From contig JADLEQ010000103.1 in the NCBI GenBank assembly GCA_020846005.1, positions 1-64,000 of the forward strand: a DNA stretch of 64,000 nt, given 5' to 3'. This DNA is from Polyangiaceae bacterium. GTDB taxonomy: Bacteria; Myxococcota_A; Polyangia; Polyangiales; Polyangiaceae. Positions within the stretch are counted from its first letter, which is position 1; each line of letters starts with the position of its first letter. The notes beneath the pieces were generated by a model. The model ran no database searches. It saw only the letters and a list, made by a program, of their open reading frames with translations, and was not told the origin of the DNA. This document shows positions 1 through 64,000 of the stretch, piece by piece. The position numbers and the translations under genes were made by a program.

Positions 1-41
1 GCGTCGAGCCGGCGCCGAGGCCGCGCTCGCCCCGATGGCCA

Positions 42-2549
42 TCACGCCGCGCGCAGGGTGCTCGCCGGCGAGACGCCCATCACCGAGTCGGCGTGCATCG
101 CCATCAACCAGCCGGCGCGCGCACACTCGCGCGGCGCGAAGTCCGGGTCGTCCGGGTCGAAGCAACGAGCGAGCCGCGGGTCGCCGGTCGAGTTGCGACG
201 GGCCGGGTCGAGGACCCACGCGATCTCGTCCAGCGCGCCGTCGTCGTCGCGCTCGTCGCCGCTGCGGCCGTCCTCTGTCAAGGCGACCGCGTGCCGCAGG
301 TTGCCGAAGAAGATCGAGCTCCGGACGTCGACCTGGGTGGGCGCGTCGCGCACGTCGAGCCCGGCGTCGAAGCCCACCACGACCGCGTTGGCGATGCGCG
401 CCCGCGTCCCGCGGCGGAGCAGCATTCCGTATTGCTCTTTCGGGACGTCGCGGTTCTTGCCGCAGAGCGTCGCGTTGTAGATGGTCGGGGCGCTCACCGG
501 CTCGTTCGTGGAGGCCGACGGATCGTTGTCCCCCTCGAACCCGTGGGTATCGTCGTGGACACTGGGATCTTGTTGCACGACGACGAACTGCAGCCGCCCC
601 GTCCAGCCGTAGTCCCAGTCGATCCCGTCGTCGCCGTTGTACTGGCAGGCGAGGTGCTTGGCGTCGACCGTCCCGCCGAAGAACTCGAAGCAATCGTCGG
701 AGGCGTGCCGAACTTGAATGTGGCTAAGGCGCGTCCTCCGGCCCACGCCCGCCAAGGTGAGCCCGTTCACCTCGTTGCCGGGGCCGAGCTCCGTCCCGGC
801 GTACTCGATCCGGACGTACGCGAGCTGCCCGCTGTCGTCGTCCGGGTCGCTCCCGCCGAACCACCCTCCGGTCGGGATCCCCTCGACCCTTCCGCGGGTC
901 GACCTCCCCTCCGCGTCGCGCAGGTTGATCGGCGCGCGGCCCAGCAGCACGACGCCGCCCCAGTCCCCCGCGCGCCTCGACCCGGGTGGGCGCGAGCTGG
1001 TGAACACGACGGGCTCGTCCCGCGTCCCGACGGCCCGCAGCTTGCCCCCTGGCTGCACCACGAGCACGCCCTTCGTCTCGACGTCGCCCTCGAGCACGGT
1101 GCCCTTCTCGATCGTCAGCGTCACCCCGCTGGGCACGACCAACCGGAACTTGATCAGGTACTTCTTGTCGCACGAGAGCGTCGCGTCCGACTCCACGTCC
1201 CCGGAGAGCTCGACGAGCGGGCGGTTGGGGTCCGCGCACGCGCCGAGCCCCGCGCTCTGGACGCGCCGCTCCGCGCCCATCCCGCCGGCGCCGGCACCGG
1301 GCGCAGCGATCCGCTGCCACGCTACCGCCGCGCCGGCCACAGCGGCGACCCCGCCGACCGCGGCCACGGCGGCGCGCACGCGGGCGCGCGCCCGGCGTAC
1401 CCTCGGTGGCGGCACCGTCGGCGTCTCGTCGCGAGCGGCCTCCGTCTCGATCGCAGCGACGGACCGCACCGCCGAGCCGGTGCCGGACGGGCCGGTGTCG
1501 ACCGGCGCGTGCGGCGCGGTGCGATCCAGCAGCGGGGGGAGCTCGGCGGCCCGGAGGGCGCTGCTCGACCCCGCCTCGCGGAGGCGACGAATCTGAGCTT
1601 CGATCACCTCTCGCAGCCGCTCGCGCTCCTCGGCGAACACCTGCCCCACCAGCTCGCCTAGCTGGCGCGCGGTCGGCGTCGGACCCGCCTGCCGCGCGAG
1701 CTGCTCGACCGCGAGGCGCAGCTCCTCGGCGCTCGCGTAGCGATCGGCCGGGTCGGGGGCGAGCGCCTTGCCGAGGACCGCGAGCACGACCTCGGGCAGA
1801 TCGGGTCGTGCTTCGGCGGCCGATGGGATCTGCCCACGCAGGAGGCGGCCGACGATCGCCACGTCGTTCAGTCCGCGCCACATCCGCTGGCCGACCAGCG
1901 CCTCCCACAGCATGACCCCCGCGCTGAAGACGTCCGCCCGGCGATCGACGCGGTCGGCCATCGCTTGCTCGGGGGCCATGTAGCCCGCCTTGCCTTTCAG
2001 CACCCCCGTGCGCGTCTCGGTGGAGGAGTCCGTCGCCTTCGCGATGCCGAAGTCCACCAGCTTCACCTCGCCGCCGTACGTCACGAAGACGTTGTGCGGC
2101 GTCACGTCGCGGTGCACGACGGCGAGCGGCGTGCCGTCGAAGTCGCGTAGCTCGTGCGCGTAGTGGAGGCCGGTCAGCGTCTCCGCGATCACCCGGAGGT
2201 GCAGCGGCAGCGGGAGCTGGCCGCGCATCCTGGACAGGACGCGGCTGAGCGGCTGGCCGTCCAGGTACTCCATCGCGATGTAGAGCCGACCGGCCTCCTC
2301 CCCGACCTCGTTCGTCTGCACGACGTTCGGGTGCCGCAGCCGCGCAGCGAGCCGAGCCTCGTCCATGAACATCGAGAGGAAGTCCGGGTCCGTCGCGAGC
2401 TCGGCGCGGAGCTCCTTCAGGACCACCAGCTTGCTGAACCCGGCGGGCCCCTGCGAGATGGCGAGGAACACCTCCGCCATCCCGCCGCGGCCGAGCGTCG
2501 CCAGCAGGCGATACTTGCCGATCACGTTGGGGTCGTCCTGCGCGCTCAC
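42..2549 (-). CDS. Receptor Ser/Thr protein kinase with beta-helix-like extracytoplasmic domain
   Basis: Hanks-type kinase that would phosphorylate Ser/Thr on cytoplasmic targets while its C-terminal half lies outside the inner membrane. Seen: Gly-rich loop GRGGMAEV at residues 20-27, catalytic Lys45 (VVLKEL), HRDVTPHN at 146-153, DFGIA at 166-170 and APEQ further on. A Pro/Arg-rich linker leads to a single hydrophobic segment near 390-412. Residues about 445-800 carry repeated short beta-strand patterns (GVTLTIEKGTVLEG, GVLVVQPGGKLRAVG) typical of right-handed beta-helix or parallel beta-roll proteins. HRDVTPHN instead of HRDLKPEN is a variant I associate with myxobacterial kinases. The kinase call is firm; the beta-helix is inferred from sequence texture, and its ligand is unknown. 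The gene is complete, with its stop at 42-44, and is divergent from the next gene. Confidence 0.9.
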   Translation of the reverse strand: MSAQDDPNVIGKYRLLATLGRGGMAEVFLAISQGPAGFSKLVVLKELRAELATDPDFLSMFMDEARLAARLRHPNVVQTNEVGEEAGRLYIAMEYLDGQPLSRVLSRMRGQLPLPLHLRVIAETLTGLHYAHELRDFDGTPLAVVHRDVTPHNVFVTYGGEVKLVDFGIAKATDSSTETRTGVLKGKAGYMAPEQAMADRVDRRADVFSAGVMLWEALVGQRMWRGLNDVAIVGRLLRGQIPSAAEARPDLPEVVLAVLGKALAPDPADRYASAEELRLAVEQLARQAGPTPTARQLGELVGQVFAEERERLREVIEAQIRRLREAGSSSALRAAELPPLLDRTAPHAPVDTGPSGTGSAVRSVAAIETEAARDETPTVPPPRVRRARARVRAAVAAVGGVAAVAGAAVAWQRIAAPGAGAGGMGAERRVQSAGLGACADPNRPLVELSGDVESDATLSCDKKYLIKFRLVVPSGVTLTIEKGTVLEGDVETKGVLVVQPGGKLRAVGTRDEPVVFTSSRPPGSRRAGDWGGVVLLGRAPINLRDAEGRSTRGRVEGIPTGGWFGGSDPDDDSGQLAYVRIEYAGTELGPGNEVNGLTLAGVGRRTRLSHIQVRHASDDCFEFFGGTVDAKHLACQYNGDDGIDWDYGWTGRLQFVVVQQDPSVHDDTHGFEGDNDPSASTNEPVSAPTIYNATLCGKNRDVPKEQYGMLLRRGTRARIANAVVVGFDAGLDVRDAPTQVDVRSSIFFGNLRHAVALTEDGRSGDERDDDGALDEIAWVLDPARRNSTGDPRLARCFDPDDPDFAPRECARAGWLMAMHADSVMGVSPASTLRAA

Positions 2550-2849
2550 GTCGGCTGCCTGTCGATGCCGGTCGCACCCTACGTGTCGGGGACCGCCTCA
2601 CAACGGGCGCGCGCGAGGATTCACCGAACTGTTGCCCCCAGCGTCGAACGCGGTGTTGCGATCACGTGACGGGACCGTGCGCGCCGCGCCCCAAGGGGTC
2701 GACGCCGCGGCCGCGCCGCGCCGGCCTGGCGTCGCTCGCCGGCCCAGGCACCCGGACGCGATCCGCCGGCGTCGTCGTAGAGTGCCGAAGTTGCTCGGGA
2801 AGTCCAGCAATTCGGCGCACCGGCCGGCGCGGGATAGAGTCGGGGCGCT
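2550..2849. other. 300-bp intergenic region between divergent genes
   Basis: No supported gene. It separates the start of the leftward receptor kinase from the TTG start of the rightward diacylglycerol-kinase-like gene and must hold both promoters. I see no convincing -35/-10 pair, RNA gene or strong inverted repeat. Confidence 0.6.
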
Positions 2850-3860
2850 TTGGAGCGCGTCGCGGTCATCCTGAATCCCAACGCCCGGCGGAACCGCCGC
2901 CGGGGTACGCGCGGCGACGAGCTGCGCGAGATCGTGCGCGGCTGGGGTCAGGTGCGCGAGACGCAGACCCTCGAGGAGCTCGGACCCGCCCTCCGCGAGC
3001 TGCTCGACGGTGGGGCGGAGTACGTCGTCGCAGACGGCGGCGACGGGTGCCTGCACTGGGTGGTCAACGAGACCCGCGCCGTGGTCGGTGCCGGCGCCCT
3101 GCCGACGTTCGTCCCCACCAACGGCGGGACGATCGACTTCGTGGCCCGCAAGTCCCGCGTCTCCGGCACCGTCGAGACGATCCTCACGCGGCTGGTGCGT
3201 CACCTGCAGGAGCGGCGCCCGCCGCCCGCGTTCCCGCTCGACACGCTGGAGGTCACCGGGGTGGCGCGCGCTGCGGACGGCGCGCTCCAGCCGTTCCGGC
3301 GGCTCGGCTTCGCGCTCGCGGCGGGCGGCGTCGGCCAGCGCTTCTTCGAGAAGTACTACTCCGAGCCCATCCTAGGCGCGCCCGCGATCGTTCGGATCGT
3401 CGCGCGCGCGACGGCGTCGCACCTCGCGACGCGCCTCCCCGTGCGGCCGCCCGCCGAGTGGACGCGCTTCGGCGAGGAGATCTTCAAGCCGACGCGCGCC
3501 CGCGTCGTGATCGACGGCAGGGCCGTGGACTGCGAGGCGCACGGCGCCATCCATGCTGGCGCGTTCGACGTGCAGCTCGGGGGGCTCTTCCATGTGTTCC
3601 CGCTCGCGCGCGAAGAGGGACGGCTGCACTTCCAGGCGGGGGCGCTCGAGCCGCTCGAGGTGATCCGGGCGCTGCCGGCGCTCGTCCGCGGTGGCGCGAT
3701 CCCGGGGGAGCGCTTCCTCGAGGTGAGCGGCGCGGAGATGATCGTCGAGGCCGTCGACGAGCCGCTGGCGCCCGTCATGGATGGGGAGACGCTGCGCGCC
3801 GTGGTGAGGCTCGAGGTCCGCCGCGGCCCTCGCATCCGGATCCCGCGCATCGAGGCGTGA
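2850..3860 (+). CDS. Diacylglycerol/sphingosine kinase-family (DAGK catalytic domain) protein
   Basis: Member of the DAGK_cat/YegS/NAD-kinase fold superfamily, expected to transfer phosphate to a lipid hydroxyl. Seen: N-terminal VAVILNPNARR (residues 4-14), matching the family's NP.S/A..G opening, and the nucleotide-binding signature ADGGDGCLHWVVNE at 61-74, where most relatives have GGDGT..EVVNG. A second conserved patch (PTNGGTIDFVARK) follows near residue 90. The length of 336 aa fits the family. The TTG start at 2850 gives MERVAVILNP, so the first beta-strand begins at once; no good upstream ATG exists. The substrate cannot be read from sequence, and the Cys in place of the usual Thr of GGDGT is a small oddity. 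Confidence 0.8.
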   Translation: MERVAVILNPNARRNRRRGTRGDELREIVRGWGQVRETQTLEELGPALRELLDGGAEYVVADGGDGCLHWVVNETRAVVGAGALPTFVPTNGGTIDFVARKSRVSGTVETILTRLVRHLQERRPPPAFPLDTLEVTGVARAADGALQPFRRLGFALAAGGVGQRFFEKYYSEPILGAPAIVRIVARATASHLATRLPVRPPAEWTRFGEEIFKPTRARVVIDGRAVDCEAHGAIHAGAFDVQLGGLFHVFPLAREEGRLHFQAGALEPLEVIRALPALVRGGAIPGERFLEVSGAEMIVEAVDEPLAPVMDGETLRAVVRLEVRRGPRIRIPRIEA

Positions 3861-3896
3861 GCGACTGCGCTGGCGGGGCCCGGCGCCGCGCCTGCG

Positions 3897-4355
3897 TCAG
3901 ACCTCGCTCGCCGCGCGGGGGCGGGTCTCCGCACCGAGGAGCGCGTTCGCCACGTCCGCGGGCAGGCGCGTCGGGACGTGCCGATCGTTGACGCAGGCGA
4001 GGAGCGTCGCGCCCTCCGTCAGCAGCTCGTCTCCCGCGGGCGATGGCCGGAGCACGCGGTACTCGAAGCCCACGCTGGCGCGCCCGAGCTCCGCGAGGCG
4101 TGTCTCTACGGTGAGGCGCTCGTCGAACCGAGCGCTCCGACGGTAGCGGAGGGAGGCCTCGATGACGGGCAGGTGCACACCCCGCGCCGCCCAGTCGAGG
4201 GCGTCGATGCCGCGCCGGCGGAGGTACTCGACTCGACCGACCTCGAACCACGACAGGTACGCGGCGTGGTGGACGATCCCCATGAGATCCGTCTCGCCGA
4301 AGCGGACGCGCACGAGCACGACCGAGGCGCACTCGGGGCCCGGCGTCCGCTTCAC
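3897..4355 (-). CDS. Acyl-CoA thioesterase, YbgC/4-hydroxybenzoyl-CoA thioesterase family
   Basis: Hot-dog-fold thioesterase predicted to hydrolyse acyl-CoA or acyl-ACP thioesters. Seen: VRFGETDLMGIVHHAAYLSW near the N-terminus, the family signature in which the Asp of TDxMGxVHHxxY is catalytic, followed by FEVGRVEYLRR and the R.RR.ARFDE.L strand. The product is 152 aa, a normal size. The GTG at 4355 is chosen because it forms a four-base overlap (GTGA) with the stop of crcB and puts the signature about 20 residues in; longer upstream readings give only Arg/Gly-rich noise. It is translationally coupled to crcB. A housekeeping Tol-Pal-linked ybgC role is unlikely because no tol genes are adjacent. 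Confidence 0.85.
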   Translation of the reverse strand: MKRTPGPECASVVLVRVRFGETDLMGIVHHAAYLSWFEVGRVEYLRRRGIDALDWAARGVHLPVIEASLRYRRSARFDERLTVETRLAELGRASVGFEYRVLRPSPAGDELLTEGATLLACVNDRHVPTRLPADVANALLGAETRPRAASEV

Positions 4356-4723
4356 GCGAGCCTCCCGAGGTGGAGACCGAGGGCCGCCGCCGCGAGACCC
4401 ACGGCGACGCTCCCGACGACGTTGGCGAGCGCCGCCATGGGGCGCTCGCCCAGCAGAGACCAGGAGTCGAACGCGAACGTCGAGAAGGTCGTGAACGCGC
4501 CGAGGAACCCCGCCTGCACGATCCCCCTCACCTCCGGCGACAGGGCGATCCGAGACTCCGAGAGGCCCGCCGCCAGCCCGAACAGCAGGCAGCCGAGCGC
4601 GTTCGTGAGCAGGATCCCCCACGGAAACCCTGGCCCGGCGAGGCGCGTCACCGCCCCCGAGAGCCCGACCCGGGCGAGCGTCCCTGCGGCGCCGGCGGCG
4701 GCGATCCAGAGCAGCCTCGTCAT
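4352..4723 (-). CDS. crcB: Fluoride ion channel CrcB/Fluc
   Basis: Small inner-membrane protein of the CrcB/Fluc family, which exports fluoride as a dual-topology dimer. Seen: four hydrophobic segments in 123 aa, the GTLARVGLSG opening, WGILLTNALGCLLFG (family G-T-L-x-x-N-x-x-G motif with the pore Asn) and GFLGAFTTFSTFAFD (family G.GGFTTFSTF with the Phe-box residues). The ATG at 4723 begins MTRLLWIAAAG; upstream in-frame sequence is Pro/Arg-rich and unlikely to be translated. It overlaps the downstream thioesterase start by four bases. I checked the leader for a crcB-type fluoride riboswitch and could not support one. Confidence 0.9.
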   Translation of the reverse strand: MTRLLWIAAAGAAGTLARVGLSGAVTRLAGPGFPWGILLTNALGCLLFGLAAGLSESRIALSPEVRGIVQAGFLGAFTTFSTFAFDSWSLLGERPMAALANVVGSVAVGLAAAALGLHLGRLA

Positions 4724-4968
4724 GCGCCAGGCATCGCGGCGGGGGGGACCGGAGTCAATGGCGGGGCCCCGGGGTCGGGCCGGTGGGCCGCGGGCCCCCG
4801 CGGTGGGCGGCCGCGGGCCGGGCGTCGTCACGCTGAAAGCCGCGCGCCCGTCCTCCGTTGCAGAGGGAGGTCCGGGTGGACGACCCTGAGCTCCGGACCG
4901 GGACCCGGTTCGGTCACGAAACGGGCCGTCATGACCACGAGAGAGGTGCCACCGTGGAAGGAGCAGCC

Positions 4969-5550
4969 ATGACAGCCGAAGAGCCCCACCCGGAGCGGGG
5001 CGTGGTGTCCTCGGCGGTAGACACCGAGCGCGAGGTGCTCGCCCGGATCGCCAGCGGGGATCGGACGGGCGCGCTGCTCGCCTGCAGCCGGGAGCATGGC
5101 CGGGCGCTCGGGCGCCTCTGCATGGCGCTCACCGGCTCCCAGGCGGAGGCGGAGGATCTCGTCCAGGAGACGCTGCTCGCCGCGCACGACGCGCTGCCCA
5201 CCTTCCGCGGCGAGGGGGCGCTCCGCGCGTGGCTCGCGGCGATCGCGAGGCGCAAGTGCGCTCGGCACCTGGAGCGCCGCGCCCGGCGCGAGGCGCGGCT
5301 GCGCCTGGTCCACGACTCCGAGCGGCAGCCCCCGACGGACGAGCTGCTCGCGGCGCGGCGGCGCGCCGAGCGGGCGCGGCGCGCTCTCGAGGAGGTGCGG
5401 CCGAGCGAGCGCGAGGCGCTCCTGCTGCGCTACGAGCACGACCTCAGCTTCCGCGACGTAGGGGTCGCGATCGGGATCGACGAGGCCGCTGCGCGCAAGC
5501 GGGTGTCGAGGGCGCTCGGGCGCCTCCGCGAGCTGCTGGGAGAGGAGTGA
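4969..5550 (+). CDS. ECF-type RNA polymerase sigma factor
   Basis: Group 4 sigma factor of 193 aa. Region 2 (about 27-95) carries ALTGSQAEAEDLVQETLLAAH and FRGEGALRAWLAAIARRKC, the DLVQET/F.W...IA signature. Region 4 (about 135-190) carries SEREALLLRYEHDLSFRDVG and a helix-turn-helix ending ARKRVSRALGRLRELL. The ATG at 4969 is favoured because GGAAGGAG lies seven bases upstream; the longer GTG/ATG readings lack a site. The next gene starts four bases after its stop and begins with a zinc-binding anti-sigma motif, so the two probably form a sigma/anti-sigma pair. The target promoter is unknown. Confidence 0.93.
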   Translation: MTAEEPHPERGVVSSAVDTEREVLARIASGDRTGALLACSREHGRALGRLCMALTGSQAEAEDLVQETLLAAHDALPTFRGEGALRAWLAAIARRKCARHLERRARREARLRLVHDSERQPPTDELLAARRRAERARRALEEVRPSEREALLLRYEHDLSFRDVGVAIGIDEAAARKRVSRALGRLRELLGEE

Positions 5551-5553
5551 GCG

Positions 5554-8500
5554 ATGACGACCGAGAGTCCCTGCGAGCAGGTCCTGGACCACCTGAGCGA
5601 GCTGCTGGAGGGCACGGCCCCCGAGGAGCTCGTCGATCACGTCGCCGAGTGCGATGGTTGTCGCGATCTGCGCCACGACGCGGAGCGCGCGATCGAGCGA
5701 CTCCGGGAGGCCGGCGCGGACTACGTGCCGCCCGCCGATCTCGACGCGCGGCTCGTGGCGGCGCTCGCTGCGCGTGAGCCGTCGCCCGCCGCCGCGCCGT
5801 CCGACGACGCTCGCGACGCCCCGCCTCGCGCCACGGAGTCGGAGGCGGCCGGCGACGGAGCGCCCGTCGCGACGCAGCGCCTCCCCGTCACCGACGCGAA
5901 GGTGTCCGGCGACGGAGCGCCGAGCGCGACCCCTCGCCCCGCGGACGCGCCGCCGGCCCCCCAGCCGGCCGAGACGACGGAGGCGACCGCGACCCACGTG
6001 GGCCCGCCGGGGCAGGGCGCGGTGGGCGCACCGCCGCCGGCGGCGAACGACGCCGCGCCGTCCCCCGTCGCTCCCGCCGCGCCGCCGCGCCGGCTCGGCT
6101 CTTCGCAGCGGCGCGTGCTGTTCGCCGCCACGGCGGCGGCCGCGGTCGCCGCGGGGCTCGCGCTCGTGCTGCGTGGTGGCGTCGGCGGCAGCCGCGGTCC
6201 GATCGCGGCGGGGCCCGGCTGGTCGGGCAACGTCGCGGGAGTGAGCGGCGAGAGCGGCGGGCTGCAGGCGTGCGCGCCGAGCGGGGACGACTGCGTCGCG
6301 CTCGTGGCCGGCGGCGCGGTAGCGCCCGGAACGATGCTCCGCACGGACGCCCGCACGCGGGCTCGCGTCGAGCTCGCCGACGGCACCTCGCTGGCGCTCG
6401 AGCGCTCGACGAAGCTCGGCGTCGTCCCCGGGGCGGGGCGGGCGCTCCGCCTGGAGGCGGGCGCGATCGTCGCCGAGGTGGCCCGGGTCTCCGGGAGCGA
6501 GGCGCGCATCGAGCTGCCCCACGGGCGCGTCACGGTCCTCGGGACCAAGCTCGCCGTTCGGACGGAGGACGGCGCGAGCCAGGTCGAGGTGAGCCGGGGT
6601 GTCGTCGAGCTGGCGGATCCGGAGGGACGGAGCGTCCGAGTGCGCGCGGGCGAGGAGGGGCGCCTCAGGCGTGGGATCCCCCCCTATGTGAGCCCGTCGG
6701 CGTCGCTCGGCGACGCGCTCGCCTGGGCGGAGACAGCGAACGGCCGTGGAGACGACGACGTGCCGGCGCGTGGCCTCGGCGAGCTCCGAGCGAAGAAGCC
6801 GGGCGAGGATCAAGAGCGCAAGGGCGCGGTGACGCTCACCACCCACGCGGTCAAGGTCCGGATCGCGGGCGCTGTGGCGCGGACGGAGATCGATGAGACG
6901 TTCACCAACGGCACGGACGAGGTGCTCGAGGGTATCTATCGGTTCCCGCTGCCGCCGGACGCCAAGATCGAGCGGCTGGCCCTCGAGGTGGACGGGAAGC
7001 TCGAGGAGGGGGCGTTCGTGGACCGCGAGCGCGCAGCGGCGATCTGGCGCGGGGCGATCGTGACCGCCGCGCCGCAGCTCCGGCCCCGAGTCCAGGAGGA
7101 GATCGTGTGGGTCCCGGGGCCGTGGAAGGACCCGGCCCTCCTCGAGTGGCAGCGCGGCGGGCGCTTCGAGCTGCGCATCTACCCGATCCCGAAGCGCGGC
7201 TCCCGGCGGGTCGTGCTGGCGTACACCCAGGTCGTGCATCCGACGGCCGGAGTCCGTCGGTACACCTACCCGATGGCGCACGATCCGAGCGGATCGACCC
7301 GCGTCGGGACATTCGAGGTGGACGTGCAGGTGCGCGGACACGACGAGAGCTACGGGGTGACCTCGCTCGGCTACGAGCTCTCGAAGGGCGACGCCACGGA
7401 CGCCGCGGCGTTGAGGCTCGTCGCGCGTGACTTCGCCCCGACCGGCGACCTCGCGCTCGAGTATGCGCTGCCCGGCCGCGAGCGCGAGCTCACCGCGTGG
7501 GCGTACCAGGGAGAGCCACCGCGCGCGGCGATTGGAGCCGCCGGCGCCGCCGGCGCCGCCTCGGGGTTGCCGGCGGACGCGCCGTACGTCGCCCTCGCGG
7601 TCCGCCCCAAGCTCCCGCGCGCCACGGACGGCGAGGAGCGCCGCGACGTGGCGATCGTCGTGGACACCAGCCGATCGATGTACGGCGAGAGTCACCGCCG
7701 CGCGGTCGCGCTCGCGGCCCGGTTCGCGGCGGAGCTCGACCACGCTGACCGGGTGCTCGCGCTCGCCTGCGACACGGCCTGCCGGGCGTTGCCAGGCGGT
7801 CCGATCCCCGCGGGCGCCCAGGCGGCCCACGACGTGCGGGCCTTCCTCGAGGGGGTCGCGCCCGACGGCGCCACGGATCCGGTCGAGGCGGTGCGGAGCG
7901 CGCTCCAGGCGCTCGGTCGCGAGGGCGGCCGGGCGCGTCGGGTCGTCTACGTGGGTGACGGTGCGCCCACCGCGGGGGCGCTCCGCCCCGCGTGGATCGC
8001 GCGGGCGGTCGAGCGCGCGATCGCCGGCGCCGACGTCTCCGTGACGGCGGTCGCCGTCGGGGCCGACTCCGACGCGACCACGCTCGCGGCGCTCGCGCGA
8101 GGTGGCGGCGGCGTGGCGCTCCCGTTCGTCCCGGGGCAGACCGTCGCCGAGGCGGCGTTCGCGCTGCTCGGCGCGGTGTACGGCGCGGCGCTCTCCGACC
8201 CGGTCGTCGAACTGCCGGCGGGGCTGGAGGAGATCGCCCCCACGCGGCTCGACGCCATCCCGGCCGGCGGCGAGTCGATCGTCGTCGCCCGCATGCGCGG
8301 CGCGGAGGCGCGAGGGACGGTCGTGCTGCGCGGGCGCGTCGCGGGTCGCGCCTTCGAGCAGCGGTACCCGGTGGAGATCGTCGCCACGCGCTCGCCCGGC
8401 AACGCCTTCGTGCCGCGGCTCCACGCGGCGTACCGGATCGCGGATCTCGAGCAGGATCCCGCGCCGGAGGCGAAGCGGGAGGCGATCCGGCTCTCCGGAG

Positions 8501-9897
8501 CGTACGACGTCGCCAGCCGGTACACCTCGCTCCTGGTGCTGGAGAGCCCGGCGATGTTCCGCGCCTTCGGGCTCGACAACACGCGCGACGCGCCGGACTG
8601 GACGGGTGAGGCGGCCGCCGAATCGACGACGGCGGCGCGCGAGGACGGCGAAGACCCCGCCGCCTCGGGCGCTGGAGACTCGGCGGGTGGCTTCGCAGGC
8701 GCCGACAAGAAGAAGGACGCCGAGTGGGAGGACTCCGCCGGTGTGGGGCGCCTCGGGGCAGGCAGCGGCATCGCGATGCCGGGCGGCGCAGCCCCACCGG
8801 CGAAAGCGGGTGCCGCCACCCCATCCAACCCGTACTCCGTTCCCCCTGCGGCCACGGCCGCTCCGCCCCCGCGGCCCGCCGAGTCGAAGCCCAGCATGCT
8901 GGCGGACGACTGGCCCGCGCAGGAGCGTGCTCGCCGGGTCCGCCCGCGCCCTCGCCCGATGATCCCGATGCGCCGCGTGTGGGAGCGCAAGGGTGAGATC
9001 TCCACCGAGCGCCTGACGCCCGCGTCGGCCGGATCGTCGGCGCTCGCGACCGCCGAGGGCGCGGTCCGCGCCAACGAGTCGTCCCGCACCGCCGTGCAGC
9101 GGCTGTTCACCTTGTCGCTGCTCGCGGGCGACCTCGAGCGCGCGACCCCGCTCGCGCGGCGCTGGAGTGAGAAGGAGCCGCTGGATCCCGAGGCGCTCAC
9201 CGCTCGCGCGGACGTGGCGGCGAGCGGCGGCGACCGGGCGCTCGCGATCCGGATCCTCGGCAGCGTCGTCGACGTGCGGCCGGGCAACGTGAAGGCGCAG
9301 CAGCGGCTCGCCAGGCTGTGGCGCTGGGCCGGGCGTCCCGAGCTCGGTTGCCGGCACGCCCTCGCGCTGGCTCAGCTCGTGACGAAGGACGGTAAGATCC
9401 TCGCCGACGCCGTCCGGTGCGGTCGCGAGACGGGCGAGTCGGAGCTCGCGTCCGATCTGCTCGCCGCCGCCGAGCCCGAGGTCCGCCGCGCCGCCGAGGC
9501 CGAGCTCGCGCGCACCCCGCAGAGCGACGAGCTGAGCGGGGATCTGCGCGTCGAGGCGACGTGGAGCGAGGAGGCGGATCTCGACCTCGCGATCCTCACG
9601 CCGGAGGGCCACCGCGTGTCGTTCCTCGGCGCGCCGACCCGGCAGGTGATCACGGCGCGCGACGCGACGAGCACGCGAGGCGAGGGGTTGGCGCTCCGCG
9701 CCGCGCCTGCCGGCGAGTACGTGATCGAGATCGTGCGCGCCCGCGGCGAGGGGCCGGTGTCCGGGACGGTGACGCTCACCGCCGCCGGCGCGCGGCGCAC
9801 GCTGCCGTTCCGCCTCACCGGCTCACGGCTCACCCTGGGGATCGCGAAGATCCGGCTCGAGTCGCGCCTCGTCCCCCTGGGTGGTCCGCAGTGGTGA
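5554..9897 (+). CDS. Giant membrane anti-sigma-like protein with FecR, VIT, vWA and DUF2135-like domains
   Basis: Single 1447-aa protein with an unusual chain of domains. Residues 5-40 hold a zf-HC2-type motif (H29-x3-C33-x2-C36), typical of cytoplasmic zinc anti-sigma domains. A Pro/Ala-rich stretch leads to one membrane span at about 187-209. Outside lie a FecR-like beta domain (about 255-372, with ELPHGRVTVLGTKLAV), a VIT domain (about 425-562, DETFTNGTDEVLEGIYRFPL) and a vWA domain whose MIDAS motif is D704-T-S706-R-S708. The C-terminal third has helical repeats, then a DUF2135/YfaP-like beta domain (EATWSEEADLDLAILTPEGH). It is four bases downstream of the ECF sigma gene. Inference: it holds the sigma factor and senses an envelope or protein ligand through VIT/vWA. 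Confidence 0.85.
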   Translation: MTTESPCEQVLDHLSELLEGTAPEELVDHVAECDGCRDLRHDAERAIERLREAGADYVPPADLDARLVAALAAREPSPAAAPSDDARDAPPRATESEAAGDGAPVATQRLPVTDAKVSGDGAPSATPRPADAPPAPQPAETTEATATHVGPPGQGAVGAPPPAANDAAPSPVAPAAPPRRLGSSQRRVLFAATAAAAVAAGLALVLRGGVGGSRGPIAAGPGWSGNVAGVSGESGGLQACAPSGDDCVALVAGGAVAPGTMLRTDARTRARVELADGTSLALERSTKLGVVPGAGRALRLEAGAIVAEVARVSGSEARIELPHGRVTVLGTKLAVRTEDGASQVEVSRGVVELADPEGRSVRVRAGEEGRLRRGIPPYVSPSASLGDALAWAETANGRGDDDVPARGLGELRAKKPGEDQERKGAVTLTTHAVKVRIAGAVARTEIDETFTNGTDEVLEGIYRFPLPPDAKIERLALEVDGKLEEGAFVDRERAAAIWRGAIVTAAPQLRPRVQEEIVWVPGPWKDPALLEWQRGGRFELRIYPIPKRGSRRVVLAYTQVVHPTAGVRRYTYPMAHDPSGSTRVGTFEVDVQVRGHDESYGVTSLGYELSKGDATDAAALRLVARDFAPTGDLALEYALPGRERELTAWAYQGEPPRAAIGAAGAAGAASGLPADAPYVALAVRPKLPRATDGEERRDVAIVVDTSRSMYGESHRRAVALAARFAAELDHADRVLALACDTACRALPGGPIPAGAQAAHDVRAFLEGVAPDGATDPVEAVRSALQALGREGGRARRVVYVGDGAPTAGALRPAWIARAVERAIAGADVSVTAVAVGADSDATTLAALARGGGGVALPFVPGQTVAEAAFALLGAVYGAALSDPVVELPAGLEEIAPTRLDAIPAGGESIVVARMRGAEARGTVVLRGRVAGRAFEQRYPVEIVATRSPGNAFVPRLHAAYRIADLEQDPAPEAKREAIRLSGAYDVASRYTSLLVLESPAMFRAFGLDNTRDAPDWTGEAAAESTTAAREDGEDPAASGAGDSAGGFAGADKKKDAEWEDSAGVGRLGAGSGIAMPGGAAPPAKAGAATPSNPYSVPPAATAAPPPRPAESKPSMLADDWPAQERARRVRPRPRPMIPMRRVWERKGEISTERLTPASAGSSALATAEGAVRANESSRTAVQRLFTLSLLAGDLERATPLARRWSEKEPLDPEALTARADVAASGGDRALAIRILGSVVDVRPGNVKAQQRLARLWRWAGRPELGCRHALALAQLVTKDGKILADAVRCGRETGESELASDLLAAAEPEVRRAAEAELARTPQSDELSGDLRVEATWSEEADLDLAILTPEGHRVSFLGAPTRQVITARDATSTRGEGLALRAAPAGEYVIEIVRARGEGPVSGTVTLTAAGARRTLPFRLTGSRLTLGIAKIRLESRLVPLGGPQW

Positions 9898-9900
9898 CGT

Positions 9901-9920
9901 GCGCGCCCCGGTGGGCGCGC
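9901..9920. terminator. Perfect 8-bp stem hairpin between convergent genes
   Basis: GCGCGCCC at 9901-9908 pairs fully with GGGCGCGC at 9913-9920 across a four-base CGGT loop. It sits in the 25-bp gap between the stops of two convergent genes, so it can serve both. No T-run follows, so intrinsic termination is inferred only from stem strength and place. Confidence 0.55.
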
Positions 9921-9922
9921 GC

Positions 9923-12577
9923 TCACTCCAGCGCCGGGATCCCCCGCACCAGCCGCAGCCGCGTCGCGTCGCCGACCACGAAGTCGTCCACCCCGTCGCC
10001 GTCGAAATCTCCGCTGGCGAGCAGGGCGGCGCCGATCGCCGCCCCGCCGCTCAGCGGCTCGAGGCGCAGCTCGCGCCCTCGGCCGGTGACCTGCGAGAGT
10101 GACCCGCCCGTCAACACCGCCAGCGCGCGCCCGCCGCGCGAGCCCTCGCCGAACGCGGCCAGGCCGTCGGCGGGCGCCGCGAGCGTCGCGCTCGTCACCC
10201 GCCCGAAGCCGCCGTCGTTCCACGCGACGGCGACCACCGGAGTGCCGTCCGGCAGGGCCGCCGAGAAAGCGAGATCGTCGCGGCCGTCGCCGTCGAGATC
10301 GACCGCGAGCGCGCGGCCACCTTGCGGCGCGCCCGGAGCGACGATGGGCGCCTGCCGGTGGTCGACGATCAGGTCGATCGCGACGGGCGGCTCGAGCGCG
10401 AATTCGAGCGCCTCGGAGTCGCCGCGCGCCGACCTCGCGACCTGGAGCTGCGACCGCGCCTCGCCGTCGACGGGCGCCAGGATCGCGAGCTCGTCCCGCG
10501 CGTCGGGCTCGAGATCGATCGCGGTGAAGAACCCGGAGGTCCAGCGAGGTCCCTGCGGGAGGTACGCGGTCGACGTCACGCGCTGCATGTCGAACCGACC
10601 CCGTCCCGTCAGCGGCAGCGCGAACAAGCGGAGGAGCCCCGGCGTCGCGAACTCCTCGCCCAGCACGGCGACGCTCTGGCTCGATCCCGAGCGCACGATC
10701 GCGAAGCGGGCCGCGAGGTACGCCTCGAGCTCGAACTCCAGCGGGTCCTCCGAGGCGGAGCCCAGGAGGGGCACGGGCGCCCGGACGACCCGGTCGGCGC
10801 TCGACACGAACGCCGTGAGCTGCAGCGCTCCGCCCGGTGCGCGGGAGATCACCGAGAGCCCACGGGCGGGCACGGGGACGGTCGACTCCCGACCGTAGAG
10901 CTGCGACACCTCGTCGAGCACGCCGAGGTGGCTGGCGGCGCTCGGGAACGCGCGCGCCTCACCGAACGCGACGGACAGCACGCTCTCGCCGGCGCGCTCG
11001 CCGTCCGTGAGGACCGCGATGTCCGTCACGAAGTCGCCGTCCAGGTCGGCGAGCTCGAGGGCCGACGGCCGGGTCGGGACGTCGACCGCGCCGTTGGAGA
11101 ACGAGCCGAGGCCCGTGCCGAGCAACACGTCCAGGACGGAGCCCGCCGTGCTGGCGCCGATCGCGTCGACGAGCCCGTCGCCGTTCACGTCGCCGAAGCG
11201 CGCGAGCTCCCACGCGACGGAGGTCGAGGTCGGCGCGCGGACCGGCTCAGGCGTACGCGCCAGAACCACGCCGCGCGCGTCCGCGTAGTCGATGCCGCCG
11301 TCGCCGTCCACGTCGCCGAGACAGAGCGGCGTCAGCCCGGGAGCGAGGCGCTGCGCGACCGCGGTGACGCCCGTCTTCGGCCCGCCCGGCTCCCCCGAGA
11401 AGGCGCCCATCCCGTCCCCATAGGCGACGTGGATCTCCCGCGCGCCTGCGGCCTCGGCCACGAGCGCCACGTCGCGGTGGCCGTCGCCGTCGAGGTCGCC
11501 GAGCCACAGGGGCCCGGTGAGCGAAGCGCCGGAGCCAATCGAGACGAGCGGCGCCGCGACCGCCGCGGCGGCCATAGGGCGCCCGTCCGAGTCCAGGGCG
11601 CAGGGGGAGAGCGCGTCCAGGGCGCTCGCGCCCCGGTAGGCGAGCACGAGCTCCTCGCACGGGCGGGACGGATCCTCGATGAGCTCGGCGGCCGGCAGAT
11701 CGACGAGCTCCTCCGGTGAGCGCGGGAGCGCCCCGACGAGCGCGTACGAGTAGTCGGTGCGGACGATCACCATGCCCATCAGGGTGCCGAGATCTGCGGC
11801 CGCCACGGTCGTCTGCTCTGGGCCCTCCGTGGTGAAGAACTGCACCGTGCCGAGCCGCATCGCGACCACGGTCTCCAGCGTCAGCGCGTGCCCCGTCATC
11901 GGGAGCGCGCGATCGGCGCCGCCGAGCGCGAACAGCGCGCTCCCCGCGAACGGCACCAGGAGCGACTCGGGCTCGGTCGGCCCGAAGCGGATCCCGCGGG
12001 GGAAGGCGCCGACCGTGCGGCGTGAGGGGACGCTTCTCCGCTCGTCGATCCCGCCCGCCGCACCGAGGAAGTACACCTCCGCCGTCCGCTCCTCGAAGCT
12101 CACGATGTCGTCCCGCCGGTCGCCGTCGAGGTCCACGCCCACCAGCTCGATCGGGGAGGCGGCGACCAGATCCCGTGCGGGCGCGAACCTCCCGGACGGC
12201 TCGCGACACACCCCGTCGACGCCGCAGCGCTGGCCCGGTCCACAGGGCGGCGCGTCGCCGCTGGCGGCGGCGGCACAGTCGTGCCGGCACTCGAAGGCCT
12301 CGCCCGGCCGGCGACACACCCCGCCGGCGTGGCGCGCGACCAGGTCGCACTCCTCGCCGGCGCCCGGCTCGACGATGCCGTTCCCGCACACCCCGCGCGG
12401 TACGATGGGGAGATCGGCGCATGCCGCGGCGAGCACGGCGAGCCCTGCGCTCACGGCGACCGCGAGGACGGAGGCGGGCACGCCGCCGTGCGCCGCGGCG
12501 GGGATCGCGGCCGGGATCGCGGCGGGGATCGCGGCGGGGATCGCGGCGGGGGCTGAGGTGGAGCGCCGGGGCGGCAC
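9923..12577 (-). CDS. FG-GAP/VCBS-repeat lipoprotein (module A)
   Basis: Predicted surface or periplasmic lipoprotein: a hydrophobic stretch ends in LAVLAAAC, a lipobox with Cys53 counted from the annotated start. Just after it comes CGNGIVEPGAGEECD, a Cys-rich motif common in myxobacterial secreted proteins, with more Cys pairs to about residue 125. The rest is a string of FG-GAP/VCBS blades with Ca-binding loops (DLDGDRRDDIV, DLDGDGHRDVALV, DVNGDGLVDAI, DFDGDGVDDFVVG), likely an integrin-alpha-like beta-propeller. The start is uncertain: the GTG at 12577 adds four PAAI repeats, while a GTG at 12481 would give a 20-residue signal peptide. It is divergent from a kinase and has a close paralogue at 45452-48142. 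Confidence 0.85.
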   Translation of the reverse strand: MPPRRSTSAPAAIPAAIPAAIPAAIPAAAHGGVPASVLAVAVSAGLAVLAAACADLPIVPRGVCGNGIVEPGAGEECDLVARHAGGVCRRPGEAFECRHDCAAAASGDAPPCGPGQRCGVDGVCREPSGRFAPARDLVAASPIELVGVDLDGDRRDDIVSFEERTAEVYFLGAAGGIDERRSVPSRRTVGAFPRGIRFGPTEPESLLVPFAGSALFALGGADRALPMTGHALTLETVVAMRLGTVQFFTTEGPEQTTVAAADLGTLMGMVIVRTDYSYALVGALPRSPEELVDLPAAELIEDPSRPCEELVLAYRGASALDALSPCALDSDGRPMAAAAVAAPLVSIGSGASLTGPLWLGDLDGDGHRDVALVAEAAGAREIHVAYGDGMGAFSGEPGGPKTGVTAVAQRLAPGLTPLCLGDVDGDGGIDYADARGVVLARTPEPVRAPTSTSVAWELARFGDVNGDGLVDAIGASTAGSVLDVLLGTGLGSFSNGAVDVPTRPSALELADLDGDFVTDIAVLTDGERAGESVLSVAFGEARAFPSAASHLGVLDEVSQLYGRESTVPVPARGLSVISRAPGGALQLTAFVSSADRVVRAPVPLLGSASEDPLEFELEAYLAARFAIVRSGSSQSVAVLGEEFATPGLLRLFALPLTGRGRFDMQRVTSTAYLPQGPRWTSGFFTAIDLEPDARDELAILAPVDGEARSQLQVARSARGDSEALEFALEPPVAIDLIVDHRQAPIVAPGAPQGGRALAVDLDGDGRDDLAFSAALPDGTPVVAVAWNDGGFGRVTSATLAAPADGLAAFGEGSRGGRALAVLTGGSLSQVTGRGRELRLEPLSGGAAIGAALLASGDFDGDGVDDFVVGDATRLRLVRGIPALE
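12495..12542. repeat. 12-bp tandem repeat, four units
   Basis: The unit GCGGCGGGGATC (plus strand) occurs four times in a row, the second copy with one changed base. Read leftward in frame it encodes Ala-Ile-Pro-Ala units ahead of the signal peptide of the FG-GAP lipoprotein. A repeat here could arise by slippage and makes the annotated start doubtful. Confidence 0.85.
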
Positions 12578-12651
12578 CCGTGGAGCCTACAGCGCGCTCG
12601 GCCCACGCCGCTAGCGCCGCGTGGCGCGCTGGCGCTATTCTCGGCCGCTGC

Positions 12652-14211
12652 ATGGCGGTCTGCCTTCGTTGCGGTGCCCGGTACGACGACGACGCGCAGA
12701 CGTGCGCCGTCGACGGGTCGACGCTCGTCGCAGACGCGGTGGTGGCGGCCGCCGATCGCGACCTGGAGCGCGGAGAGGTCGTCGGCGAGTACCGGATCGA
12801 GGACAAGCTGGGCTCGGGCGGGTTCGGCTCGGTCTATCGGGCGGTCCACCCTCTGATCGGCAAGCGGGTGGCGGTGAAGGTCCTCTCTCGCCGGTTCTCT
12901 TCCGATCCGGTCATGGTCACTCGCTTCGTGGACGAGGCGCGGGCCGTGAACCAGGTCCACCACAAGAACATCGTGGACATCTTCGCGTTCGGCGCGCTGG
13001 TGGACGGCCGCCAGTACTACGTGATGGAGCTGCTCCAGGGCTGCACGTTCGCGGCGCTGCTGGAGGATCGGGCGCCGCTCCCGCCGGCCGAGGCGCTCCC
13101 CATCCTGGTCGGCATCGCGCGCGCCCTCGACGCCGCTCACGAGGCGGGCATCCTTCACCGCGATCTCAAGCCGGAGAACGTGTTCCTCGTCGAGGACGAA
13201 GACGGCGTGCGACCGAAGCTCCTCGACTTCGGCATCGCCAAGCTCGTCGGCGGCGACGCCGCGGCGCCTCGTACCCACACCGGGGTGCCCATCGGGACGC
13301 CGCACTACATGTCGCCCGAGCAGTGTCGGGGTGCGCCAGACATCGACCGCCGCGCGGACGTGTACGCGCTCGGCGTCGTCGCCCACGTCGCGCTGACCGG
13401 GCGCCTGCCCTTCGGCGCGTCCAACCCGCTCGACATCCTCTTCCAGCAGGTCTCCGAGCCGCCGCCCCGGCTCTCGGAGCACCTGCCCGCGCTCGGGACG
13501 GCACTGGACGACGCGGTGCTCACGATGCTCGCCAAGGAGCCCGATCGCCGGCCGCCCACCGCGGGCGCGGCGGCGCGCGCGCTCTGCGAGGCGGCGGTCG
13601 CCGCCGGGTACGCGGTGCAGGTCCCCGTGGTTCGGTCGCCTTCGCTCGGCTCGCCCACCACCGCGCGCGACCGGCAGGTGATCGAGGCGGCCGAGACGCT
13701 CGCGCAGGCCGCGACGGGGGGCCCGGCGACGCTCGGCGGCGGCCTCGAGTCGCGGCCGGGGCGCTCGCCGCGGTGGCCGGTGGTCGCCGCCTTGGCCGCG
13801 ATCGCGACCGTCGGCACGGGCGTCGCCTGGGTGGTCGGGGGGGGGCGGCCCGGGCGCGCGCCCGCGGAGGCGTCCACGGTGGCGGAGCTCCCGTCTGCCG
13901 CGGCGTCGCCCCCGGCCCCTGCGCCCGCCGCGTCGAGCGCCGCGACGCTCGTCCCCGCTCCCCCGGCCTCCGTCGCGCTGACGATCCGCGCGACCCCTCC
14001 GGACGCGGAGGTCTGGCTCGACGGTCGCCGGCTCGGGGACGCCCGCGGTCCGGTCGCGCTGCCCCGCTCGCCCGAGAGCGTGGAGCTAGAGCTGCGCGCG
14101 AAGGGCCACGTGGCGCGCAAGGTCGCCGTCGTCCCGTCGTCCGACTCCACGCTGAGCGTGAAGCTCGACCCGGTGGCGCGCGAGCGCACGCCGAAGGAGC
14201 TGGAGTTTTGA
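12652..14211 (+). CDS. Ser/Thr protein kinase with zinc-ribbon and PEGA domain (module A)
   Basis: Transmembrane Hanks-type kinase of 519 aa. Residues 1-20 form a small Cys motif (CLRCGARYDDDAQTC), a likely zinc ribbon. The kinase domain runs about 46-310: Gly loop GSGGFGSV, Lys76 in VAVKVL, HRDLKPEN at 170-177, DFGIAK from Asp192 and GTPHYMSPEQC. A hydrophobic span lies near 374-396, then a Pro/Ala linker and a PEGA-type beta domain (about 440-510, TPPDAEVWLDGRRLG). It overlaps the next gene by four bases (TTGA), and a TATTCT at 12636-12641 places a possible -10 only eleven bases upstream. Its catalytic domain closely matches the kinase at 43879-45450, sharing AVHPLIGK, GRQYYVMELL and MSPEQCRG. 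Confidence 0.93.
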   Translation: MAVCLRCGARYDDDAQTCAVDGSTLVADAVVAAADRDLERGEVVGEYRIEDKLGSGGFGSVYRAVHPLIGKRVAVKVLSRRFSSDPVMVTRFVDEARAVNQVHHKNIVDIFAFGALVDGRQYYVMELLQGCTFAALLEDRAPLPPAEALPILVGIARALDAAHEAGILHRDLKPENVFLVEDEDGVRPKLLDFGIAKLVGGDAAAPRTHTGVPIGTPHYMSPEQCRGAPDIDRRADVYALGVVAHVALTGRLPFGASNPLDILFQQVSEPPPRLSEHLPALGTALDDAVLTMLAKEPDRRPPTAGAAARALCEAAVAAGYAVQVPVVRSPSLGSPTTARDRQVIEAAETLAQAATGGPATLGGGLESRPGRSPRWPVVAALAAIATVGTGVAWVVGGGRPGRAPAEASTVAELPSAAASPPAPAPAASSAATLVPAPPASVALTIRATPPDAEVWLDGRRLGDARGPVALPRSPESVELELRAKGHVARKVAVVPSSDSTLSVKLDPVARERTPKELEF

Positions 14212-15431
14212 GCCGCGCTCGGCTCCGACTGGGCGCGGCTGCGCTCCTGCTGGCGCTCGCCGCGCCGGGGCGGGCGGAGCCGTCGCCCGCCGCGCTCGCG
14301 CAGGCGCGCACGTACTTCCGCATCGGCGCGCGCGCGTTCGCGGCCGGGCAGTTCGAAGCCTCGCTCGAGGCCTTCGAGCGCGCGTACGAGATCGCGCCGC
14401 GCGATGGCCTCGTCTTCTCGCTGGCGCAGGCGCACCGCAAGCTCTTCCTCCTCCGAGGCGACCGAACGCAGCTCGCGCGTGCGCTCGCGCGGTACCGCGA
14501 GTACCTCGAGCGCGCGCCCGCCGGTCCGCGCGCGGCAGAGGCGCGCGAGGCGCTGCTGCAGCTCACGCCGCTCGCCGACGCGGGGCCTCCGGCAGGCGGC
14601 GCGGAGGCCGCGCCCCCGCGGTCCGCCCAGCGCACGCCGACGCGGCTGATGGTGTCGTCGGCTGTGCCGGACGCCGCGCTCGAGCTCGACGGTCGGGCGG
14701 TGGGGAAGCTCCCGCTCACCGCGGAGGTCTCGCCGGGGCGCCACCGGATCGTGCTCCGCGCGCCGGGTCACCTCCCCTGGGAGCGTCGCGTGAGTGTGCC
14801 GGAATCGACCACCGTGCCGATCGACGCCGAGCTGCGCCCGCGGCCGGGGTACGTCGAGGTGCGCGCCCCGCGGGGCAGCCGCGTCGCGATCGACGGGCGG
14901 GAGGTGGGCGTGGCGCCGCTCGCGCCCGTGCCCGTCCAGGCGGGGAGCCGGACGATCGCCGTGCGCGCGAACGGTCGCGAGCCGTTCGTCCGCCGGGTGA
15001 AGGTCCCGCGCGGGGGGACGACCCGCGTGAGCGTGGCCCTCGAGACCACGACCCAGCGCGTCGTCGCCGTCGCGCTCGGCGGCGCGGCGCTAGGCGCGAC
15101 CGCGACCACTGCGGTGCTCGGTCTCGCCGCCGTACGCAAGCAGGACGACGCCGAGGCGATGCTCGCTCGGCGCGGCCGGGATCCGCTCGGCGAAGGTGCG
15201 CTCGCCGACTACGAGGCGCTCCGCGAGGATCGCGACGCGTACCGAGCCGGCGCCTACGGCGCGGCCGGGGCAGCCGCAGCCCTCGGCGTGATCGGCGCAG
15301 CGCTGTGGTTCTTCGATGAGCCGCCGCCGGCGCGCGTCGAGTCGTCGCCCGGGGCCGGCGCGCCCGCTGGCGCGCCGGTGCTGGAGCTGGGCCTCGCGCC
15401 CGGGGGCGTCGCCGCGCGGGGCCGCTTCTGA
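14208..15431 (+). CDS. Exported TPR/PEGA-domain membrane protein (module A)
   Basis: 407-aa protein with a signal peptide (LGAAALLLALAAPGRAE), a TPR-like helical region (about 28-120, with ARAFAAGQFEASLEAFERAY), two consecutive PEGA-type beta domains (about 145-210 and 212-280) and two hydrophobic segments near 286-308 and 346-368 enclosing a charged Arg/Asp/Glu loop. It ends in ARGRF. The TTG at 14208 overlaps the kinase stop (TTGA) and has GGAG just upstream, so it is coupled to the kinase and shares PEGA domains with it. A paralogue with the same layout is at 48139-49377. The function is unknown; a scaffold or cell-wall-binding partner of the kinase is my inference. Confidence 0.85.
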   Translation: MSRARLRLGAAALLLALAAPGRAEPSPAALAQARTYFRIGARAFAAGQFEASLEAFERAYEIAPRDGLVFSLAQAHRKLFLLRGDRTQLARALARYREYLERAPAGPRAAEAREALLQLTPLADAGPPAGGAEAAPPRSAQRTPTRLMVSSAVPDAALELDGRAVGKLPLTAEVSPGRHRIVLRAPGHLPWERRVSVPESTTVPIDAELRPRPGYVEVRAPRGSRVAIDGREVGVAPLAPVPVQAGSRTIAVRANGREPFVRRVKVPRGGTTRVSVALETTTQRVVAVALGGAALGATATTAVLGLAAVRKQDDAEAMLARRGRDPLGEGALADYEALREDRDAYRAGAYGAAGAAAALGVIGAALWFFDEPPPARVESSPGAGAPAGAPVLELGLAPGGVAARGRF

Positions 15432-15516
15432 CCGGGCCGCCCGCGCGCGCGCCCGGGCGACCTCGCGCGTGGAGCCCCGGGCGCTCGGCTCCCCGTGCTA
15501 TGGCCGCGCGCACCGG

Positions 15517-16710
15517 ATGCGGATCCTCGAGCTCAGCGTCCTGCTCGTCTCGGTCGTCGTGGCGCTCGCCGCGGAGCGCGTCCTCCATCGGCGCAACCTG
15601 CGCCGCATCCGGATCCGGATCCACGTGAACGGCACGCGCGGCAAGTCGAGCGTGACGCGACTGCTCGCCGCCGCGCTCCGCGAGGCCGGCATCGTCACCT
15701 GCGCGAAGACCACCGGGACGCTCGCGCGCATGATCCTCCCGGACGGCCGCGAGGTGCCGATCTTCCGCCCCGCTGGCGCCAACGTGATCGAGCAGCGGCG
15801 CATCGTCGACGCCGCCGCGGCCTACGGCGCCGAGGCGCTGGTCATCGAGTGCATGGCGCTGCGGCCCGAGCTCCAGGTGCTCTCCGAGCTCGAGCTCGTC
15901 CGCGCTACGCACGGTGTCATCACCAACGCCCGCCCCGATCACCTCGACGTGATGGGACCGGGGGAGGAGGACGTGGCGCGAGCCCTCGCCGGGATGACGC
16001 CCATCGGGGCGAAGCTCTTCACGGCCGAGCAGCGCCACCTCGAGGTCTTGCGCGCGGCCGTCTCCGATCGGGGATCGGAGCTCGTCGCCGTGGGGGAGCC
16101 CGAGATCGCGGCGGTCGCGCCCGAGGAGCTGGCGGGCTTCAGCTACCGGGAGCACCCAGACAACGTGGCGCTCGCGCTCAGCGTGCTGGCCGATCTCGGG
16201 GTCGCGCGCGACGTGGCGCTCCGCGGGATGTGGAAGGCCAAGCCGGATCCGGGCGCGCTCACCGTCCACCGCCTGGACTTCTTCGGCCGCCGCATCGTGT
16301 TCTTCAACGCCTTTGCGGCCAATGATCCCGTCAGCACCGCCCAGCTCTGGAACGGCGCGTGCGCCGCGGAGCCCGAGATCGGCGCCCGCATCGCGATCTT
16401 CAACTGCCGGGCCGATCGCCCCGATCGGAGCCTGCAGCTCGGCGCCGATTTCGTCTCGTGGGAGCGGGCCGACTACGTCGTCCTCATGGGGACGGGGACT
16501 CACCTCTTCGCGCGGGCGGCCATCGCCGCCGGCTTCGACTCCGCGCGCATCGTCTTCGTCGAGGATCTGCGAGTCGATGAGATCTTCGAGAGGATCGTCG
16601 CGCTCATCGGGGGGAGCGCCGTGGTGATGGGGATGGGGAACATCGGCGGTCAGGGGCTGGACCTCGTGCGATACTTCGCGAATCGTGCCGTGGTGGCGGA
16701 GGCCGCATGA
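15517..16710 (+). CDS. pgsB: Poly-gamma-glutamate synthase PgsB/CapB
   Basis: ATP-dependent ligase subunit of the poly-gamma-glutamate polymerase, of the Mur-ligase-like amide ligase family. Seen: an N-terminal membrane anchor (LELSVLLVSVVVALAAERV), then the P-loop HVNGTRGKSSVTR (GTRGKSS at 39-45), ALVIECMALRPE, ITNARPDHLDVMGP, and a C-terminal MGMGNIGGQG. The 397-aa length matches PgsB. The ATG at 15517 sits directly before the anchor helix; longer readings run into the preceding gene. The stop overlaps pgsC (ATGA). The product polymer would be a capsule or a released polyglutamate. Confidence 0.93.
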   Translation: MRILELSVLLVSVVVALAAERVLHRRNLRRIRIRIHVNGTRGKSSVTRLLAAALREAGIVTCAKTTGTLARMILPDGREVPIFRPAGANVIEQRRIVDAAAAYGAEALVIECMALRPELQVLSELELVRATHGVITNARPDHLDVMGPGEEDVARALAGMTPIGAKLFTAEQRHLEVLRAAVSDRGSELVAVGEPEIAAVAPEELAGFSYREHPDNVALALSVLADLGVARDVALRGMWKAKPDPGALTVHRLDFFGRRIVFFNAFAANDPVSTAQLWNGACAAEPEIGARIAIFNCRADRPDRSLQLGADFVSWERADYVVLMGTGTHLFARAAIAAGFDSARIVFVEDLRVDEIFERIVALIGGSAVVMGMGNIGGQGLDLVRYFANRAVVAEAA

Positions 16711-17165
16711 CGGAGCTCCTGCCGCTCTCGATCGGGATCGGGCTGGTCGTCAGCCTGGTGTTCACGGAGCTCTTCGGCGTGGCGGCCGGCGGCATGATCG
16801 TGCCGGGGTACCTCGCGCTGGGGCTCGGCAAACCGCTCGACGCGCTGGCGACCGTCGCAGCCGGGCTGGTGACGTTCGCGATCGTCCACACGCTGTCGTC
16901 GTTCACGATCGTCTACGGGCGCCGGCGCACGGTGCTCATGATCCTCGTCGGCTACCTCGTCGCGACGGGCGTGCGCGCGCTCGGCGCGGGGACGGCTGCG
17001 GGCGCGGCGCTCGATCTCGCCGTGATTGGCTACATCGTGCCCGGGCTCATCGCGATCTGGCTCGACCGGCAGGGGATCCTCGAGACGATCGCCGCGCTGG
17101 CCACCGCCTCGGCGGTGGTGCGCCTCGTGCTCGTCGTGCTGGTGGGCGTCGAGGTGCGCGGATGA
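16707..17165 (+). CDS. pgsC: Poly-gamma-glutamate biosynthesis protein PgsC/CapC
   Basis: Integral membrane partner of PgsB; PgsB and PgsC together form the core polymerase in Bacillus. Seen: 152 aa with four to five hydrophobic helices, opening PLSIGIGLVVSLVFTELFGV and then GGMIVPGYLALGLGKPL, a hallmark of PgsC, plus YIVPGLIAIWLDRQG in the second half. It overlaps both pgsB and the next gene by four bases, so the three are translationally coupled. Family length is about 150 aa, so it is complete. Confidence 0.93.
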   Translation: MTELLPLSIGIGLVVSLVFTELFGVAAGGMIVPGYLALGLGKPLDALATVAAGLVTFAIVHTLSSFTIVYGRRRTVLMILVGYLVATGVRALGAGTAAGAALDLAVIGYIVPGLIAIWLDRQGILETIAALATASAVVRLVLVVLVGVEVRG

Positions 17166-18310
17166 AGCGCATCTACTGGCGGCCGCCGAGCGTCTCGCGC
17201 GCCGTTCTTCTGCTGATCGCGACGATCGCGGTGGCGGCGGTCGTGCTCGTCGAGACGATGGGCGTGGAGCGCCAGCAGCCGTGGTACGCGGAGAAGATCG
17301 CCGCGGCGCGCCTCGCCCTGCGCGCGACCGAGGCGATCCGCGTCGAGAAGCAGCGGCGCGGCCTCCGGCTCGATCCGGAGACGGACCCGGCCGGCACCGG
17401 CCTGATCGGCGAGCCCGTGACGTCCGTCACCTCCAACACCGGCAACCTCCTGGCGAAGCAGCGGAGCACCAACCCGAACTTCGCCGCGGTGGTCGTCCAC
17501 TACCTGCGGCGCGCCAACGTCGCGAAGGGCGATCTGGTCGCCGTGGGTCTCTCCGGGTCGTTCCCGGCACTCAACATCGCGACGTACGCCGCGATCGAGG
17601 CGATCGAGGCTGAGCCCATAGCGATCAGCAGCGTCTCCGGCTCGGAGTGGGGCGCCAACCACCCCGAGTACCTCTGGGTCGACATGGAGCGCACGCTGGT
17701 CGAGGCCGGCGTGTTCCGCCACCGCTCCGTCGCTGCCTCCCGCGGCGGCATCGACGATCGCGGTGTCGGCATGTCCAAGGAGGGCCGCGCCCTCGTGGAC
17801 GACGCGATCGTGCGGAGCGGGGCGGAGCGCCTGGACACGAAGTCGCTCGCCGACGCGATCGAGCGCCGCATGCAGGTCTACGCCGCCCGGGCCGGCGATC
17901 GGCCCGTTCGGGCCTACGTGAACGTCGGCGGGGGCAGCGCGTCCGTCGGCACCCACGTCGGCAAGAAGCAGTTCAAGCCCGGCCTGAACCGCGAGCCGCC
18001 CCCCGGCGCGCGGCTGATGGACTCCGTCATGCTCCGCTTCGCCGAGCGGGACGTTCCGGTCATCCACCTGACGAACATCGAGGAGCTCGCCAAGCGCCAC
18101 GGCCTCGACGTGCGCCCCGAGACGACCTCGCCCGTAGGGACGGGGAAGGTGTACGTGCAGGAAGAGTACAACCGCTGGCTGGCTGGCGTCTCCGTCCTCG
18201 TCGTCCTCGGCGCGATGCTGGCGTTCATCCGGCTGGACGTGGGGCTGCGGATCCTCCGCGGCGCGAGCCGCTCGGGCGCCGGCTCCCGGCAGCCGCAACA
18301 GATGGTCTGA
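17162..18310 (+). CDS. pgsW: Poly-gamma-glutamate system protein PgsW-like
   Basis: 382-aa membrane protein matching the poly-gamma-glutamate system protein family found beside pgsB/pgsC in non-Bacillus systems. Seen: an N-terminal span (AVLLLIATIAVAAVVLVETM), a long external domain with LIGEPVTSVTSNTGNLLAKQ, GLSGSFPALNIATYAA and YVNVGGGSASVGTHVG, and a second span near the C-terminus (LAGVSVLVVLGAMLAFI). It is the last gene of the overlapping operon and is followed by a strong hairpin. No pgsA/capA homologue is present in the window, so this protein may replace it in polymer handling or export (inference). Confidence 0.82.
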   Translation: MKRIYWRPPSVSRAVLLLIATIAVAAVVLVETMGVERQQPWYAEKIAAARLALRATEAIRVEKQRRGLRLDPETDPAGTGLIGEPVTSVTSNTGNLLAKQRSTNPNFAAVVVHYLRRANVAKGDLVAVGLSGSFPALNIATYAAIEAIEAEPIAISSVSGSEWGANHPEYLWVDMERTLVEAGVFRHRSVAASRGGIDDRGVGMSKEGRALVDDAIVRSGAERLDTKSLADAIERRMQVYAARAGDRPVRAYVNVGGGSASVGTHVGKKQFKPGLNREPPPGARLMDSVMLRFAERDVPVIHLTNIEELAKRHGLDVRPETTSPVGTGKVYVQEEYNRWLAGVSVLVVLGAMLAFIRLDVGLRILRGASRSGAGSRQPQQMV

Positions 18311-18314
18311 CGCG

Positions 18315-18342
18315 CGCGGCCGCTGGCGCGCCAGCGACCGCG
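18315..18342. terminator. Long inverted repeat after the pgs operon
   Basis: CGCTGGCG/CGCCAGCG at 18321-18336 is a perfect palindrome, and the flanks CGCGGC and ACCGCG extend the stem with one mismatch. It begins five bases after the pgsW stop. No T-run follows, so its role as a terminator is inferred. Confidence 0.45.
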
Positions 18343-18368
18343 CCAGGGCTGGCGAGGCGTAGATCGGC

Positions 18369-19418
18369 GTGGTATCGACGCCGGCCATGCTTTCCGTCGC
18401 GCGGCCGCTCGACTGGGTCGTGTTCGCCGCGACGGTAGCGGCCATGATCGGGCTCGACGTCGCGTTCTTCGGGAGGAAGGCGCGGGCGATGACGTTCCGC
18501 GAGGCCGTCCTGCGGAGCCTGATGGCGATCGCCGGGGCGCTCGCCTTCACGCTGTGGATCCACCTCGCGGTGGGCGGGGGTGGCGTCTCCCAGGCCGCGC
18601 GGACCAACCTGGCGCTCGAGTATCTCATCGCGTTCGTCGTCGAGAAGTCGCTCTCCGTCGACAACCTTTTCGTGTTCCTGGTCGTCTTCGGCTACTTCCG
18701 GGTCGGCGAGCGCCAGCAGCAGAGAGTCCTCCTCTGGGGGCTGGCCGGCGCCGTGGTGATGCGGCTGGTGTTCATCCTGGCGGGCTCGGCGCTGCTGCAC
18801 CGATTCCACTGGATGATCTACGTGTTCGGCGGCGTCCTCGTGTGGACTGGCCTGAAGCTCGCCTTCAAGAAGGACGACGACGTGGTGGATCCGGGGAACA
18901 GCCCCGTCCTCCGGCTCGCCAAGAGGTGGTTCCGTACCACGGACCAGTACGAGGGGGAGCACTTCTTCACGGTCCGCGACGGCGTCCGCTACGCGACGCC
19001 GTTGTTCCTCGTCGTGCTCGTGATCGAGTTCACCGACCTGCTCTTCGCGGTGGACTCCGTGCCTGCCGTGCTCGCGGTCTCCAACGACCTCTTCGTCGTC
19101 TACACGTCCAACGTGATGGCGATCCTCGGCCTCCGCGCGCTCTTCTTCCTGCTCGCCGGGATGATGAGCCGGTTCCGCTATCTGGACGTGGGGGTCGCGA
19201 TGATCCTCGTGTTCATCGGCGCGAAGATGATCGCGTCCCCGTTCCTCAAGGTCCCCAACCTGGTGAGCCTCGGGGTCATCCTCCTGCTGCTCGTCGGAGC
19301 TGTGGTGGTGTCGATGCTTCGCCCCCCCCCTCCAGAGTCGGAGGGGGATGGCGACGAAGGTCACGCGGTCGCACCGGGCGAGGGGAGCGCCACCGCGGCC
19401 CGGGCCGACGACACGTGA
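18369..19418 (+). CDS. TerC/Alx-family integral membrane protein
   Basis: Polytopic inner-membrane protein of the TerC family, linked in other bacteria to manganese export or tellurite resistance. Seen: eight or nine hydrophobic helices, the first conserved acidic motif in AFVVEKSLSVDNLFVFLVVF and the second in VIEFTDLLFAVDSVPAVLAV, whose Asp/Glu residues are the proposed metal site. The 349-aa length fits the Alx/YjbE-like subgroup. The GTG at 18369 has GAGG upstream; an ATG at 18387 is an alternative. It overlaps the next gene (GTGA). No yybP-ykoY riboswitch fits in the 58-bp leader. The substrate is not assignable from sequence. Confidence 0.9.
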   Translation: MVSTPAMLSVARPLDWVVFAATVAAMIGLDVAFFGRKARAMTFREAVLRSLMAIAGALAFTLWIHLAVGGGGVSQAARTNLALEYLIAFVVEKSLSVDNLFVFLVVFGYFRVGERQQQRVLLWGLAGAVVMRLVFILAGSALLHRFHWMIYVFGGVLVWTGLKLAFKKDDDVVDPGNSPVLRLAKRWFRTTDQYEGEHFFTVRDGVRYATPLFLVVLVIEFTDLLFAVDSVPAVLAVSNDLFVVYTSNVMAILGLRALFFLLAGMMSRFRYLDVGVAMILVFIGAKMIASPFLKVPNLVSLGVILLLLVGAVVVSMLRPPPPESEGDGDEGHAVAPGEGSATAARADDT

Positions 19419-21049
19419 GTCCGCGCCGCCGCCCCACGCTCTCGGCGGTTTCGCCGCCGATCGTCGAGCCCGAGGCGGCGCGGAGCGCGCCGTTCCCGTC
19501 GCGCGGGTGCGGGGTGCTGCTGCACCCTACCTCCCTCCCGGGTCCCCACGGCCACGGCGATCTCGGCCCCGAGGCGCACGCGTTCGTGCGACTGCTCGGC
19601 GCCGCGCGCCAACGGTGGTGGCAGATGCTGCCCATCGGGTTGCCCGGCCGAGGTGACTCGCCCTACGACGCCGCCTCCTCGTTCGCGGGCAGCCCGTGGC
19701 TCATCAGCCTGGCGCTCCTGGTCCGGGACGGCCTCCTGCCCGCCGAGGCCCTCGCGGCCCCGGGGCCGCTGGTGCGCGCGAAGCTCGCCGAGCACGCGGA
19801 GGCCCGCGCGTTTCGGCTCCCGCGGCTCCGCGCGGCGTGGGCGGCGCTCCGCGGCCAGCCGCGCTCGCCGCTGGCCCGCGAGCTGACCCACTTCGTCGAG
19901 CGCGAGCGCTCGTGGCTGGCGACGGACTCGCTCTTCGCGGCCCTCACTCACCACCACCGCACCCGGACGTGGACGAAGTGGGAGCCCGCCCTCGCGCGGC
20001 GCGATCCCTCCGCCCTCGCGCGGCTCGAGCCGCGCCTGCGCGACGAGCAGCGGTTCTTCGAGTTCGTCCAGTGGGCGTTCGATCGCCAGTGGCGATCCCT
20101 GCGCGTCGCGTGTAGGGAGGCGGGGGTAGGGCTCGTCGGGGACGTGCCGATGTTCGTCGCCCACGAGAGCTCGGACGTGTGGGCCCACCGCGAGCTCTTC
20201 CGGCTCGGGCGTTCGGGCGAGGCGTCCGAGGTCACGGGTGTGCCCCCTGACCAATTCACCCGCCGGGGTCAGCGGTGGGGGACTCCGCAGTACGACTGGT
20301 CGGCGCACGCCGCCGAGGGCTTCGCCTGGTGGCGGGCGCGACTCGGCGTCGCGTCGTCGCGGTTCGACGTGGTGCGGCTCGATCACTTCATCGGGTTCGT
20401 GCGCGCGTATTGCATCGCCGCGTCCGCGAGGGACGCGCGGCGGGGTCGCTTCCGGCCCGTGCCGGGCGCGGCGCTTCTCCAGGGCGTGCAGGCGTCCCTC
20501 GGTGCCCTGCCGTTCGTCGCCGAGGACTTGGGCGTCGTCACGCCGGAGGTCCGTGCCCTGCGCGATCGCTTCGGTCTCCCGGGGATGCGCGTGTTGGTGT
20601 TCGGGTTCGAGGGGGCGCCGAACGAGCACCTGCCCCACCGCTGGCCCGAGCACTCCCTCGGTTGCACGGGGACCCACGACACCGAGACCCTCGGCGGGTG
20701 GCTGCGGCGCCTGGCGGCTGGCGGCCCGGAGGCCCGCCGCGCGCGGAGCAGGGCGCTCGACTACGCGGGGACCTCACCCACGCCCGAGTGGGCGCTCGTG
20801 CGGTCGGCGCTCGCCAGTCCGGCGAACACCGTCATCCTGCCTCTGCAGGACGCGCTCGAGCTCGGCGCGGCGGCTCGCATGAACGTGCCCGGCACGCCGC
20901 GCGGGAATTGGCGCTGGCGAGTCCCGCCCGGCGAGCCGGCGCCGGCTCGCGTAGAGCGCTTGGGCGCGCTCGTCGAGGCGACCGATCGACAGCCGAGCGC
21001 GACTCCGCCCTTGACGAAGTCGATTCGACGTGTGAATAGGCGCCCATGA
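19415..21049 (+). CDS. malQ: 4-alpha-glucanotransferase (GH77)
   Basis: Amylomaltase that transfers alpha-1,4-glucan segments, used in maltodextrin or glycogen metabolism in the cytoplasm. Seen: the N-terminal GVLLHPTSLPGPHGHGDLG typical of GH77, DSPYDAASSFAGSPWLI, DVPMFVAHESSDVWAH, and all three catalytic carboxylates: Asp323 in VRLDHF (nucleophile), Glu370 in VAEDLG (acid/base) and Asp422 in GTHDTET. The 544-aa length is slightly longer than the usual ~500. The GTG at 19415 overlaps the TerC stop and gives about 30 extra N-terminal residues before the fold; a later start is possible. It overlaps the following gene by ATGA. Confidence 0.95.
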   Translation: MSPRRRPTLSAVSPPIVEPEAARSAPFPSRGCGVLLHPTSLPGPHGHGDLGPEAHAFVRLLGAARQRWWQMLPIGLPGRGDSPYDAASSFAGSPWLISLALLVRDGLLPAEALAAPGPLVRAKLAEHAEARAFRLPRLRAAWAALRGQPRSPLARELTHFVERERSWLATDSLFAALTHHHRTRTWTKWEPALARRDPSALARLEPRLRDEQRFFEFVQWAFDRQWRSLRVACREAGVGLVGDVPMFVAHESSDVWAHRELFRLGRSGEASEVTGVPPDQFTRRGQRWGTPQYDWSAHAAEGFAWWRARLGVASSRFDVVRLDHFIGFVRAYCIAASARDARRGRFRPVPGAALLQGVQASLGALPFVAEDLGVVTPEVRALRDRFGLPGMRVLVFGFEGAPNEHLPHRWPEHSLGCTGTHDTETLGGWLRRLAAGGPEARRARSRALDYAGTSPTPEWALVRSALASPANTVILPLQDALELGAAARMNVPGTPRGNWRWRVPPGEPAPARVERLGALVEATDRQPSATPPLTKSIRRVNRRP

Positions 21050-21510
21050 GCGACATCAACCAGCGAATTCAGGAGAAGGTCGAAGCGTTCGTCGAGGATC
21101 TCAGCGCCCTCGTGCGGCGAGCTGCGGTCCAGGCGGTGGAGGCCTCTCTCGGGGTCGTGGCAGAGAAGGTCGCCGCGCCGAGCCCGCGCTCGCGCAAGGC
21201 CTCCGCCGCGAAGCCGCAGCGCAAGAAGGCTGCGGCGGTCGTGGGGCAGAAGCGCCCGCCGGAGGAGATCGCGCAGACGCTCGACAACGTCCTTGCCTAC
21301 GTGACGGAGAACCCCGGCGTCGGGGTGGAGCAGATCGCAGCGGCGCTCGGGACGAAGACTCGACTCCTCACTCTCCCCATCCGCAAGCTGCTCGAGAGCG
21401 GTGCGTTGACTCGTGACGGCGAGAAGCGCGCGACCAAGTACTCTCCGGCTGCGGTGGAGTCGAGCGGTCGATCTTCGCGCTCGTCGCGGAAGTCGCGTCG
21501 GCGGCGCTGA
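21046..21510 (+). CDS. Basic DNA-binding protein with Lys-rich linker and winged-helix end
   Basis: 154-aa protein, not a recognised named family. Seen: an N-terminal amphipathic helix (about 1-45), a histone-like Lys/Ala/Pro-rich linker (about 46-80), a compact domain at about 84-135 with LDNVLAYVTENPGVGVEQIA and LTLPIRKLLESGALTRDG, which reads as a winged helix-turn-helix, and a Ser/Arg-rich basic tail. The pattern resembles myxobacterial DNA-binding proteins that pair an H1-like linker with a wHTH. It overlaps malQ by four bases. It may be a nucleoid protein or a local regulator. Confidence 0.7.
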   Translation: MSDINQRIQEKVEAFVEDLSALVRRAAVQAVEASLGVVAEKVAAPSPRSRKASAAKPQRKKAAAVVGQKRPPEEIAQTLDNVLAYVTENPGVGVEQIAAALGTKTRLLTLPIRKLLESGALTRDGEKRATKYSPAAVESSGRSSRSSRKSRRRR

Positions 21511-21518
21511 GCCACACG

Positions 21519-21565
21519 AGCGGCGCCCCGGGTCGTCGGCGATCGGATCGCTGCCCGGCGCCGCT
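21519..21565. terminator. Imperfect hairpin between convergent genes
   Basis: AGCGGCGCC...GGG at 21519 onward pairs with CCCGGCGCCGCT ending at 21565, with a small bulge and a loop of roughly twenty bases. It lies between the stop of the DNA-binding protein gene and the stop of the leftward kinase, so it may act in both directions. No T-run is present. Confidence 0.4.
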
Positions 21566-21593
21566 GCCTCGGCCGCGCGGCCGCCCCCGGACC

Positions 21594-22664
21594 TCAGCGT
21601 TCGGGGGGCGGCCACTCCGAGTCACTGTCGTGACTCCCCTCGACCAGCACGAGGCTGCGTGACGTGGTGACCGGCGCCGGCGGCCGCTCGGAGTCGGTCA
21701 CGAGCGCGAGCGCAGGGCGTCGCGGTGAGCGCGGGATGGCCTCCGCGCTCCTCGCGACGAGCGGGAGCGGTGCGTCGCTCGGGACCAGGGCCCGCACGGA
21801 CGGGAGGCGCTCCCGGGTGGGCAGGAAGGGCTGCAGCGACCTCGCCAGCTCCACGGCGGAGGCCGGACGATCGTCGGCGTCCTTCGCCAGCGCTCGGCGG
21901 ACCAGCGCCTCGAGCTCCGGGGGGAGGGAGCGGTCGAATGCCCGGAGGGGCATCGGCGGTCGCGTGAGCACCTTGGCGAGCACCTCGGTGTGGGTCGCCC
22001 CGGCGAACGGTGGGCGGCCAGAGAGCAGCTCGTACAGGATCGCGCCCACCGCGTAGAGATCCGATCGCGCGTCCACGGGGCCGCCCACGGCCTGCTCGGG
22101 CGCCATGTAGTTGGGTGTGCCGAACAGCCTGCCGCGCTCCTCAGGGTCGTGCTCCTCTCCGCGAACCCCCTTGGCGATCCCGAAATCCAGCACCTTCGCG
22201 ACCGGCACGTCCGGGAGCGGGTGGACGACCGAGATGTTCCCCGGCTTGAGGTCGCGGTGCACGATGCCGAGCGAGTGCGCGGCGGCGAGCCCGGCGAGCA
22301 CCTGGACGGCCAGCTCGCAGGCGTACGGGGCGCCGACAGCGCCGCGGGTGCCGATCACTACGTCGAGCGTCTCACCGTCGCAGAGCTCCATCGCCATCCA
22401 CGGGAGGTCGTCCTCGTCGTTCGAGCCCCCGTGGCCGTACACCTGCACCACGTTCGGGTGCGAGATCCGGCGAGCGGCGATCGCCTCGCCGAGGAAGCGT
22501 GCGCGTACCGCCGGGTCATGCGCCAGCTCGGGGTGGAGGAGCTTGACCGCCACGTCCCGCCCACCGCGGAGATCGGCCGCGCGGTGGACCGTGCCGGCGC
22601 TCCCCGATCCGAGGACGAGCCCGAGCCGGTAGCGCCCGCCCACGAGGCGCCCGAGCCGCGTCAT
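21594..22664 (-). CDS. Soluble Ser/Thr protein kinase
   Basis: Hanks-type kinase of 356 aa with no membrane segment. Seen: Gly loop GSGSAGTV at residues 20-27, Lys41 in VAVKLL, HRDLKPGN, DFGIAKG, GTPNYMAPEQAVGG and the DxRSDLYAVGAILYELLSGRPPF helix. A proline-rich tail after about residue 270 ends in acidic DSDSEWPPP. The ATG at 22664 is used because it overlaps the stop of the upstream SDR gene (ATGA), whereas earlier in-frame starts lie inside that gene. Coupling to an oxidoreductase suggests, but does not prove, a regulatory link. Confidence 0.92.
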   Translation of the reverse strand: MTRLGRLVGGRYRLGLVLGSGSAGTVHRAADLRGGRDVAVKLLHPELAHDPAVRARFLGEAIAARRISHPNVVQVYGHGGSNDEDDLPWMAMELCDGETLDVVIGTRGAVGAPYACELAVQVLAGLAAAHSLGIVHRDLKPGNISVVHPLPDVPVAKVLDFGIAKGVRGEEHDPEERGRLFGTPNYMAPEQAVGGPVDARSDLYAVGAILYELLSGRPPFAGATHTEVLAKVLTRPPMPLRAFDRSLPPELEALVRRALAKDADDRPASAVELARSLQPFLPTRERLPSVRALVPSDAPLPLVARSAEAIPRSPRRPALALVTDSERPPAPVTTSRSLVLVEGSHDSDSEWPPPER

Positions 22665-23443
22665 CGGCGCGGGCCCCGCGCTATCACGGTCGCCGCCGCC
22701 TGGTCGGTCGGCATGAGGAGGAGCCGCTGGAGGCAGACGTGCGGCGGGCGCTCCACGGCGAACGCCACGCACTCCGCGATGTCCACCGCGGTGAGCGGTC
22801 GCATCCCCTCATAGACGTGTGCGGCGCGCGTCCGATCGCCGTGGAATCGCACCTCGCTGAACTCGGTCTCCGCCATCCCGGGCTCGAGCATGAGCTGGCG
22901 CACGCCCGTCCCGGCGAGCTCCAGGCGGAGCGCCTGAGCGAACGCCTCCACTGCCGCCTTCGAGGCGCAGTACCCCGCTCCGTTCGCGTAGGGCTGGACT
23001 CCGGCCACGCTCCCGACGTGGACCAAGTCCGCCCGGTCTCTGGCGAGCAGCGCCGGCAGGAACGCCCGTGTCAGGCGCATGAGCCCGAGGACGTTGGCCT
23101 CCATCATCTCCCGCCAGTCGGCCTCGTCGGCGTCCGCCACCGGGCCGAGTCCTCGCGCGAGCCCCGCGTTGTTGACCAGGGTGTCCACGGCCGCCGTCGC
23201 GGTGGCCCAGTCGGCGAAGCGTCGGCACGACTCCGGGTCGGTCACGTCGAGCGGGTGGAACGCGGCGCGAGCGCCGAGGTCGCGCGCGAGCGCCTCCAGG
23301 CGGTCGACGCGCCGCGCCCCGAGCAGCACCCGCGCGCTCCGCGCGGCGAACGCGCGCGCCGTCGCCTCGCCGATCCCGCTGGACGCGCCGGTCACCACCG
23401 CGACGCGTCCGGCCAGGGTTCCTCGGTCCGACATGTGCGGCAT
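22661..23443 (-). CDS. Short-chain dehydrogenase/reductase, YdfG-like
   Basis: Classical SDR using NAD(P)H, probably a hydroxy-acid or beta-hydroxy substrate oxidoreductase of the YdfG type. Seen: the Rossmann motif TGASSGIG, LGARRVDRLE after strand 2, LDVTDPES, VNNAGLARGLGPV, and the catalytic set Ser (VGSVAG), Tyr and Lys in GYCASKAAV. The product is 260 aa, close to the family size. Two starts (23443 and 23434) are close together and indistinguishable. Its stop overlaps the downstream kinase start. Confidence 0.88.
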   Translation of the reverse strand: MPHMSDRGTLAGRVAVVTGASSGIGEATARAFAARSARVLLGARRVDRLEALARDLGARAAFHPLDVTDPESCRRFADWATATAAVDTLVNNAGLARGLGPVADADEADWREMMEANVLGLMRLTRAFLPALLARDRADLVHVGSVAGVQPYANGAGYCASKAAVEAFAQALRLELAGTGVRQLMLEPGMAETEFSEVRFHGDRTRAAHVYEGMRPLTAVDIAECVAFAVERPPHVCLQRLLLMPTDQAAATVIARGPRR

Positions 23444-23565
23444 CCTACACGCGAAACGCCGCCCCGCCCCCAGCCCCGACCCCGCGCGCCCGCACCTGCG
23501 CGGCCCGCCAATTCGCGGTATGCTCCCCGCGCCGTCGCGGGACGGCCCACCTCGGAGATCTTGAG

Positions 23566-25605
23566 ATGACCCGTTCGCTCTGCCTCGGTCTCACGAGCGT
23601 CGCGCTCGTCCTCTCGCTCGCCAGCTCCTGCTCCAGCGCGGACCCGCCCCCGCCGCCCGGCTTCGGTGGAGGCGCGGGTGGCACCGGCGGGGCGACCGAC
23701 GGCGGGGCGGGGGACTCGAGCTCGGGGGGCGTCTCGGCCAGCGGCGGGAACATCGGGCAGGACGTGGTCCTCGACGTGGGCGGCGGCGGCCCGAAGGTGT
23801 GCTTCGACCCGACGGACAAGACGGACTCCGACGGGGACACGATCGCCGACCAGATCGAGGGTCAGGAGGATCCGGACGGCGACGGCAAACCCAACTCCGC
23901 CGACGACGACTCCGACGGGGACGGCATCCTCGACTCCGTCGAGGCGCTCGCCTCAGGAGAGACCACGCGCGACGATCCGTGCGCGGAGCCGGCCGACACC
24001 GACTCCGACGGCAAGCCGGATTTCGTCAGCCCCGATGCGGACAACGACGGCCTCCTCGACGGCATCGACGCCGATTGCCCCGCTGGAACGCCGGCGGCGG
24101 GCCCTTGCCGGCAGGTCGCAGACTGCGACGCAGACGGCGTGATCGACGTGGTCGACGTCGCCGCGTCCGGAGAGGGCGGCAAGTGCGATGGTCAGGCCCC
24201 CCCGAACGCCGGGCTCTATTTCGTCGTGCCGTTCGGCGAAGGCGAACAGAAGAAGCGGTTCTCCTTCTCGACCGGCGTGAAAGAGGCGGACATCTACTTC
24301 CTCGTCGACACGACGGCCTCGATGCAGCCGGCGATCGACAACATCAAGACCTCCCTCGACACCACCATCATCCCGAAGATCCTGAACGGCGACCCCGCGG
24401 CCAACCCGCCCATCCCCGCCATCCCGGGCGCGTGGGTCGGGGTGGGGGACTTCAAGGACATCCCCTGGCTCCCGTGGGGCTCGGAGACCGATGACGTGTA
24501 CCGCTGGCGGTACGACATCCCGGGCGTCGGTCGAGTGGTGGGCGACATCACCGAGCCGGCGAACTCCGGCGGCGTCTTCTCCGCTCCCGAGAACGTCCGG
24601 CAGATCCTCGGCTTCCTCACCGCGTCGGGCGGCGGGGACGGCCCCGAGTCGACGACGCAGGCGCTCTGGATGGCCGCGAGCACGCTCGACTATCGGGTGA
24701 CGGGCGGCGGCGGGCCGTGGCCGCCGAACGAGGCGAGCCAGGCGGTCTGCGGAGCTCTCAACCCGCCACAGACGGCGCCTTGCTACATCGCCACCGACTG
24801 GCAGGCGGAGTGCGACGCTGCCAACCGCATCGGTCGCGCCTGCTTCCGTCCGGGCAAGCTCCCCGTGTTCGCCATCATCACCGACGCCGCGTTCCACAAC
24901 GGGCCCTCGTCGGCGAACGACTACGCCTTCCCGCCGTCGGTCGGCGCCGTGCTCGGGGCGCGCCCGTACACCGCCGTCGTGCAGACGCTCAACGCCATCT
25001 CGGCGAAGGTGGTCGGCGTGTCGGTCGACACCGGGCTCCCCGGCCAGGCCCGCTACGAGCTCGGGCAGCTCGCCACCGCTACGGGCAGCGAGTACGCGCC
25101 CCCGGGCGGCGCCCCGCGCCCGCTCGTCACCGCCAAGGACACGACGAGCGGCAACGTGTCGGACGAGCTGGTTCGCCTCATCGGTCTCCTCGCCGGTCAG
25201 GGGCTCAACAACGTCACGACGGTCCGCAGCAACTACTCGTGCGCGGGCAACGTCGACTGCGACGGCGACAATCTCCCGGATCCTGCGTACGAGAACCCGC
25301 CGGCCAGCGAGCTCTCGACGACGCCGTTCGATGCCCTGCAGCTCATCCGCCAGGTGTCGCCGGTGGCGATGTCCGAGCCCACGCCGTACATCAGCATCGA
25401 CACGGAGACCTTCTACGGGATCCGCGGCGAGGCGATCGTCGAGTTCGAGGTCACCGCGCTGAACTCCGTCATCAACCCGGTGGCGCTCAAGGTCTTCCGT
25501 GTGCTCCTCAAGGTGCAGACCCCAAGCGGCCAGGCGCTGGGCGGCGTCGAAGGCGTCAAGATGATCTACCTCGTGGTGCCGCCGTCCTCGAGCGGCCCGG
25601 CGTGA
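23566..25605 (+). CDS. vWA-domain lipoprotein with thrombospondin-3-like Ca-binding repeats
   Basis: Predicted exported lipoprotein: the signal peptide ends LSLASSC with Cys22. A Gly/Ser linker (about 30-70) leads to acidic repeats at about 85-190 (DSDGDTIADQIEG, DPDGDGKPNSADDDSDGDG, DADNDGLLDGIDADC), the thrombospondin type 3/EF-hand-like pattern that binds calcium. The second half is a von Willebrand A-type domain from about residue 240, with DTTAS at 248-252 as the MIDAS-like site and several Cys pairs. It is 18 bp upstream of an Omp85-type gene in the same direction, so the two are likely co-transcribed. The ligand is unknown; surface adhesion is an inference. Confidence 0.85.
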   Translation: MTRSLCLGLTSVALVLSLASSCSSADPPPPPGFGGGAGGTGGATDGGAGDSSSGGVSASGGNIGQDVVLDVGGGGPKVCFDPTDKTDSDGDTIADQIEGQEDPDGDGKPNSADDDSDGDGILDSVEALASGETTRDDPCAEPADTDSDGKPDFVSPDADNDGLLDGIDADCPAGTPAAGPCRQVADCDADGVIDVVDVAASGEGGKCDGQAPPNAGLYFVVPFGEGEQKKRFSFSTGVKEADIYFLVDTTASMQPAIDNIKTSLDTTIIPKILNGDPAANPPIPAIPGAWVGVGDFKDIPWLPWGSETDDVYRWRYDIPGVGRVVGDITEPANSGGVFSAPENVRQILGFLTASGGGDGPESTTQALWMAASTLDYRVTGGGGPWPPNEASQAVCGALNPPQTAPCYIATDWQAECDAANRIGRACFRPGKLPVFAIITDAAFHNGPSSANDYAFPPSVGAVLGARPYTAVVQTLNAISAKVVGVSVDTGLPGQARYELGQLATATGSEYAPPGGAPRPLVTAKDTTSGNVSDELVRLIGLLAGQGLNNVTTVRSNYSCAGNVDCDGDNLPDPAYENPPASELSTTPFDALQLIRQVSPVAMSEPTPYISIDTETFYGIRGEAIVEFEVTALNSVINPVALKVFRVLLKVQTPSGQALGGVEGVKMIYLVVPPSSSGPA

Positions 25606-25623
25606 TCCGCGCCCCTCACTGAC

Positions 25624-27333
25624 ATGCGGGCAGGCGGCGGGCGGCGACCAGCGTCGCGCTGGGCGGCGGCCCTCGCCGGCCTGCTCCTCGTCGCCCGCGC
25701 CGGGCTCGCCCAGCCGCGCGCCGGCGCGCCGGCGGCGGCGGGCTCCACGTCGCCCGCCGGATCGGCGGGGCCCGCGCGTGCGACGTGGGGCAGCGGCGCC
25801 GCGGGGCCTCCCCCGGGCGCTCCGGCCGGCGGCGCGCCTGCCGCGGCTGCTCCGGAGTCGGCGCCCACCGCCGCGGCCGCCGCGGCCGCGTGCCCCGACC
25901 CGCCCGCGTGCGAAGCGCAGGAGGTCGAGCTCGAGCCGGCGGCCGAGCCCGACGACCCTCCGATCCGGTACGAGCTCGAGCGGGTCGACGTCCGCGGCCT
26001 GTCGCGGACGAGCCCCCGCGTCGTCCTCCGGTACCTCCCGTTTGCACCCGGCGACGTGATCGACGTCGACGACCCGGAGATCGAGCTCTCCCGTTACCGG
26101 CTGCTCGGCACCGGCTTCTTTCGCTCGGTGGAGCTCTCGCTCGACCGCGGCAGCCGCCGTGGCGCGGTGGTGTTGGTCGTCGAGGTCGAGGAGCGCAACA
26201 CCGTCGTCATCAACGGCATCTGGCTCGGCGTCTCGGCGGACGCCGACACGCAGGGCAACGCCCGCCCGCTCACCGCGTACGGCGGGCTCGACGTGGCGGA
26301 GACCAACCTCGCGGGCACCGGCATCACGCTAGGGGGCGCGGTGGGCGTCGCGCGAGATCAGCTCGCGCTCCGGGTCCGGTTCTTCGAGCCCACCTTCCTC
26401 GGAGACCGGTACATGACGAGCGCCTCGCTCGTCTACAATGACGCCCGCGACTTCTTCGGCAACACCGGAGTGCAGTACTCACCGGGGCTCCTCAGCGGCG
26501 TGCCGGACTACGCGGTGGTCGACTATCAGCGCTTCGGCGGGACACTCGGGGTGGGTCGGGACCTGGGCGTCTCGACGCAGCTCTGGGTCGCGTACCGGTT
26601 GGAGCGTGTGCAGGCTTCGGTCCCGATCGCGGCGAGCCATCGGCGCGGGCTGGACACCGAGCCCATCGACTTCAGTCTGATCGACGGCGGCAGCAACCTC
26701 TCCACGCTCCGCGCCTCGCTCCAGCACGACACCCGCGATCATCCCTTCCTCCCCACCCGCGGGTGGCTGACCGTCCTGAGCGGCGAGGCGGGGCTCCAAG
26801 CGTTCGCCAGCGACTACGGCTACCAGCGCGCGGAGCTGGCGATCTCCCGGTGGTGGAAGCTCCCCTGGTATCGCCACGTCCTGCGCCTCGAGCTCTTCGG
26901 CGGCATCATCGCTGGGGACGCTCCCTTCTTCGAGCAGTACTACGTCGGGGACTTCAGCGACTTCCTGCCGGCCCGAGTGCTCGGGATGAACGTCGACCGG
27001 CGACCGTCGCCCAACCTGCTCGGGACGGACATCCTCGAGGTCCGCTACGGCGAGGTCGCGGCGAAGGTCGGCGGCGAGTACCGGATCCCGCTGTACCGCG
27101 GCCGCCGCGCCGTCTATGGGATCGATCTGTTCGCGTCGGCCGGCCTCTTCTCGGTGGCCGCGCGGCGCGATCTCACCGACCCTCCTCGGGGGTATTCGGG
27201 CGCGGCGCGGGTGCCCCTCGATCTCACCGCCAATCTGGGCACGCGGATCGACACGAGCGCGGGCGGCTTCGTGTTCTCGTTCTCCAACATCCTGGGCTTC
27301 GTCCCCGTGCGCAACGAGGACCGCCCCCGATGA
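25624..27333 (+). CDS. Omp85/TamA-like outer-membrane protein with one POTRA domain
   Basis: Beta-barrel of the BamA/TamA/D15 superfamily, acting in insertion or translocation of proteins at the outer membrane. Seen: a signal peptide (cleavage near residue 29), an Ala/Pro-rich low-complexity stretch to about 100, a single POTRA domain (about 116-192: ELERVDVRGLSRTSPRVV ... LLGTGFFRSVELSL) and a D15 barrel with GRDLGVSTQLWVAYRLE, SLQHDTRDHPFLPTRGWLTV and LGTRIDTSAGGF. BamA itself has five POTRAs, so this is a specialised paralogue. It overlaps the next gene by ATGA and follows a vWA lipoprotein, which may be a client or partner. Confidence 0.85.
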   Translation: MRAGGGRRPASRWAAALAGLLLVARAGLAQPRAGAPAAAGSTSPAGSAGPARATWGSGAAGPPPGAPAGGAPAAAAPESAPTAAAAAAACPDPPACEAQEVELEPAAEPDDPPIRYELERVDVRGLSRTSPRVVLRYLPFAPGDVIDVDDPEIELSRYRLLGTGFFRSVELSLDRGSRRGAVVLVVEVEERNTVVINGIWLGVSADADTQGNARPLTAYGGLDVAETNLAGTGITLGGAVGVARDQLALRVRFFEPTFLGDRYMTSASLVYNDARDFFGNTGVQYSPGLLSGVPDYAVVDYQRFGGTLGVGRDLGVSTQLWVAYRLERVQASVPIAASHRRGLDTEPIDFSLIDGGSNLSTLRASLQHDTRDHPFLPTRGWLTVLSGEAGLQAFASDYGYQRAELAISRWWKLPWYRHVLRLELFGGIIAGDAPFFEQYYVGDFSDFLPARVLGMNVDRRPSPNLLGTDILEVRYGEVAAKVGGEYRIPLYRGRRAVYGIDLFASAGLFSVAARRDLTDPPRGYSGAARVPLDLTANLGTRIDTSAGGFVFSFSNILGFVPVRNEDRPR

Positions 27334-28019
27334 GCCGCCGCCATCGCGCGGGCCGCCTCGCGCTCGCCCTCGCGCTGGCCGTCGGGTGCGCCGCGGTCGC
27401 GGTGAGCGCGCCGGCGCGCGCCGACGATCGCGCCCCCGCGCCGCGCTCGCTCCGCCTGCAGTGGGACGCCGCGAAGCGGCAGCTGCGCGCGACGTTCGAG
27501 TTCCGTGACGTGATGACGAAGGCGCTCCGCCGCAAGCTGAAACGGGGCCTCCCGACCACGATCGTCCTCACGGGTGCGCTGTACTCCGCCGGGAGCAAGG
27601 TGCCCCTGGCCACGACGGCGCAGACCTGCAAGATCACCTACCTGGTGTGGGACGAGGTCTGGCGAGTCGAGATCGCGCGTCCGGGGGCGTTCGTCGTCGA
27701 GCGCACCCCCACCGTCCTCGGGGTGATGCGTCGGTGTGCGCAGGCCACGCGCCTGCTCGTCGCGACGGGCGCGCAGGTCCCCGAGGGGATGCCGCTCTAC
27801 CTCCAGGCGAAGGTGCAGGTGAATCCCCTCAGCCCCGCGGTGCTGCGGAAGGTCCGCCGCTGGGTGAGCCGGCCGCTCGCCACCGGTACGGCCTCGGCGG
27901 GTGACGCGCTGTTCAGCACGTTCACGGGGTTGTTCCTCCAGCGGATCGGCGACGCGGAGCGCACCCTCGAGATCGTGACGAAGCCGAGCCTGCCGGAGGA
28001 GGTTCGCGGCGAGCCGTGA
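27330..28019 (+). CDS. Exported protein coupled to Omp85 gene, DUF4390-like
   Basis: 229-aa protein with a signal peptide (LALALALAVGCAAVAVSAPARA). The mature part has alternating strands: LRLQWDAAKRQLRATFEFRD, then ALRRKLKRGLPTTIVLTGAL and ITYLVWDEVWRVEI, a pattern I find similar to DUF4390 proteins (a short domain in which an ...L..GlP..i... strand follows a conserved helix). The ATG at 27330 overlaps the Omp85 stop. Function unknown; its coupling suggests a periplasmic partner of the barrel. The family call is tentative. Confidence 0.7.
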   Translation: MSRRHRAGRLALALALAVGCAAVAVSAPARADDRAPAPRSLRLQWDAAKRQLRATFEFRDVMTKALRRKLKRGLPTTIVLTGALYSAGSKVPLATTAQTCKITYLVWDEVWRVEIARPGAFVVERTPTVLGVMRRCAQATRLLVATGAQVPEGMPLYLQAKVQVNPLSPAVLRKVRRWVSRPLATGTASAGDALFSTFTGLFLQRIGDAERTLEIVTKPSLPEEVRGEP

Positions 28020-28039
28020 GCGCCCGCTCGCGCCCCCGG

Positions 28040-28735
<696 letters not shown>

Positions 28736-28814
28736 CAGGTTGCCGCAGAGCGAGGGGCTGGTATCGGAGTGCCGCGCCCGGCGGACAGGCTCGGTCGCCG
28801 CGCGCGGGCGGAGC

Positions 28815-30509
28815 TCATTCGTCGAGGAGCGCCGTCAGGGACCTGCCGGGCTCCGCCTTCACGAGGGTCGCCGCCAGCTCGAGCGCCTCGGGCATCAACC
28901 CCTGGACTTGGCTCACGACCTGCTCGACGACCAGCCGCGCCTCCTCATGGCTCGGCCCGCTCATCGCTACCGCGAACTTCAGCGGCGCGATGCGGCCGCC
29001 CGTCACCGGGACGATGCTGAGGAGCAACATCTCCGTGAGCTCGATGACGCGCTGGGCGGCGCGACGGAGCGCGAGCATCTCCAGGATCGTGGGGCGGTCG
29101 CTCACCTGGCGGTTCGGTCCGCGCACATGGTACCGGGCGACGGAGACCGTACCGTCGACCCACTCGGCGAAGGCGACGTCGTCCGTCACCGCGTGGAGGA
29201 GCTGTTCGCGATGCAGGAGCCCGGTGAGGCCGTCTCGGCGGGACAGATACTCGCGCGCCTTCGTGTGCTGGGGCGATCCCTCGTGAAAGCTCACGAGCTT
29301 GACCCGACACTCGCCGAGCTGGACCTCGGAGCCGTGCATCAGCGTCGCGCTCTTCTTTCGCTCGTAGCTATGATCGACGTAGGTGCCGTTCGTGCTGCCC
29401 GCGTCCTCGATGATCCAGGAGCCCCCGTGCCAGCGCGCCACGCCGTGCGCGCCGGAGACCGTCGCCTCGTTCAGGCAGATGTCCTGGTTGCTGCGCCGCC
29501 CGATCGTCATCAGCGGCTTGTCGAGTGAGAACATCCGACCCGCGAGCTCGGAGGCGTTGGACGCGAACGTCACCAGCAGCGCCTGCGCGCCCGGCGCGAA
29601 GCTCTCCGCGACCGCGCGCCCGACCGGCGGCCCGGGCGCGAGGCGCTCGCGCGGGATCTGGAGCTGGTTCGTCGTGAGCGCCGACGGGTTGAAGAACCGC
29701 ATGTGGCGCGCCTGCGGTCGCAGACTCGCGTCGTCGCTCAGGCAGCGGAAGATCTGCTTGACCTCGTCGTGGGACAACCCGGACGGGACGTCGAACATGA
29801 TCTGCGATCGCATCGGCTTCGCCCGGGGCCGGTACCCGGGCTCCGGGACCCGACACGTCCACATCTCCCAGAGCGTGAGCCCGAGCGCGTACATGTCGTC
29901 TTCCATGCTCGCGCCGCCGGAGCGGAGCCGCTCGGGCGCCATGTAATTGGGCGTCCCGCCGTCCGGCGGCGCGCCGGGACGCCGCGCGCTCAGCCGCGCG
30001 CGCTCCTGGGCGAAGCCGAAATCGAGGATCACGGCGCGATCCGCGGTCACCATCACGTTGCCGGGCTTGAGGTCACCGTGGACGAGCCCCTGGGCGTGGA
30101 TGGCCGCGAGCCCGGCGCACGCCTCGCTGGCGATCTTCCTGAATTCGTCCGCGGTGTAGCCGCCCTGCGCCTTGCGCCGCCGGATGTGGGTGTGGAGCGT
30201 CTGGCCGGCGATCTGCTCCATCACCAGGATGGGCCCGAAGGCGCTCGGCGCGAGATCGTGGACCCGGCATACGTTCGGGTGGCTGACGGACCGCGCGAGC
30301 AGGAGCTCCTGGCGGAGCGCCTCGTCGTCGCCGGGCATGCGCGACTCCTCGCGCACGACCTTGAGCGCGACCGGCTGCTGCGTGCTCCGGTCGTAGGCGA
30401 GGAAGACCTCGCCCATCCCACCCTTGCCGAGGCTCTGACGGATCTCGTAGCGGTCGTTGACGACCGCTCCCTGGGCGAGCGGGGCCGAGTTGCGTGGCGG
30501 GTGCGCCAT
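28815..30509 (-). CDS. Ser/Thr kinase fused to FHA and degenerate GGDEF-like domains
   Basis: 564-aa cytoplasmic protein with three parts. Kinase (about 20-275): GKGGMGEV, Lys50 in VALKVV, HGDLKPGN at 144-151 and DFGFAQ from Asp163. The usual HRD is HGD, making it a non-RD kinase that should not need activation-loop Arg pairing. FHA domain (about 310-408): GRRSNQDICL, SGAHGVARW and IIEDAGSTNGTYVD, which binds phosphothreonine. C-terminal region (about 420-555) opens RRDGLTGLLHREQLLHAV, the start of a GGDEF domain, but no GG[DE]EF active loop follows (GGRIAPLKF instead). Inference: a kinase that docks on its own or partner phosphosites. No membrane segment. Confidence 0.85.
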   Translation of the reverse strand: MAHPPRNSAPLAQGAVVNDRYEIRQSLGKGGMGEVFLAYDRSTQQPVALKVVREESRMPGDDEALRQELLLARSVSHPNVCRVHDLAPSAFGPILVMEQIAGQTLHTHIRRRKAQGGYTADEFRKIASEACAGLAAIHAQGLVHGDLKPGNVMVTADRAVILDFGFAQERARLSARRPGAPPDGGTPNYMAPERLRSGGASMEDDMYALGLTLWEMWTCRVPEPGYRPRAKPMRSQIMFDVPSGLSHDEVKQIFRCLSDDASLRPQARHMRFFNPSALTTNQLQIPRERLAPGPPVGRAVAESFAPGAQALLVTFASNASELAGRMFSLDKPLMTIGRRSNQDICLNEATVSGAHGVARWHGGSWIIEDAGSTNGTYVDHSYERKKSATLMHGSEVQLGECRVKLVSFHEGSPQHTKAREYLSRRDGLTGLLHREQLLHAVTDDVAFAEWVDGTVSVARYHVRGPNRQVSDRPTILEMLALRRAAQRVIELTEMLLLSIVPVTGGRIAPLKFAVAMSGPSHEEARLVVEQVVSQVQGLMPEALELAATLVKAEPGRSLTALLDE

Positions 30510-30689
30510 GAGGGGTCGAGCTCTAGAAGAGGTCCGCGCCGAACCGGGTCGTGCGGCCCGCGCGCGCGCGGCGAACCCGGCGCACGGGCGGCCAGTCTCG
30601 CCGAATTGCGGCCAGCCGACAACGCTCGGCCGCAGCCGTCCGTTCCCGCCGCATCATTTCCACAGGAACGTAGCCTTGCGGCCGGCGAC

Positions 30690-30895
30690 GGCTCCTGGTA
30701 CGGGAGCCCCGCGGGCCGATGGCTCGCCGGCGCGCTCGACGCCAAGGGAAGCCGGTGTGAGACCGGCGCGGCCCCCGCCACTGTAACCGGGGACGAGATC
30801 GGGAAGAGCCACTGGATCGCGGTCGTCCTTCGGGGCGGCGGATCTGGGAAGGACCCGGTCGAGGACGATCCGGAAGCCAGGAGACCTGTCGAGCG
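30690..30895 (+). promoter_or_regulatory. Cobalamin riboswitch (copy 1)
   Basis: Clear adenosylcobalamin-type aptamer. The core GGGAAGCCGGTGTGAGACC begins at 30747, followed by the conserved CCCCGCCACTGTAA (to 30786), AGAGCCACTGG (about 30805), and a near-consensus B12 box AGCCAGGAGACCTG at 30875-30888. It lies on the + strand 120-130 bp ahead of the lipoprotein gene at 31019, which has no transporter beside it. The 5' boundary is approximate. Confidence 0.93.
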
Positions 30896-31018
30896 CTCCG
30901 ACCACGCAGACCCGCGGGGTGTCGGGCGCGTGGAGGTCGAGCCGCCGGCTCGCTTCCGCGCTCCACGTCTGCCCCGTGGGGATGCCCTCGCCCGCGGGGT
31001 GCGGGAACGGAGTGAGAC

Positions 31019-32512
31019 ATGAACAGGAAGTACGATCGTTCGTTGCTGGTGGTGGTGGGCGCGCTCGCGGTCGCGGGGTGCACCGAGGACGAGCCCGTCG
31101 GGGGCGGAGGTGTGACGGGGGGCCGGGCCGGGAGCGACGCCGGTGTGGGCGGGGGTGCGAGCGGGAGCGGGGGAACGAGCGGGGGCGGAGGCGCGAGCGG
31201 GGGCGGAGGCGCGAGCGGGGGCGGAGGCGCGAGCGGGAGCGGAGGCGCGAGCGGGAGCGGGGGCGGAGGCGCGAGCGGGAGCGGGGGTGCGAGCGGGAGC
31301 GGAGGCGGGGGTGCGAGCGGGAGCGGCGGCGGAGGCGCGAGCGGGAGCGCGGGCGGGAGCGGGGGCGGGAGCGGTGCGAGCGGCGCGGACGCCGGGGCCG
31401 ACGCGGCCACCGACGGCGCCGCCGGCGCGGCAGGAGACGGCGGCGCGTCGAAGCGAGCGCTCGTCGTCGGCACCGACTACTGGTCGATGGCGGAGGTGGC
31501 GACCATCGATCTCGCGACGGGCGCCGTGCTGGGGCGGATAACGCTCTCGGACCAGGACTCGGTGCCGGTGGCGAGCGGCGGCGTGGGTGGTGTGCTCGAG
31601 CGCACCCTGGGCGCGCTCGTGCTCTTCACGCCGGCCGGAGCCGTCGATCGGACCATCGCCCTCGCGCCTGGGGACGCTGGCGGTTCGCCCGTCAACCCGC
31701 GCGGCTTCGTGGTGGCGCCGTCCGGCCTCAAGGCGTGGGTGCCGCTCTACGGTCGCGCCGAGATCGCAGTCGTCGACCTGGCGGCCGGTACGGTAGCGTC
31801 GACCATCGACCTCTCGGGGCTGATGGCGTCGGGCGACACCGACGGCGGCATCGAGGTGGGCACGCCGCTCCTCGCCGGCGGCAAGCTCTGGGTGACGCTC
31901 GGCCGCACCGATCTCACGACCATCCTCCCGCCGAGCTACGAGCTGCCGTGCTCGGCGTCACCGTCGCTGCTGGTCGCGATCGATCCCGCCACCGACACCG
32001 TGCTCGCGCCGACCACCGGCATCGAGCTCGGCGTGGTGAGCCCGTCCGCGCTCGAGTCCGACGGGACGAACCTCTACGTGCTCGGGCCCGGGTGCTTCGA
32101 GCCCGCGGACGGCGGCACGGCGCGCGCTCGCCACGGCATCGACCAGATCGCCCTCGGCTCCGGCGCGGTGACCGCCGTCTTCCGGCCCGCGTCGCCCGAC
32201 TACTTGAACGGGCTGCTCGTGGTCTCCACCACCGAAGGCTTCGTGCAGAGCTTCGACTCGTTCTTCATGACGCAGTGGAGCCGGTGGCCGCTCGGCGCCG
32301 CCGCCCTGGGTGCGTCGCTCGCCGAGATCCCGGACGGCGCCGCGACCGACGGCGACGGCGCCCTGATCGGCGTCCGCTCGGTGCCCGGCGACGGCGGCTC
32401 CTCGCGCGAGGTCGTGCGCTACGACGTGGCCAGCGGCAACGTCGGCGTCGTGGCGAGCGAGCCCTGGACGAGCGGCGTCGGGTTCGTGGGAGGCGTCGCG
32501 GTCGTCCGCTGA
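31019..32512 (+). CDS. Riboswitch-controlled YVTN-like beta-propeller lipoprotein
   Basis: 497-aa lipoprotein: the signal ends LAVAGC with Cys21 lipidated. A long Gly/Ser/Ala linker (about 33-130) separates the anchor from a beta-propeller made of YVTN-type blades (EVATIDLATGAVLGRITL, EIAVVDLAAGTVASTIDL, LLVAIDPATDTVL) to the C-terminus. The ATG at 31019 is preceded by GGAGTGAG. A cobalamin riboswitch controls it, so it is expected to be made when B12 is scarce. In Bacteroidetes the surface propeller lipoprotein BtuG captures B12 for BtuB; this gene has the same fold and regulation but no sequence identity I can claim. A B12-capture role is inference; a second propeller lies at 42498-43745. 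Confidence 0.85.
   Translation: MNRKYDRSLLVVVGALAVAGCTEDEPVGGGGVTGGRAGSDAGVGGGASGSGGTSGGGGASGGGGASGGGGASGSGGASGSGGGGASGSGGASGSGGGGASGSGGGGASGSAGGSGGGSGASGADAGADAATDGAAGAAGDGGASKRALVVGTDYWSMAEVATIDLATGAVLGRITLSDQDSVPVASGGVGGVLERTLGALVLFTPAGAVDRTIALAPGDAGGSPVNPRGFVVAPSGLKAWVPLYGRAEIAVVDLAAGTVASTIDLSGLMASGDTDGGIEVGTPLLAGGKLWVTLGRTDLTTILPPSYELPCSASPSLLVAIDPATDTVLAPTTGIELGVVSPSALESDGTNLYVLGPGCFEPADGGTARARHGIDQIALGSGAVTAVFRPASPDYLNGLLVVSTTEGFVQSFDSFFMTQWSRWPLGAAALGASLAEIPDGAATDGDGALIGVRSVPGDGGSSREVVRYDVASGNVGVVASEPWTSGVGFVGGVAVVR
31148..31383. repeat. Gly/Ser/Ala-coding degenerate tandem repeat
   Basis: About 235 bp of GAGCGGGGGCGGAGGCGC-type units repeated with small variations inside the lipoprotein gene at 31019. 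It encodes the flexible linker between the lipid anchor and the propeller. Such repeats vary in length between strains by slippage, so linker length may be polymorphic. Confidence 0.85.
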
Positions 32513-32526
32513 CGCGGGCCCCCGCG
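32513..32526. terminator. Short hairpin between convergent genes
   Basis: CGCGGG at 32513-32518 pairs with CCCGCG at 32521-32526 over a two-base gap, directly after the stop of the propeller lipoprotein gene and before the stop of the leftward channel gene. The stem is short and the loop tight, with no T-run, so confidence is low. Confidence 0.3.
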
Positions 32527-32547
32527 ACCGAGCCGTGGCCGGCGCGC

Positions 32548-33597
32548 TCAGCCGAGCGTGCCGGCCGGCAGTCGCTCGTGACCGATCGTGACCACGGAGT
32601 CGCCCGCGACCACGAGCTCCTCGGCCTTCAGGTTGAGGCGCGGGCCCCGCGAGCTCCGGATCCCGACCGCGAGGTGTCCGTGCTTGGCGCACGCCTCGGC
32701 CACCACCTTGAACGGAGCCTCGCCGCGCTCCCACCGCGTGAGGTAGAGCTGCTCCCCGCCGAGGTTGCTCGTGAGATCCTCGATCACCTCCTGGACGCCG
32801 GGGTTCAGCAGCTCATGCGAGAGGAAGTGGGCGTCGAAGCGGGAGGTGCACACCACCGAGTCGCACCCCGCCTTCTTGAGCAGGCCCTCCACGCTGAAGT
32901 CGACGCACTCGACCACGGTGTGGACGGCGCGATCGGCCAGCGACTCGATGGCGAGGGTGATCGCGAGGTTGAGGTTGTCCGAGTGCGGGTCTCCCGGCTG
33001 CCGCGCGAGCACGATCGCGTACTTCGCCTGCGCCACCGCGGCGCGCGCCAGCGTCTCGTCGCGCGTGGGGTTGCCACGGACGTACCGCACGTGGCGGCGC
33101 GCCAGCTCGGGGGGCAGCTCCTCCAAGTCCTCGTCGACCAGCAGCACGACCCGCCCCTGGAACGTCGGATCGCCGGCGAGTTCGTCGAGCAGGCGCTCCA
33201 CCTTGGCGAGGCTCGGGAAGTTGAAGATGACGAGGTGGTCGGTGAGCTTGTGTTCGGTCATCCCGCGGAGCTCCTTCGTCCTGGCCTGGACCAGCGCGCT
33301 GGCCGCCAGGGACAGCACATAGCCGAGCAGCCCGATGCCGAAGAACCCCATGGGCACGGCGACCAGGAACCGCCCCCCGGAGCTGGACGGGAAGTAGTCC
33401 CCGTAGCCGATCGTCGTCATCGTGACGAACGCCCACCAGATCGAGTCGAGCCAGCTCAGCTCGGGCTTGCCGGGGAGCTCGAAGTAGAGGTAGCCGGTCG
33501 ACCCGTACGCGAGCAGCGCGACGACGAGCACGATGACGCGCATCGGTGCGGGAGGGCGCACCACGACGACGCGCATCCAGTGGAAGACGACGTTCAT
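32548..33597 (-). CDS. Two-TM potassium channel with RCK domain (Kch/MthK-like)
   Basis: 349-aa K+ channel subunit. Seen: two membrane spans flanking the pore helix and selectivity filter TMTTIGYGDYFP (TIGYGD, a functional variant of TVGYGD), then a cytoplasmic RCK pair: TrkA-N Rossmann (about 115-235, HLVIFNFPSLAKVERLLDEL) and TrkA-C (about 260-345). In MthK-like channels the RCK ring gates the pore through Ca, nucleotides or other ligands. The ATG at 33597 is chosen because it overlaps the upstream gene stop by ATGA; six residues further upstream is another possible start. Coupled to an SNase-like gene. Confidence 0.9.
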   Translation of the reverse strand: MNVVFHWMRVVVVRPPAPMRVIVLVVALLAYGSTGYLYFELPGKPELSWLDSIWWAFVTMTTIGYGDYFPSSSGGRFLVAVPMGFFGIGLLGYVLSLAASALVQARTKELRGMTEHKLTDHLVIFNFPSLAKVERLLDELAGDPTFQGRVVLLVDEDLEELPPELARRHVRYVRGNPTRDETLARAAVAQAKYAIVLARQPGDPHSDNLNLAITLAIESLADRAVHTVVECVDFSVEGLLKKAGCDSVVCTSRFDAHFLSHELLNPGVQEVIEDLTSNLGGEQLYLTRWERGEAPFKVVAEACAKHGHLAVGIRSSRGPRLNLKAEELVVAGDSVVTIGHERLPAGTLG

Positions 33598-34172
33598 TTC
33601 GCCTGCCTCCGCCACTCCTGCCCGAGCAGGCGCGCCCGCTCGGCGACGGCCTCGTCCCCCCAGATCCCCTTCTGCTTGCCCTGCGCCGCCTCCTGCTCGG
33701 CCAGGTACATGGACATCGAAGGGAACGGGTAGACGGTATACACGAGGGCGAGCCCGGCCTTGACGAGGTCGAAGCCCACGTCGTGGTCATCCACGTAGAG
33801 GGTGGCCAGGGTGCGGCCGTGCTTGTCCTGCGCGGGCGTCCCGAGGAGCACCCGGATCGGTTGGTCTTTGCACGCCTTCTCCAGCGCGTCCCGCGCCGCC
33901 TGCCCCCAACGCGCGGTGGGATCGCGCACGGGCTGGGTGTTGAACGCCTTGATCCCGATGATCCGCACCGCGACCGTCTCGCCGGACTCCTTGCGGACGG
34001 TGATGGTGTCGGCGTCCAGGATGCGCTCGAGCGTCACGATCTCGCCCGTCTCGAGCGCGGCCTCGCTCTTCTGTGCCTCGCGCCGCCGCGCCTCGGCGCC
34101 CATCCCGAAGAAGCCGGCCGCGCCCAGCATCGCGACGACCACGATCCAGAACCCGACCGTCGAGCGTTCCAT
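33594..34172 (-). CDS. Membrane-anchored staphylococcal-nuclease-like protein, probably inactive
   Basis: 192-aa protein: an N-terminal span (FWIVVVAMLGAAGFFGMG) followed by an SNase-fold OB domain from about residue 45 (VTLERILDADTITVRKESGETV, then VRIIGIKAFNTQP and KHGRTLATLYVDD). The family uses Asp21, Asp40, Arg35, Glu43 and Arg87 (Staphylococcus numbering) in the motif RL.GIDTPE. Here RIIGIKAFNT keeps the Arg but lacks the second Asp and the Pro-Glu, so nuclease activity is doubtful. The later GR of DKHGRTLA matches the Arg87 region. It overlaps the K+ channel gene by ATGA and may serve as its external partner (inference). Confidence 0.75.
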   Translation of the reverse strand: MERSTVGFWIVVVAMLGAAGFFGMGAEARRREAQKSEAALETGEIVTLERILDADTITVRKESGETVAVRIIGIKAFNTQPVRDPTARWGQAARDALEKACKDQPIRVLLGTPAQDKHGRTLATLYVDDHDVGFDLVKAGLALVYTVYPFPSMSMYLAEQEAAQGKQKGIWGDEAVAERARLLGQEWRRQAK

Positions 34173-34200
34173 TGGCGCGACTCGCTCCTAACACGGACGC

Positions 34201-37200
34201 TCAGCGGCGGTCGAGCACCTCGCGCAGCTTGCGGGTCAGCTCCTCGGGCGTGAAAGGCTTCGCGACGAAGTGCGTCGTCGCGTCTGCCTCGAGCCGCCCG
34301 GAGAAGGCGTCGCCCGGGTAGCCGGACATGAACACGACGCGCAGCTCCGGGTGTGCGACGCGGAGGCGCTCGGCGAGCGCGACCCCGCTCGAGTCGGGCA
34401 GGACGATGTCCGTCAGCACGGCGTCCACCGGGCGTGGCTCGCCGCTCAGGCGCTCCAGCGCCTCGCTCGCGCTGCCCGTCACGATCACGCCGTAGCCCGC
34501 CGCGCGGAGGATCCGGTCGGTGAGCCGCTGGACGGCCGGGTCGTCCTCCACCAGGAGGAGCGTCTCGCCGCCCGCCGCGTGCGTGGGCGCGGGCGCCGCC
34601 GCCGCGCGCGGCACGATCGACGCCTCCACCCGCGGTAGGTACACCGAGAAGGTGGTGCCGTCCCCCACGCGGCTCGCCACCGACACGTGACCCCCGCTCT
34701 GCCGGGCGATCCCGTAGACCGTGGAGAGCCCGAGGCCCGTGCCCTTGCCGAGGGCCTTGGTGGTGAAGAAGGGCTCGAACACGTGGGCCAGCGTCGCGGG
34801 ATCGATCCCCGTCCCGGTGTCCCGCACCGAGAGGACGACCCACTGGCGGCCCGCGGCCTCCGCCGGCGCCTCGGCTGGGCCGGTGTCGTCGTCACGGGTC
34901 TCGATCACGAGCTTCCCGCCGCCGGGCATCGCGTCGCGGGCGTTGACCGCCAGGTTCATCAGCACCTGCTCGAGCTGGCCTTCGTCTGCGACCGTCGCGC
35001 CGAGGCCGGCCGCCAGGTGCGTCTCGATCTGGATGTCGGCCCCGAGCAGGCGGCGCAGCATCTGCTCGATCCCGGTCACCACGCGGTTTACGTCGACGAC
35101 CTTCGGCTCGAGCACCTGCTTGCGGCTGAACGCGAGGAGCTGCCTCGTGAGCGCCGTCGCCCGCTCGCCGGCGCGCACGATCTCGAGCGCCTCGGCGCGG
35201 AGCGGGTCGCCCTCGCGGAGCGCCTCGGCGACGAACCCGGCGTAGCTCAGGATGACGGAGAGCAGGTTGTTGAAATCGTGGGCGACGCCTCCCGCGAGCC
35301 GCCCGACCGCCTCGAGCCGCTGCGCCGTCTGCAGCTGCGCCTCGGTGGCGCGCTGCTCGGTCACGTCCTCGGCGTGGAGCACGACGCAGCCGTCGGGGAT
35401 CGGGCCGTACGTCACGGTGAGCGTCCGCGGGGTGGCGGAGCCCGGCCGTGCCACCACCTCGCGGCGCACGACGGCCCCGGCGCTGGCGCACGCGGCCAGA
35501 TCCGCAGGGAGCCCCGGGAGCGCCTCGGCGAGCGCGCTCGCTGGTCGGCCGGGGACGAGCGCGTCTTCGGCGCCGAGGCACGTCCGCGCCGCGCGGTTCG
35601 CGCTGGTGAGCACGAACTCGGCCCCGCGCGGCTCCCACACGACCTGCGCCGTCGGGAGGTGGTCCTGGATCGCACGGATGCGGGCCTCCGCCTCCTCGAG
35701 CTCCGCGAGCGCGCCGACGTTGTCGAGCGCGATCGCGGCCGAGTCGGCCAGCGCGCGCAGGATGCGGACCTCCTCGGGGGAAGCGCGCCGGTGCACCGCC
35801 CAGTACGCTCCGATCGCGCCGACCGGATCGCGGCTCCGGATCGGCACCATCACCAAGCTGTGGACGAACGTCGCGCGGTAGACATCGACGGGGATCCGCG
35901 GGTCGGCGAAGACGTCCTCCAGCACCACGGGCTCGCGGTGCAGCATCGACCAACCGCTGATGCACGCAGCGAGCGGGAAGCGCCGGCCCCTCCACAGGGG
36001 CGCCACGGCGTCCTCGTGGACGTAGTGGCAGGCGTCGCCCTCGCGGAGGACGAACGTCGCGCCGTCGGCGTCCACGAGCTGGCGCGCCGCGCGCCGCACG
36101 ATGTCCACGACGGCGTCCGTGGTGCGGGCCTGCGAGAGATCCTGGGCGACGAGCGTCAGTCGCTCGAGCTGGTGGTTGAAGTGGACGAGCGCGGCCTCGT
36201 GCTGCTTCCGCGAGGTCACCACCGCGACCACCAGCACGACGTGCGCAGGCTCGGGGCTGTAGGCGGAGAGCTCGACCCACTCCCCCGCGGCCTCGAGCTG
36301 GTCCTCGAGCGACTCGGGGACCCTCGACCGGGCGACCCGATCGAGGAGCTCGAGCCAGGAGTCCTCTCGTCCGTCTCCGTGCAGGACCACCTTGCTGCCG
36401 AGCTCCCCGGTGACCGCGCGGCCGCCGGCGAGGCGCTCGAACGCCGGGTTCGCGTCGAGGTAGACGAAGTCCCGCGCCGCCTCTCCGGCGTAGAGGACGC
36501 GGCAGTGGGCGATGCCGACGCTCGCGTTGCGGAACAGCGCTCGGTACCGCTCCTCGCTCTCGGCGGCCTCGAGCGTGGTGCGCTTCAGCTCGGCGCGCGC
36601 GCGCAGCGTCGCCAGGCCGTGCCCCACGTCGAGCGCCAGCTCCTCGAGCACGGCGACCTCGCTGGGGTCGCACGAGTCGGGCTCGGCGGCGTAGACCGCG
36701 AGCGCCCCCACCACCTCGCCGGCGACGGAGATCGGGAAGGCGGCGACGGCGCCGAAGCCGCGCGCCACGGCGGCCGTGTGCCACGGCGCCGCGCGCTCGT
36801 CCGGCGCGAGCCGTTGCTCGATCGCGGGGCGCCCGGAGCGGACGGCGCGCTTCACCGGGGACGGCCTCGGGTCGGCCTCGATCGGGGTCGCGCAGACGAA
36901 ATCCACGTAGCCGTCGTCCACCCCCGCGCGGGCGAGCGGACGCAGCGCGTGCCCCCCGGATCGCCCGGCCAGCGCGATCCACGCGAGCCGGTAGCCGCCC
37001 AGCCCCACGGCGATCCGACACACGTCCTCGGCGAAGCGCTGCTCGTCGCGCGCTCGCACCAGCGTGCGGTTGGTCGCGCTCAGCACCGCGACGGCGCGCC
37101 GGGCGCGCTCGGACGCCGCCTCGGCCTCGCGCCGAGGCGTCAGATCGAGCGAGAAGATCGCGACGCCGGCCGCGACGGGCCGGAACCTGAGCTGGAACCA

Positions 37201-37494
37201 GCCCATCGAGCCGTTGGCGAATGCGAACTCGTTCTCGAGCTCCAGCGGGACTCGCTCCTGCATGCAGCGCCGCAACGTGGCGAACATCTCGGTCGCGTCG
37301 ATGCCGGGATAGGCCTCCTCCATCCGCCTCCCGAGGAGCGCCTCCGGCGTCGTCTGACCCTGGGCGGCGGCTGTCCGGTTCACGTACACGTAGCGGTACG
37401 AGCGATCCACCACCTGGCAGCCCTCGAGGAGGGCGTCGAGCACCTCACGTGGGAGCCCGGCGAGATCGCTCGACGCGTGAGGTTCCGATTCCAT
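34201..37494 (-). CDS. Hybrid sensor histidine kinase (PAS/GAF-HisKA-HATPase-REC)
   Basis: 1097-aa soluble sensor. Order: PAS-like (about 12-130), GAF (about 150-300), PAS (about 310-440), GAF (about 455-600), PAS (about 615-715), HisKA with the phospho-acceptor His739 in GGVAHDFNNLLSVI, HATPase (about 840-960; VLMNLAVNARDAMP and GKGTGLGLSTVYGI) and a C-terminal receiver domain with phospho-acceptor Asp1029 in VLTDIVLP and KPFTPEEL. No membrane segment, so it senses cytoplasmic signals through PAS/GAF ligands such as haem, flavin or cyclic nucleotides; none is identifiable. No separate response regulator lies next to it, so phosphotransfer may stay within the protein or go to a distant partner. 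Confidence 0.93.
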   Translation of the reverse strand: MESEPHASSDLAGLPREVLDALLEGCQVVDRSYRYVYVNRTAAAQGQTTPEALLGRRMEEAYPGIDATEMFATLRRCMQERVPLELENEFAFANGSMGWFQLRFRPVAAGVAIFSLDLTPRREAEAASERARRAVAVLSATNRTLVRARDEQRFAEDVCRIAVGLGGYRLAWIALAGRSGGHALRPLARAGVDDGYVDFVCATPIEADPRPSPVKRAVRSGRPAIEQRLAPDERAAPWHTAAVARGFGAVAAFPISVAGEVVGALAVYAAEPDSCDPSEVAVLEELALDVGHGLATLRARAELKRTTLEAAESEERYRALFRNASVGIAHCRVLYAGEAARDFVYLDANPAFERLAGGRAVTGELGSKVVLHGDGREDSWLELLDRVARSRVPESLEDQLEAAGEWVELSAYSPEPAHVVLVVAVVTSRKQHEAALVHFNHQLERLTLVAQDLSQARTTDAVVDIVRRAARQLVDADGATFVLREGDACHYVHEDAVAPLWRGRRFPLAACISGWSMLHREPVVLEDVFADPRIPVDVYRATFVHSLVMVPIRSRDPVGAIGAYWAVHRRASPEEVRILRALADSAAIALDNVGALAELEEAEARIRAIQDHLPTAQVVWEPRGAEFVLTSANRAARTCLGAEDALVPGRPASALAEALPGLPADLAACASAGAVVRREVVARPGSATPRTLTVTYGPIPDGCVVLHAEDVTEQRATEAQLQTAQRLEAVGRLAGGVAHDFNNLLSVILSYAGFVAEALREGDPLRAEALEIVRAGERATALTRQLLAFSRKQVLEPKVVDVNRVVTGIEQMLRRLLGADIQIETHLAAGLGATVADEGQLEQVLMNLAVNARDAMPGGGKLVIETRDDDTGPAEAPAEAAGRQWVVLSVRDTGTGIDPATLAHVFEPFFTTKALGKGTGLGLSTVYGIARQSGGHVSVASRVGDGTTFSVYLPRVEASIVPRAAAAPAPTHAAGGETLLLVEDDPAVQRLTDRILRAAGYGVIVTGSASEALERLSGEPRPVDAVLTDIVLPDSSGVALAERLRVAHPELRVVFMSGYPGDAFSGRLEADATTHFVAKPFTPEELTRKLREVLDRR

Positions 37495-37656
37495 GCGAGC
37501 GCCGACCGTCCCAGCGGAGGAGGCCCGCTCGCGCCTCGAGATCCCCGCGGCGCGCGGGCGATGCAGGCGAGGATAACGCCGCGCGGGGCCGGCGCCCAGC
37601 CCCGGGCCGCCGCACGCGCTTGACGCGGCGCCCCGCTGCGAGCTTCCATCGCCGGG

Positions 37657-38424
37657 ATGCTCGACTCGTGGAAGACCTTCGCCCTACCGGTTGGCCTCGC
37701 CGCCCTCGGTGCGTGCGGCGCGCGGCCGGCGGCGCGTGCGGCGGGCGCGCCCGCAGCAGCGTCGGCGCCTGCGGTCGCGGCTCCGGCCTCGAGCGACGCG
37801 CCCGCCGCCGCGAGCGCCGAGCCGGCCGCAGCCCCGCCCGGGATCCCCACGGAGTGCACCGCGAACGGCGACGTGTGCGTCCCGGACGGCAAGTGGGTCA
37901 CGCGCCTCTGCCAGGAGGTGTTCCCGGGCGTCGCGCTGGTGATGTTCGCGAAAGGGTCGCCGTGGACGCGCGCCTACCTCACGCGCAAGACGAAGGCGTG
38001 GAACGCCTCCGGCGGCGCGTCCGTCGAGGGGGAGCTCGAGTTCGACGAAGAGGTGCTCGTGCTGCGCAAGCGCGCGGCGGATCTCGGGGGGATGCAGATC
38101 AGCGGCGCTGGCGGGGGGTACGACGCGCTCCGCTGGGATGGCTCCTGCGTCACGCTCTCGGCGGACGAGGTCACGCTCCGCTCGCCCCCCGCGGCGAGGA
38201 GCGGGCCGGTGAGCTGGAAGGCCATCGACGACGGTCTCCGTGAGGCGCTCCGGGCGGATCCGAAGGTCGACGCCGCCTACCGAGCGCACCGCGCCGAGTG
38301 CAAGGGCGTGACCATGGGGACCGTCTCGCAGAGGTGCGTGAAGGCAGACGCCGATCTCCAGCGGGCGATCGTGGGCGCCGTCCGATCCGGCGCGTCGCTG
38401 CCCTCGCCGCAGCGGATGCCGTGA
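37657..38424 (+). CDS. Lipoprotein with Cys-containing SH3-like external domain
   Basis: 255-aa lipoprotein of a type seen widely in Polyangia but unnamed. Signal LAALGAC places Cys20 as the lipid anchor, then an Ala/Pro linker to about 62. The domain has GDVCVPDGKWVTRLCQEVFP, GSPWTRAYLTRKTKAWN, EVLVLRKRAADLGGMQISGA and GYDALRWDGSCVTLS; the beta-rich pattern with G.YD.LRWDG is consistent with an SH3-like fold. A C-terminal helical part contains two further Cys. Function unknown. It is divergent from the histidine kinase. Confidence 0.7.
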   Translation: MLDSWKTFALPVGLAALGACGARPAARAAGAPAAASAPAVAAPASSDAPAAASAEPAAAPPGIPTECTANGDVCVPDGKWVTRLCQEVFPGVALVMFAKGSPWTRAYLTRKTKAWNASGGASVEGELEFDEEVLVLRKRAADLGGMQISGAGGGYDALRWDGSCVTLSADEVTLRSPPAARSGPVSWKAIDDGLREALRADPKVDAAYRAHRAECKGVTMGTVSQRCVKADADLQRAIVGAVRSGASLPSPQRMP

Positions 38425-38546
38425 GCGGGGCGCAGGGGAGCGTACCCGAGGCGCCGGGGGCAGAGGGCGCGGCCCGGGTTCCCCCCCGCGCGCGGGCCCG
38501 CTAGCCTCCCCGCCGGCCTCGGGCCGCACGAACAGGAGACGACAAG

Positions 38547-39314
38547 GTGGACACCAACGGCAAGGTCGCGCTGATCACTGGGGCTGCATCCGGGCTCGGC
38601 GCCGCGACGGCGCGGCGGTTCGTCGCGGCGGGGATGCGCGTCGTCCTCGTCGACCGCAACCGGGACGGCGGCGCGGCCCTCGCCGCGGAGCTGGGCGAGG
38701 CGGCGGCGTTCGCTGTTGCTGACGTGACCAGCGAGCCGGAGCTGACGGCGGCGGTCGGCACGGCCCGCGAGCGCTTCGGGGCGCTGCACGTGGCCGTGGG
38801 GTGCGCGGGGATCGGGACGGCGACGCGGACGCTCTCCAAGAGCGGCCCATTCCCGCTCGATCTTTTCCGGCTCACCATCGACGTGAACCTCATCGGGATG
38901 TTCAACACCGTGCGCCTGGCGGCGGACGCCATGCAGGCGAACGAGCCGGGGCCCGACGGCGAGCGCGGCGTGTGCATCATGACAGCCTCCATCGCGGCGT
39001 TCGACGGCCAGATCGGGCAGGCGGCGTACAGCGCCTCCAAGGGGGGCATCGTCGGCATGACGCTGCCGATCGCTCGCGACCTGTCGAAGCTCGGTGTCCG
39101 GGTCGTCACGATCGCGCCCGGGCTCTTCGACACGCCGATCCTGCAGGGGCTCCCCGCCGAGGCGCGCGCGGCGCTCGCGGCGAGCATCCCGTTCCCGGCC
39201 CGACTCGGCGACCCGCCCGAGTACGCGGCGCTCGCCCAGCACATCGTCGAGAACCGCATGCTGAACGGCGAGACGATCCGGCTCGACGGGGCGCTCCGCA
39301 TGGCCCCCAGATGA
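38547..39314 (+). CDS. Short-chain dehydrogenase, 3-hydroxyacyl-CoA dehydrogenase type-2-like
   Basis: 255-aa SDR similar in pattern to HSD17B10 (type-2 3-hydroxyacyl-CoA dehydrogenase), which oxidises (S)-3-hydroxyacyl-CoA with NAD. Seen: [19 protein letters not shown] after strand 2 (Asp favours NAD), [23 protein letters not shown], and a catalytic Ser-Tyr-Lys set with [20 protein letters not shown] and KGG, plus [14 protein letters not shown] typical of the HSD10 group. The GTG at 38547 has AGGAG upstream. The final [14 protein letters not shown] is the usual HSD10 end. Fatty-acid or branched-chain amino acid breakdown is likely. Confidence 0.88.
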
Positions 39315-39365
39315 GCGCGCCGAGCTGAGCCGCCCGCGGTGAGCGTCTCGCCCGGCTCGGCGCGC
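39315..39365. terminator. Perfect 11-bp stem hairpin between convergent genes
   Basis: GCGCGCCGAGC at 39315-39325 is perfectly complementary to GCTCGGCGCGC at 39355-39365, with a 29-base loop. It begins right after the SDR stop and precedes the bfr stop, so it can terminate both. No T-run is present. Confidence 0.45.
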
Positions 39366-39384
39366 GGCCGGGCCCGTCGCTGCG

Positions 39385-39855
39385 CTACGCGCGGACGAGC
39401 TGGGCCAGGTAGTGCTCGCGGCCGAGATCGCCGGCCAGCGACGCCTGCGTCTCCAGCCAGTCGATCGCGCCCTCCTCGTCGGCGAGGATCTTCTCGAGCA
39501 GCTCTCGCGTACCCGCGTCCCCCGTCTCGAGGCAGAGTCGGATGCCGGCGCGGAGGCGCTCGACCGCCTCGCGCTCGAGCGCGAGGTCGACCTGGTTCAT
39601 CTCGAGCGGGTTCTCGCCGACACGCACCGGGAACAGGCGCTGCATGTTGGGGACGCCATCCAGGAAGAGGATGCGGTCGATCACGGCGTCGGCGTGCCGC
39701 ATCTCCTCGAGCGACTCCTCGCGCTTCTTCTTGGCGAGCCCCCCGTACCCCTGGTTCGCGCACAGCTTGAAGTGCACGAAGTACTGGTTGATGGCCGTGA
39801 GCTCGCTCGAGAGCACCTCGTTCAGATGCTCGATCACCTGGGGATCTCCACGCAT
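39385..39855 (-). CDS. bfr: Bacterioferritin
   Basis: Iron-storage haem ferritin subunit of 156 aa that forms a 24-mer shell. Seen: VIEHLNEVLSSELTAINQY with ligand Glu18, EEMRHADAVID with Glu51 and His54 and the haem ligand Met52, Glu94, and EEGAIDWLE with Glu127. Position 130, His in active bacterioferritins (EEGHIDWLE), is Ala here, so one diiron ferroxidase ligand is missing. Heteromeric bacterioferritins with one deficient subunit are known in Neisseria and pseudomonads. The ATG at 39855 gives the normal length; earlier starts add only Arg/Gly sequence. It is divergent from bfd, and a Fur-like box lies between them. Confidence 0.95.
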   Translation of the reverse strand: MRGDPQVIEHLNEVLSSELTAINQYFVHFKLCANQGYGGLAKKKREESLEEMRHADAVIDRILFLDGVPNMQRLFPVRVGENPLEMNQVDLALEREAVERLRAGIRLCLETGDAGTRELLEKILADEEGAIDWLETQASLAGDLGREHYLAQLVRA

Positions 39856-39950
39856 GCGCGGTGAATGGGGCCGGCGGCGCCGCGTGGCAACCCGGCCGCC
39901 GGCGGCGCCGCCGCGGCCTGCCCCGCCGATCGGCCGCCGAGAAAACGACA

Positions 39951-39978
39951 TTGACAATCACTTTCAGTAAGCTACGCT
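39951..39978 (+). promoter_or_regulatory. Sigma-70-like promoter for bfd
   Basis: TTGACA at 39951-39956 is a perfect -35, followed after 16 bp by TACGCT (39973-39978) as -10. Transcription would start near 39985, only a few bases before the bfd ATG at 39988, so the mRNA would be nearly leaderless. The -35 and spacer overlap the Fur-like box. Confidence 0.5.
39952..39966. promoter_or_regulatory. Fur-like operator between bfr and bfd
   Basis: TGACAATCACTTTCA; read on the other strand it is TGAAAGTGATTGTCA, matching the 7-1-7 Fur core TGATAATGATTATCA at 12 of 15 positions. It lies between divergent iron-storage and ferredoxin genes and overlaps the bfd promoter, as expected for iron-responsive repression. 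Confidence 0.6.
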
Positions 39979-39987
39979 GCCTGGAGC

Positions 39988-40215
39988 ATGATCGTCTGCC
40001 ACTGCCGAGGCGTGACCGACCGAGCCATCCAGGAGGCGGTGCGTGGCGGCGCGCGAGGGCTCGCGGAGGTGACGGCTCGCTGTGGCGCTGGGGGCCGTTG
40101 CGGGGGCTGCCGCCCGCTGGTCGAGCTGGTCGTGCGCCTCGAGCTCGAGGCGTCGGGTCGGGCCGAGGCGGCTCCGGCTGCGGCGCTCGCCGCGCGCGTC
40201 GCCGCCGCGAGTTGA
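39988..40215 (+). CDS. bfd: Bacterioferritin-associated ferredoxin
   Basis: Small [2Fe-2S] protein that reduces bacterioferritin core iron so it can be released. Seen: the BFD signature C4-x-C6, then C38-x2-C41 (MIVCHCRGVTDRAIQEAV and GGRCGGCRPLV), with an extra Cys32. The 75-aa product is slightly longer than the E. coli 64 aa because of an Ala-rich tail. It is divergent from bfr and shares the intergenic Fur-like box. Confidence 0.93.
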   Translation: MIVCHCRGVTDRAIQEAVRGGARGLAEVTARCGAGGRCGGCRPLVELVVRLELEASGRAEAAPAAALAARVAAAS

Positions 40216-40239
40216 CGGCGGCGCGTCGCCGGGCGAGGG

Positions 40240-40425
40240 TCGCCCCGACAACTTCGAGTGACAGGTCCCGCACGGGGAAGCTCGGTGTGATGCCGACGCG
40301 GTCCCGCCGCCGTGAGCGAGGACGAAACCGGCGAGAGAGCCACTGGGCAACGCCCGCGCGAGCCGCGGGCGCCCTGGGAAGGCGCCGGGAGTAGGACGAT
40401 CCGCAAGCCGGAATACCCGCCGGGA
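40240..40425 (+). promoter_or_regulatory. Cobalamin riboswitch (copy 2)
   Basis: Second B12 aptamer, immediately after bfd. GGGGAAGCTCGGTGTGATG begins at 40274, followed by GTCCCGCCGCCGTGAG, AGAGCCACTGGGC (about 40336) and the B12 box AGCCGGAATACCCGCC at 40406-40421. It ends some 16-20 bases before the ATG of a BtuB-like receptor gene, close enough to mask its ribosome site (GGAG near 40429). The 5' end is approximate. Confidence 0.92.
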
Positions 40426-40440
40426 CCGGAGCGGACGCCC

Positions 40441-42501
40441 ATGCCGGTCGAGCACGGTGGTGTACAGCGGAGATCTCGCGCGATGGGCGCGGCGACGATG
40501 GTGGTCGGCTTGGCCGCCCTCGCCCGCGTCGCGCGTTCCGAGCCGGCGCCCGCCGAGGGCGCGGCCACTGAGCACGAGATCGAGGTCGTGGCGGATCGGG
40601 CGCACCGCGTCGAGCCCTCGCCGCGGGACCCGACGGCAGCGTCGACGGTCGTCTCGGGGCCGCGGCTCCGCGAGCCCGGCGTGACGCTCGCGGCGGTCGC
40701 CGCGCGCGTGCCCGGCGTGCAGATCGCCCGCGCGGGCTCTCCCGCCGACGGCGCGGCGCTCGGCCTCCGGGGCGCTCCGGCCGCCGAGACCCCCGTCTAC
40801 CTGGCGGGCGTGCGCCTGGACGACGATCTGACGGGCGCGACCGACCTCTCGACGGTACCCCCCTTCCTACTCGACCGCGTCGAGCTCTTCAGGGGTACCG
40901 CGCCCGACGCCGCCGATCGCCTCGGGATGGGAGGCGCCGTCCTGCTCGAGCCGCGGCGTCCGCGCCGCAGCGAGGCGAGCGTGGGCGCCGAGCTCGGGAG
41001 CCACGGCGCGCGCGCGGCCTGGGCCCACGCCGCGCTGGCGCGCGAGGACGGGGCAGGCGCGCTGGTGGCCGCGCACTACGACGCCGCGCGCAACGACTAC
41101 CCTTACGAGGACGACGGCGGCACCGCCTTCGATCCTTCCGACGACCGGGAGCGGCGCCGGAGCAACGCCGACCACGCCGGCACGGATCTGTGGCTCGTCG
41201 CCCGGACGGGCGGCGCCGGGGCGCGCGCGCTCACCGTGTTCGAGGCGTACGACCGCGAGCGCGGCGCGTCGGGGCTCGCGCTCGTCCCCGCGACGCGCGC
41301 GCGCTACCGCATCGATCGCCGCCTCGTCGCCGTGACGGGCGCCGCGCCCTGCGCCCGCGCAGCCCCCGGAGGCGACGCGCCGTGCACGCTCGAGCTCACG
41401 ACGAGCGCGCTCGCGGCCTCCAGCGAGCTGCTCGACCCGGCGCGCGAGCTCGGTCTGCTCGGCACGCGGCTCGACGTCCGCGGCGCCCGCGTCGGCTGGC
41501 GCGCCCGGCTGGAGACGGCGCCGACGCCCGCGTGGCGGTTCGTCCAGGACCTGTCGCGCGAGCACGCGACGCTGGCGGTCGACCGCGACGGCGCGCGCGA
41601 CCTCGCCGCGCGGAGCGAGGTCGTGCGAGGCAGCGCGGCCGCGCATCACCGCGGGACCGGGCGTACGGACGTCCTCGCGCTCGGGGCGCTCGAGTGCCAT
41701 CGCGCGGCGGTCGGGGCGGCGCTCGGCGCGTGCGATCCGCTGGAGCCCGTCGGGCGCGTCGGGATCCGCTGGCGCGTGGCGGAGACGGTGAGCCTGCTGG
41801 CGAACGGCGGCCGCTTCGCGCGGGCGCCGACGCTGGGCGAGCGGTACGGGTCGTCACCGCTCGTGCGCGGTAACGCTGCGCTCCGCCCGGAGCGCAGCCT
41901 CAACACCGACGCGGGCGTACGTCTCGCGGTGCCGGCGGCGGAGTCGGGGCGGCGGCTCGCGCTGTCCGCCGAGGTGGTCGCATTTGCGCGCTGGGCGGAC
42001 GACCTCATCGCGTATCGCCGCACGGGCTTCGGCACCGTCCGCCCGTACAACGTTGGGCGCGCGAGGCTCGTCGGCGGCGAGGGACTGGTCGTGGCGTCGC
42101 TCTTCGACGCGGTCGCCGCGGAGAGCAGCCTCACGCTCCTCGATCCGCGCGACACGAGCCCCGGCCGCGCGCTCACCAACGATCTCCTGCCGCACCGGTC
42201 GCGACTCGTCTTCGCGCAGGCCCTCGAGGCGTGGCTGCGCGCGCCCCTCCCGGGGGTGGATCGCGTGTCCGCGGGCGCCCGCCTGCTCCACCGATCGTCC
42301 AGGTTCGCGGACGAGGCGGGGCTGGTCGTGCTCGCCGCGGGCACGACGCTCGACTGCTTTGGAGCGCTGAGCCTCGCGGGCGACCGATTCGTCGTGCGGG
42401 CCGCGGTCGACGACGTGCTCGACGCGCACCCCCCGGATCTGCTCGGCCTCCCGCTCCCGGGGCGGACGGCCCACGGGAGCGTCGAGGTGACGCTGCCATG
42501 A
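40441..42501 (+). CDS. btuB: TonB-dependent receptor, BtuB-like (cobalamin uptake)
   Basis: Outer-membrane receptor of 686 aa that would import B12 using TonB energy. Seen: a signal peptide, a short N-terminal segment, then the plug domain (TAASTVVSGPRLREPGVTLA, VPGVQIARAGSPADGAALGL, VYLAGVRLDDD, LDRVELFRGTAPDAADRLGM) and a 22-strand barrel with FVQDLSREHATLAVD, GIRWRVAETVSLLANGGRFA, APTLGERYG and LRPERSLNTDAGVRL, the last two being TonB-receptor hallmarks. The ATG at 40441 follows the riboswitch; upstream in-frame codons lie inside the aptamer. B12 specificity rests on the riboswitch, not on substrate residues I can name. It overlaps the next gene by ATGA. Confidence 0.88.
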   Translation: MPVEHGGVQRRSRAMGAATMVVGLAALARVARSEPAPAEGAATEHEIEVVADRAHRVEPSPRDPTAASTVVSGPRLREPGVTLAAVAARVPGVQIARAGSPADGAALGLRGAPAAETPVYLAGVRLDDDLTGATDLSTVPPFLLDRVELFRGTAPDAADRLGMGGAVLLEPRRPRRSEASVGAELGSHGARAAWAHAALAREDGAGALVAAHYDAARNDYPYEDDGGTAFDPSDDRERRRSNADHAGTDLWLVARTGGAGARALTVFEAYDRERGASGLALVPATRARYRIDRRLVAVTGAAPCARAAPGGDAPCTLELTTSALAASSELLDPARELGLLGTRLDVRGARVGWRARLETAPTPAWRFVQDLSREHATLAVDRDGARDLAARSEVVRGSAAAHHRGTGRTDVLALGALECHRAAVGAALGACDPLEPVGRVGIRWRVAETVSLLANGGRFARAPTLGERYGSSPLVRGNAALRPERSLNTDAGVRLAVPAAESGRRLALSAEVVAFARWADDLIAYRRTGFGTVRPYNVGRARLVGGEGLVVASLFDAVAAESSLTLLDPRDTSPGRALTNDLLPHRSRLVFAQALEAWLRAPLPGVDRVSAGARLLHRSSRFADEAGLVVLAAGTTLDCFGALSLAGDRFVVRAAVDDVLDAHPPDLLGLPLPGRTAHGSVEVTLP

Positions 42502-43745
42502 GCCGCCGGCGTGCTGATCGCGCCGCGGCGCTCGGGGCGCTCGCGCTGGCTGCCTGCGACGTGCGAGCGCTCGACCCGGGGCGGTCGCCCGTGGACGCCG
42601 GAGGCGACGGCGCGTGCGGCCGCGGCGTGGCGGTGATCTCGATCGGCGACGACTACCAGTCCGCGAACGTGAGCGCCCTCGGCGTGGACGGCGCCGTGCT
42701 CTCCGGCTCGTTGCTCTCCTCAGCGAGCCGACCGCCGGGGCTCGTGGCGCCGCTCGGGGGCGACGCGGTGCTGCCGTCCCTGCCCCAGCGCGGCGGTCGG
42801 ATCGCGGTGATCGACCGCTACCCGAGCGGGGTCGTCACCTGGATCGATCTGGCGACCGCCAGCGTCCCGGCGCAGCTCGACGTCCGCACCGGGTTTACCT
42901 CGAACCCGCACGATCTCGTGGAGGTGGCGCAGGGCAAGGCGTACGTCACGAGGTACGAGCGCAACCACCGGGCGGGGCGCGAGCCGCACGACGCCGGGGA
43001 CGATCTGCTGATCGTCGACCCCTCGGTCCCGCGCGTCCTCGGGCGTGTGGATCTCGTGCCGGCGATGGCTGGGCGCGAGCCGTTCCTCCCCCGACCGGAT
43101 CGAGCCGTCCTCGCCGGCGGACGCGTGCTCGTCGTCCTCGCAGGGTACACGGCCGACTTCGCCGACGCGGCCGACGGCCGGGTGGTCGCGATCGATCCGG
43201 CCACCGACTCGATCGACGAGGTCCTCGTGCTCCCGGGGCTTCGGGGGTGCGCAGGCGCCGCCGTCTCCCCGACCGGGGCCGAGATCGCGGTGTCGTGCCC
43301 GGGGCTGCTCCTCTCGGACTCGCTCGACGACTCGGCGATCGTCCGCGTCCGCGTCGAACCGCCGCTCACCGAGATCGCGCGCTACCCCGCGAGCACGCTC
43401 GGGGCCGGCAAGGTCGGGTTCCGCGCGGCCTACGCCTCGGGCGGGCTGCTGCTCACAGCGGTGTTCGGACGCGAGGCCTCCCCCGCCGCTCCGGCGCTCG
43501 AGGACTCCCTGGTCGAGCTCGACCTCGGCGGCGGGACGGCGCGCGAGCTCCTGCGCTCGAGCGGCGCGCCGTTCACGCTCGGGGATCCGGTGTGTCTCGA
43601 CGCGTGCGGCGTCTGCTTCGCCCCGGACGCCGGGCGCCGCGTCGTGCACCGGCTCGCCGTCGGGGAGGCGACGGTCGACTCGCCCGTGCCGCTGCCGGTG
43701 GAGGAGGCGCTCGGCCTCCGGCCGCGCCAGCTGGGTGCGCTCTAG
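42498..43745 (+). CDS. Beta-propeller lipoprotein coupled to btuB
   Basis: 415-aa lipoprotein: signal ALGALALAAC with Cys20, then a short linker and a YVTN-like propeller (VAVISIGDDYQSANVSALG, VVTWIDLATASVPAQLDV, LIVDPSVPRVLGRVDLVP, VVAIDPATDSIDEVLVL) with several Cys near the end (CLDACGVCFAPDAG). The ATG at 42498 overlaps the btuB stop, so it is co-translated under the same cobalamin riboswitch. By fold, anchor and coupling it parallels Bacteroidetes BtuG, the surface lipoprotein that hands B12 to BtuB. This is analogy, not shown homology. It shares design with the riboswitch-controlled propeller at 31019. Confidence 0.85.
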   Translation: MSRRRADRAAALGALALAACDVRALDPGRSPVDAGGDGACGRGVAVISIGDDYQSANVSALGVDGAVLSGSLLSSASRPPGLVAPLGGDAVLPSLPQRGGRIAVIDRYPSGVVTWIDLATASVPAQLDVRTGFTSNPHDLVEVAQGKAYVTRYERNHRAGREPHDAGDDLLIVDPSVPRVLGRVDLVPAMAGREPFLPRPDRAVLAGGRVLVVLAGYTADFADAADGRVVAIDPATDSIDEVLVLPGLRGCAGAAVSPTGAEIAVSCPGLLLSDSLDDSAIVRVRVEPPLTEIARYPASTLGAGKVGFRAAYASGGLLLTAVFGREASPAAPALEDSLVELDLGGGTARELLRSSGAPFTLGDPVCLDACGVCFAPDAGRRVVHRLAVGEATVDSPVPLPVEEALGLRPRQLGAL

Positions 43746-43797
43746 ACGATCCCGCCCCACAATCCTCACGCTCGGCGCCGACGCTGGGCCCCATTCT

Positions 43798-43806
43798 TGC
43801 TATGAT
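43798..43806 (+). promoter_or_regulatory. Possible extended -10 promoter for module B
   Basis: TGCTATGAT: a TGn extension before TATGAT (43801-43806), about 70 bp upstream of the kinase ATG at 43879 and after the preceding gene's stop. No good -35 is visible, as often with extended -10 promoters. It suggests module B has its own transcription start. Confidence 0.35.
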
Positions 43807-43878
43807 GTCGAGCCGGCTCATGAGTCCTTCGCCCGTCGCCCGACCGAGCCCGCCCCTGGCGCGCGCGGGAGCGGCGCG

Positions 43879-45450
<1,572 letters not shown>

Positions 45451-45451
45451 C

Positions 45452-48142
45452 ATGCGGCGTCGAGCGAGGTGGCTGGTGGCGTGGGGGGCGATCGCGGCGT
45501 GCGCCGACCTCCCCCCGATCGAGGCGGGGACCTGCGGCAACCGGGTCGTCGAGGTGGGCGAGGACTGCGACGGCTTCCCCAAGGGGCAGTGTCGCCCGGC
45601 CGGGACGAGCGGCGAGTGCCGGCTGTCGTGTTCGGCGGAGTTGCCATGCCCGAGCGGCATGGGCTGCGGGACGGACTCCATCTGCCGCACGCCGGACGGC
45701 GACTTCGAGTTCGCCGGGGTCCTCGGGAGCGCGTACACGATCCGCGCCGCCGTCGCGGACTTCGACGGCGACCGGCGCGACGACGTCGTCGCCGTCGAGT
45801 CGTCGCAGGTGGTCGTCCACTACCTCGACGAGGCAGCGCGCCCCGTCGGCCGCGCCGCGCTCAGCGGGTATCCGACGATCCCCACGGCGGGACAGCTCAC
45901 GGAGGACGGCCGCGCCGATCTGGTGCTCGTGCGCGACGCGATGGCGGTGCTGCGGGGGCGGGCCGATCGCACGCTGGCGCCCACCGCCTACTCGCCGTTC
46001 GTGCTCCCTCCCGGCGCGTCGACGTTCCTCTCGCTCGAGGCGCTCCCCGGCGACGAGAACCCCGGCCACGAGATGCTCCTCGCCGTGGGCAACGTGCTGC
46101 TGGCCGTCTCCGAGACGGAGCCGCTGTTCCAGCTCGATTTCACCGTGGATCAGATCGCCGGGAAGGTGGCTGTCGGCAACGTGTGGGAGGATCCCGTCCA
46201 GTCGCCGTGCGACGAGCTCATCGTGCCGATCACCGGGCGCGCCCAGGTGGAGGTCATCCCCTCCTGCGTCCGCACCCTGGCGGGGTGGGACTGGAACTCG
46301 ACGCGGATCGGCGTGCCGACGCAGCGTGTCTCGCTCCCGCCCGTGCGCCTGCCGCCGGGCTCCACCGTCGAGGGAGGTGTCCTCCTGCACGACGCCAACC
46401 TCGACGGCCACCTCGATCTCCTGGTCGGCGCGACCGGCATGACGTTGGGCGTGCACGTCGCGTGGGGCGTCGGTGACGGCACGTTCCACTCGGACGGAGC
46501 CGCGATCCCGCCGGCGAGCGGCGACGGCGTCTTCTCGGCCGAGCCGGCGTTCGCCGAGGGCCTCCCGCTCGCCGTGGGCGATCTCGACGGCGCGCCGGGG
46601 CTCGACGCGATCTTCAGCTGGGGTGCGGTGCTGGCTCGGCCGGGGGCCGAGCCGGCGTTCGCCGTCTACAACTCAGGAGAGCCCTGGTCGGAGGTCGCCG
46701 TCGGGGACTTCAACGCCAACGGCATCACCGACTTCGTCGCCGTCTCGCCGTCCGCGGGGAGCGTCGAATTCTACAACGGCTCGGGCGGGGGGCGCTTCAC
46801 GCGCTCGCTGATCCCGGTGCAGGGGACCCCGGCCCTCCTCTCGCCGGGGGACTACGACGGCGACCTGCTCCTCGATCTCGCGATCCGGGAGGCGGCGCCC
46901 GGCGGCGAGGGCGGCGACTCGCTCTCCATCCTCTACGGCCGCGCCTGGTCCGCCCTGGCGGCGCCCGTGTCGCTCGGTCGGCTCGGGACGATCGACTCGC
47001 TCGTCCCGACACAGCTCGGCGCGACGCTGGCGCTCGACGGCGCGACGGACCTCGTGGTGCTCTCGGATCTCGAGAGCGCGGCGGGGGGGACGGTCGCGCT
47101 GTTCGTGGGCTCGGGGGACCGCGAGCTGCAGTCGCCGTTCCAGTTCGCGCTCCCCCAGTCGCCGGAGGCGAGCGCCAACCCGCTGAGGGCCGTGATCGGC
47201 CGCTTCGACGCCGACGATCACGAGGACGTCGCCGTCCTGCTCTCCGATAGCCAATTCGGCGGAGGCGTCCCCGATCCGGTCGGCGGGGAAGGGATCGGTG
47301 GCGGCTTCTCCAGCGACACGCGGCTCTGCCTCCTCCCCTCGACCGGCGACGCGCAGCTCTCCCCGCAGACGGCGACCTACGCCGAAGCCTTGCCTGACAC
47401 CCTCGGCGCGAGCGACGCCATCCTGGCGTCCCTCGACCTCGACGACGACGGTCGCGACGAGGTGATCCTCCTCGCGCCGAGCTGGGAGTCCGAGTCCGAG
47501 CGCGGCGCCATCGTCGTCCTGCGCTCGCATGACGTGGATGGCCTCTACCACTGGCAGTCGGGCGACCCGATGCGTACGGCGGAAGGGTATCGAGTGCACT
47601 CCTTCGGCGGCGGGTTCGTCGACGACGTGGTCGGCGGCGGCAAGGGCGCCTCGACGGCCGAGCCCTCGGGCGGAGACACGGCGGCCGTCGAGGGGAGCTT
47701 CCTCGCCAACGGCCACCACGAGGTCGCGGACGTCGACGGCGACGGCGCGCGGGACCTCGTCGTCCTCTCGATCACGGACGACTGGGAGACCGGTCTGCCC
47801 ATCGCTCGGGTCGTCGTCTTCTTGAATCGCGCGGACGGCACGCTCGACGTGGCGGGGCGCCATGTGATCGACTCCCCGCCCGGGATGCCGCTGGTCGGGT
47901 TCACGCTGGTGGAGGCGGACGGCGACCCCGAGCTCGAGATCGTGCTCCTCGGCGAGGGGGAGGCGCGCCTCGCCGAGATCGATCTCGAGGCGCGCGCCTT
48001 CGTCGGCGCGTGGACGCTCCGGGACGTGGCGGGTGGCCTGGGCGTCGCGAGCGGCGACGTGAACGGCGACGGCATCGAGGACTTCGTCGTGGCGGGCTGG
48101 AGCGGGACCTCGGTGTTCCTCGGGCGGGCGGTGCTGCCGTGA
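45452..48142 (+). CDS. FG-GAP/VCBS-repeat lipoprotein (module B)
   Basis: 896-aa lipoprotein: signal WGAIAAC with Cys17, then the Cys motif GTCGNRVVEVGEDCDGF, more Cys pairs to about residue 75, and a long array of FG-GAP blades with Ca-binding loops (DFDGDRRDDVVAVE, DANLDGHLDLLVG, DYDGDLLLDLAIR, DLDDDGRDEVILL, DVDGDGARDLVVLS, DVNGDGIEDFVVAG). It resembles an integrin-type propeller. It starts one base after the kinase stop and overlaps the following TPR/PEGA gene (GTGA), so the three are one operon. Paralogue: 9923-12577. Confidence 0.88.
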   Translation: MRRRARWLVAWGAIAACADLPPIEAGTCGNRVVEVGEDCDGFPKGQCRPAGTSGECRLSCSAELPCPSGMGCGTDSICRTPDGDFEFAGVLGSAYTIRAAVADFDGDRRDDVVAVESSQVVVHYLDEAARPVGRAALSGYPTIPTAGQLTEDGRADLVLVRDAMAVLRGRADRTLAPTAYSPFVLPPGASTFLSLEALPGDENPGHEMLLAVGNVLLAVSETEPLFQLDFTVDQIAGKVAVGNVWEDPVQSPCDELIVPITGRAQVEVIPSCVRTLAGWDWNSTRIGVPTQRVSLPPVRLPPGSTVEGGVLLHDANLDGHLDLLVGATGMTLGVHVAWGVGDGTFHSDGAAIPPASGDGVFSAEPAFAEGLPLAVGDLDGAPGLDAIFSWGAVLARPGAEPAFAVYNSGEPWSEVAVGDFNANGITDFVAVSPSAGSVEFYNGSGGGRFTRSLIPVQGTPALLSPGDYDGDLLLDLAIREAAPGGEGGDSLSILYGRAWSALAAPVSLGRLGTIDSLVPTQLGATLALDGATDLVVLSDLESAAGGTVALFVGSGDRELQSPFQFALPQSPEASANPLRAVIGRFDADDHEDVAVLLSDSQFGGGVPDPVGGEGIGGGFSSDTRLCLLPSTGDAQLSPQTATYAEALPDTLGASDAILASLDLDDDGRDEVILLAPSWESESERGAIVVLRSHDVDGLYHWQSGDPMRTAEGYRVHSFGGGFVDDVVGGGKGASTAEPSGGDTAAVEGSFLANGHHEVADVDGDGARDLVVLSITDDWETGLPIARVVVFLNRADGTLDVAGRHVIDSPPGMPLVGFTLVEADGDPELEIVLLGEGEARLAEIDLEARAFVGAWTLRDVAGGLGVASGDVNGDGIEDFVVAGWSGTSVFLGRAVLP

Positions 48143-49377
48143 GGCCCGCTCGAGCGTGGGCGCTGGTCGCGGTCGTCGCGCTCGCGAGCCCGCGCGTCCT
48201 CGCCCAGGACGCCACCGAGGACGCGCGCACGTACTTCAACGCCGGCGCGGCCGCGTACGCGGCCGGGAAGTACCCGGCGGCCATCGCGGCGTTCGAGCGC
48301 GCGTACCAGATCGCGCCACGGCCCGGGATCCTCTTCTCGATCGCGCAGGCCTACCGCCGCGAGTACACCGTGACTCGCGGGCGCGCGCCGCTCGAGCGCG
48401 CCGTCTCCGATTACCGCCTGTACGTCGAGAAGACGCCGGAGGGCGGGCGCCGCGCCGAGGCGATCGAGGCGCTCGGTGAGCTCGAGCCCGCGCTCCAGCG
48501 GATGGGCGCCGCCCCGACCGGCGCCGAGGAGCCGCCCGCCGCCAAGCGGGAGACGCAGCTGCTCGTGTCGTCGCAGACGCGAGGCGCGCAGGTCTCGCTG
48601 GATGGCAAGCCCGCTGGCGCGGTGCCCTTCGCCGGCGCGGTCCAGCCCGGGAAGCATGTCATCCGGGTGACGGCGCCCGGCTACGTGGATGATCAGCGCG
48701 AGCTCTCGATCACGGAGGGCGCGGTCGTCGCACTCGACGTGAAGCTCGAGGAGCGGCGTGCGCGCCTGGCGTTGCAGGGGCCCGAGGGCGCGGAGGTCAC
48801 CGTCGATGGGCGCGTCGTCGGCGAGCTGCCGCTCCCCGCGTTGGAGCTCCGTCCCGGCAAGCACTTCGTCTCCGTCGCCGCCAACGGGCGCCGCCCGTTC
48901 GCGCGCGAGGTGACGCTCGGGCGGGGCGAGCGGCGCACGCTCGAGGCCCCGCTGGAGACCACCGGGCAGCGGACGGCGGCGTGGGTGCTCCTCGGCACGA
49001 GCACGGCGGGCCTGCTCGCGAGCGGCGGCCTTGCGTGGATGAGCCGCGACGCGCAGGGCGACGCCCAGGAGCTCCTAGCGCGGAGGGATCGGGCCGGTCT
49101 GCAGCCCTCGGAGGTCGGGGAGTATGACGACGCGAGGGATGCCAGGGATTCCTATCGGACGGGCGCGTTCGTGTCGCTCGGGCTCGGCCTCGCGCTGGGC
49201 GCCACCGGGGCGATCCTGTTCGCGTTCGACACCCCGCGCGTCGAGGCGCCTGCGGCCGAGGAGGAGGAGCGGCCGCCCGGGTCCGAGCCGCCGGCCCCGG
49301 CCCCTGGGTTCGAGGTGGGCGGTGCCGGCTGGGTCACGCCGGGCGGCGCGGGCCTCGGGCTGAGCGGGCGCTTCTGA
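48139..49377 (+). CDS. Exported TPR/PEGA-domain membrane protein (module B)
   Basis: 412-aa protein laid out like the one at 14208-15431: signal peptide (ALVAVVALASPRVLAQ), TPR-like helices (ARTYFNAGAAAYAAGKYPAA, then AFERAYQIAP), two PEGA-type domains (about 135-205 and 206-275), two hydrophobic segments near 283-305 and 340-362 with a charged loop, and an acidic/Pro tail ending GLGLSGRF. The GTG at 48139 overlaps the FG-GAP stop; upstream in-frame codons lie in that gene. The shared phrase AFERAYEIAP/AFERAYQIAP and the GRF ending tie it to the module A copy. Confidence 0.87.
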   Translation: MRPARAWALVAVVALASPRVLAQDATEDARTYFNAGAAAYAAGKYPAAIAAFERAYQIAPRPGILFSIAQAYRREYTVTRGRAPLERAVSDYRLYVEKTPEGGRRAEAIEALGELEPALQRMGAAPTGAEEPPAAKRETQLLVSSQTRGAQVSLDGKPAGAVPFAGAVQPGKHVIRVTAPGYVDDQRELSITEGAVVALDVKLEERRARLALQGPEGAEVTVDGRVVGELPLPALELRPGKHFVSVAANGRRPFAREVTLGRGERRTLEAPLETTGQRTAAWVLLGTSTAGLLASGGLAWMSRDAQGDAQELLARRDRAGLQPSEVGEYDDARDARDSYRTGAFVSLGLGLALGATGAILFAFDTPRVEAPAAEEEERPPGSEPPAPAPGFEVGGAGWVTPGGAGLGLSGRF

Positions 49378-49381
49378 CGCG

Positions 49382-50488
49382 TCAGCCCGGCGCGAAGCCG
49401 TACCGATCGCTCGCTGCGGGGCCGGGCAGCGCGTCGCGCGCGAGGAGCACCGCCCGCACCGTCCACAGCTCGCCGAAGATGCGGTGGCGCGCCGTCTGGT
49501 CGAGGTAGTCGACCCCGCTCGAGCCGCCGGTCCCCACCCGGCGGCCGATGACGCGCTCCACCATCCGCGCGTGGCGCGTGCGCCACAGCACCAGCTGCTC
49601 CTCGAGCTCGACGACGGTGTCGAGCAGTAGCCTGGGCCACGCGAGCAGGGGCAGCTCACGGTAGGACTCGATGAACAGCGCGCCCGCCCGGACGCGTCGC
49701 GCTCGCGGGCGTGCCGCGTCGTCGACGTCGCGCGCCTCCAGGAAGTCCCGCGCCGCGTCGGTGCTCGCCTCGAGCTGACGCGCCAGCGCCGCCGGGTCCG
49801 TGGCGAGCACCGCGGTGAGCCGCGCGAGCTTCTCGGCGTGTCCCGCTCGCAGGCGCGCGAGGTAGTCCGCGAGGAACCGCTCGACGACCCCTTCGTCCCC
49901 GGGATCCCCCGGGCTCGAGCCGTGGATCGGCGTCCGGTGCAGCCAGTCGTGCAGCGCGGCGCGCAGCGTCCGCTCGCCTCGCACCGCCTGGAGGCGCTCG
50001 CGGGCGAGGCGGCCCGCGGGCGTGTCGCCCGCCAGCTTCTCGATATGATCGAGCGGGTTGGAGCCGGCGTACGCCGCGCGCTGGGCCTCCTCGAGACCGA
50101 GCAGGATCTCGAGCTCGCGCATCTGAAACGACTGGAACCCGCTCGCGGGGACCAGCTTGTCCCGGAACGCGAGGAAGTCCTGCGGCGTGAGCGTCTCCAT
50201 GACCCGGAACGCGTCGATCGTGTGCTCCAGGATCGTGCCGCCGCGCCGGAGGTGGTGCACGACGAACGGGACGTGCTCCTCCGGCACCCGCGGCTCCGCG
50301 AGGTGATCCCGCGCGAGGCGGAGCTCGGAGAGCAGCAGCTTGAACCAGAGCTCGAACGTCTGGTGGACGAGCACGAAGTGCAGCTCGTCCGGTAGTAGCT
50401 TCGACTCGTCGCGCTCGAGGCCGCCTTGCAGCGAGAGCAGGGCGTCGAGCTGGAGGTAGTCCCAGTACGTGGGGGGCGGCTGGATCAT
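49382..50488 (-). CDS. kynA: Tryptophan 2,3-dioxygenase
   Basis: Haem enzyme opening the indole ring of L-tryptophan to N-formylkynurenine, first step of the kynurenine pathway. Seen: TYWDYLQLDALLSLQ, HFVLVHQTFELWFKLLLSEL (distal substrate pocket), SGFQSFQMRELEILLG, the haem-ligand His in LWRTRHARMVERVIG, and GTGGSSGVDYLDQT. The 368-aa length is above the bacterial norm (~280) owing to insertions after about residue 180. The ATG at 50488 gives MIQPPPTYWDY; earlier codons lie in intergenic sequence. It is divergent from an aldehyde dehydrogenase. No other kyn gene is in the window. Confidence 0.95.
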   Translation of the reverse strand: MIQPPPTYWDYLQLDALLSLQGGLERDESKLLPDELHFVLVHQTFELWFKLLLSELRLARDHLAEPRVPEEHVPFVVHHLRRGGTILEHTIDAFRVMETLTPQDFLAFRDKLVPASGFQSFQMRELEILLGLEEAQRAAYAGSNPLDHIEKLAGDTPAGRLARERLQAVRGERTLRAALHDWLHRTPIHGSSPGDPGDEGVVERFLADYLARLRAGHAEKLARLTAVLATDPAALARQLEASTDAARDFLEARDVDDAARPRARRVRAGALFIESYRELPLLAWPRLLLDTVVELEEQLVLWRTRHARMVERVIGRRVGTGGSSGVDYLDQTARHRIFGELWTVRAVLLARDALPGPAASDRYGFAPG

Positions 50489-50610
50489 GGTGGTCCGGCG
50501 GGCTCCGCGGTGGAGCGCGACACGCCCCGGGATAGGGCAGGCGTCGCGCGCCGGCAACCGGACGCCGGCGTTCGGCGGGGAGGCGAGGCGGGCGTGGTAG
50601 ACCACCCGCC

Positions 50611-52038
50611 GTGGAACCGCTCCTCCTCTCGTCGCCGTGCGCGTCGGGCGCCGCGCGCGCGCGCGCCCCGATCCGCGCGCCATGGGATGGCGCCGAGCTC
50701 GCCGAGGTCGAGCAGGCGTCTGCGGCCGACGTGCGCGAGGTGCTCGAGGTCCAGCGGCGGCTCGTCCGCGAGCCGCGCGCGCGCCTCCCCGTGCACGAGC
50801 GCGCCGCGATCCTCAGGCGCGCCGCGGCGGCGGTGCGGGCGCGGCGTGAGGAGCTGGCGCGCGGGATCGCGCTCGAGGGCGGCAAGCCCCTGGTCGACTC
50901 GCGCGTGGAGACCGATCGTTGCGCAGCCGGGCTCGAGTGGCTGGCGGGGGAGGCGGAGCGCCTCGCCGGCGACGAGGTGCCGCTCGGCGCGACCCGCGCC
51001 ACCGACGGGCGGCTCGCCTTCACCACGCCGGAGCCGATCGGGATCGTGGCGGCCGTGAGCGCGTTCAACCACCCGCTCAATTTGATCGCGCACCAAGCGG
51101 GGCCCGCGGTCGCGGCCGGGTGCCCGGTGATCGTGAAGCCGGCGCCGGAGACGCCGCTGTCCTGCCTCCGCCTGGTCGGGCTGCTCCACGAGGCGGGGCT
51201 GCCGCCCGAGCAGTGCGTGGCGCTGCCGTGCCCAAACGAGGTGGCCGAGGCTCTGGTGACCAGCGACCGGCTCGCGTACGTCTCCTTCATCGGGAGCGCG
51301 CGCGTCGGCTGGTGGCTCCGATCGCGGCTCGCGCCTGGTGTGCGCTCCGGCCACGAGCATGGCGGGGCCGCGCCCGTGATCGTGGACGAGTCGGCGGACC
51401 TGGAGCGCGCCGTCCCGCTCCTCGTGAAGGGGGGCTACTACCACGCGGGGCAGGTCTGCGTGAGCGTGCAGCGGGTCTACGTGCACCGCCGCCGGGCTCG
51501 AGAGCTTGAGGAGCGCCTCGAGGGCGCCGTTCGCGCCCTGCGGGTCGACGATCCGACACTGGAGACGACGGACGTGGGTCCGCTGATCCGCGAGGCCGAC
51601 GTCCTGCGCGTGGGGGAGTGGGTCGCGGAGGCCGTCGGCGCCGGGGGGCGGCTGGTGACCGGCGGCGCGCGGGTGGCCCGTCAGGCGTTCGCGCCGACGC
51701 TGCTCGCCGATCCGCCGGAGTCGACGCGCGTCATGCGCGAGGAGGTGTTTGGCCCCGTCGTCTGCGTGAGCCCGTTCGACACGCTCGAGGAGGCCGTCTC
51801 GCGTGCCAACTCCACGCGGTGGGCGTTCCAGGCGGCGGTGTTCACCGCGGACCTCGGCCACGCGCTCGCGACGGCGCGCGGGCTCGACGCGAGCGCCGTC
51901 CTCGTGAACGATCACACGGCCTTCCGCGCCGACTGGATGCCCTTCGGGGGTAGGCGAGAGTCCGGGCTCGGGGTCGGGGGGATGCCGGCGTCCGTCCGCG
52001 AGCTGACGGCCTTCAAGCTGATCGTCCTGCGCGGATGA
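50611..52038 (+). CDS. NAD(P)-dependent aldehyde dehydrogenase
   Basis: 475-aa ALDH-superfamily enzyme that oxidises an aldehyde to an acid. Seen: PIGIVAAVSAFNHPLNLIAH, PVIVKPAPETPLSCLRLV, VSFIGSARVGWWL, general base Glu249 in EHGGAAPVIV (usual ELGG), catalytic Cys283 in GQVCVSVQR and FGPVVCVSPFDTLEEAV. GQVC.S.QR is seen in lactaldehyde- and glyceraldehyde-type ALDHs. The GTG at 50611 starts near the fold; no ribosome site is clear. It overlaps the dus gene by ATGA. The substrate is not assignable; the link to kynA is only positional. Confidence 0.87.
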   Translation: MEPLLLSSPCASGAARARAPIRAPWDGAELAEVEQASAADVREVLEVQRRLVREPRARLPVHERAAILRRAAAAVRARREELARGIALEGGKPLVDSRVETDRCAAGLEWLAGEAERLAGDEVPLGATRATDGRLAFTTPEPIGIVAAVSAFNHPLNLIAHQAGPAVAAGCPVIVKPAPETPLSCLRLVGLLHEAGLPPEQCVALPCPNEVAEALVTSDRLAYVSFIGSARVGWWLRSRLAPGVRSGHEHGGAAPVIVDESADLERAVPLLVKGGYYHAGQVCVSVQRVYVHRRRARELEERLEGAVRALRVDDPTLETTDVGPLIREADVLRVGEWVAEAVGAGGRLVTGGARVARQAFAPTLLADPPESTRVMREEVFGPVVCVSPFDTLEEAVSRANSTRWAFQAAVFTADLGHALATARGLDASAVLVNDHTAFRADWMPFGGRRESGLGVGGMPASVRELTAFKLIVLRG

Positions 52039-53189
52039 GCGCGCCGGCGTCCCCGGAGCCCCCGGCGCGGCCGGGCGAGCTCACGCCCCTCGCGATCGGG
52101 CCGCTGCGGGTGTGGCCGCCGGTGGTCCTCGCGCCGATGGCGGGCGTCACCAACTACCCGTTTCGCGCGCTCTGCCGGCGCTTCGGCGCGGGGCTCTACG
52201 TGAGCGAGATGATCGCCGCGCGCCCGCTGGTCGAGGGGCGCGAGAAGACGCTGGTGCTCGCCGGCTTCGGGCCGGACGAGGCGCCGCGGAGCCTACAGCT
52301 CTACGGCGTCGATCCCCTGTTCGTGGGCCAGGCGGTGGAGCGGCTGGTCGGGGAGGGCCGCGTCGATCACCTGGACATGAATTTCGGCTGCCCGGTGCGG
52401 AAGGTGACGCGCAAGGGGGGCGGCGCCGCCATCCCGGTGAAGCCGCGGCTGTTCGCCGCGATCGTGCGCGCCGCGGTGCGGGCGGCGGGCGAGGTGCCCG
52501 TCACCGTGAAGCTGCGCCTCGGGATCGACGACGGCCTGCTCACGTTCCTCGCTGCCGGTCGCATCGCCGAGGAGGAGGGCTGCGCCGCGGTCGGCCTCCA
52601 CGCGCGGACGGCCGCGCAGCTCTACGACGGTGCGGCGCGCTGGGAGGCCATCGGCGAGCTCAAGCGAGCGCTCCGCGTGCCGGTGCTCGGCAACGGGGAC
52701 ATCTGGGAGGCGCCCGACGCGCTCCGCATGATGCGGTCGACGGGCTGCGACGGCGTGATCGTCGGGCGCGGGTGTCTCGGGAGGCCGTGGCTCTTCCGTG
52801 AGCTCGCGCAGATGATGGAAGGTCGTTCCCCGGACCCGCCCCCCGACCTGGGCGGGGTGGTCGAGGTGATGCTGGAGCATGCGCGCCTCCTCGCGGGCTG
52901 GTGCGGGGAGCGCCACGCCATGCGCTCGTTCCGCAAGCAGGCCACGTGGTACACCAAGGGCTTCCGCGGCAGCGCGGCGCTTCGGGCCGCGCTCATGGGC
53001 GTCTCCAGCCTCGCGGACCTCGAGCGCGCGCTCGCCCAGGTCGATCGCACGGAGCCCTTCCCCGCCGCTGCCCTCCGGGTGCCGCGTGGGAAGGGGGCGG
53101 GCACCCAGCTCGTCTCGCTCCCCGAGGGGTATCTGGACGATCTCGACGACGCGACGCCGCCCGAGGAAGAGGTGATCGAGGGCGGATGA
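52035..53189 (+). CDS. dus: tRNA-dihydrouridine synthase
   Basis: FMN enzyme reducing uridine to dihydrouridine in the tRNA D-loop. Seen: the flavin-site start VVLAPMAGVTNYPFRALCRR, SLQLYGVDP, DMNFGCPVRKVTRKGGGAA with catalytic Cys119, VTVKLRLGIDDG, GLHARTAAQLYDGAARW and GNGDIWEAPDALRMMRSTGCDGVIVGRGCLG. The 384-aa length matches the DusB/Dus_A-like group. It overlaps the aldehyde dehydrogenase stop by ATGA, a combination probably without functional meaning. Confidence 0.94.
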   Translation: MSAPASPEPPARPGELTPLAIGPLRVWPPVVLAPMAGVTNYPFRALCRRFGAGLYVSEMIAARPLVEGREKTLVLAGFGPDEAPRSLQLYGVDPLFVGQAVERLVGEGRVDHLDMNFGCPVRKVTRKGGGAAIPVKPRLFAAIVRAAVRAAGEVPVTVKLRLGIDDGLLTFLAAGRIAEEEGCAAVGLHARTAAQLYDGAARWEAIGELKRALRVPVLGNGDIWEAPDALRMMRSTGCDGVIVGRGCLGRPWLFRELAQMMEGRSPDPPPDLGGVVEVMLEHARLLAGWCGERHAMRSFRKQATWYTKGFRGSAALRAALMGVSSLADLERALAQVDRTEPFPAAALRVPRGKGAGTQLVSLPEGYLDDLDDATPPEEEVIEGG

Positions 53190-53248
53190 GTGGTGGCGCC
53201 CGCGGCCGGTTGGCGCCACGGTGCCCGCCGCGCTAGCGTCCCCTCCCG

Positions 53249-53827
53249 ATGCGGGTCCCGGCGATCCTTCAGTGGCGGTGGGCGCCGGCCATCGGTCTCG
53301 TCGGGGGAGCCGTGATCAACTGCCTGCTCCTCGTCGTGCTCGTGCCCGAGACGATCGCCGTCCCGGGGCAGCGCGCCGGCGCGAAGGATCCGCTCGCCCG
53401 GAGCGGGTCGGTCACCGGCGTCGCCCTCGGCGCCGACGACGACTCGCCCACCGACGGCGTCGCGCCGTCGCGGCCGGGGACTCCCGCGCCGCGCGCGCCG
53501 ACTCGCAACCCGTTCGCGCTCGGGGGGCCGGCGCCGAGCCCGTCGCCGGTGGTGACGACGCCGCCCCCTTCGCCGCCCACGCCCGCGCCCCCCCCTCCGC
53601 TCACCGCGCCGGCGGTGGCGTCACCGCCGCCCGCTCCGCCGCCGCCGCCGCCCGCCGCCGCGCCGGAGGGGACGATCCCGGGCGTGCACATCGTCCGTCG
53701 CGCGCCGATCCTGCAGCCCCCACCCGTCGAGAAGGCAGAGGAGCCCGCGGAGGCGCCGCCCGCGGAGGCGCCGCCCACGCCGGCGGGTGACGAGGCCCAG
53801 CCGGCCGAGCCGCCGCCCGCCGACTGA
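53249..53827 (+). CDS. Proline-rich membrane protein of unknown function
   Basis: 192 aa: one N-terminal membrane span (WAPAIGLVGGAVINCLLLVVLV), then an external low-complexity region rich in Pro/Ala/Ser with a short ordered patch (TIPGVHIVRRAPILQPPPVE) and an acidic/Pro tail. TonB-like Pro-rich spacers look similar, but there is no TonB C-terminal domain. Codon use supports a real gene, and it ends two bases from the convergent S4 gene. Function not recognised. Confidence 0.6.
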   Translation: MRVPAILQWRWAPAIGLVGGAVINCLLLVVLVPETIAVPGQRAGAKDPLARSGSVTGVALGADDDSPTDGVAPSRPGTPAPRAPTRNPFALGGPAPSPSPVVTTPPPSPPTPAPPPPLTAPAVASPPPAPPPPPPAAAPEGTIPGVHIVRRAPILQPPPVEKAEEPAEAPPAEAPPTPAGDEAQPAEPPPAD

Positions 53828-53829
53828 GC

Positions 53830-54210
53830 TCAGTCCTCCGCGCGGGCGAGCCCGGCGCGCGAGATCGCCCGGCGGTCGGCCTTCGTCGGGCGACCGCGCC
53901 CGCGTGCGCGCGAGGGCGCGGCCTCGTCTCGCGGCGGCGGGGGCGGCGAGCGGTCCTCATACAGAGCGCGCGCGAGCGGCGGCGAGAGGCGGCGCTCGGC
54001 CACCGCCAGCACGACCGCCTCGAACCGCCCGCGCGGCGCCCGAGCGCGGATCTCGTCGCCGATCTCCACGGCTCGCGCCGGCTTGGCGCGCGCGCCGTTC
54101 ACCTCCACGTGCCCGCCCTCGCAGGCGTCGCGCGCCTCGTTGCGCGAGCGGAAGATCCGCGCGGCGTTCAGCCAGGCGTCGACGCGCACCGAGGCCGTCG
54201 GCGGGCTCAT
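53830..54210 (-). CDS. S4-domain RNA-binding protein, Hsp15-like
   Basis: 126-aa protein with an N-terminal S4 domain (VRVDAWLNAARIFRSRNEAR, then ACEGGHVEVNGARAKPARAV) and a basic/Pro C-terminal tail (GRGRPTKADRRA). In E. coli the Hsp15/HslR relative binds stalled 50S-nascent chain-tRNA complexes and helps recycle them. The ATG at 54210 gives the domain at the very N-terminus; longer readings are an antisense artefact of the MATE gene. Family size is about 130 aa. Confidence 0.9.
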   Translation of the reverse strand: MSPPTASVRVDAWLNAARIFRSRNEARDACEGGHVEVNGARAKPARAVEIGDEIRARAPRGRFEAVVLAVAERRLSPPLARALYEDRSPPPPPRDEAAPSRARGRGRPTKADRRAISRAGLARAED

Positions 54211-54387
54211 GGGCCTCGGCCTCGGGGGGCGTTCGTCGCGGGCGAGCGCGCGTTGCGCGGAGAGGTCACGGCTGGTGTCCGGCGCCAGCGTGCCACGAGC
54301 GCGATGACCGCGCAGCCGACGCGCCGCGCGGGGGCGGCGCGTCGCCTCCGCGCTCCAGGAATCACGCCCGCCGGTCCCACCTGGTGT

Positions 54388-55815
54388 ATGCGCCGGGCGG
54401 TGAGCCTCGCCCCGCCGCCCAGTACACCCGTGGAGTCGGCGCCGGCGCCGCCCGCGCCGGCCGTGCGGGCGCTCGTGCGGCTCGCGCTCCCGGCGATCGC
54501 CACGAGCCTCCTGCAGACGCTCGTCTTCCTCGCCGACCGCCTCCTGCTCGGGAGACACTCCGAGGCGGCGCTCGCGAGCATGCAGGTGCAGGGGCCGCTG
54601 CTCTGGTCGCTCTGGGGGGTCTTCACCGGCCTGCTCGTCGGGACCGTCCCGCTCGTCGCGCGCGCGGTAGGTGCGGGCGACGCCCGCCGCGCCTCGGCGG
54701 TGACGCGGGTCGCGCTGCGGGCGGCCCTCGCGCTCGGCGTCGCCGTCGCGGCGCCGTGCTTCTTCCTGGTCGAGCCGATCGTCGGCGCGATCGGCCCGTC
54801 CGACCCTGCGCTGCTCGCGCTGTCGGCCACGTACGTCCGTATCGCGCTCGTCGGGATACCGTCGATGTTCGTGGCGACCACCGCCGCGATGGCGCTCTCG
54901 GCCGCGGGCGACACGCGCACGCCGCTGGTGGCCGGTCTCGCCGCCAACGCGGTGAACGTCGCGCTCAACGTGGTGCTCATCTTCGGGTTCGAGCTCGGCG
55001 AGGTGCGCCTCCCGCCGCTCGGCGTCGCCGGGGCCGCGATCGGCTCCGCCGTCGCGTTCACGCTCGAGGCCGCGCTGCTCGTCCGCGCGCTCGTGCGCAC
55101 GGATCTCCCCGTTCGGGTCGACCTGGGCGCCGTCGTGCCGGATCCTGGGGTCCACGCCAGCGCCTTCGCCGCGCTCGTCGGCGTCAGTGTGCCCGCGCTC
55201 GGCGAGCGGCTCGTGGTCCACGCCGGGTATCTCGCCTACGCCTCGGTGCTGAACCGCCTCGGGGCGCTCGTCATGGCGAGCAACCAGGCGCTCGTGACGC
55301 TCGAGTCGGTGTGCTTCCTGGGCGCGGAGGGGTTCGGGATCGCGGCGGCCGCGATCGTCGGGCAGTCGCTCGGCCGGCGTGATCCCGCAGGCGCGTCACG
55401 CGCCGGGTGGGTCGGCGCGGGGCTCTGCGCCGTCGTGCTCACCGCGCTCGGCCTCGCCATCCTCGCGGCGGGCGACGCCGGCCTCCGCCTCTTCGTGCCG
55501 CCCGGCGCGGACGGGACCGCGCTCGTCCGCGAGGGGGCGAGCGCGCTCGGCCTGGTGGCGCTCTCGCAGCCGTTCATGGCGGTGAGCGTCGTCCTGGCGC
55601 ACTCGCTCCGCGGGGCGGGGGACACCCGGTCGCCGTTCCTCGTCGCGGCGCTCGGCGGGCTCGTGGTCCGGGTCTCGCTCGCGGCGTGGCTCGGCCTGGG
55701 GCTCGGGCTCGGCGTGCGGGCCGCGTGGTGGTCGAGCCTCGCGGACTGGATCGTGCGGACGCTGCTCTTCGCGGCCATCTTCGCCCGCGGGCGCTGGCGC
55801 CGCGCGCACGCCTGA
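54388..55815 (+). CDS. MATE-family multidrug/metabolite efflux transporter
   Basis: 475-aa inner-membrane exporter driven by H+ or Na+ gradients. Seen: about 12 hydrophobic helices in two homologous halves, LVRLALPAIATSLLQTLVFL at the start, GRHSEAALASMQVQ, ALSAAGDTRTPLVAGLAANA (repeated later as HSLRGAGDTRSPFLVAALGG) and IAAAAIVGQSLGRRDP, which are MATE signatures. The ATG at 54388 is chosen to give about 20 residues before helix 1; an ATG at 54304 would add 28. Substrate unknown. Confidence 0.9.
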   Translation: MRRAVSLAPPPSTPVESAPAPPAPAVRALVRLALPAIATSLLQTLVFLADRLLLGRHSEAALASMQVQGPLLWSLWGVFTGLLVGTVPLVARAVGAGDARRASAVTRVALRAALALGVAVAAPCFFLVEPIVGAIGPSDPALLALSATYVRIALVGIPSMFVATTAAMALSAAGDTRTPLVAGLAANAVNVALNVVLIFGFELGEVRLPPLGVAGAAIGSAVAFTLEAALLVRALVRTDLPVRVDLGAVVPDPGVHASAFAALVGVSVPALGERLVVHAGYLAYASVLNRLGALVMASNQALVTLESVCFLGAEGFGIAAAAIVGQSLGRRDPAGASRAGWVGAGLCAVVLTALGLAILAAGDAGLRLFVPPGADGTALVREGASALGLVALSQPFMAVSVVLAHSLRGAGDTRSPFLVAALGGLVVRVSLAAWLGLGLGLGVRAAWWSSLADWIVRTLLFAAIFARGRWRRAHA

Positions 55816-55869
55816 CGCCGGCCCCGCGAGGCTCTTGCGCACCGCCACGCGCGGTGCGATGCCCCGCCC

Positions 55870-57483
55870 GTGCCCACCTCCCCGTACCCCACGCTCTCCA
55901 CCCGCCTCGACCCGCGCTCCGAGGACTTCTCCGCGAACCTCGCGGCGTGCACGCAGGCGCTCGCGCGGCGGGATGCGGCGCTGGCCCAGGCCCGCGCGGG
56001 CGGCGGCGAGAAGTACAACTCTCGCCACGTCCAGGCGGGCAAGCTCCTCCCGCGCGAGCGGATCGAGCTGCTCCTCGATCGAGACGCCCACTTCCTCGAG
56101 CTCTGCCCCCTCGCGGGGCACGACATGGCCGATCACTCGTCCGGCGCCAGCATCGTGGGCGGGATCGGAGTGGTGAGCGGCGTCGAGGTGATGCTCACCG
56201 CGAGCGAGGCGACGGTGAAGGGGGGAGCCGTGAGCGAGCTCGGCGTCCGCAAGACCCGGCGCCTCGCGGAGATCGCCGAGCAGAACCGGCTGCCGGCGAT
56301 CAGCCTCATCGAGAGCGCCGGCGCCGATCTGCCCAACCAGTCGAAGATCTTCGTCCCCGGCGGGCGCGGCTTCCGCGATCTGACCCGTCGCTCCGAGGAG
56401 CGCATCCCGACGATCTGCGTCGTGTTCGGCAGCTCGACGGCGGGCGGCGCCTACGTCCCCGGGATGAGCGACTACGTCGTGATGGTCAAGAAGCAGGCGC
56501 AGGTCTACCTCGCCGGCCCCCCGCTGGTGAAGATGGCGACCGGCGAGGAGACGGACCACGAGGAGCTCGGCGGTGCCGAGATGCACTCCGTCCAGAGCGG
56601 CGTGAGCGACTACCTCGCCGAGGACGAGCGGGACGCGATCCGGCTGGCGCGCGAGATTGTCGCCCACCTGAACTGGCGCAAGCACGGGCCGACGCCCGCA
56701 GGCCACGTCGAGCCCCCGCGCTTCGATCCTCGAGAGCTGCGCGCGGTGGCGAGCGCCGATCCGCGCGTGCCGTTCGACCCGCGCGAGGTGATCGCGCGTG
56801 TCGTCGATGGCTCCCGGTTCAGCGAGTTCAAGCCCCTCTACGGCAAGACGCTCGTCTGCGGCTGGGCACATGTCCACGGGTATCCGGTCGGGATCCTGGC
56901 GAACGATGGCATCCTCTTCAGCGAGAGCGCCAACAAGGGCGCGCAGTTCATCCAGCTCTGCAACCAGGTCGACGTGCCCCTCCTGTTCCTGCAGAACATC
57001 ACCGGGTTCATGGTGGGGCGGAAGTACGAGCAGGAGGGCATCATCAAGAACGGCGCGAAGCTCATCAACGCGGTCTCCAACAGCACCGTCCCCGCCATCA
57101 CGATCATGATCGGCGCGAGCTACGGGGCAGGGAACTACGCCATGTGCGGGCGCGCCTACGAGCCCCGGTTCCTCTTCACGTGGCCCAACCATCGCATCGC
57201 CGTCATGGGTGGCAAGCAGCTCGCTGGCGTCCTGGAGATCATCCAGCGCGAGGCGGCGGCCAAGCGCGGGGCCGCGGTGGACGAGTCCCAGCTCGACATG
57301 CAGAAGCGCTTCATCGAGGCGAAGATGGATCAGGAGAGCGACGCGCTCTTCGCCACGGCCCAGCTCTGGGACGACGGCGTGATCGACCCGGCGGACACGC
57401 GCTCGGTGGTCGCGATGGCGCTCTCCGCCGCGTGCAACCGCGTCGTCGAGGGGACGACGAGCTGGGGCGTGTTCCGGCACTGA
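55870..57483 (+). CDS. Acyl-CoA carboxylase carboxyltransferase (beta) subunit, MCC-like
   Basis: 537-aa carboxyltransferase that moves CO2 from biotin to an acyl-CoA. Seen: [20 protein letters not shown], the oxyanion-hole patterns [20 protein letters not shown] and [20 protein letters not shown], and [17 protein letters not shown] and [20 protein letters not shown]. These match methylcrotonoyl-CoA carboxylase beta (leucine breakdown) better than propionyl-CoA carboxylase. The GTG at 55870 starts [10 protein letters not shown]. No biotin-carboxylase alpha subunit is next to it, so its partner lies elsewhere. Confidence 0.9.
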
Positions 57484-57505
57484 GCTCGCGCTCGGGCGTG
57501 CTGGC

Positions 57506-59182
57506 TCAGCGCACCTGGACCCAGGTCCCCTCGCCGCGGTCGCCGCCCGCGCGGACGCCGTGCCATCCCGCGGGCACGGCGGGCGAGGTCCACGCGAAGA
57601 GCCAGCGGGCGTCCGCCACGGAGAGGTTGACGCACCCCCCGCTCTTCGGCTCGCCGAAGCGATCGTGCCAGTACGCTGCGTGGAGCGCGAACGGCATGTG
57701 GAAGAACTGCGTCCACGGCACCTCGGCCAGGAAGTAGCTCCGGCGCTCCGGGTCCGGGGACATCGTCGTCGACCGATGCTTCCACTCGATGCGGAAGGCG
57801 CCGGTCGGAGTGGTGTAGCGGGCCGGCTTGCCGTCGACCCGGCGGTAACCGAACAGGCCGGGGGACACGAGCGTGGCGAACACTGGGGTGTCTCCCTGGT
57901 AGGCGACGAGCGTGCCGCGGTGGATCGAGACGTCGAGCCAGCGCTCGCCCGGCGCGAGCGGGAGTCCGCGCGCGGCCTCGCGCGTCGCCACGGTGACGTC
58001 GCGCTCGCGCACCCACGCGCCGTCGCGCCGCGTCTCGAGGTAGCGCTCGCCTCGCTGCCAGCGGGCTCGCCCGGTCAGCGGGAGGGCCGCCAGGCGCGGC
58101 CAGGCGGAGCCCGCGGGCTCGAGGCGCCCCGTGGATCCGCGCGCGTCCTCGACCAGCGCGGGTCGATCCTCGTCGCGCGCGTCGCTGGGGCGCGCCGCGT
58201 CGCGATACGCGACCGGCTGCGCCGTGGGCGCCAGCTCGCCCGTGAGGTGGAGCGCGTCGGCCCGCTCGGCGCGGACGAACGCGAGCGGGAGCTGGACGCC
58301 GCCCGCGAGCCGCACGCCCGCGAAGGAGCTCGGCGGCTGCCGGACGATCCGATCGGCCGGCACGACGTACAGCTCCGGTGTGACGAGCCACGTCCGATCG
58401 CCGGCCCACAGCTCCGCGATCCAGGCGACGCTCGAGCGCCGCGGCACCGAGCCGTCGCGGGCGCGCGGGTCGTCGGGCGCCAGCAGCGCCGCGAGCGGCG
58501 CGACCGCGCCGCCCTGGAGCCACGGCGGCGGCGTCTCGGACGCGCGCTCGACGGCTACCCCGCCGAGCCGCGCGGTGAGCCGCTGGACCTCGGCGTCGTC
58601 ACCGCGCGTGAGCGCGTCGCGGAGCTGCGCCGCGCGCGCCAGGTGGCGGGCCAGGTCGGGCTCGGCCCGGCGCTGCTCGGCCGCGTCCGGGAGCTTGCGG
58701 TAGAGCGGCGCGCCGACCGACTCGCCCCACGCGAAGGGCGCGTCGCGGTCGAAGTCCGTCGGGTACGCGCGCCTCGCGGCGAGGACCAGGTCGTGCTCCG
58801 GGTCGAGCGTCGCGGTCCGGGGGGAGACGCACACCCAGCCGGCCGGCGCGACGGCTCGGTACTCGCCCTCACACCCCGGGCCCGGGCGAGGCGGCGCCTC
58901 GCGCAGCCGCACCACCGACCCGAGGCGGAGCACGCCGATTTCGGGCGCGTCCGCGCGTGGCTCCGCCAGCACGAACACGCGAGCGCCGACGATCCCGGCG
59001 GTGGCGGCCCCAGCCGCAGGCTGGGCGCCGCCGCTCGAGCCAGGCGCGCTCGTCCGCGCTGGCGCGGACCGGGCCGGCGCTGCGCCCGCGTCTGCTTCTA
59101 CCGGGGGGCCGGGCGCCGCGGCGCACGCCCCGGCGAGCGGTGCCCAGCCGAAGCGCAGCAGCCAGCGGAGGCGTCCGGCCAT
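57506..59182 (-). CDS. L,D-transpeptidase (YkuD) lipoprotein
   Basis: 558-aa exported protein: signal WAPLAGAC with the lipidated Cys near residue 20, a Pro/Ala linker, an SH3-like region (about 65-105, VFVLAEPRADAPEIGVLRLG), a long middle domain, and a C-terminal YkuD domain. The catalytic motif reads EPKSGGCVNLSVADARWLF with Cys517; the usual His of S.HGC.N is Gly here. TTPTGAFRIEWK and WLDVSIHRGTLVAYQGDTPV fit the fold. Such enzymes make 3-3 peptidoglycan cross-links or attach proteins. The ATG at 59182 precedes the signal peptide directly. Confidence 0.88.
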   Translation of the reverse strand: MAGRLRWLLRFGWAPLAGACAAAPGPPVEADAGAAPARSAPARTSAPGSSGGAQPAAGAATAGIVGARVFVLAEPRADAPEIGVLRLGSVVRLREAPPRPGPGCEGEYRAVAPAGWVCVSPRTATLDPEHDLVLAARRAYPTDFDRDAPFAWGESVGAPLYRKLPDAAEQRRAEPDLARHLARAAQLRDALTRGDDAEVQRLTARLGGVAVERASETPPPWLQGGAVAPLAALLAPDDPRARDGSVPRRSSVAWIAELWAGDRTWLVTPELYVVPADRIVRQPPSSFAGVRLAGGVQLPLAFVRAERADALHLTGELAPTAQPVAYRDAARPSDARDEDRPALVEDARGSTGRLEPAGSAWPRLAALPLTGRARWQRGERYLETRRDGAWVRERDVTVATREAARGLPLAPGERWLDVSIHRGTLVAYQGDTPVFATLVSPGLFGYRRVDGKPARYTTPTGAFRIEWKHRSTTMSPDPERRSYFLAEVPWTQFFHMPFALHAAYWHDRFGEPKSGGCVNLSVADARWLFAWTSPAVPAGWHGVRAGGDRGEGTWVQVR

Positions 59183-59321
59183 GCGCCCAGATGCCCTCGG
59201 GGGCTCCGTAGGGCCAAGGTTGTGGCACGCGCCGGGGGCCGCGGGGCCGTGGTCGACGCCGGCAACTTGCCCGCGGGGGCCCCGGCGTGGCCAAGAGGGG
59301 ATCCCGAAGGATGCGTCACGG

Positions 59322-61886
59322 ATGACCGCCCGCGCCGAGTCCGAGCTCGTGCTCCTCCGCCGCTTGGCGGAGGAGCTCGCCGCTGGGCGCAAGGAGCGGG
59401 TCACGAGCGCCCACCTGCTGGCGGCGATCGTGACGCGGGACGGGCCCGCGGCGTCGCTGTTGCTCGAGCGAGGGCTGTCCGCGGATCGCCTGCTCCGCGC
59501 GGCGCGCGCCGCCTCCGACGACGGCGCGGACGCGCTGCAGCGCGCGGTCGCGCTCGCCCGCGGGGTCGCGCTCCGCGCGGGCGTGACGGAGCACGGCGCG
59601 GGCGCGGCTCACCTCCTGGTCGCGCTCCTCAGCGAGCGGACGTACGCGGCGTTCCGCGCGCTCGCCCAGCAGGGGACGGATGTCTCGCGGCTGCGCACCG
59701 AGGCGATGCAGCTCGGGCTGGGTCGGCCCGGGGCGCGGACGGCCGCGCGCCCACCCGCCGCCGACGCCGCTCGCGCGTCCGGAGGCGCCACGATCGGTCG
59801 GCGGTCGCCCGCGGGCGTCACGATCCCGCTCTTCCCGCCGCCCCGGCCCCTCGCGCCGCCGGCGCCGCCCGCCGAGCAGGCCAGTGCGCGCGCGCCCTCC
59901 GAGCCGCCCCCGTCTGCGCAGCGCCCCGTGCCCCTCGCGGGCGACCCGCGCGCGGCGCCGGGCCGCCCCTCGGTGGTCGACGACCTCGAGGACGACCCGC
60001 GGCCCGCGCGACCCGCGGCCCGCGCGGCGACCGGCGCAGCGCGGCGCCGGGGGCGTGGGGCGGCTGGCGCCGCCGCTCGCTTCGATCTCGACGCACAGCG
60101 CTTCCCGACGCTGGCCGCGCTCGGGAGGAACCTCACGCTCGCCGCCGCGCGCGGTGAGCTGGATCCGGCCGTCGGCCGTGAGCGCGAGATCGAGGCCGCG
60201 CTCGACGTCCTCGCCAAGCGACAGGGCAACAGCCCGTGCCTGGTCGGGGCCGCAGGCGTCGGCAAGACGAGCGTCGTCCGCGGGCTCGCGCGGCGCATCG
60301 TCGAGGGCCGCGAGGTGGGGGGGCTCGACGAGCGCGTGGTGGTGGAGATCCCGACCGGCGAGCTGGTCGCGGGGACGGGAGTGCGCGGGGCGCTCGCGGC
60401 GCGGGTGGGTGCGCTCCGCAAGGAGGTCGCGGCCGCCGAGGGCCGCGTGGTGGTCTTCTTCGACGAGATCCACCAGCTCTTCCTCGGAGACGGCGTGGAG
60501 GAGCTCACCGGCGAGCTCAAGCTCGCGCTGTCCCGCGGCGAGCTGCCGTGCATCGGCGCCACCACGCCCGAGGAGTTCCGCAAGGCGATCGAGCAGGACG
60601 CGGCGCTCGCGAGGAGGTTCAGCGTGATCGAGATCGAGGAGCCGTCGCGCGAGGACGCGTTCCTCGTGCTGTCCTCGCTGGCCGATCGCCTCGCCGCCCA
60701 CCACCGGGTTCGGTACGACGAGCCGGCGCTGGCGCTCGCTGTGGCGTGGTCGGTGCGCTACCTGCCTGGCCGCGCGCTGCCGGACAAGGCCGTGGGGCTC
60801 GTCGACCTCGCCGGCGCGCGATCTCGCCGGCGCGGGGTCGACCGCGTGACGCCCGAGGCGCTGGCCGAGGTGGTGGCCGACGTGGCGCACGTGCCGCTCG
60901 CGCGGCTCCTCGAGACGGACGCCGATCGCATGCTCCGCCTCGAGTCGATCCTCGCCGAGCGCGTGGTCGGCCACCAGCCCGAGATCGCCCGCATCGCCCG
61001 CATCCTGCGGCGCAACGCCGCCGGCCTCGGCTCGCGGCGGCCCATCGGGACCTTCCTCCTCCTCGGCCCGACCGGCGTCGGGAAGACGGAGACCGCCAAG
61101 GCGATCGCCGAGGTGATGTTCGGCGACGAGTCGGCCATGACGCGGATCGATCTGTCCGAGTACGGCGAGCCGCACGCGGTGGCCCGGCTGCTCGGCGCGC
61201 CTCCCGGGTACGTGGGGCACGAGGCGGGGGGCCAGCTCACCGAGGCGGTGCGCAGGCGCCCCTACCAGGTCGTGCTGCTCGACGAGATCGAGAAGGCGCA
61301 CCCTGACGTGCTGCTCGCGTTCCTCGCGGTGTTCGACGAAGGCCGGATGACGGACGGCCGCGGGCGGACGATCGACTTCACCAGCACCATCCTCCTGCTC
61401 ACGTCGAACGTCGGGGCCTCGGAGACGGGGGCCGCGCCGCGCCGGCGGGTCGGCTTCGCCAGCGAGGGGCCGCCCCGCGTCGACGTCGAGCGCGCGGTGA
61501 TCGCCTGCGCGCGCCAGGCGCTCGCCCCCGAGCTCTACAACCGGATCGACGAGGTGCTCGTGTTCTCGCCGCTCGGCCGCGACGAGGTGCGCGAGGTCGC
61601 CCGGCGTATGATCGCTTCGCTCTCCCGCCAGCTCGAGCGCGAGCGGAGCGTGGCGCTCCAGGCGGAGCCCGCGGCGATCGAGCACCTGCTCGACGCCGGC
61701 GGGTACGATCCGACGCTCGGCGCGCGACCGATGCGTCGCACGATCGCGCGCCTCGTCGAGGCTCAGCTGGCTGAGCTGGTGCTCGGCGGGGGCCTCTCGG
61801 CCGGGGATCGGGTCACGCTCACGGCGGACGCGAGCGGGCTCGTCTTCCAGGTCCGTGAGCGCGCGCGGGCCGGCGCCGCGGAGTGA
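59322..61886 (+). CDS. ClpA/ClpC-like double AAA+ ATPase
   Basis: 854-aa unfoldase. Residues 1-130 are a Clp N-domain (SAHLLAAIVTRDGPAASLLL and GAGAAHLLVALLSE), then a ~110-residue Pro/Ala/Arg linker. AAA-1 has Walker A GAAGVGKTS and Walker B VVFFDEIHQLF; AAA-2 has GPTGVGKTE and VVLLDEIEKAHPDV with TSNVGASETG. No ClpB-type coiled M-domain separates them, and RRVGFAS in AAA-2 matches the (I/V/L)GF ClpP-docking loop, so it may work with ClpP. The ATG at 59322 is in frame with the N-domain. It is divergent from the L,D-transpeptidase. Confidence 0.92.
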   Translation: MTARAESELVLLRRLAEELAAGRKERVTSAHLLAAIVTRDGPAASLLLERGLSADRLLRAARAASDDGADALQRAVALARGVALRAGVTEHGAGAAHLLVALLSERTYAAFRALAQQGTDVSRLRTEAMQLGLGRPGARTAARPPAADAARASGGATIGRRSPAGVTIPLFPPPRPLAPPAPPAEQASARAPSEPPPSAQRPVPLAGDPRAAPGRPSVVDDLEDDPRPARPAARAATGAARRRGRGAAGAAARFDLDAQRFPTLAALGRNLTLAAARGELDPAVGREREIEAALDVLAKRQGNSPCLVGAAGVGKTSVVRGLARRIVEGREVGGLDERVVVEIPTGELVAGTGVRGALAARVGALRKEVAAAEGRVVVFFDEIHQLFLGDGVEELTGELKLALSRGELPCIGATTPEEFRKAIEQDAALARRFSVIEIEEPSREDAFLVLSSLADRLAAHHRVRYDEPALALAVAWSVRYLPGRALPDKAVGLVDLAGARSRRRGVDRVTPEALAEVVADVAHVPLARLLETDADRMLRLESILAERVVGHQPEIARIARILRRNAAGLGSRRPIGTFLLLGPTGVGKTETAKAIAEVMFGDESAMTRIDLSEYGEPHAVARLLGAPPGYVGHEAGGQLTEAVRRRPYQVVLLDEIEKAHPDVLLAFLAVFDEGRMTDGRGRTIDFTSTILLLTSNVGASETGAAPRRRVGFASEGPPRVDVERAVIACARQALAPELYNRIDEVLVFSPLGRDEVREVARRMIASLSRQLERERSVALQAEPAAIEHLLDAGGYDPTLGARPMRRTIARLVEAQLAELVLGGGLSAGDRVTLTADASGLVFQVRERARAGAAE

Positions 61887-61889
61887 GGG

Positions 61890-62837
61890 TCAGCCGGGCG
61901 GGGGTCCGTAGGCGCGCGCCGCGACCAGCGCCCGCAGCGCCTCGGTGAGCGGCGTCGGGATCGCGTGGCGAGCGCCCCGCGCGACCACGGCCCCCTGTAG
62001 CGCGTCGACCTCGGTGCGCCGCCCGGCGCGCACGTCGTGCAGCATCGAGGGCTCGGAGTCCCCCAGCGCCGCCCGCGTCACCTCGATCATCGCGTCCGGC
62101 GCGTCGGTCGCGAGCGACACGCCCTCCGCCGCCGCGACGGCGATCACCTCGCCCATCACGCCGCGCACCAGCCGCTCGAGCGCAGGGTCCGCGAGGACGG
62201 GCCCTGCGGCGAGGCCCGTCAGCGCGCACACGGCGTTGAACGGCGCGTTCCACAGCAGCTTCCACCAGAGGAGCCGATCGAGGTCCGCGTCGACGTGGCA
62301 CGGGAACGCGTCGCTCACGCGCTCCGCCAGCGCCCGGACGGGCTCGAGCGGCCCGCCCGGGAGCGGCGCCAAGGTGACGGCGCCGCCGCCCGCCAGGCGG
62401 ACCTCACCCGGCGCCGCGAGCGCGGCGTTGAGCTGCGCGACGCCGCCCACGACCCGCGCGGCGCCGAGCGCGCCCGCCAGTGCTCGCTCAGAGTCGAGCC
62501 CGTTCAGCAGCGGGACGGCGACGCCGCCCGGAGCGAGCGCCTCGCCCGTCGCCTCGGCGACCTCGCCGAGCTGCCACGCCTTCACGCAGATCCACGCCAC
62601 GTCCGCCCCGAGCCCGCGGGCCTCGCGCGTGTCGCGCACGACGCGCGGCCTCGCGATCTCGACGCGCTCCCCCTGTACGAGCCGGAGCCCGCCCCCCTCG
62701 ATCGCTGCGGCGTTCGCGCCCCGCGCGACGACGGTCACGTCGTGGCCGGCGAGCGCGAGCCGCCCGCCGAACCAGCCGCCGACCGCGCCCGTGCCGACGA
62801 TCAGCGCGCGGAGGCGCTGGCCCTCCGGATCGCCCAC
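61890..62837 (-). CDS. panE: 2-dehydropantoate 2-reductase (ketopantoate reductase)
   Basis: NADPH-dependent reductase making pantoate for CoA synthesis. Seen: nucleotide motif IVGTGAVGGWFGGRLALAGH (GTGAVG at 15-20), VVARGANAAAIEGGGL, CVKAWQL with the expected Lys, LLNGLDSE, and the C-terminal active-site helix LLWWKLLWNAPFNAVCALTG with conserved Lys and Asn. The 315-aa length fits. The GTG at 62837 starts right after the cupin stop, so the two form a bicistronic unit. Some family members act on other 2-keto acids, so the substrate is probable rather than certain. Confidence 0.9.
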   Translation of the reverse strand: MGDPEGQRLRALIVGTGAVGGWFGGRLALAGHDVTVVARGANAAAIEGGGLRLVQGERVEIARPRVVRDTREARGLGADVAWICVKAWQLGEVAEATGEALAPGGVAVPLLNGLDSERALAGALGAARVVGGVAQLNAALAAPGEVRLAGGGAVTLAPLPGGPLEPVRALAERVSDAFPCHVDADLDRLLWWKLLWNAPFNAVCALTGLAAGPVLADPALERLVRGVMGEVIAVAAAEGVSLATDAPDAMIEVTRAALGDSEPSMLHDVRAGRRTEVDALQGAVVARGARHAIPTPLTEALRALVAARAYGPPPG

Positions 62838-63536
62838 TCAGCCCCCCTGATTCATGAGGTGCGTGCCCACCGACATCGGGTGCACCGGCTCGTGCGGGGT
62901 CGACGACCACACGTGCAGCGGGACGACGTGGAGCCACTCGCCCTGCGGCGTCTCGAAGTGGTGCGGGCACATCGGGTCGAGCACCACCAGCATCCCGGGC
63001 TCCAGCACCCGCTTCGCGCGCTTGCGCTCCATCCCGACGACGCTGACGCCGCGCCCCTCGAGCACGTAGACCACGCGCACGGTGGCGTGGATGTGGTGCG
63101 CCTGCTCCGCCGAGCACGGCGGGATGAGGAGATACTGGAGCGTCGGGTCGCCGGGGCGCGGCGGCGGGAAGAGCTGCTTCGTCGAGCAGCCGTTCACGTA
63201 GGGGAGCACCGTCCCGCCATCCAGGTCGATGCTGGCGTCCGGCGGCGTGAACCCCCGCACGATGGTCGCCCACCGGAGCGATTGCACGGTCGCCGGGCCC
63301 CGCACGCGCCGCGCCACGGGTCGGCCTCGCGCGCCCGTCTCGAGGAAGTAGCAGCAGTCGCCGGCCTCGACCGTGACCGCATACTCCCCGAGGTAGGTGG
63401 TGAAGTGGTACGAGTGGGACGGCGGCGCCGCGACGACCGCGCGCTCGCCGGAGGCGCGGTAGTGCGCGCCGTACAGGGCCAGCGTCGCGGAGTCGTCGGG
63501 CGGTGCGGTGCCTTCGGGCGGTGCGGTGTCGTTCAT
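62838..63536 (-). CDS. Cupin-domain protein
   Basis: 232-aa protein ending in a cupin barrel: HHIHATVRVVYVLEGRGVSV (metal ligands His, His, expected Glu replaced by Val/Tyr region) and LEPGMLVVLDPMCPHHFETP, the second cupin motif with His. The N-terminal half has YHFTTYLGEYAVTVEAGDCC. The substrate is unknown; cupins include dioxygenases, isomerases and sugar-binding regulators. The gene precedes panE with no gap and is itself preceded by an inverted repeat at 63580-63595. Confidence 0.78.
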   Translation of the reverse strand: MNDTAPPEGTAPPDDSATLALYGAHYRASGERAVVAAPPSHSYHFTTYLGEYAVTVEAGDCCYFLETGARGRPVARRVRGPATVQSLRWATIVRGFTPPDASIDLDGGTVLPYVNGCSTKQLFPPPRPGDPTLQYLLIPPCSAEQAHHIHATVRVVYVLEGRGVSVVGMERKRAKRVLEPGMLVVLDPMCPHHFETPQGEWLHVVPLHVWSSTPHEPVHPMSVGTHLMNQGG

Positions 63537-63579
63537 GCTCGGATCCCCGGCCGCGGCAGCGCCGCGCGTGCGGGGATAC

Positions 63580-63595
63580 CACGAGAGGTCTCGTG
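63580..63595. repeat. 7-bp perfect inverted repeat upstream of cupin gene
   Basis: CACGAGA-GG-TCTCGTG. It lies 44 bp upstream of the cupin start in a 91-bp gap after the small regulator gene. It could be an operator for the cupin/panE unit; whether the adjacent wHTH protein binds it is untested. Confidence 0.5.
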
Positions 63596-63597
63596 AG

Positions 63598-63622
63598 CCG
63601 CGCCCGGCGGCGCCGGGCGCGG
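63598..63622 (-). terminator. Perfect 11-bp stem hairpin after the wHTH gene
   Basis: CCGCGCCCGGC at 63598-63608 pairs perfectly with GCCGGGCGCGG at 63612-63622 with a three-base loop. It begins five bases past the stop of the leftward regulator gene (63628-63630) and so probably ends that transcript. No T-run follows in the leftward direction. Confidence 0.55.
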
Positions 63623-63627
63623 GGCGC

Positions 63628-63909
63628 TCAGGCGGCCAGGCGGAGGGCCCCCGGGCGCGCGCGCGGCCGGGGGACCCGCCGCCCCGCGCGGGGGCGCAGG
63701 ATCGCGGCCGCCGCCAGCCCCGGGAACGTCAGGCCGAGCGTGGAGGGCTGGACCAGCCCCCGCGCCCGCAGCCGGGCGAGCGCCAGCCGGACCCGCGGGG
63801 TGGACACGCCGGCGGCCTCGGCGAGCGCCGCCAGATCCGGCCGGAGGCCGCGGGCGAGCGCGCTGTACAGGGCCTGGAGGAGCAGAACGTCGGGGTGGGT
63901 GGTCGTCAT
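63628..63909 (-). CDS. Small winged-helix DNA-binding protein
   Basis: 93-aa protein with a helix-turn-helix region at about 20-55 (LAALAEAAGVSTPRVRLALA), a wing-like strand (LARLRARGLVQPSTLGLTFP) and a basic Pro/Arg tail. Resembles MarR/IclR-type N-terminal domains without an effector domain. Its upstream region holds a perfect palindrome at 63954-63966, a candidate self-operator. The target genes are probably the cupin/panE unit downstream (inference). Confidence 0.72.
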   Translation of the reverse strand: MTTTHPDVLLLQALYSALARGLRPDLAALAEAAGVSTPRVRLALARLRARGLVQPSTLGLTFPGLAAAAILRPRAGRRVPRPRARPGALRLAA

Positions 63910-63953
63910 GCGCCGCTCGTATCCCGTACACTGAAAGTCTGTCCAGTTTCGTG

Positions 63954-63966
63954 CAGTCAGTGACTG
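63954..63966. promoter_or_regulatory. Palindromic operator candidate upstream of wHTH gene
   Basis: CAGTCA-G-TGACTG is a perfect palindrome 45 bp before the regulator ATG. Nearby CTGAAAGTCTG and CCAGTTTCG add CAG/CTG half-sites on the same side. Fits an autoregulatory site, not demonstrated. Confidence 0.45.
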
Positions 63967-64000
63967 GCGAGGTCGGAATTTCGCGGGCGGGGGCTGGGGT

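Follow-up and report, generated by a model that had tools for sequence, protein, structure and literature searches.

A propeller lipoprotein led by a cobalamin riboswitch in a Polyangiaceae bacterium: a probable BtuG-like protein of B12 capture

We have analyzed a cobalamin riboswitch and the gene that follows it in a 64,000-nucleotide stretch of DNA (the window) from a Polyangiaceae bacterium, a soil-type organism and kin of the myxobacteria. Riboswitch 1 occupies positions 30720-30907 of the forward strand, forming the leader of the gene for a solitary propeller lipoprotein (lipoprotein 1). The original prediction had called the aptamer near consensus, and this is borne out by comparison with Rfam family RF00174. 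The match scores 90.1 bits (E = 5.8e-21) against a gathering score of 31.5 bits, and it extends over the whole aptamer (model positions 1-189 of 189). There are 112 nt between the riboswitch and the gene (ATG at 31019), and this interval contains a strong GC-rich hairpin without a U-run (30911-30980, forward strand). The segment 30900-31050 is calculated to fold with −81.2 kcal/mol (z = −2.97), and for the whole leader z = −1.33. No terminator-like site was found in 30500-32700. On the basis of the calculated folding, the hairpin is a possible expression platform.

The gene (31019-32512 from ATG to stop, forward strand) encodes 497 amino acids. It begins with a signal peptide and the lipobox LAVAGC, where the lipidated residue is Cys21 (codon 31079-31081). 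A Gly/Ser/Ala-rich tether of 117 residues (31079-31429) starts at this cysteine; 85% of its residues are G, S or A, and it is encoded by tandem repeats (31147-31374) with units of 18, 24, 36 and 42 bp. The remaining ~360 residues (31430-32509), which have a net charge of −18, are predicted to form a beta-propeller domain, as judged from an AlphaFold2 model and from Foldseek and VIA-align. The flanking genes encode a Ser/Thr kinase with an FHA domain and a K+ channel. Since both the upstream (28815-30509) and the downstream (32548-33615) neighbor lie on the opposite strand, the lipoprotein 1 gene is solitary. Thus the only gene that the riboswitch can control is indeed a lipoprotein with a Gly/Ser linker and a propeller, as had been predicted. 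Among Pfam and NCBIfam profiles, no enzyme family matches the domain above its cut-off, and the NCBIfam profiles, YncE included, give zero matches to lipoprotein 1 at E = 1.

It had also been stated that no transporter is adjacent. This is correct for the immediate neighbors, but it does not hold for the window as a whole, where a second cobalamin riboswitch is followed by the genes for a TonB-dependent receptor and a further propeller lipoprotein. The original prediction was sound in what it observed, but it missed this B12 receptor locus and the connection to BtuG that is discussed below. Riboswitch 2 (40275-40417, forward strand; RF00174, 58.8 bits, E = 5.2e-12) sits 9.4 kb beyond riboswitch 1, and is the leader of a receptor-propeller operon. 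The Rfam match leaves out its P1 helix, which on reading the sequence consists of 7 bp, with GGTCCCG (40264-40270) pairing with CGGGACC (40421-40427). The receptor gene (40483-42501, forward strand) lies ~8 kb downstream of the lipoprotein 1 gene. Its product is a TonB-dependent plug and barrel (Pfam Plug and TonB_dep_Rec) that we term BtuB-like; its nearest solved relatives are BtuB B12 transporters, which make up 9 of its 11 solved-structure matches. As an equivalog it falls short by a wide margin, scoring 77.6 bits with TIGR01779 (TonB-B12) where the cut-off is 599.7. The translated gene for lipoprotein 2 (42498-43745, forward strand) starts within an overlap with the receptor stop. Its lipidated residue, assigned by eye, is Cys20, and the tether is short, with 32 residues to a DYxS motif when counted by hand. 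Just before riboswitch 2, at 39385-40215, there is a bacterioferritin and ferredoxin pair, in which a ferritin-like gene (minus strand) and a BFD-like [2Fe-2S] gene (plus strand) are arranged divergently.

The two propellers of the window are homologous. Pairwise BLASTP of lipoproteins 1 and 2 gives only E = 0.009, and comparison of their family profiles by hhalign gives 99.2% probability (E = 3e-19 over 289 columns). For this, profile A1 was made from 26 of the 30 copies of family 1, to which lipoprotein 1 belongs, and profile A2 from 25 sequences of family 2. When 53 rows were placed in a tree, directly switched propellers fell mostly apart from receptor-linked ones: the label changes numbered 9 and 3, and shuffling gave 18.0 and 13.3. 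Support for the midpoint split of the tree is weak (66/66), and riboswitch linkage is retained across distinct subclades.

In the members that could be read, family 1 has longer and less even tethers than family 2. Lengths from the cysteine to the first motif were taken only from members in which the motif was right by eye, as automatic measurement misread several. For family 2 they range from 24 to 37 residues with a median of 29 (16 of 25 members readable). In family 1 the values are 26, 62, 67, 67, 70, 79, 86 and 131 residues (8 of 26 members readable with confidence). The original prediction proposed that the long linker may reach beyond the surface layer; linker length and composition differ widely among the homologues. 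We also observed that many family-1 members have acidic residues right after the lipidated cysteine (CTED, CGDD, CSDD), an example being 31079-31090 in the window, and that these are scarce in family 2. They bring to mind the surface-export signal of Bacteroidetes.

We examined the occurrence of both families in 97 genomes, comprising that of the host and relatives from the same family and order. Family 1 is present in 24 genomes as 30 copies, all of them acidic (charge −3 to −34, some copies being partial). Family 2 is present in 61 genomes, with 64 copies counted after exclusion of the row G021:C1:3277038 (E = 6.9e-4), which is a family-1 gene. Both families occur in 15 of the 24 family-1 genomes. 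The original prediction had proposed a check on whether homologues follow cobalamin riboswitches, and we therefore searched for these in all 24. For 19 of the 30 copies, in 19 of the 24 genomes, a cobalamin riboswitch lies on the same strand and no more than 1 kb upstream, where chance would give 0.004. In view of this shared arrangement, we reject a chance neighborhood of the lipoprotein 1 gene and its riboswitch.

No riboswitch was mapped for the other 11 copies. These include tandem copies (four in G034, and one in G021 whose neighbor has a riboswitch), a G013 copy cut by the contig end, a copy in G044, which has no riboswitch anywhere in its genome, the copies G021:904752 and G059:4079676, and weak matches in G079 and G012. 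The four tandem genes of G034 (contig C133, 4943-10734) lie on an 11-kb contig without a riboswitch. For family 2, 46 of the 64 copies are behind a cobalamin riboswitch, at a distance of up to 1 kb in 12 copies, of 1-4.5 kb in 33 and of slightly more than 4.5 kb in one; the other 18 have none. A relative of the window receptor is directly upstream in 23 of the 30 family-2 loci, out of 64, that this count covers.

On extending the A1 search to the phylum, matches were found in 167 of 377 genomes, although many are weak and probably represent generic propellers. A riboswitch is upstream in 18 of 25 further rows of this search. We also considered a linkage to generic propellers only, and rejected it: no riboswitch is upstream of any of 11 weaker paralogues picked by hand in riboswitch-mapped genomes, a set that is not a blind control and that shares two members (G011:C28 and G056) with the 25 rows. 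Four other weak rows do have an upstream riboswitch (G410, G269, G155 and G222:C5).

The gene order in relatives is informative. In G021 and G059 the riboswitch is followed by receptor, propeller 2, FecCD permease, ABC ATPase and Peripla_BP_2 binding protein, and each of these operons is adjoined by a family-1 gene. Both permeases have BtuC as best NCBIfam match, and both binding proteins have BtuF in second rank, in each case below the equivalog cut-off. One of the ATPases has the corrinoid ABC ATPase as best match and the other a heme ABC ATPase, again below cut-offs. In G062 a single strand carries riboswitch, propeller 1, a small LIC_13355-like lipoprotein, receptor and propeller 2. TonB-B12 is ranked first for the receptor relatives in G021 and G062. 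On this comparison of gene order, an association of the propellers with B12 uptake is well supported.

The window propeller 1 domain was modeled by AlphaFold2 together with three homologues. The result is a beta-propeller with pLDDT 71.3 and pTM 0.78, resting on 4 sequences and with residues 256-297 poorly placed. Of the first 11 PDB rows from Foldseek, 10 are BtuG, with modest TM-scores of 0.26-0.54 by either length. VIA-align places BtuG first to sixth (Z = 21.6-21.1), followed by an archaeal YVTN propeller and lactonases (Z = 21.0-20.9); by the tool's own margin this lead is a tie. The best fold match of propeller 1 is therefore to BtuG1-3 of Bacteroides thetaiotaomicron (PDB 3DSM, 8BMX, 8BAI and 8OKV), tied with generic propellers. 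When profile A1 was compared with PDB sequences the best match was 1L0Q (E = 2.3e-11), and BtuG entries gave only E = 0.09 and worse. In fold and repeat type propeller 1 is like the YncE/YVTN propellers (1L0Q, 3VGZ), for which we know of no riboswitch or receptor linkage.

According to one report, PF16819 (DUF5074) is the family used for propellers of such loci (PMC13398666). At E = 1 it has no match in window propeller 1 or 2, and its best E-values are 0.098 among the 26 family-1 members and 0.28 among the 25 family-2 members. We therefore reject propeller 1 as a formal member of BtuG, and the best reading is that it would work like BtuG while not belonging to it by the profile test. The PF16819 matches in the 97 genomes lie elsewhere than in these families, except for a trace at the family-2 gene of G007 (E = 0.82). 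One of the matches, in G068 (contig C993, 1363-2601), is a YVTN propeller lipoprotein that exceeds the PF16819 cut-off with 31.7 bits and lies 239 bp behind a cobalamin riboswitch. It is possibly a nearer BtuG relative in the same order.

How far does the likeness to BtuG go? In BtuG2 the negative face of the propeller is the B12-binding side, the net charge is −18e, and the protein serves as a lid for BtuB2 (PMC10404256). Propeller 1 likewise is a lipoprotein by its signal, a predicted beta-propeller, acidic (−18) and in a B12-riboswitch locus, and has a paralogue encoded beside a BtuB-type receptor. A position beside btuB in a riboswitch locus is seen for propeller 2, and for the propeller 1 homologue in G062. 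Unlike BtuG, the window propeller 1 is ~8 kb from the receptor and family-1 genes are often solitary; it has a long Gly/Ser tether, shares 13-15% identity over the structural alignment, and comes from a phylum other than Bacteroidetes. It also resembles BtuH and BtuJ (DUF4465), accessory B12-binding lipoproteins of the surface; encoded as additional members of riboswitch-controlled loci, they capture B12 for BtuB/BtuG. BtuJ has a jelly-roll fold (PMC13398666) where we find a propeller. DUF4465 has been reported from Myxococcota too, a phylum that the accessible part of that report names for DUF4465 only (PMC13398666).

Because the window tether of propeller 2 and those readable in its family are short and even, as would suit a lid, and those of family 1 are longer and uneven, we infer that propeller 2 is a BtuG-like lid; propeller 1 would be a free catcher, with a role nearer to that of BtuH. 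Lipoprotein 1 probably catches B12, like a protein known from gut Bacteroides, since time and again its relatives are found behind a riboswitch of this kind or next to B12 transporters. The suggestion in the original prediction of a B12 scavenger or carrier is therefore well supported by sequence comparison, with homologues found behind riboswitches and, in two genomes, flanked by a BtuB-like receptor on one side and btuC/D/F-like genes on the other. Taking everything together, we think it likely that lipoprotein 1 is a BtuG-like outer-membrane lipoprotein of B12 capture that feeds import via a BtuB-like receptor, and that it is repressed by its riboswitch alongside the riboswitch 2 unit. On the outer face of the cell, its propeller would capture corrinoids in the manner of BtuG, and the captured B12 would be handed over to the receptor encoded ~8 kb downstream and imported. 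In a B12-replete cell, B12 would bind the riboswitch and the lipoprotein 1 gene would be shut off; when B12 is short, lipoprotein 1 would be made together with the receptor and short-tethered propeller 2. Against BtuG-like capture we have counted the PF16819 mismatch, the structural tie, the 11 copies lacking a riboswitch, and the position of the receptor below the BtuB cut-offs.

Propeller 1 might instead bind a related ligand (free cobalt, a siderophore or heme), with the B12 switch reflecting pathway overlap. Its structural matches include XusB, the siderophore-binding propeller lipoprotein of Bacteroides (Z = 18.2), and among NCBIfam models the window receptor scores highest with that of the myxochelin receptor MxcH (88.8 bits, under the MxcH cut-off). 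However, XusB scores lower than BtuG (Z = 21.6), and the solved matches of the receptor are mostly BtuB and not siderophore receptors. Moreover the receptor relatives in G021 and G062 rank TonB-B12 first, and the cobalamin riboswitch has been retained in many lineages. A related ligand thus seems unlikely.

A role outside uptake is another alternative. Stand-in enzymes that do not depend on B12 are also found under cobalamin riboswitches, and lipoprotein 1 could be a B12-repressed surface or envelope protein (an adhesin, a signaling protein or a stand-in) that is needed only at low B12. Its gene is solitary in the window, and an opposite-strand gene comes next in at least eight other riboswitch-led loci. 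Yet the domain matches no enzyme family above cut-off, the G062 homologue shares its single riboswitch and strand with receptor and propeller 2, and the family-2 paralogue is receptor-linked in 23 of 30 loci. We consider such a role quite unlikely. An ordinary YVTN/YncE-type propeller lipoprotein placed behind the riboswitch by accident is very improbable, for while A1 matches occur in 167 of 377 genomes of the phylum, many weakly, and generic folds score nearly equal to BtuG, 19 of 30 copies have the riboswitch where 0.004 is expected, and the linkage persists across distinct subclades.

In the host genome (5.7 Mb, 99% complete), riboswitches 1 and 2 are the only ones above the cut-off. A third, weak and shortened cobalamin riboswitch on contig C42 scores 24.1 bits, under the cut-off. 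Encoded downstream of it are a lipoprotein that resembles members of the LIC_13355 family (43.3 bits against a cut-off of 120) and a periplasmic binding protein whose best NCBIfam match is BtuF (segment L003, 586-1431 and 2-1030, minus strand). The small lipoprotein is 52% identical to that of the G062 operon and, from this resemblance, may be a further B12-binding component. There is one FecCD permease match, behind a gene read by eye as an ATPase. The genome encodes the B12-dependent methionine synthase MetH, and neither cobI nor cbiL was detected above cut-off, so the organism probably has to import corrinoids.

Earlier work treats lipoprotein-assisted B12 capture as a speciality of the Bacteroidetes linked to competition in the gut (PMC6143338, PMC10404256), and BtuG was reported as exclusive to that phylum on the basis of a BlastP search at 1e-10 of 313 gut genomes (PMC6143338). 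Among openly accessible published papers, we found nothing linking such propellers to cobalamin riboswitches outside the Bacteroidetes, nor any account of them in Myxococcota. If the propellers described here bind B12, the strategy of capture by lipoproteins is widespread in a second phylum, in a form not picked up by the BtuG profile; surveys based on known families would therefore undercount corrinoid users. The cobalamin riboswitch offers a ready-made marker by which such proteins can be found. The solitary, long-tethered form raises the question of how ligand is transferred from a free catcher to the receptor. More tentatively, Myxococcota might possess a two-tier extracellular capture of B12 built from one propeller fold. 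A lid on a short fixed tether (~29 residues) would cover the BtuB-like receptor. Another propeller, under a switch of its own and on a long tether encoded by repeats, would range freely, fish for corrinoids and pass them to the lid. Myxococcota are rich in predators, and the corrinoids might perhaps come from lysed prey or neighbors. The propellers could then belong to a deeply diverged BtuG branch, or the same solution could have arisen a second time outside the Bacteroidetes. Elsewhere in the window, a tryptophan 2,3-dioxygenase gene is located at 49382-50605 on the minus strand.

Follow-up and report, generated by a model that had tools for sequence, protein, structure and literature searches.

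A member of the Polyangiaceae appears, with a probability of roughly 0.78, to carry an outer-membrane system for the capture and uptake of vitamin B12 (cobamides) that is of the BtuB/BtuG/BtuH type but lies outside Bacteroidota. Within the window, by which we mean the whole stretch of 64,000 nucleotides that was analyzed, a cobalamin riboswitch precedes the gene for a TonB-dependent transporter (P0001), whose 3' end shares four nucleotides (ATGA, positions 42498-42501) with the start of a gene for a propeller lipoprotein (P0002) (Table 1). An earlier note on this DNA had described both the riboswitch ahead of a TonB receptor and the overlap between receptor and lipoprotein genes, and this riboswitch-transporter-propeller arrangement is confirmed. 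Corrinoid binding by the lipoprotein, its exposure on the cell surface, and the formation of a lid complex with the transporter are inferred.

Table 1. Coordinates of the two riboswitch-led units in the window.
Feature	Positions	Strand	Evidence and remarks
Cobalamin riboswitch 1 (RF00174), full length	30720..30907	+	90.1 bits, E 2.3e-21; about 110 nt 5' of P0003
P0003, second propeller lipoprotein	31019..32512	+	Lipobox AVAGC, Cys21, long Gly/Ser linker, YVTN-like repeats
Cobalamin riboswitch 2 (RF00174, model positions 46-168)	40275..40417	+	58.8 bits, E 2e-12; gathering score 31.5
P0001, BtuB-like TonB-dependent transporter	40441..42501	+	Pfam plug and barrel domains; start at 40441 or possibly at 40483
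P0002, BtuG-like propeller lipoprotein	42498..43745	+	Lipobox and Cys20; AlphaFold2 pLDDT 92.4; best PDB matches are BtuG

The region singled out earlier (40240-43745) proves to be half of the picture. The unit within it stands as described, but a second unit at 30720-32512, in which riboswitch 1 precedes the gene for P0003 and which lies approximately 9.5 kb upstream of the first, had gone unmentioned. Only two cobalamin riboswitches score above threshold in the 5.7-Mb genome, which is 99% complete. Both fall inside the window, and each heads a propeller-lipoprotein gene or operon. No further operon member beyond P0002 is evident in the window. The open reading frame that follows, from about position 43880, resembles a serine/threonine kinase when read by eye.

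P0001 matches the Pfam models Plug (8.6e-12) and TonB_dep_Rec_b-barrel (1.7e-15). When its single sequence is compared with solved structures, Escherichia coli BtuB ranks first. A family profile built from 18 relatives likewise matches E. coli BtuB in the PDB at 6e-40 and BtuB2/BtuB3 of Bacteroides thetaiotaomicron at 2e-31 to 5e-31, with the colicin I receptor (3e-21) and a PQQ transporter (6e-11) among the lower matches. However, P0001 reaches only 78 bits against the BtuB equivalog model TIGR01779, whose cut-off of 599.7 is not met, and the model for the siderophore receptor MxcH also matches it (1.3e-25). Because of this large shortfall and the MxcH match, we name the protein BtuB-like and not BtuB. 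The earlier identification of the receptor as BtuB is therefore upheld with respect to its nearest solved relative, but not at the level of the equivalog. A pair of the YncE/PqqU type was also considered and rejected on the profile values given above for the PQQ transporter and BtuB.

Given the MxcH match, one might propose that transporter and propeller import some other ligand, such as a siderophore, PQQ, or a cobalt complex, and are merely co-regulated by cobalamin. Such a proposal could also draw on XusB, a siderophore-binding lipoprotein found among the structural neighbors of P0002, and on YncE, named as PQQ-associated, which matches a broad propeller profile. Nevertheless, we consider it very unlikely, because BtuB tops the structure ranking of the transporter family by a wide margin over the PQQ transporter, because cobalamin riboswitches lie ahead of the locus in many relatives, and because partner proteins with a BtuH fold or with similarity to BtuF accompany the system.

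The second gene of the operon had been proposed to encode a YVTN-like propeller lipoprotein, and a propeller lipoprotein is what its signal and predicted fold indicate. The signal peptide of P0002 ends in the lipobox ALAAC, with Cys20 as the predicted lipid-anchor residue, and this alignment column holds Cys in 35 of 36 family members. No Pfam or NCBIfam family matches the protein, and a single-sequence search of the PDB returned nothing useful. When the mature protein was modeled with AlphaFold2 using an alignment of homologues (pTM 0.91, about 27 strands), all of the best structure matches pointed to a β-propeller, although the blades were not counted on the coordinates for comparison with the seven of BtuG. 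In a Foldseek comparison of the model with 350,542 PDB chains, Bacteroides BtuG accounts for 14 of the 15 best matches (E about 1e-11), and many of these BtuG structures were solved with a corrinoid bound. Structure prediction followed by superposition on BtuG, which had been suggested as a check, thus yields a propeller with BtuG as its best match (VIA Z of 31.2 for BtuG chain 8blw_B, rmsd 3.1 over 316 aa).

Since propellers are similar to one another, the predicted fold of P0002 alone is no proof of function. The S-layer propeller of an archaeon equals BtuG in similarity to the model (VIA-align Z 31.0), and nitrous oxide reductase reaches 29.4. We regard the model as good evidence for a BtuG-type propeller, with the reservation that the rank of BtuG has no baseline from an unrelated propeller of this organism. 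Every one of the 36 family members has an acidic pI (4.1-5.4), which is in keeping with a negatively charged face like that of BtuG but is not specific for one.

The profile search against BtuG that the earlier note had also called for gave a mixed outcome. PF16819 (DUF5074), a propeller family with a reported connection to B12 proteins (PMC13398666), finds no match in P0002, in the 36 family members, or in the whole genome. What remains is weak profile similarity to the BtuG entries in the PDB, with E values of about 0.2 for the P0002 family, about 1e-3 for a profile of divergent riboswitch-linked propellers, and 5e-5 for a broad propeller profile, with which hydrazine synthase, YncE, and gluconolactonase score better than BtuG. 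Because this similarity is weak and common to other propellers, a distant shared origin is possible, but so is the alternative that some other propeller was recruited. Common descent of P0002 and BtuG is therefore unproven. P0002 probably works like BtuG, with B12 binding inferred in the absence of binding data. Among the PF16819 hits in the class, ten loci were scanned, and one of them (genome G072) lies near a cobalamin riboswitch. The propeller at this locus was set aside, with its highest scores going to the families of cytochrome d1 and YncE.

Of 241 genomes in the class, 87 encode a homologue of P0002. With a profile (E 1e-5), the count is 124 among 379 genomes of the phylum, some of them from families beyond the class; the weaker profile hits span just a portion of the protein and could represent propellers of other kinds. 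A scan of 84,980 species, with one genome per species and seeded with a closer set of 14 homologues, recovered 40 loci. Almost all of them are assigned to Myxococcota or Deltaproteobacteria, and Sorangium cellulosum and Minicystis rosea are represented. Because the search pattern was restrictive, absence outside these groups is not shown.

Gene order was examined in a sample of 40 loci from 39 genomes, picked for spread and for contig room. RF00174 is present in 28 of these, whereas no above-threshold riboswitch was found in the other 12. A P0001 homologue lies upstream of the propeller in 27 loci, of which 25 have it ending no more than 83 nt from the propeller start and two have it about 0.3 kb away; in the remaining 13, no transporter homologue occurs within the fetched stretch. 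The two genes overlap by 1 or 4 nt in 15 of the sampled loci, and in four the riboswitch is positioned 25-95 nt directly 5' of the propeller gene. In addition, just one cobalamin riboswitch is listed for each of 11 relatives, and it precedes the propeller homologue by 2.2-2.8 kb in the same orientation. These 11 were picked by eye, and the stricter filters used there lose some weak sites. The loci are not statistically independent, and a joint chance computed for them serves as illustration only. Control by a B12 riboswitch is conserved across the class.

This linkage bears on another objection, namely that an ordinary propeller lipoprotein sits beside a BtuB-type gene by chance and resembles BtuG only through a common fold. 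Propellers are indeed common, the S-layer protein and nitrous oxide reductases come close to or equal BtuG in the structural comparison, and hydrazine synthase and YncE outscore it in the broad profile search. Even so, the retention of the linkage in many diverged genomes largely refutes the objection, and both the second riboswitch-propeller unit in the window and the 11 genomes whose only listed riboswitch precedes a propeller operon count against it. We give it almost no credence.

P0003, a protein of 497 residues, is called a propeller on the basis of its sequence. The profile of its family matches YVTN and Pizza propellers (to 5e-8) and aligns with that of the P0002 family (probability 98.9, E 1.4e-17). 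RF00174 lies directly upstream of relatives of P0003 in six loci. In other families of the class, cobalamin riboswitches are accompanied by more divergent propeller lipoproteins, for most of which a transporter homologue lies upstream, and the profile of this divergent group matches both the P0002 family (E 2.5e-34) and the P0003 family (1.3e-33).

Where P0002 resides is less certain. After cleavage its N-terminus is predicted to read CDVRALD, with Asp at position +2. Asp at this position is the inner-membrane retention signal for lipoproteins of E. coli. For Myxococcus lipoproteins, Lys at +2 is the suggested inner-membrane residue (PMC3222651). By eye, no lipoprotein export signal of the Bacteroidetes type was recognized after the cysteine of P0002, whereas BtuG2 carries MKWD. 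The Bacteroidetes signal may not apply outside that phylum.

These features leave room for a periplasmic propeller, which would serve as a riboswitch-controlled accessory that stabilizes the transporter or receives B12 inside the outer membrane and would not form a surface lid. The Asp residue of P0002 and the lack of a Bacteroidetes-type export signal are compatible with this arrangement, and the export of lipoproteins to the myxobacterial surface is poorly understood. However, Gly, Asn, or Ser occupies position +2 in most of the family, the fold and the gene pairing match those of BtuG, which is a surface lid, and the BtuH-fold partner also favors capture at the surface. We therefore judge a periplasmic location unlikely without dismissing it. 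Surface exposure of P0002 is inferred only; there are no localization data, and the surface export route in this organism is unknown.

Many loci of the P0002 type contain one more lipoprotein gene, inserted after the riboswitch and ahead of the transporter or propeller gene. The model of the Minicystis homologue of this third lipoprotein (pLDDT 88) resembles BtuH most closely (7BIZ; Z 13.7), then the H domain of BtuG1 (13.1), whereas no other fold exceeds 8.9. Moreover, the only PDB match to the profile of this family is BtuG1, in its H domain (E 0.019). A BtuH-like fold is thus predicted for this family, for which there are no binding data. DUF4465 was weighed as its identity and rejected, since Pfam gave no support and the fold search led to BtuH. 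In the present genome, the BtuH-like lipoprotein gene is located outside the window, on contig C42, where a cobalamin riboswitch that scores below threshold (24.1 bits) precedes it. This gene overlaps the one for a BtuF-like periplasmic binding protein (PF01497).

The genome was also searched family by family for components of B12 metabolism and import. CbiC, which catalyzes a step of corrin ring synthesis, is absent by this search. Without CbiC, the organism should not make corrins and should depend on B12 uptake; apparently it cannot make B12. The B12-binding domain PF02310 has ten matches above cut-off. A single FecCD permease is present, beside an ABC ATPase that was read by eye.

A mechanism that would accommodate these components is as follows. 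Low cellular cobalamin would permit, through the riboswitch, the joint synthesis of P0001 and the acidic propeller lipoprotein, with the direction of regulation being inferred. At the outer membrane, one propeller face of P0002 may hold a corrinoid, which would then be handed to P0001 much as in the case of Bacteroides BtuG, presumably from a lid-like complex. P0003, the BtuH-like lipoprotein, and the BtuF-like protein would widen the capture set, and the single FecCD permease with its ABC ATPase would complete import. The earlier suggestion of a BtuB/BtuG equivalent outside Bacteroidota is supported by the combination of a BtuG-closest fold, a BtuB-closest transporter, a conserved riboswitch, and BtuH-fold and BtuF-like partners, while the choice between homology and recruitment is undecided.

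BtuG has been described as restricted to Bacteroidetes (PMC6143338), and TonB-dependent transporters capped by lipoproteins are seemingly exclusive to that group (PMC10404256). A literature search found no report of such a system in Myxococcota; this search left subscription literature mostly uncovered, and novelty is unproven. We think it reasonably probable, with less assurance than for the uptake system itself, that Myxococcota possess complete lipoprotein-assisted cobamide capture (a BtuB-like transporter with a propeller lid, additional propellers, and BtuH-fold binders) that uses a propeller family undescribed in Pfam or NCBIfam and distinct from BtuG, and that capped vitamin transporters arose or spread beyond Bacteroidota. 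A conserved equivalent in Myxococcota would make lipoprotein-assisted B12 capture a broader strategy, and here the homologues come mostly from environmental genomes and not from gut commensals. Proteins of the P0002 type would then become new candidate B12-binding proteins, and it could be examined if the design came by inheritance, by transfer, or by a second invention. The occurrence of homologues in the named strains of S. cellulosum and M. rosea makes the system testable.

Among known systems, BtuB and BtuFCD of E. coli offer a partial parallel. Among solved structures, E. coli BtuB stands nearest to P0001, and the myxobacterial genome has BtuF-like and FecCD/ABC genes. The differences are that P0001 falls far below the equivalog cut-off and that E. 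coli reportedly has no BtuG homologue (PMC6143338). The DUF4465 (BtuJ) B12-binding proteins, some of which occur in Myxococcota (PMC13398666), are also accessory proteins linked to TonB receptors and propellers, but they are built on another domain, and no DUF4465 match was found in the scanned proteins. The third riboswitch-linked lipoprotein family is predicted to share the fold of BtuH of B. thetaiotaomicron (7BIZ; PMC8941943) at 18-22% identity, and here the BtuH-like protein has a gene of its own, which often follows the riboswitch and precedes the transporter or propeller gene.

The closest counterpart is the BtuB-BtuG system of B. thetaiotaomicron (PMC6143338, PMC10404256). P0002 comes from another phylum, has no PF16819 match, no recognized export signal of the Bacteroidetes type, and no Pfam or NCBIfam family, and is only about 13-16% identical to BtuG in structure alignments. 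However, both systems pair a riboswitch-controlled transporter of the BtuB type with a β-propeller lipoprotein, BtuG provides the best structural matches to P0002, and in both cases accessory lipoproteins that have, or are predicted to have, a BtuH fold are under like control.

Although it lies outside the region of the earlier note, the second riboswitch–propeller unit of the window (see table) belongs to the proposed explanation.

Coordinates of riboswitch-linked lipoprotein loci
Feature	Location	Strand	Remark
Second cobalamin riboswitch in the window, then another propeller lipoprotein	window 30720-32512		
BtuH-like lipoprotein gene, overlapping the BtuF-like gene	L144 (own genome, contig C42) 7366-9107	(-)	cobalamin riboswitch ahead, sub-threshold

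L144 also carries a second TonB-dependent receptor of 766 aa (3788-6085, (-)), whose substrate is unassigned; it lies downstream of the BtuF-like gene at a distance of about 1.3 kb.

Within the window, two ORFs recognized by reading only lie at 39385-40213, immediately upstream of the riboswitch that precedes the BtuB-like transporter gene: one (-) looks bacterioferritin-like, and the other (+) is small and looks like a Bfd-like ferredoxin. Judged by its sequence alone, the ORF at 49382-50683 (-) resembles tryptophan 2,3-dioxygenase.

A distant homologue (L133, 25% identity) is found on a MAG contig deposited under Klebsiella pneumoniae, a label that is probably wrong. One locus, L065 (G200:C63:6793-13935), holds two cobalamin riboswitches, one upstream of the transporter and the other immediately 5′ of the propeller.
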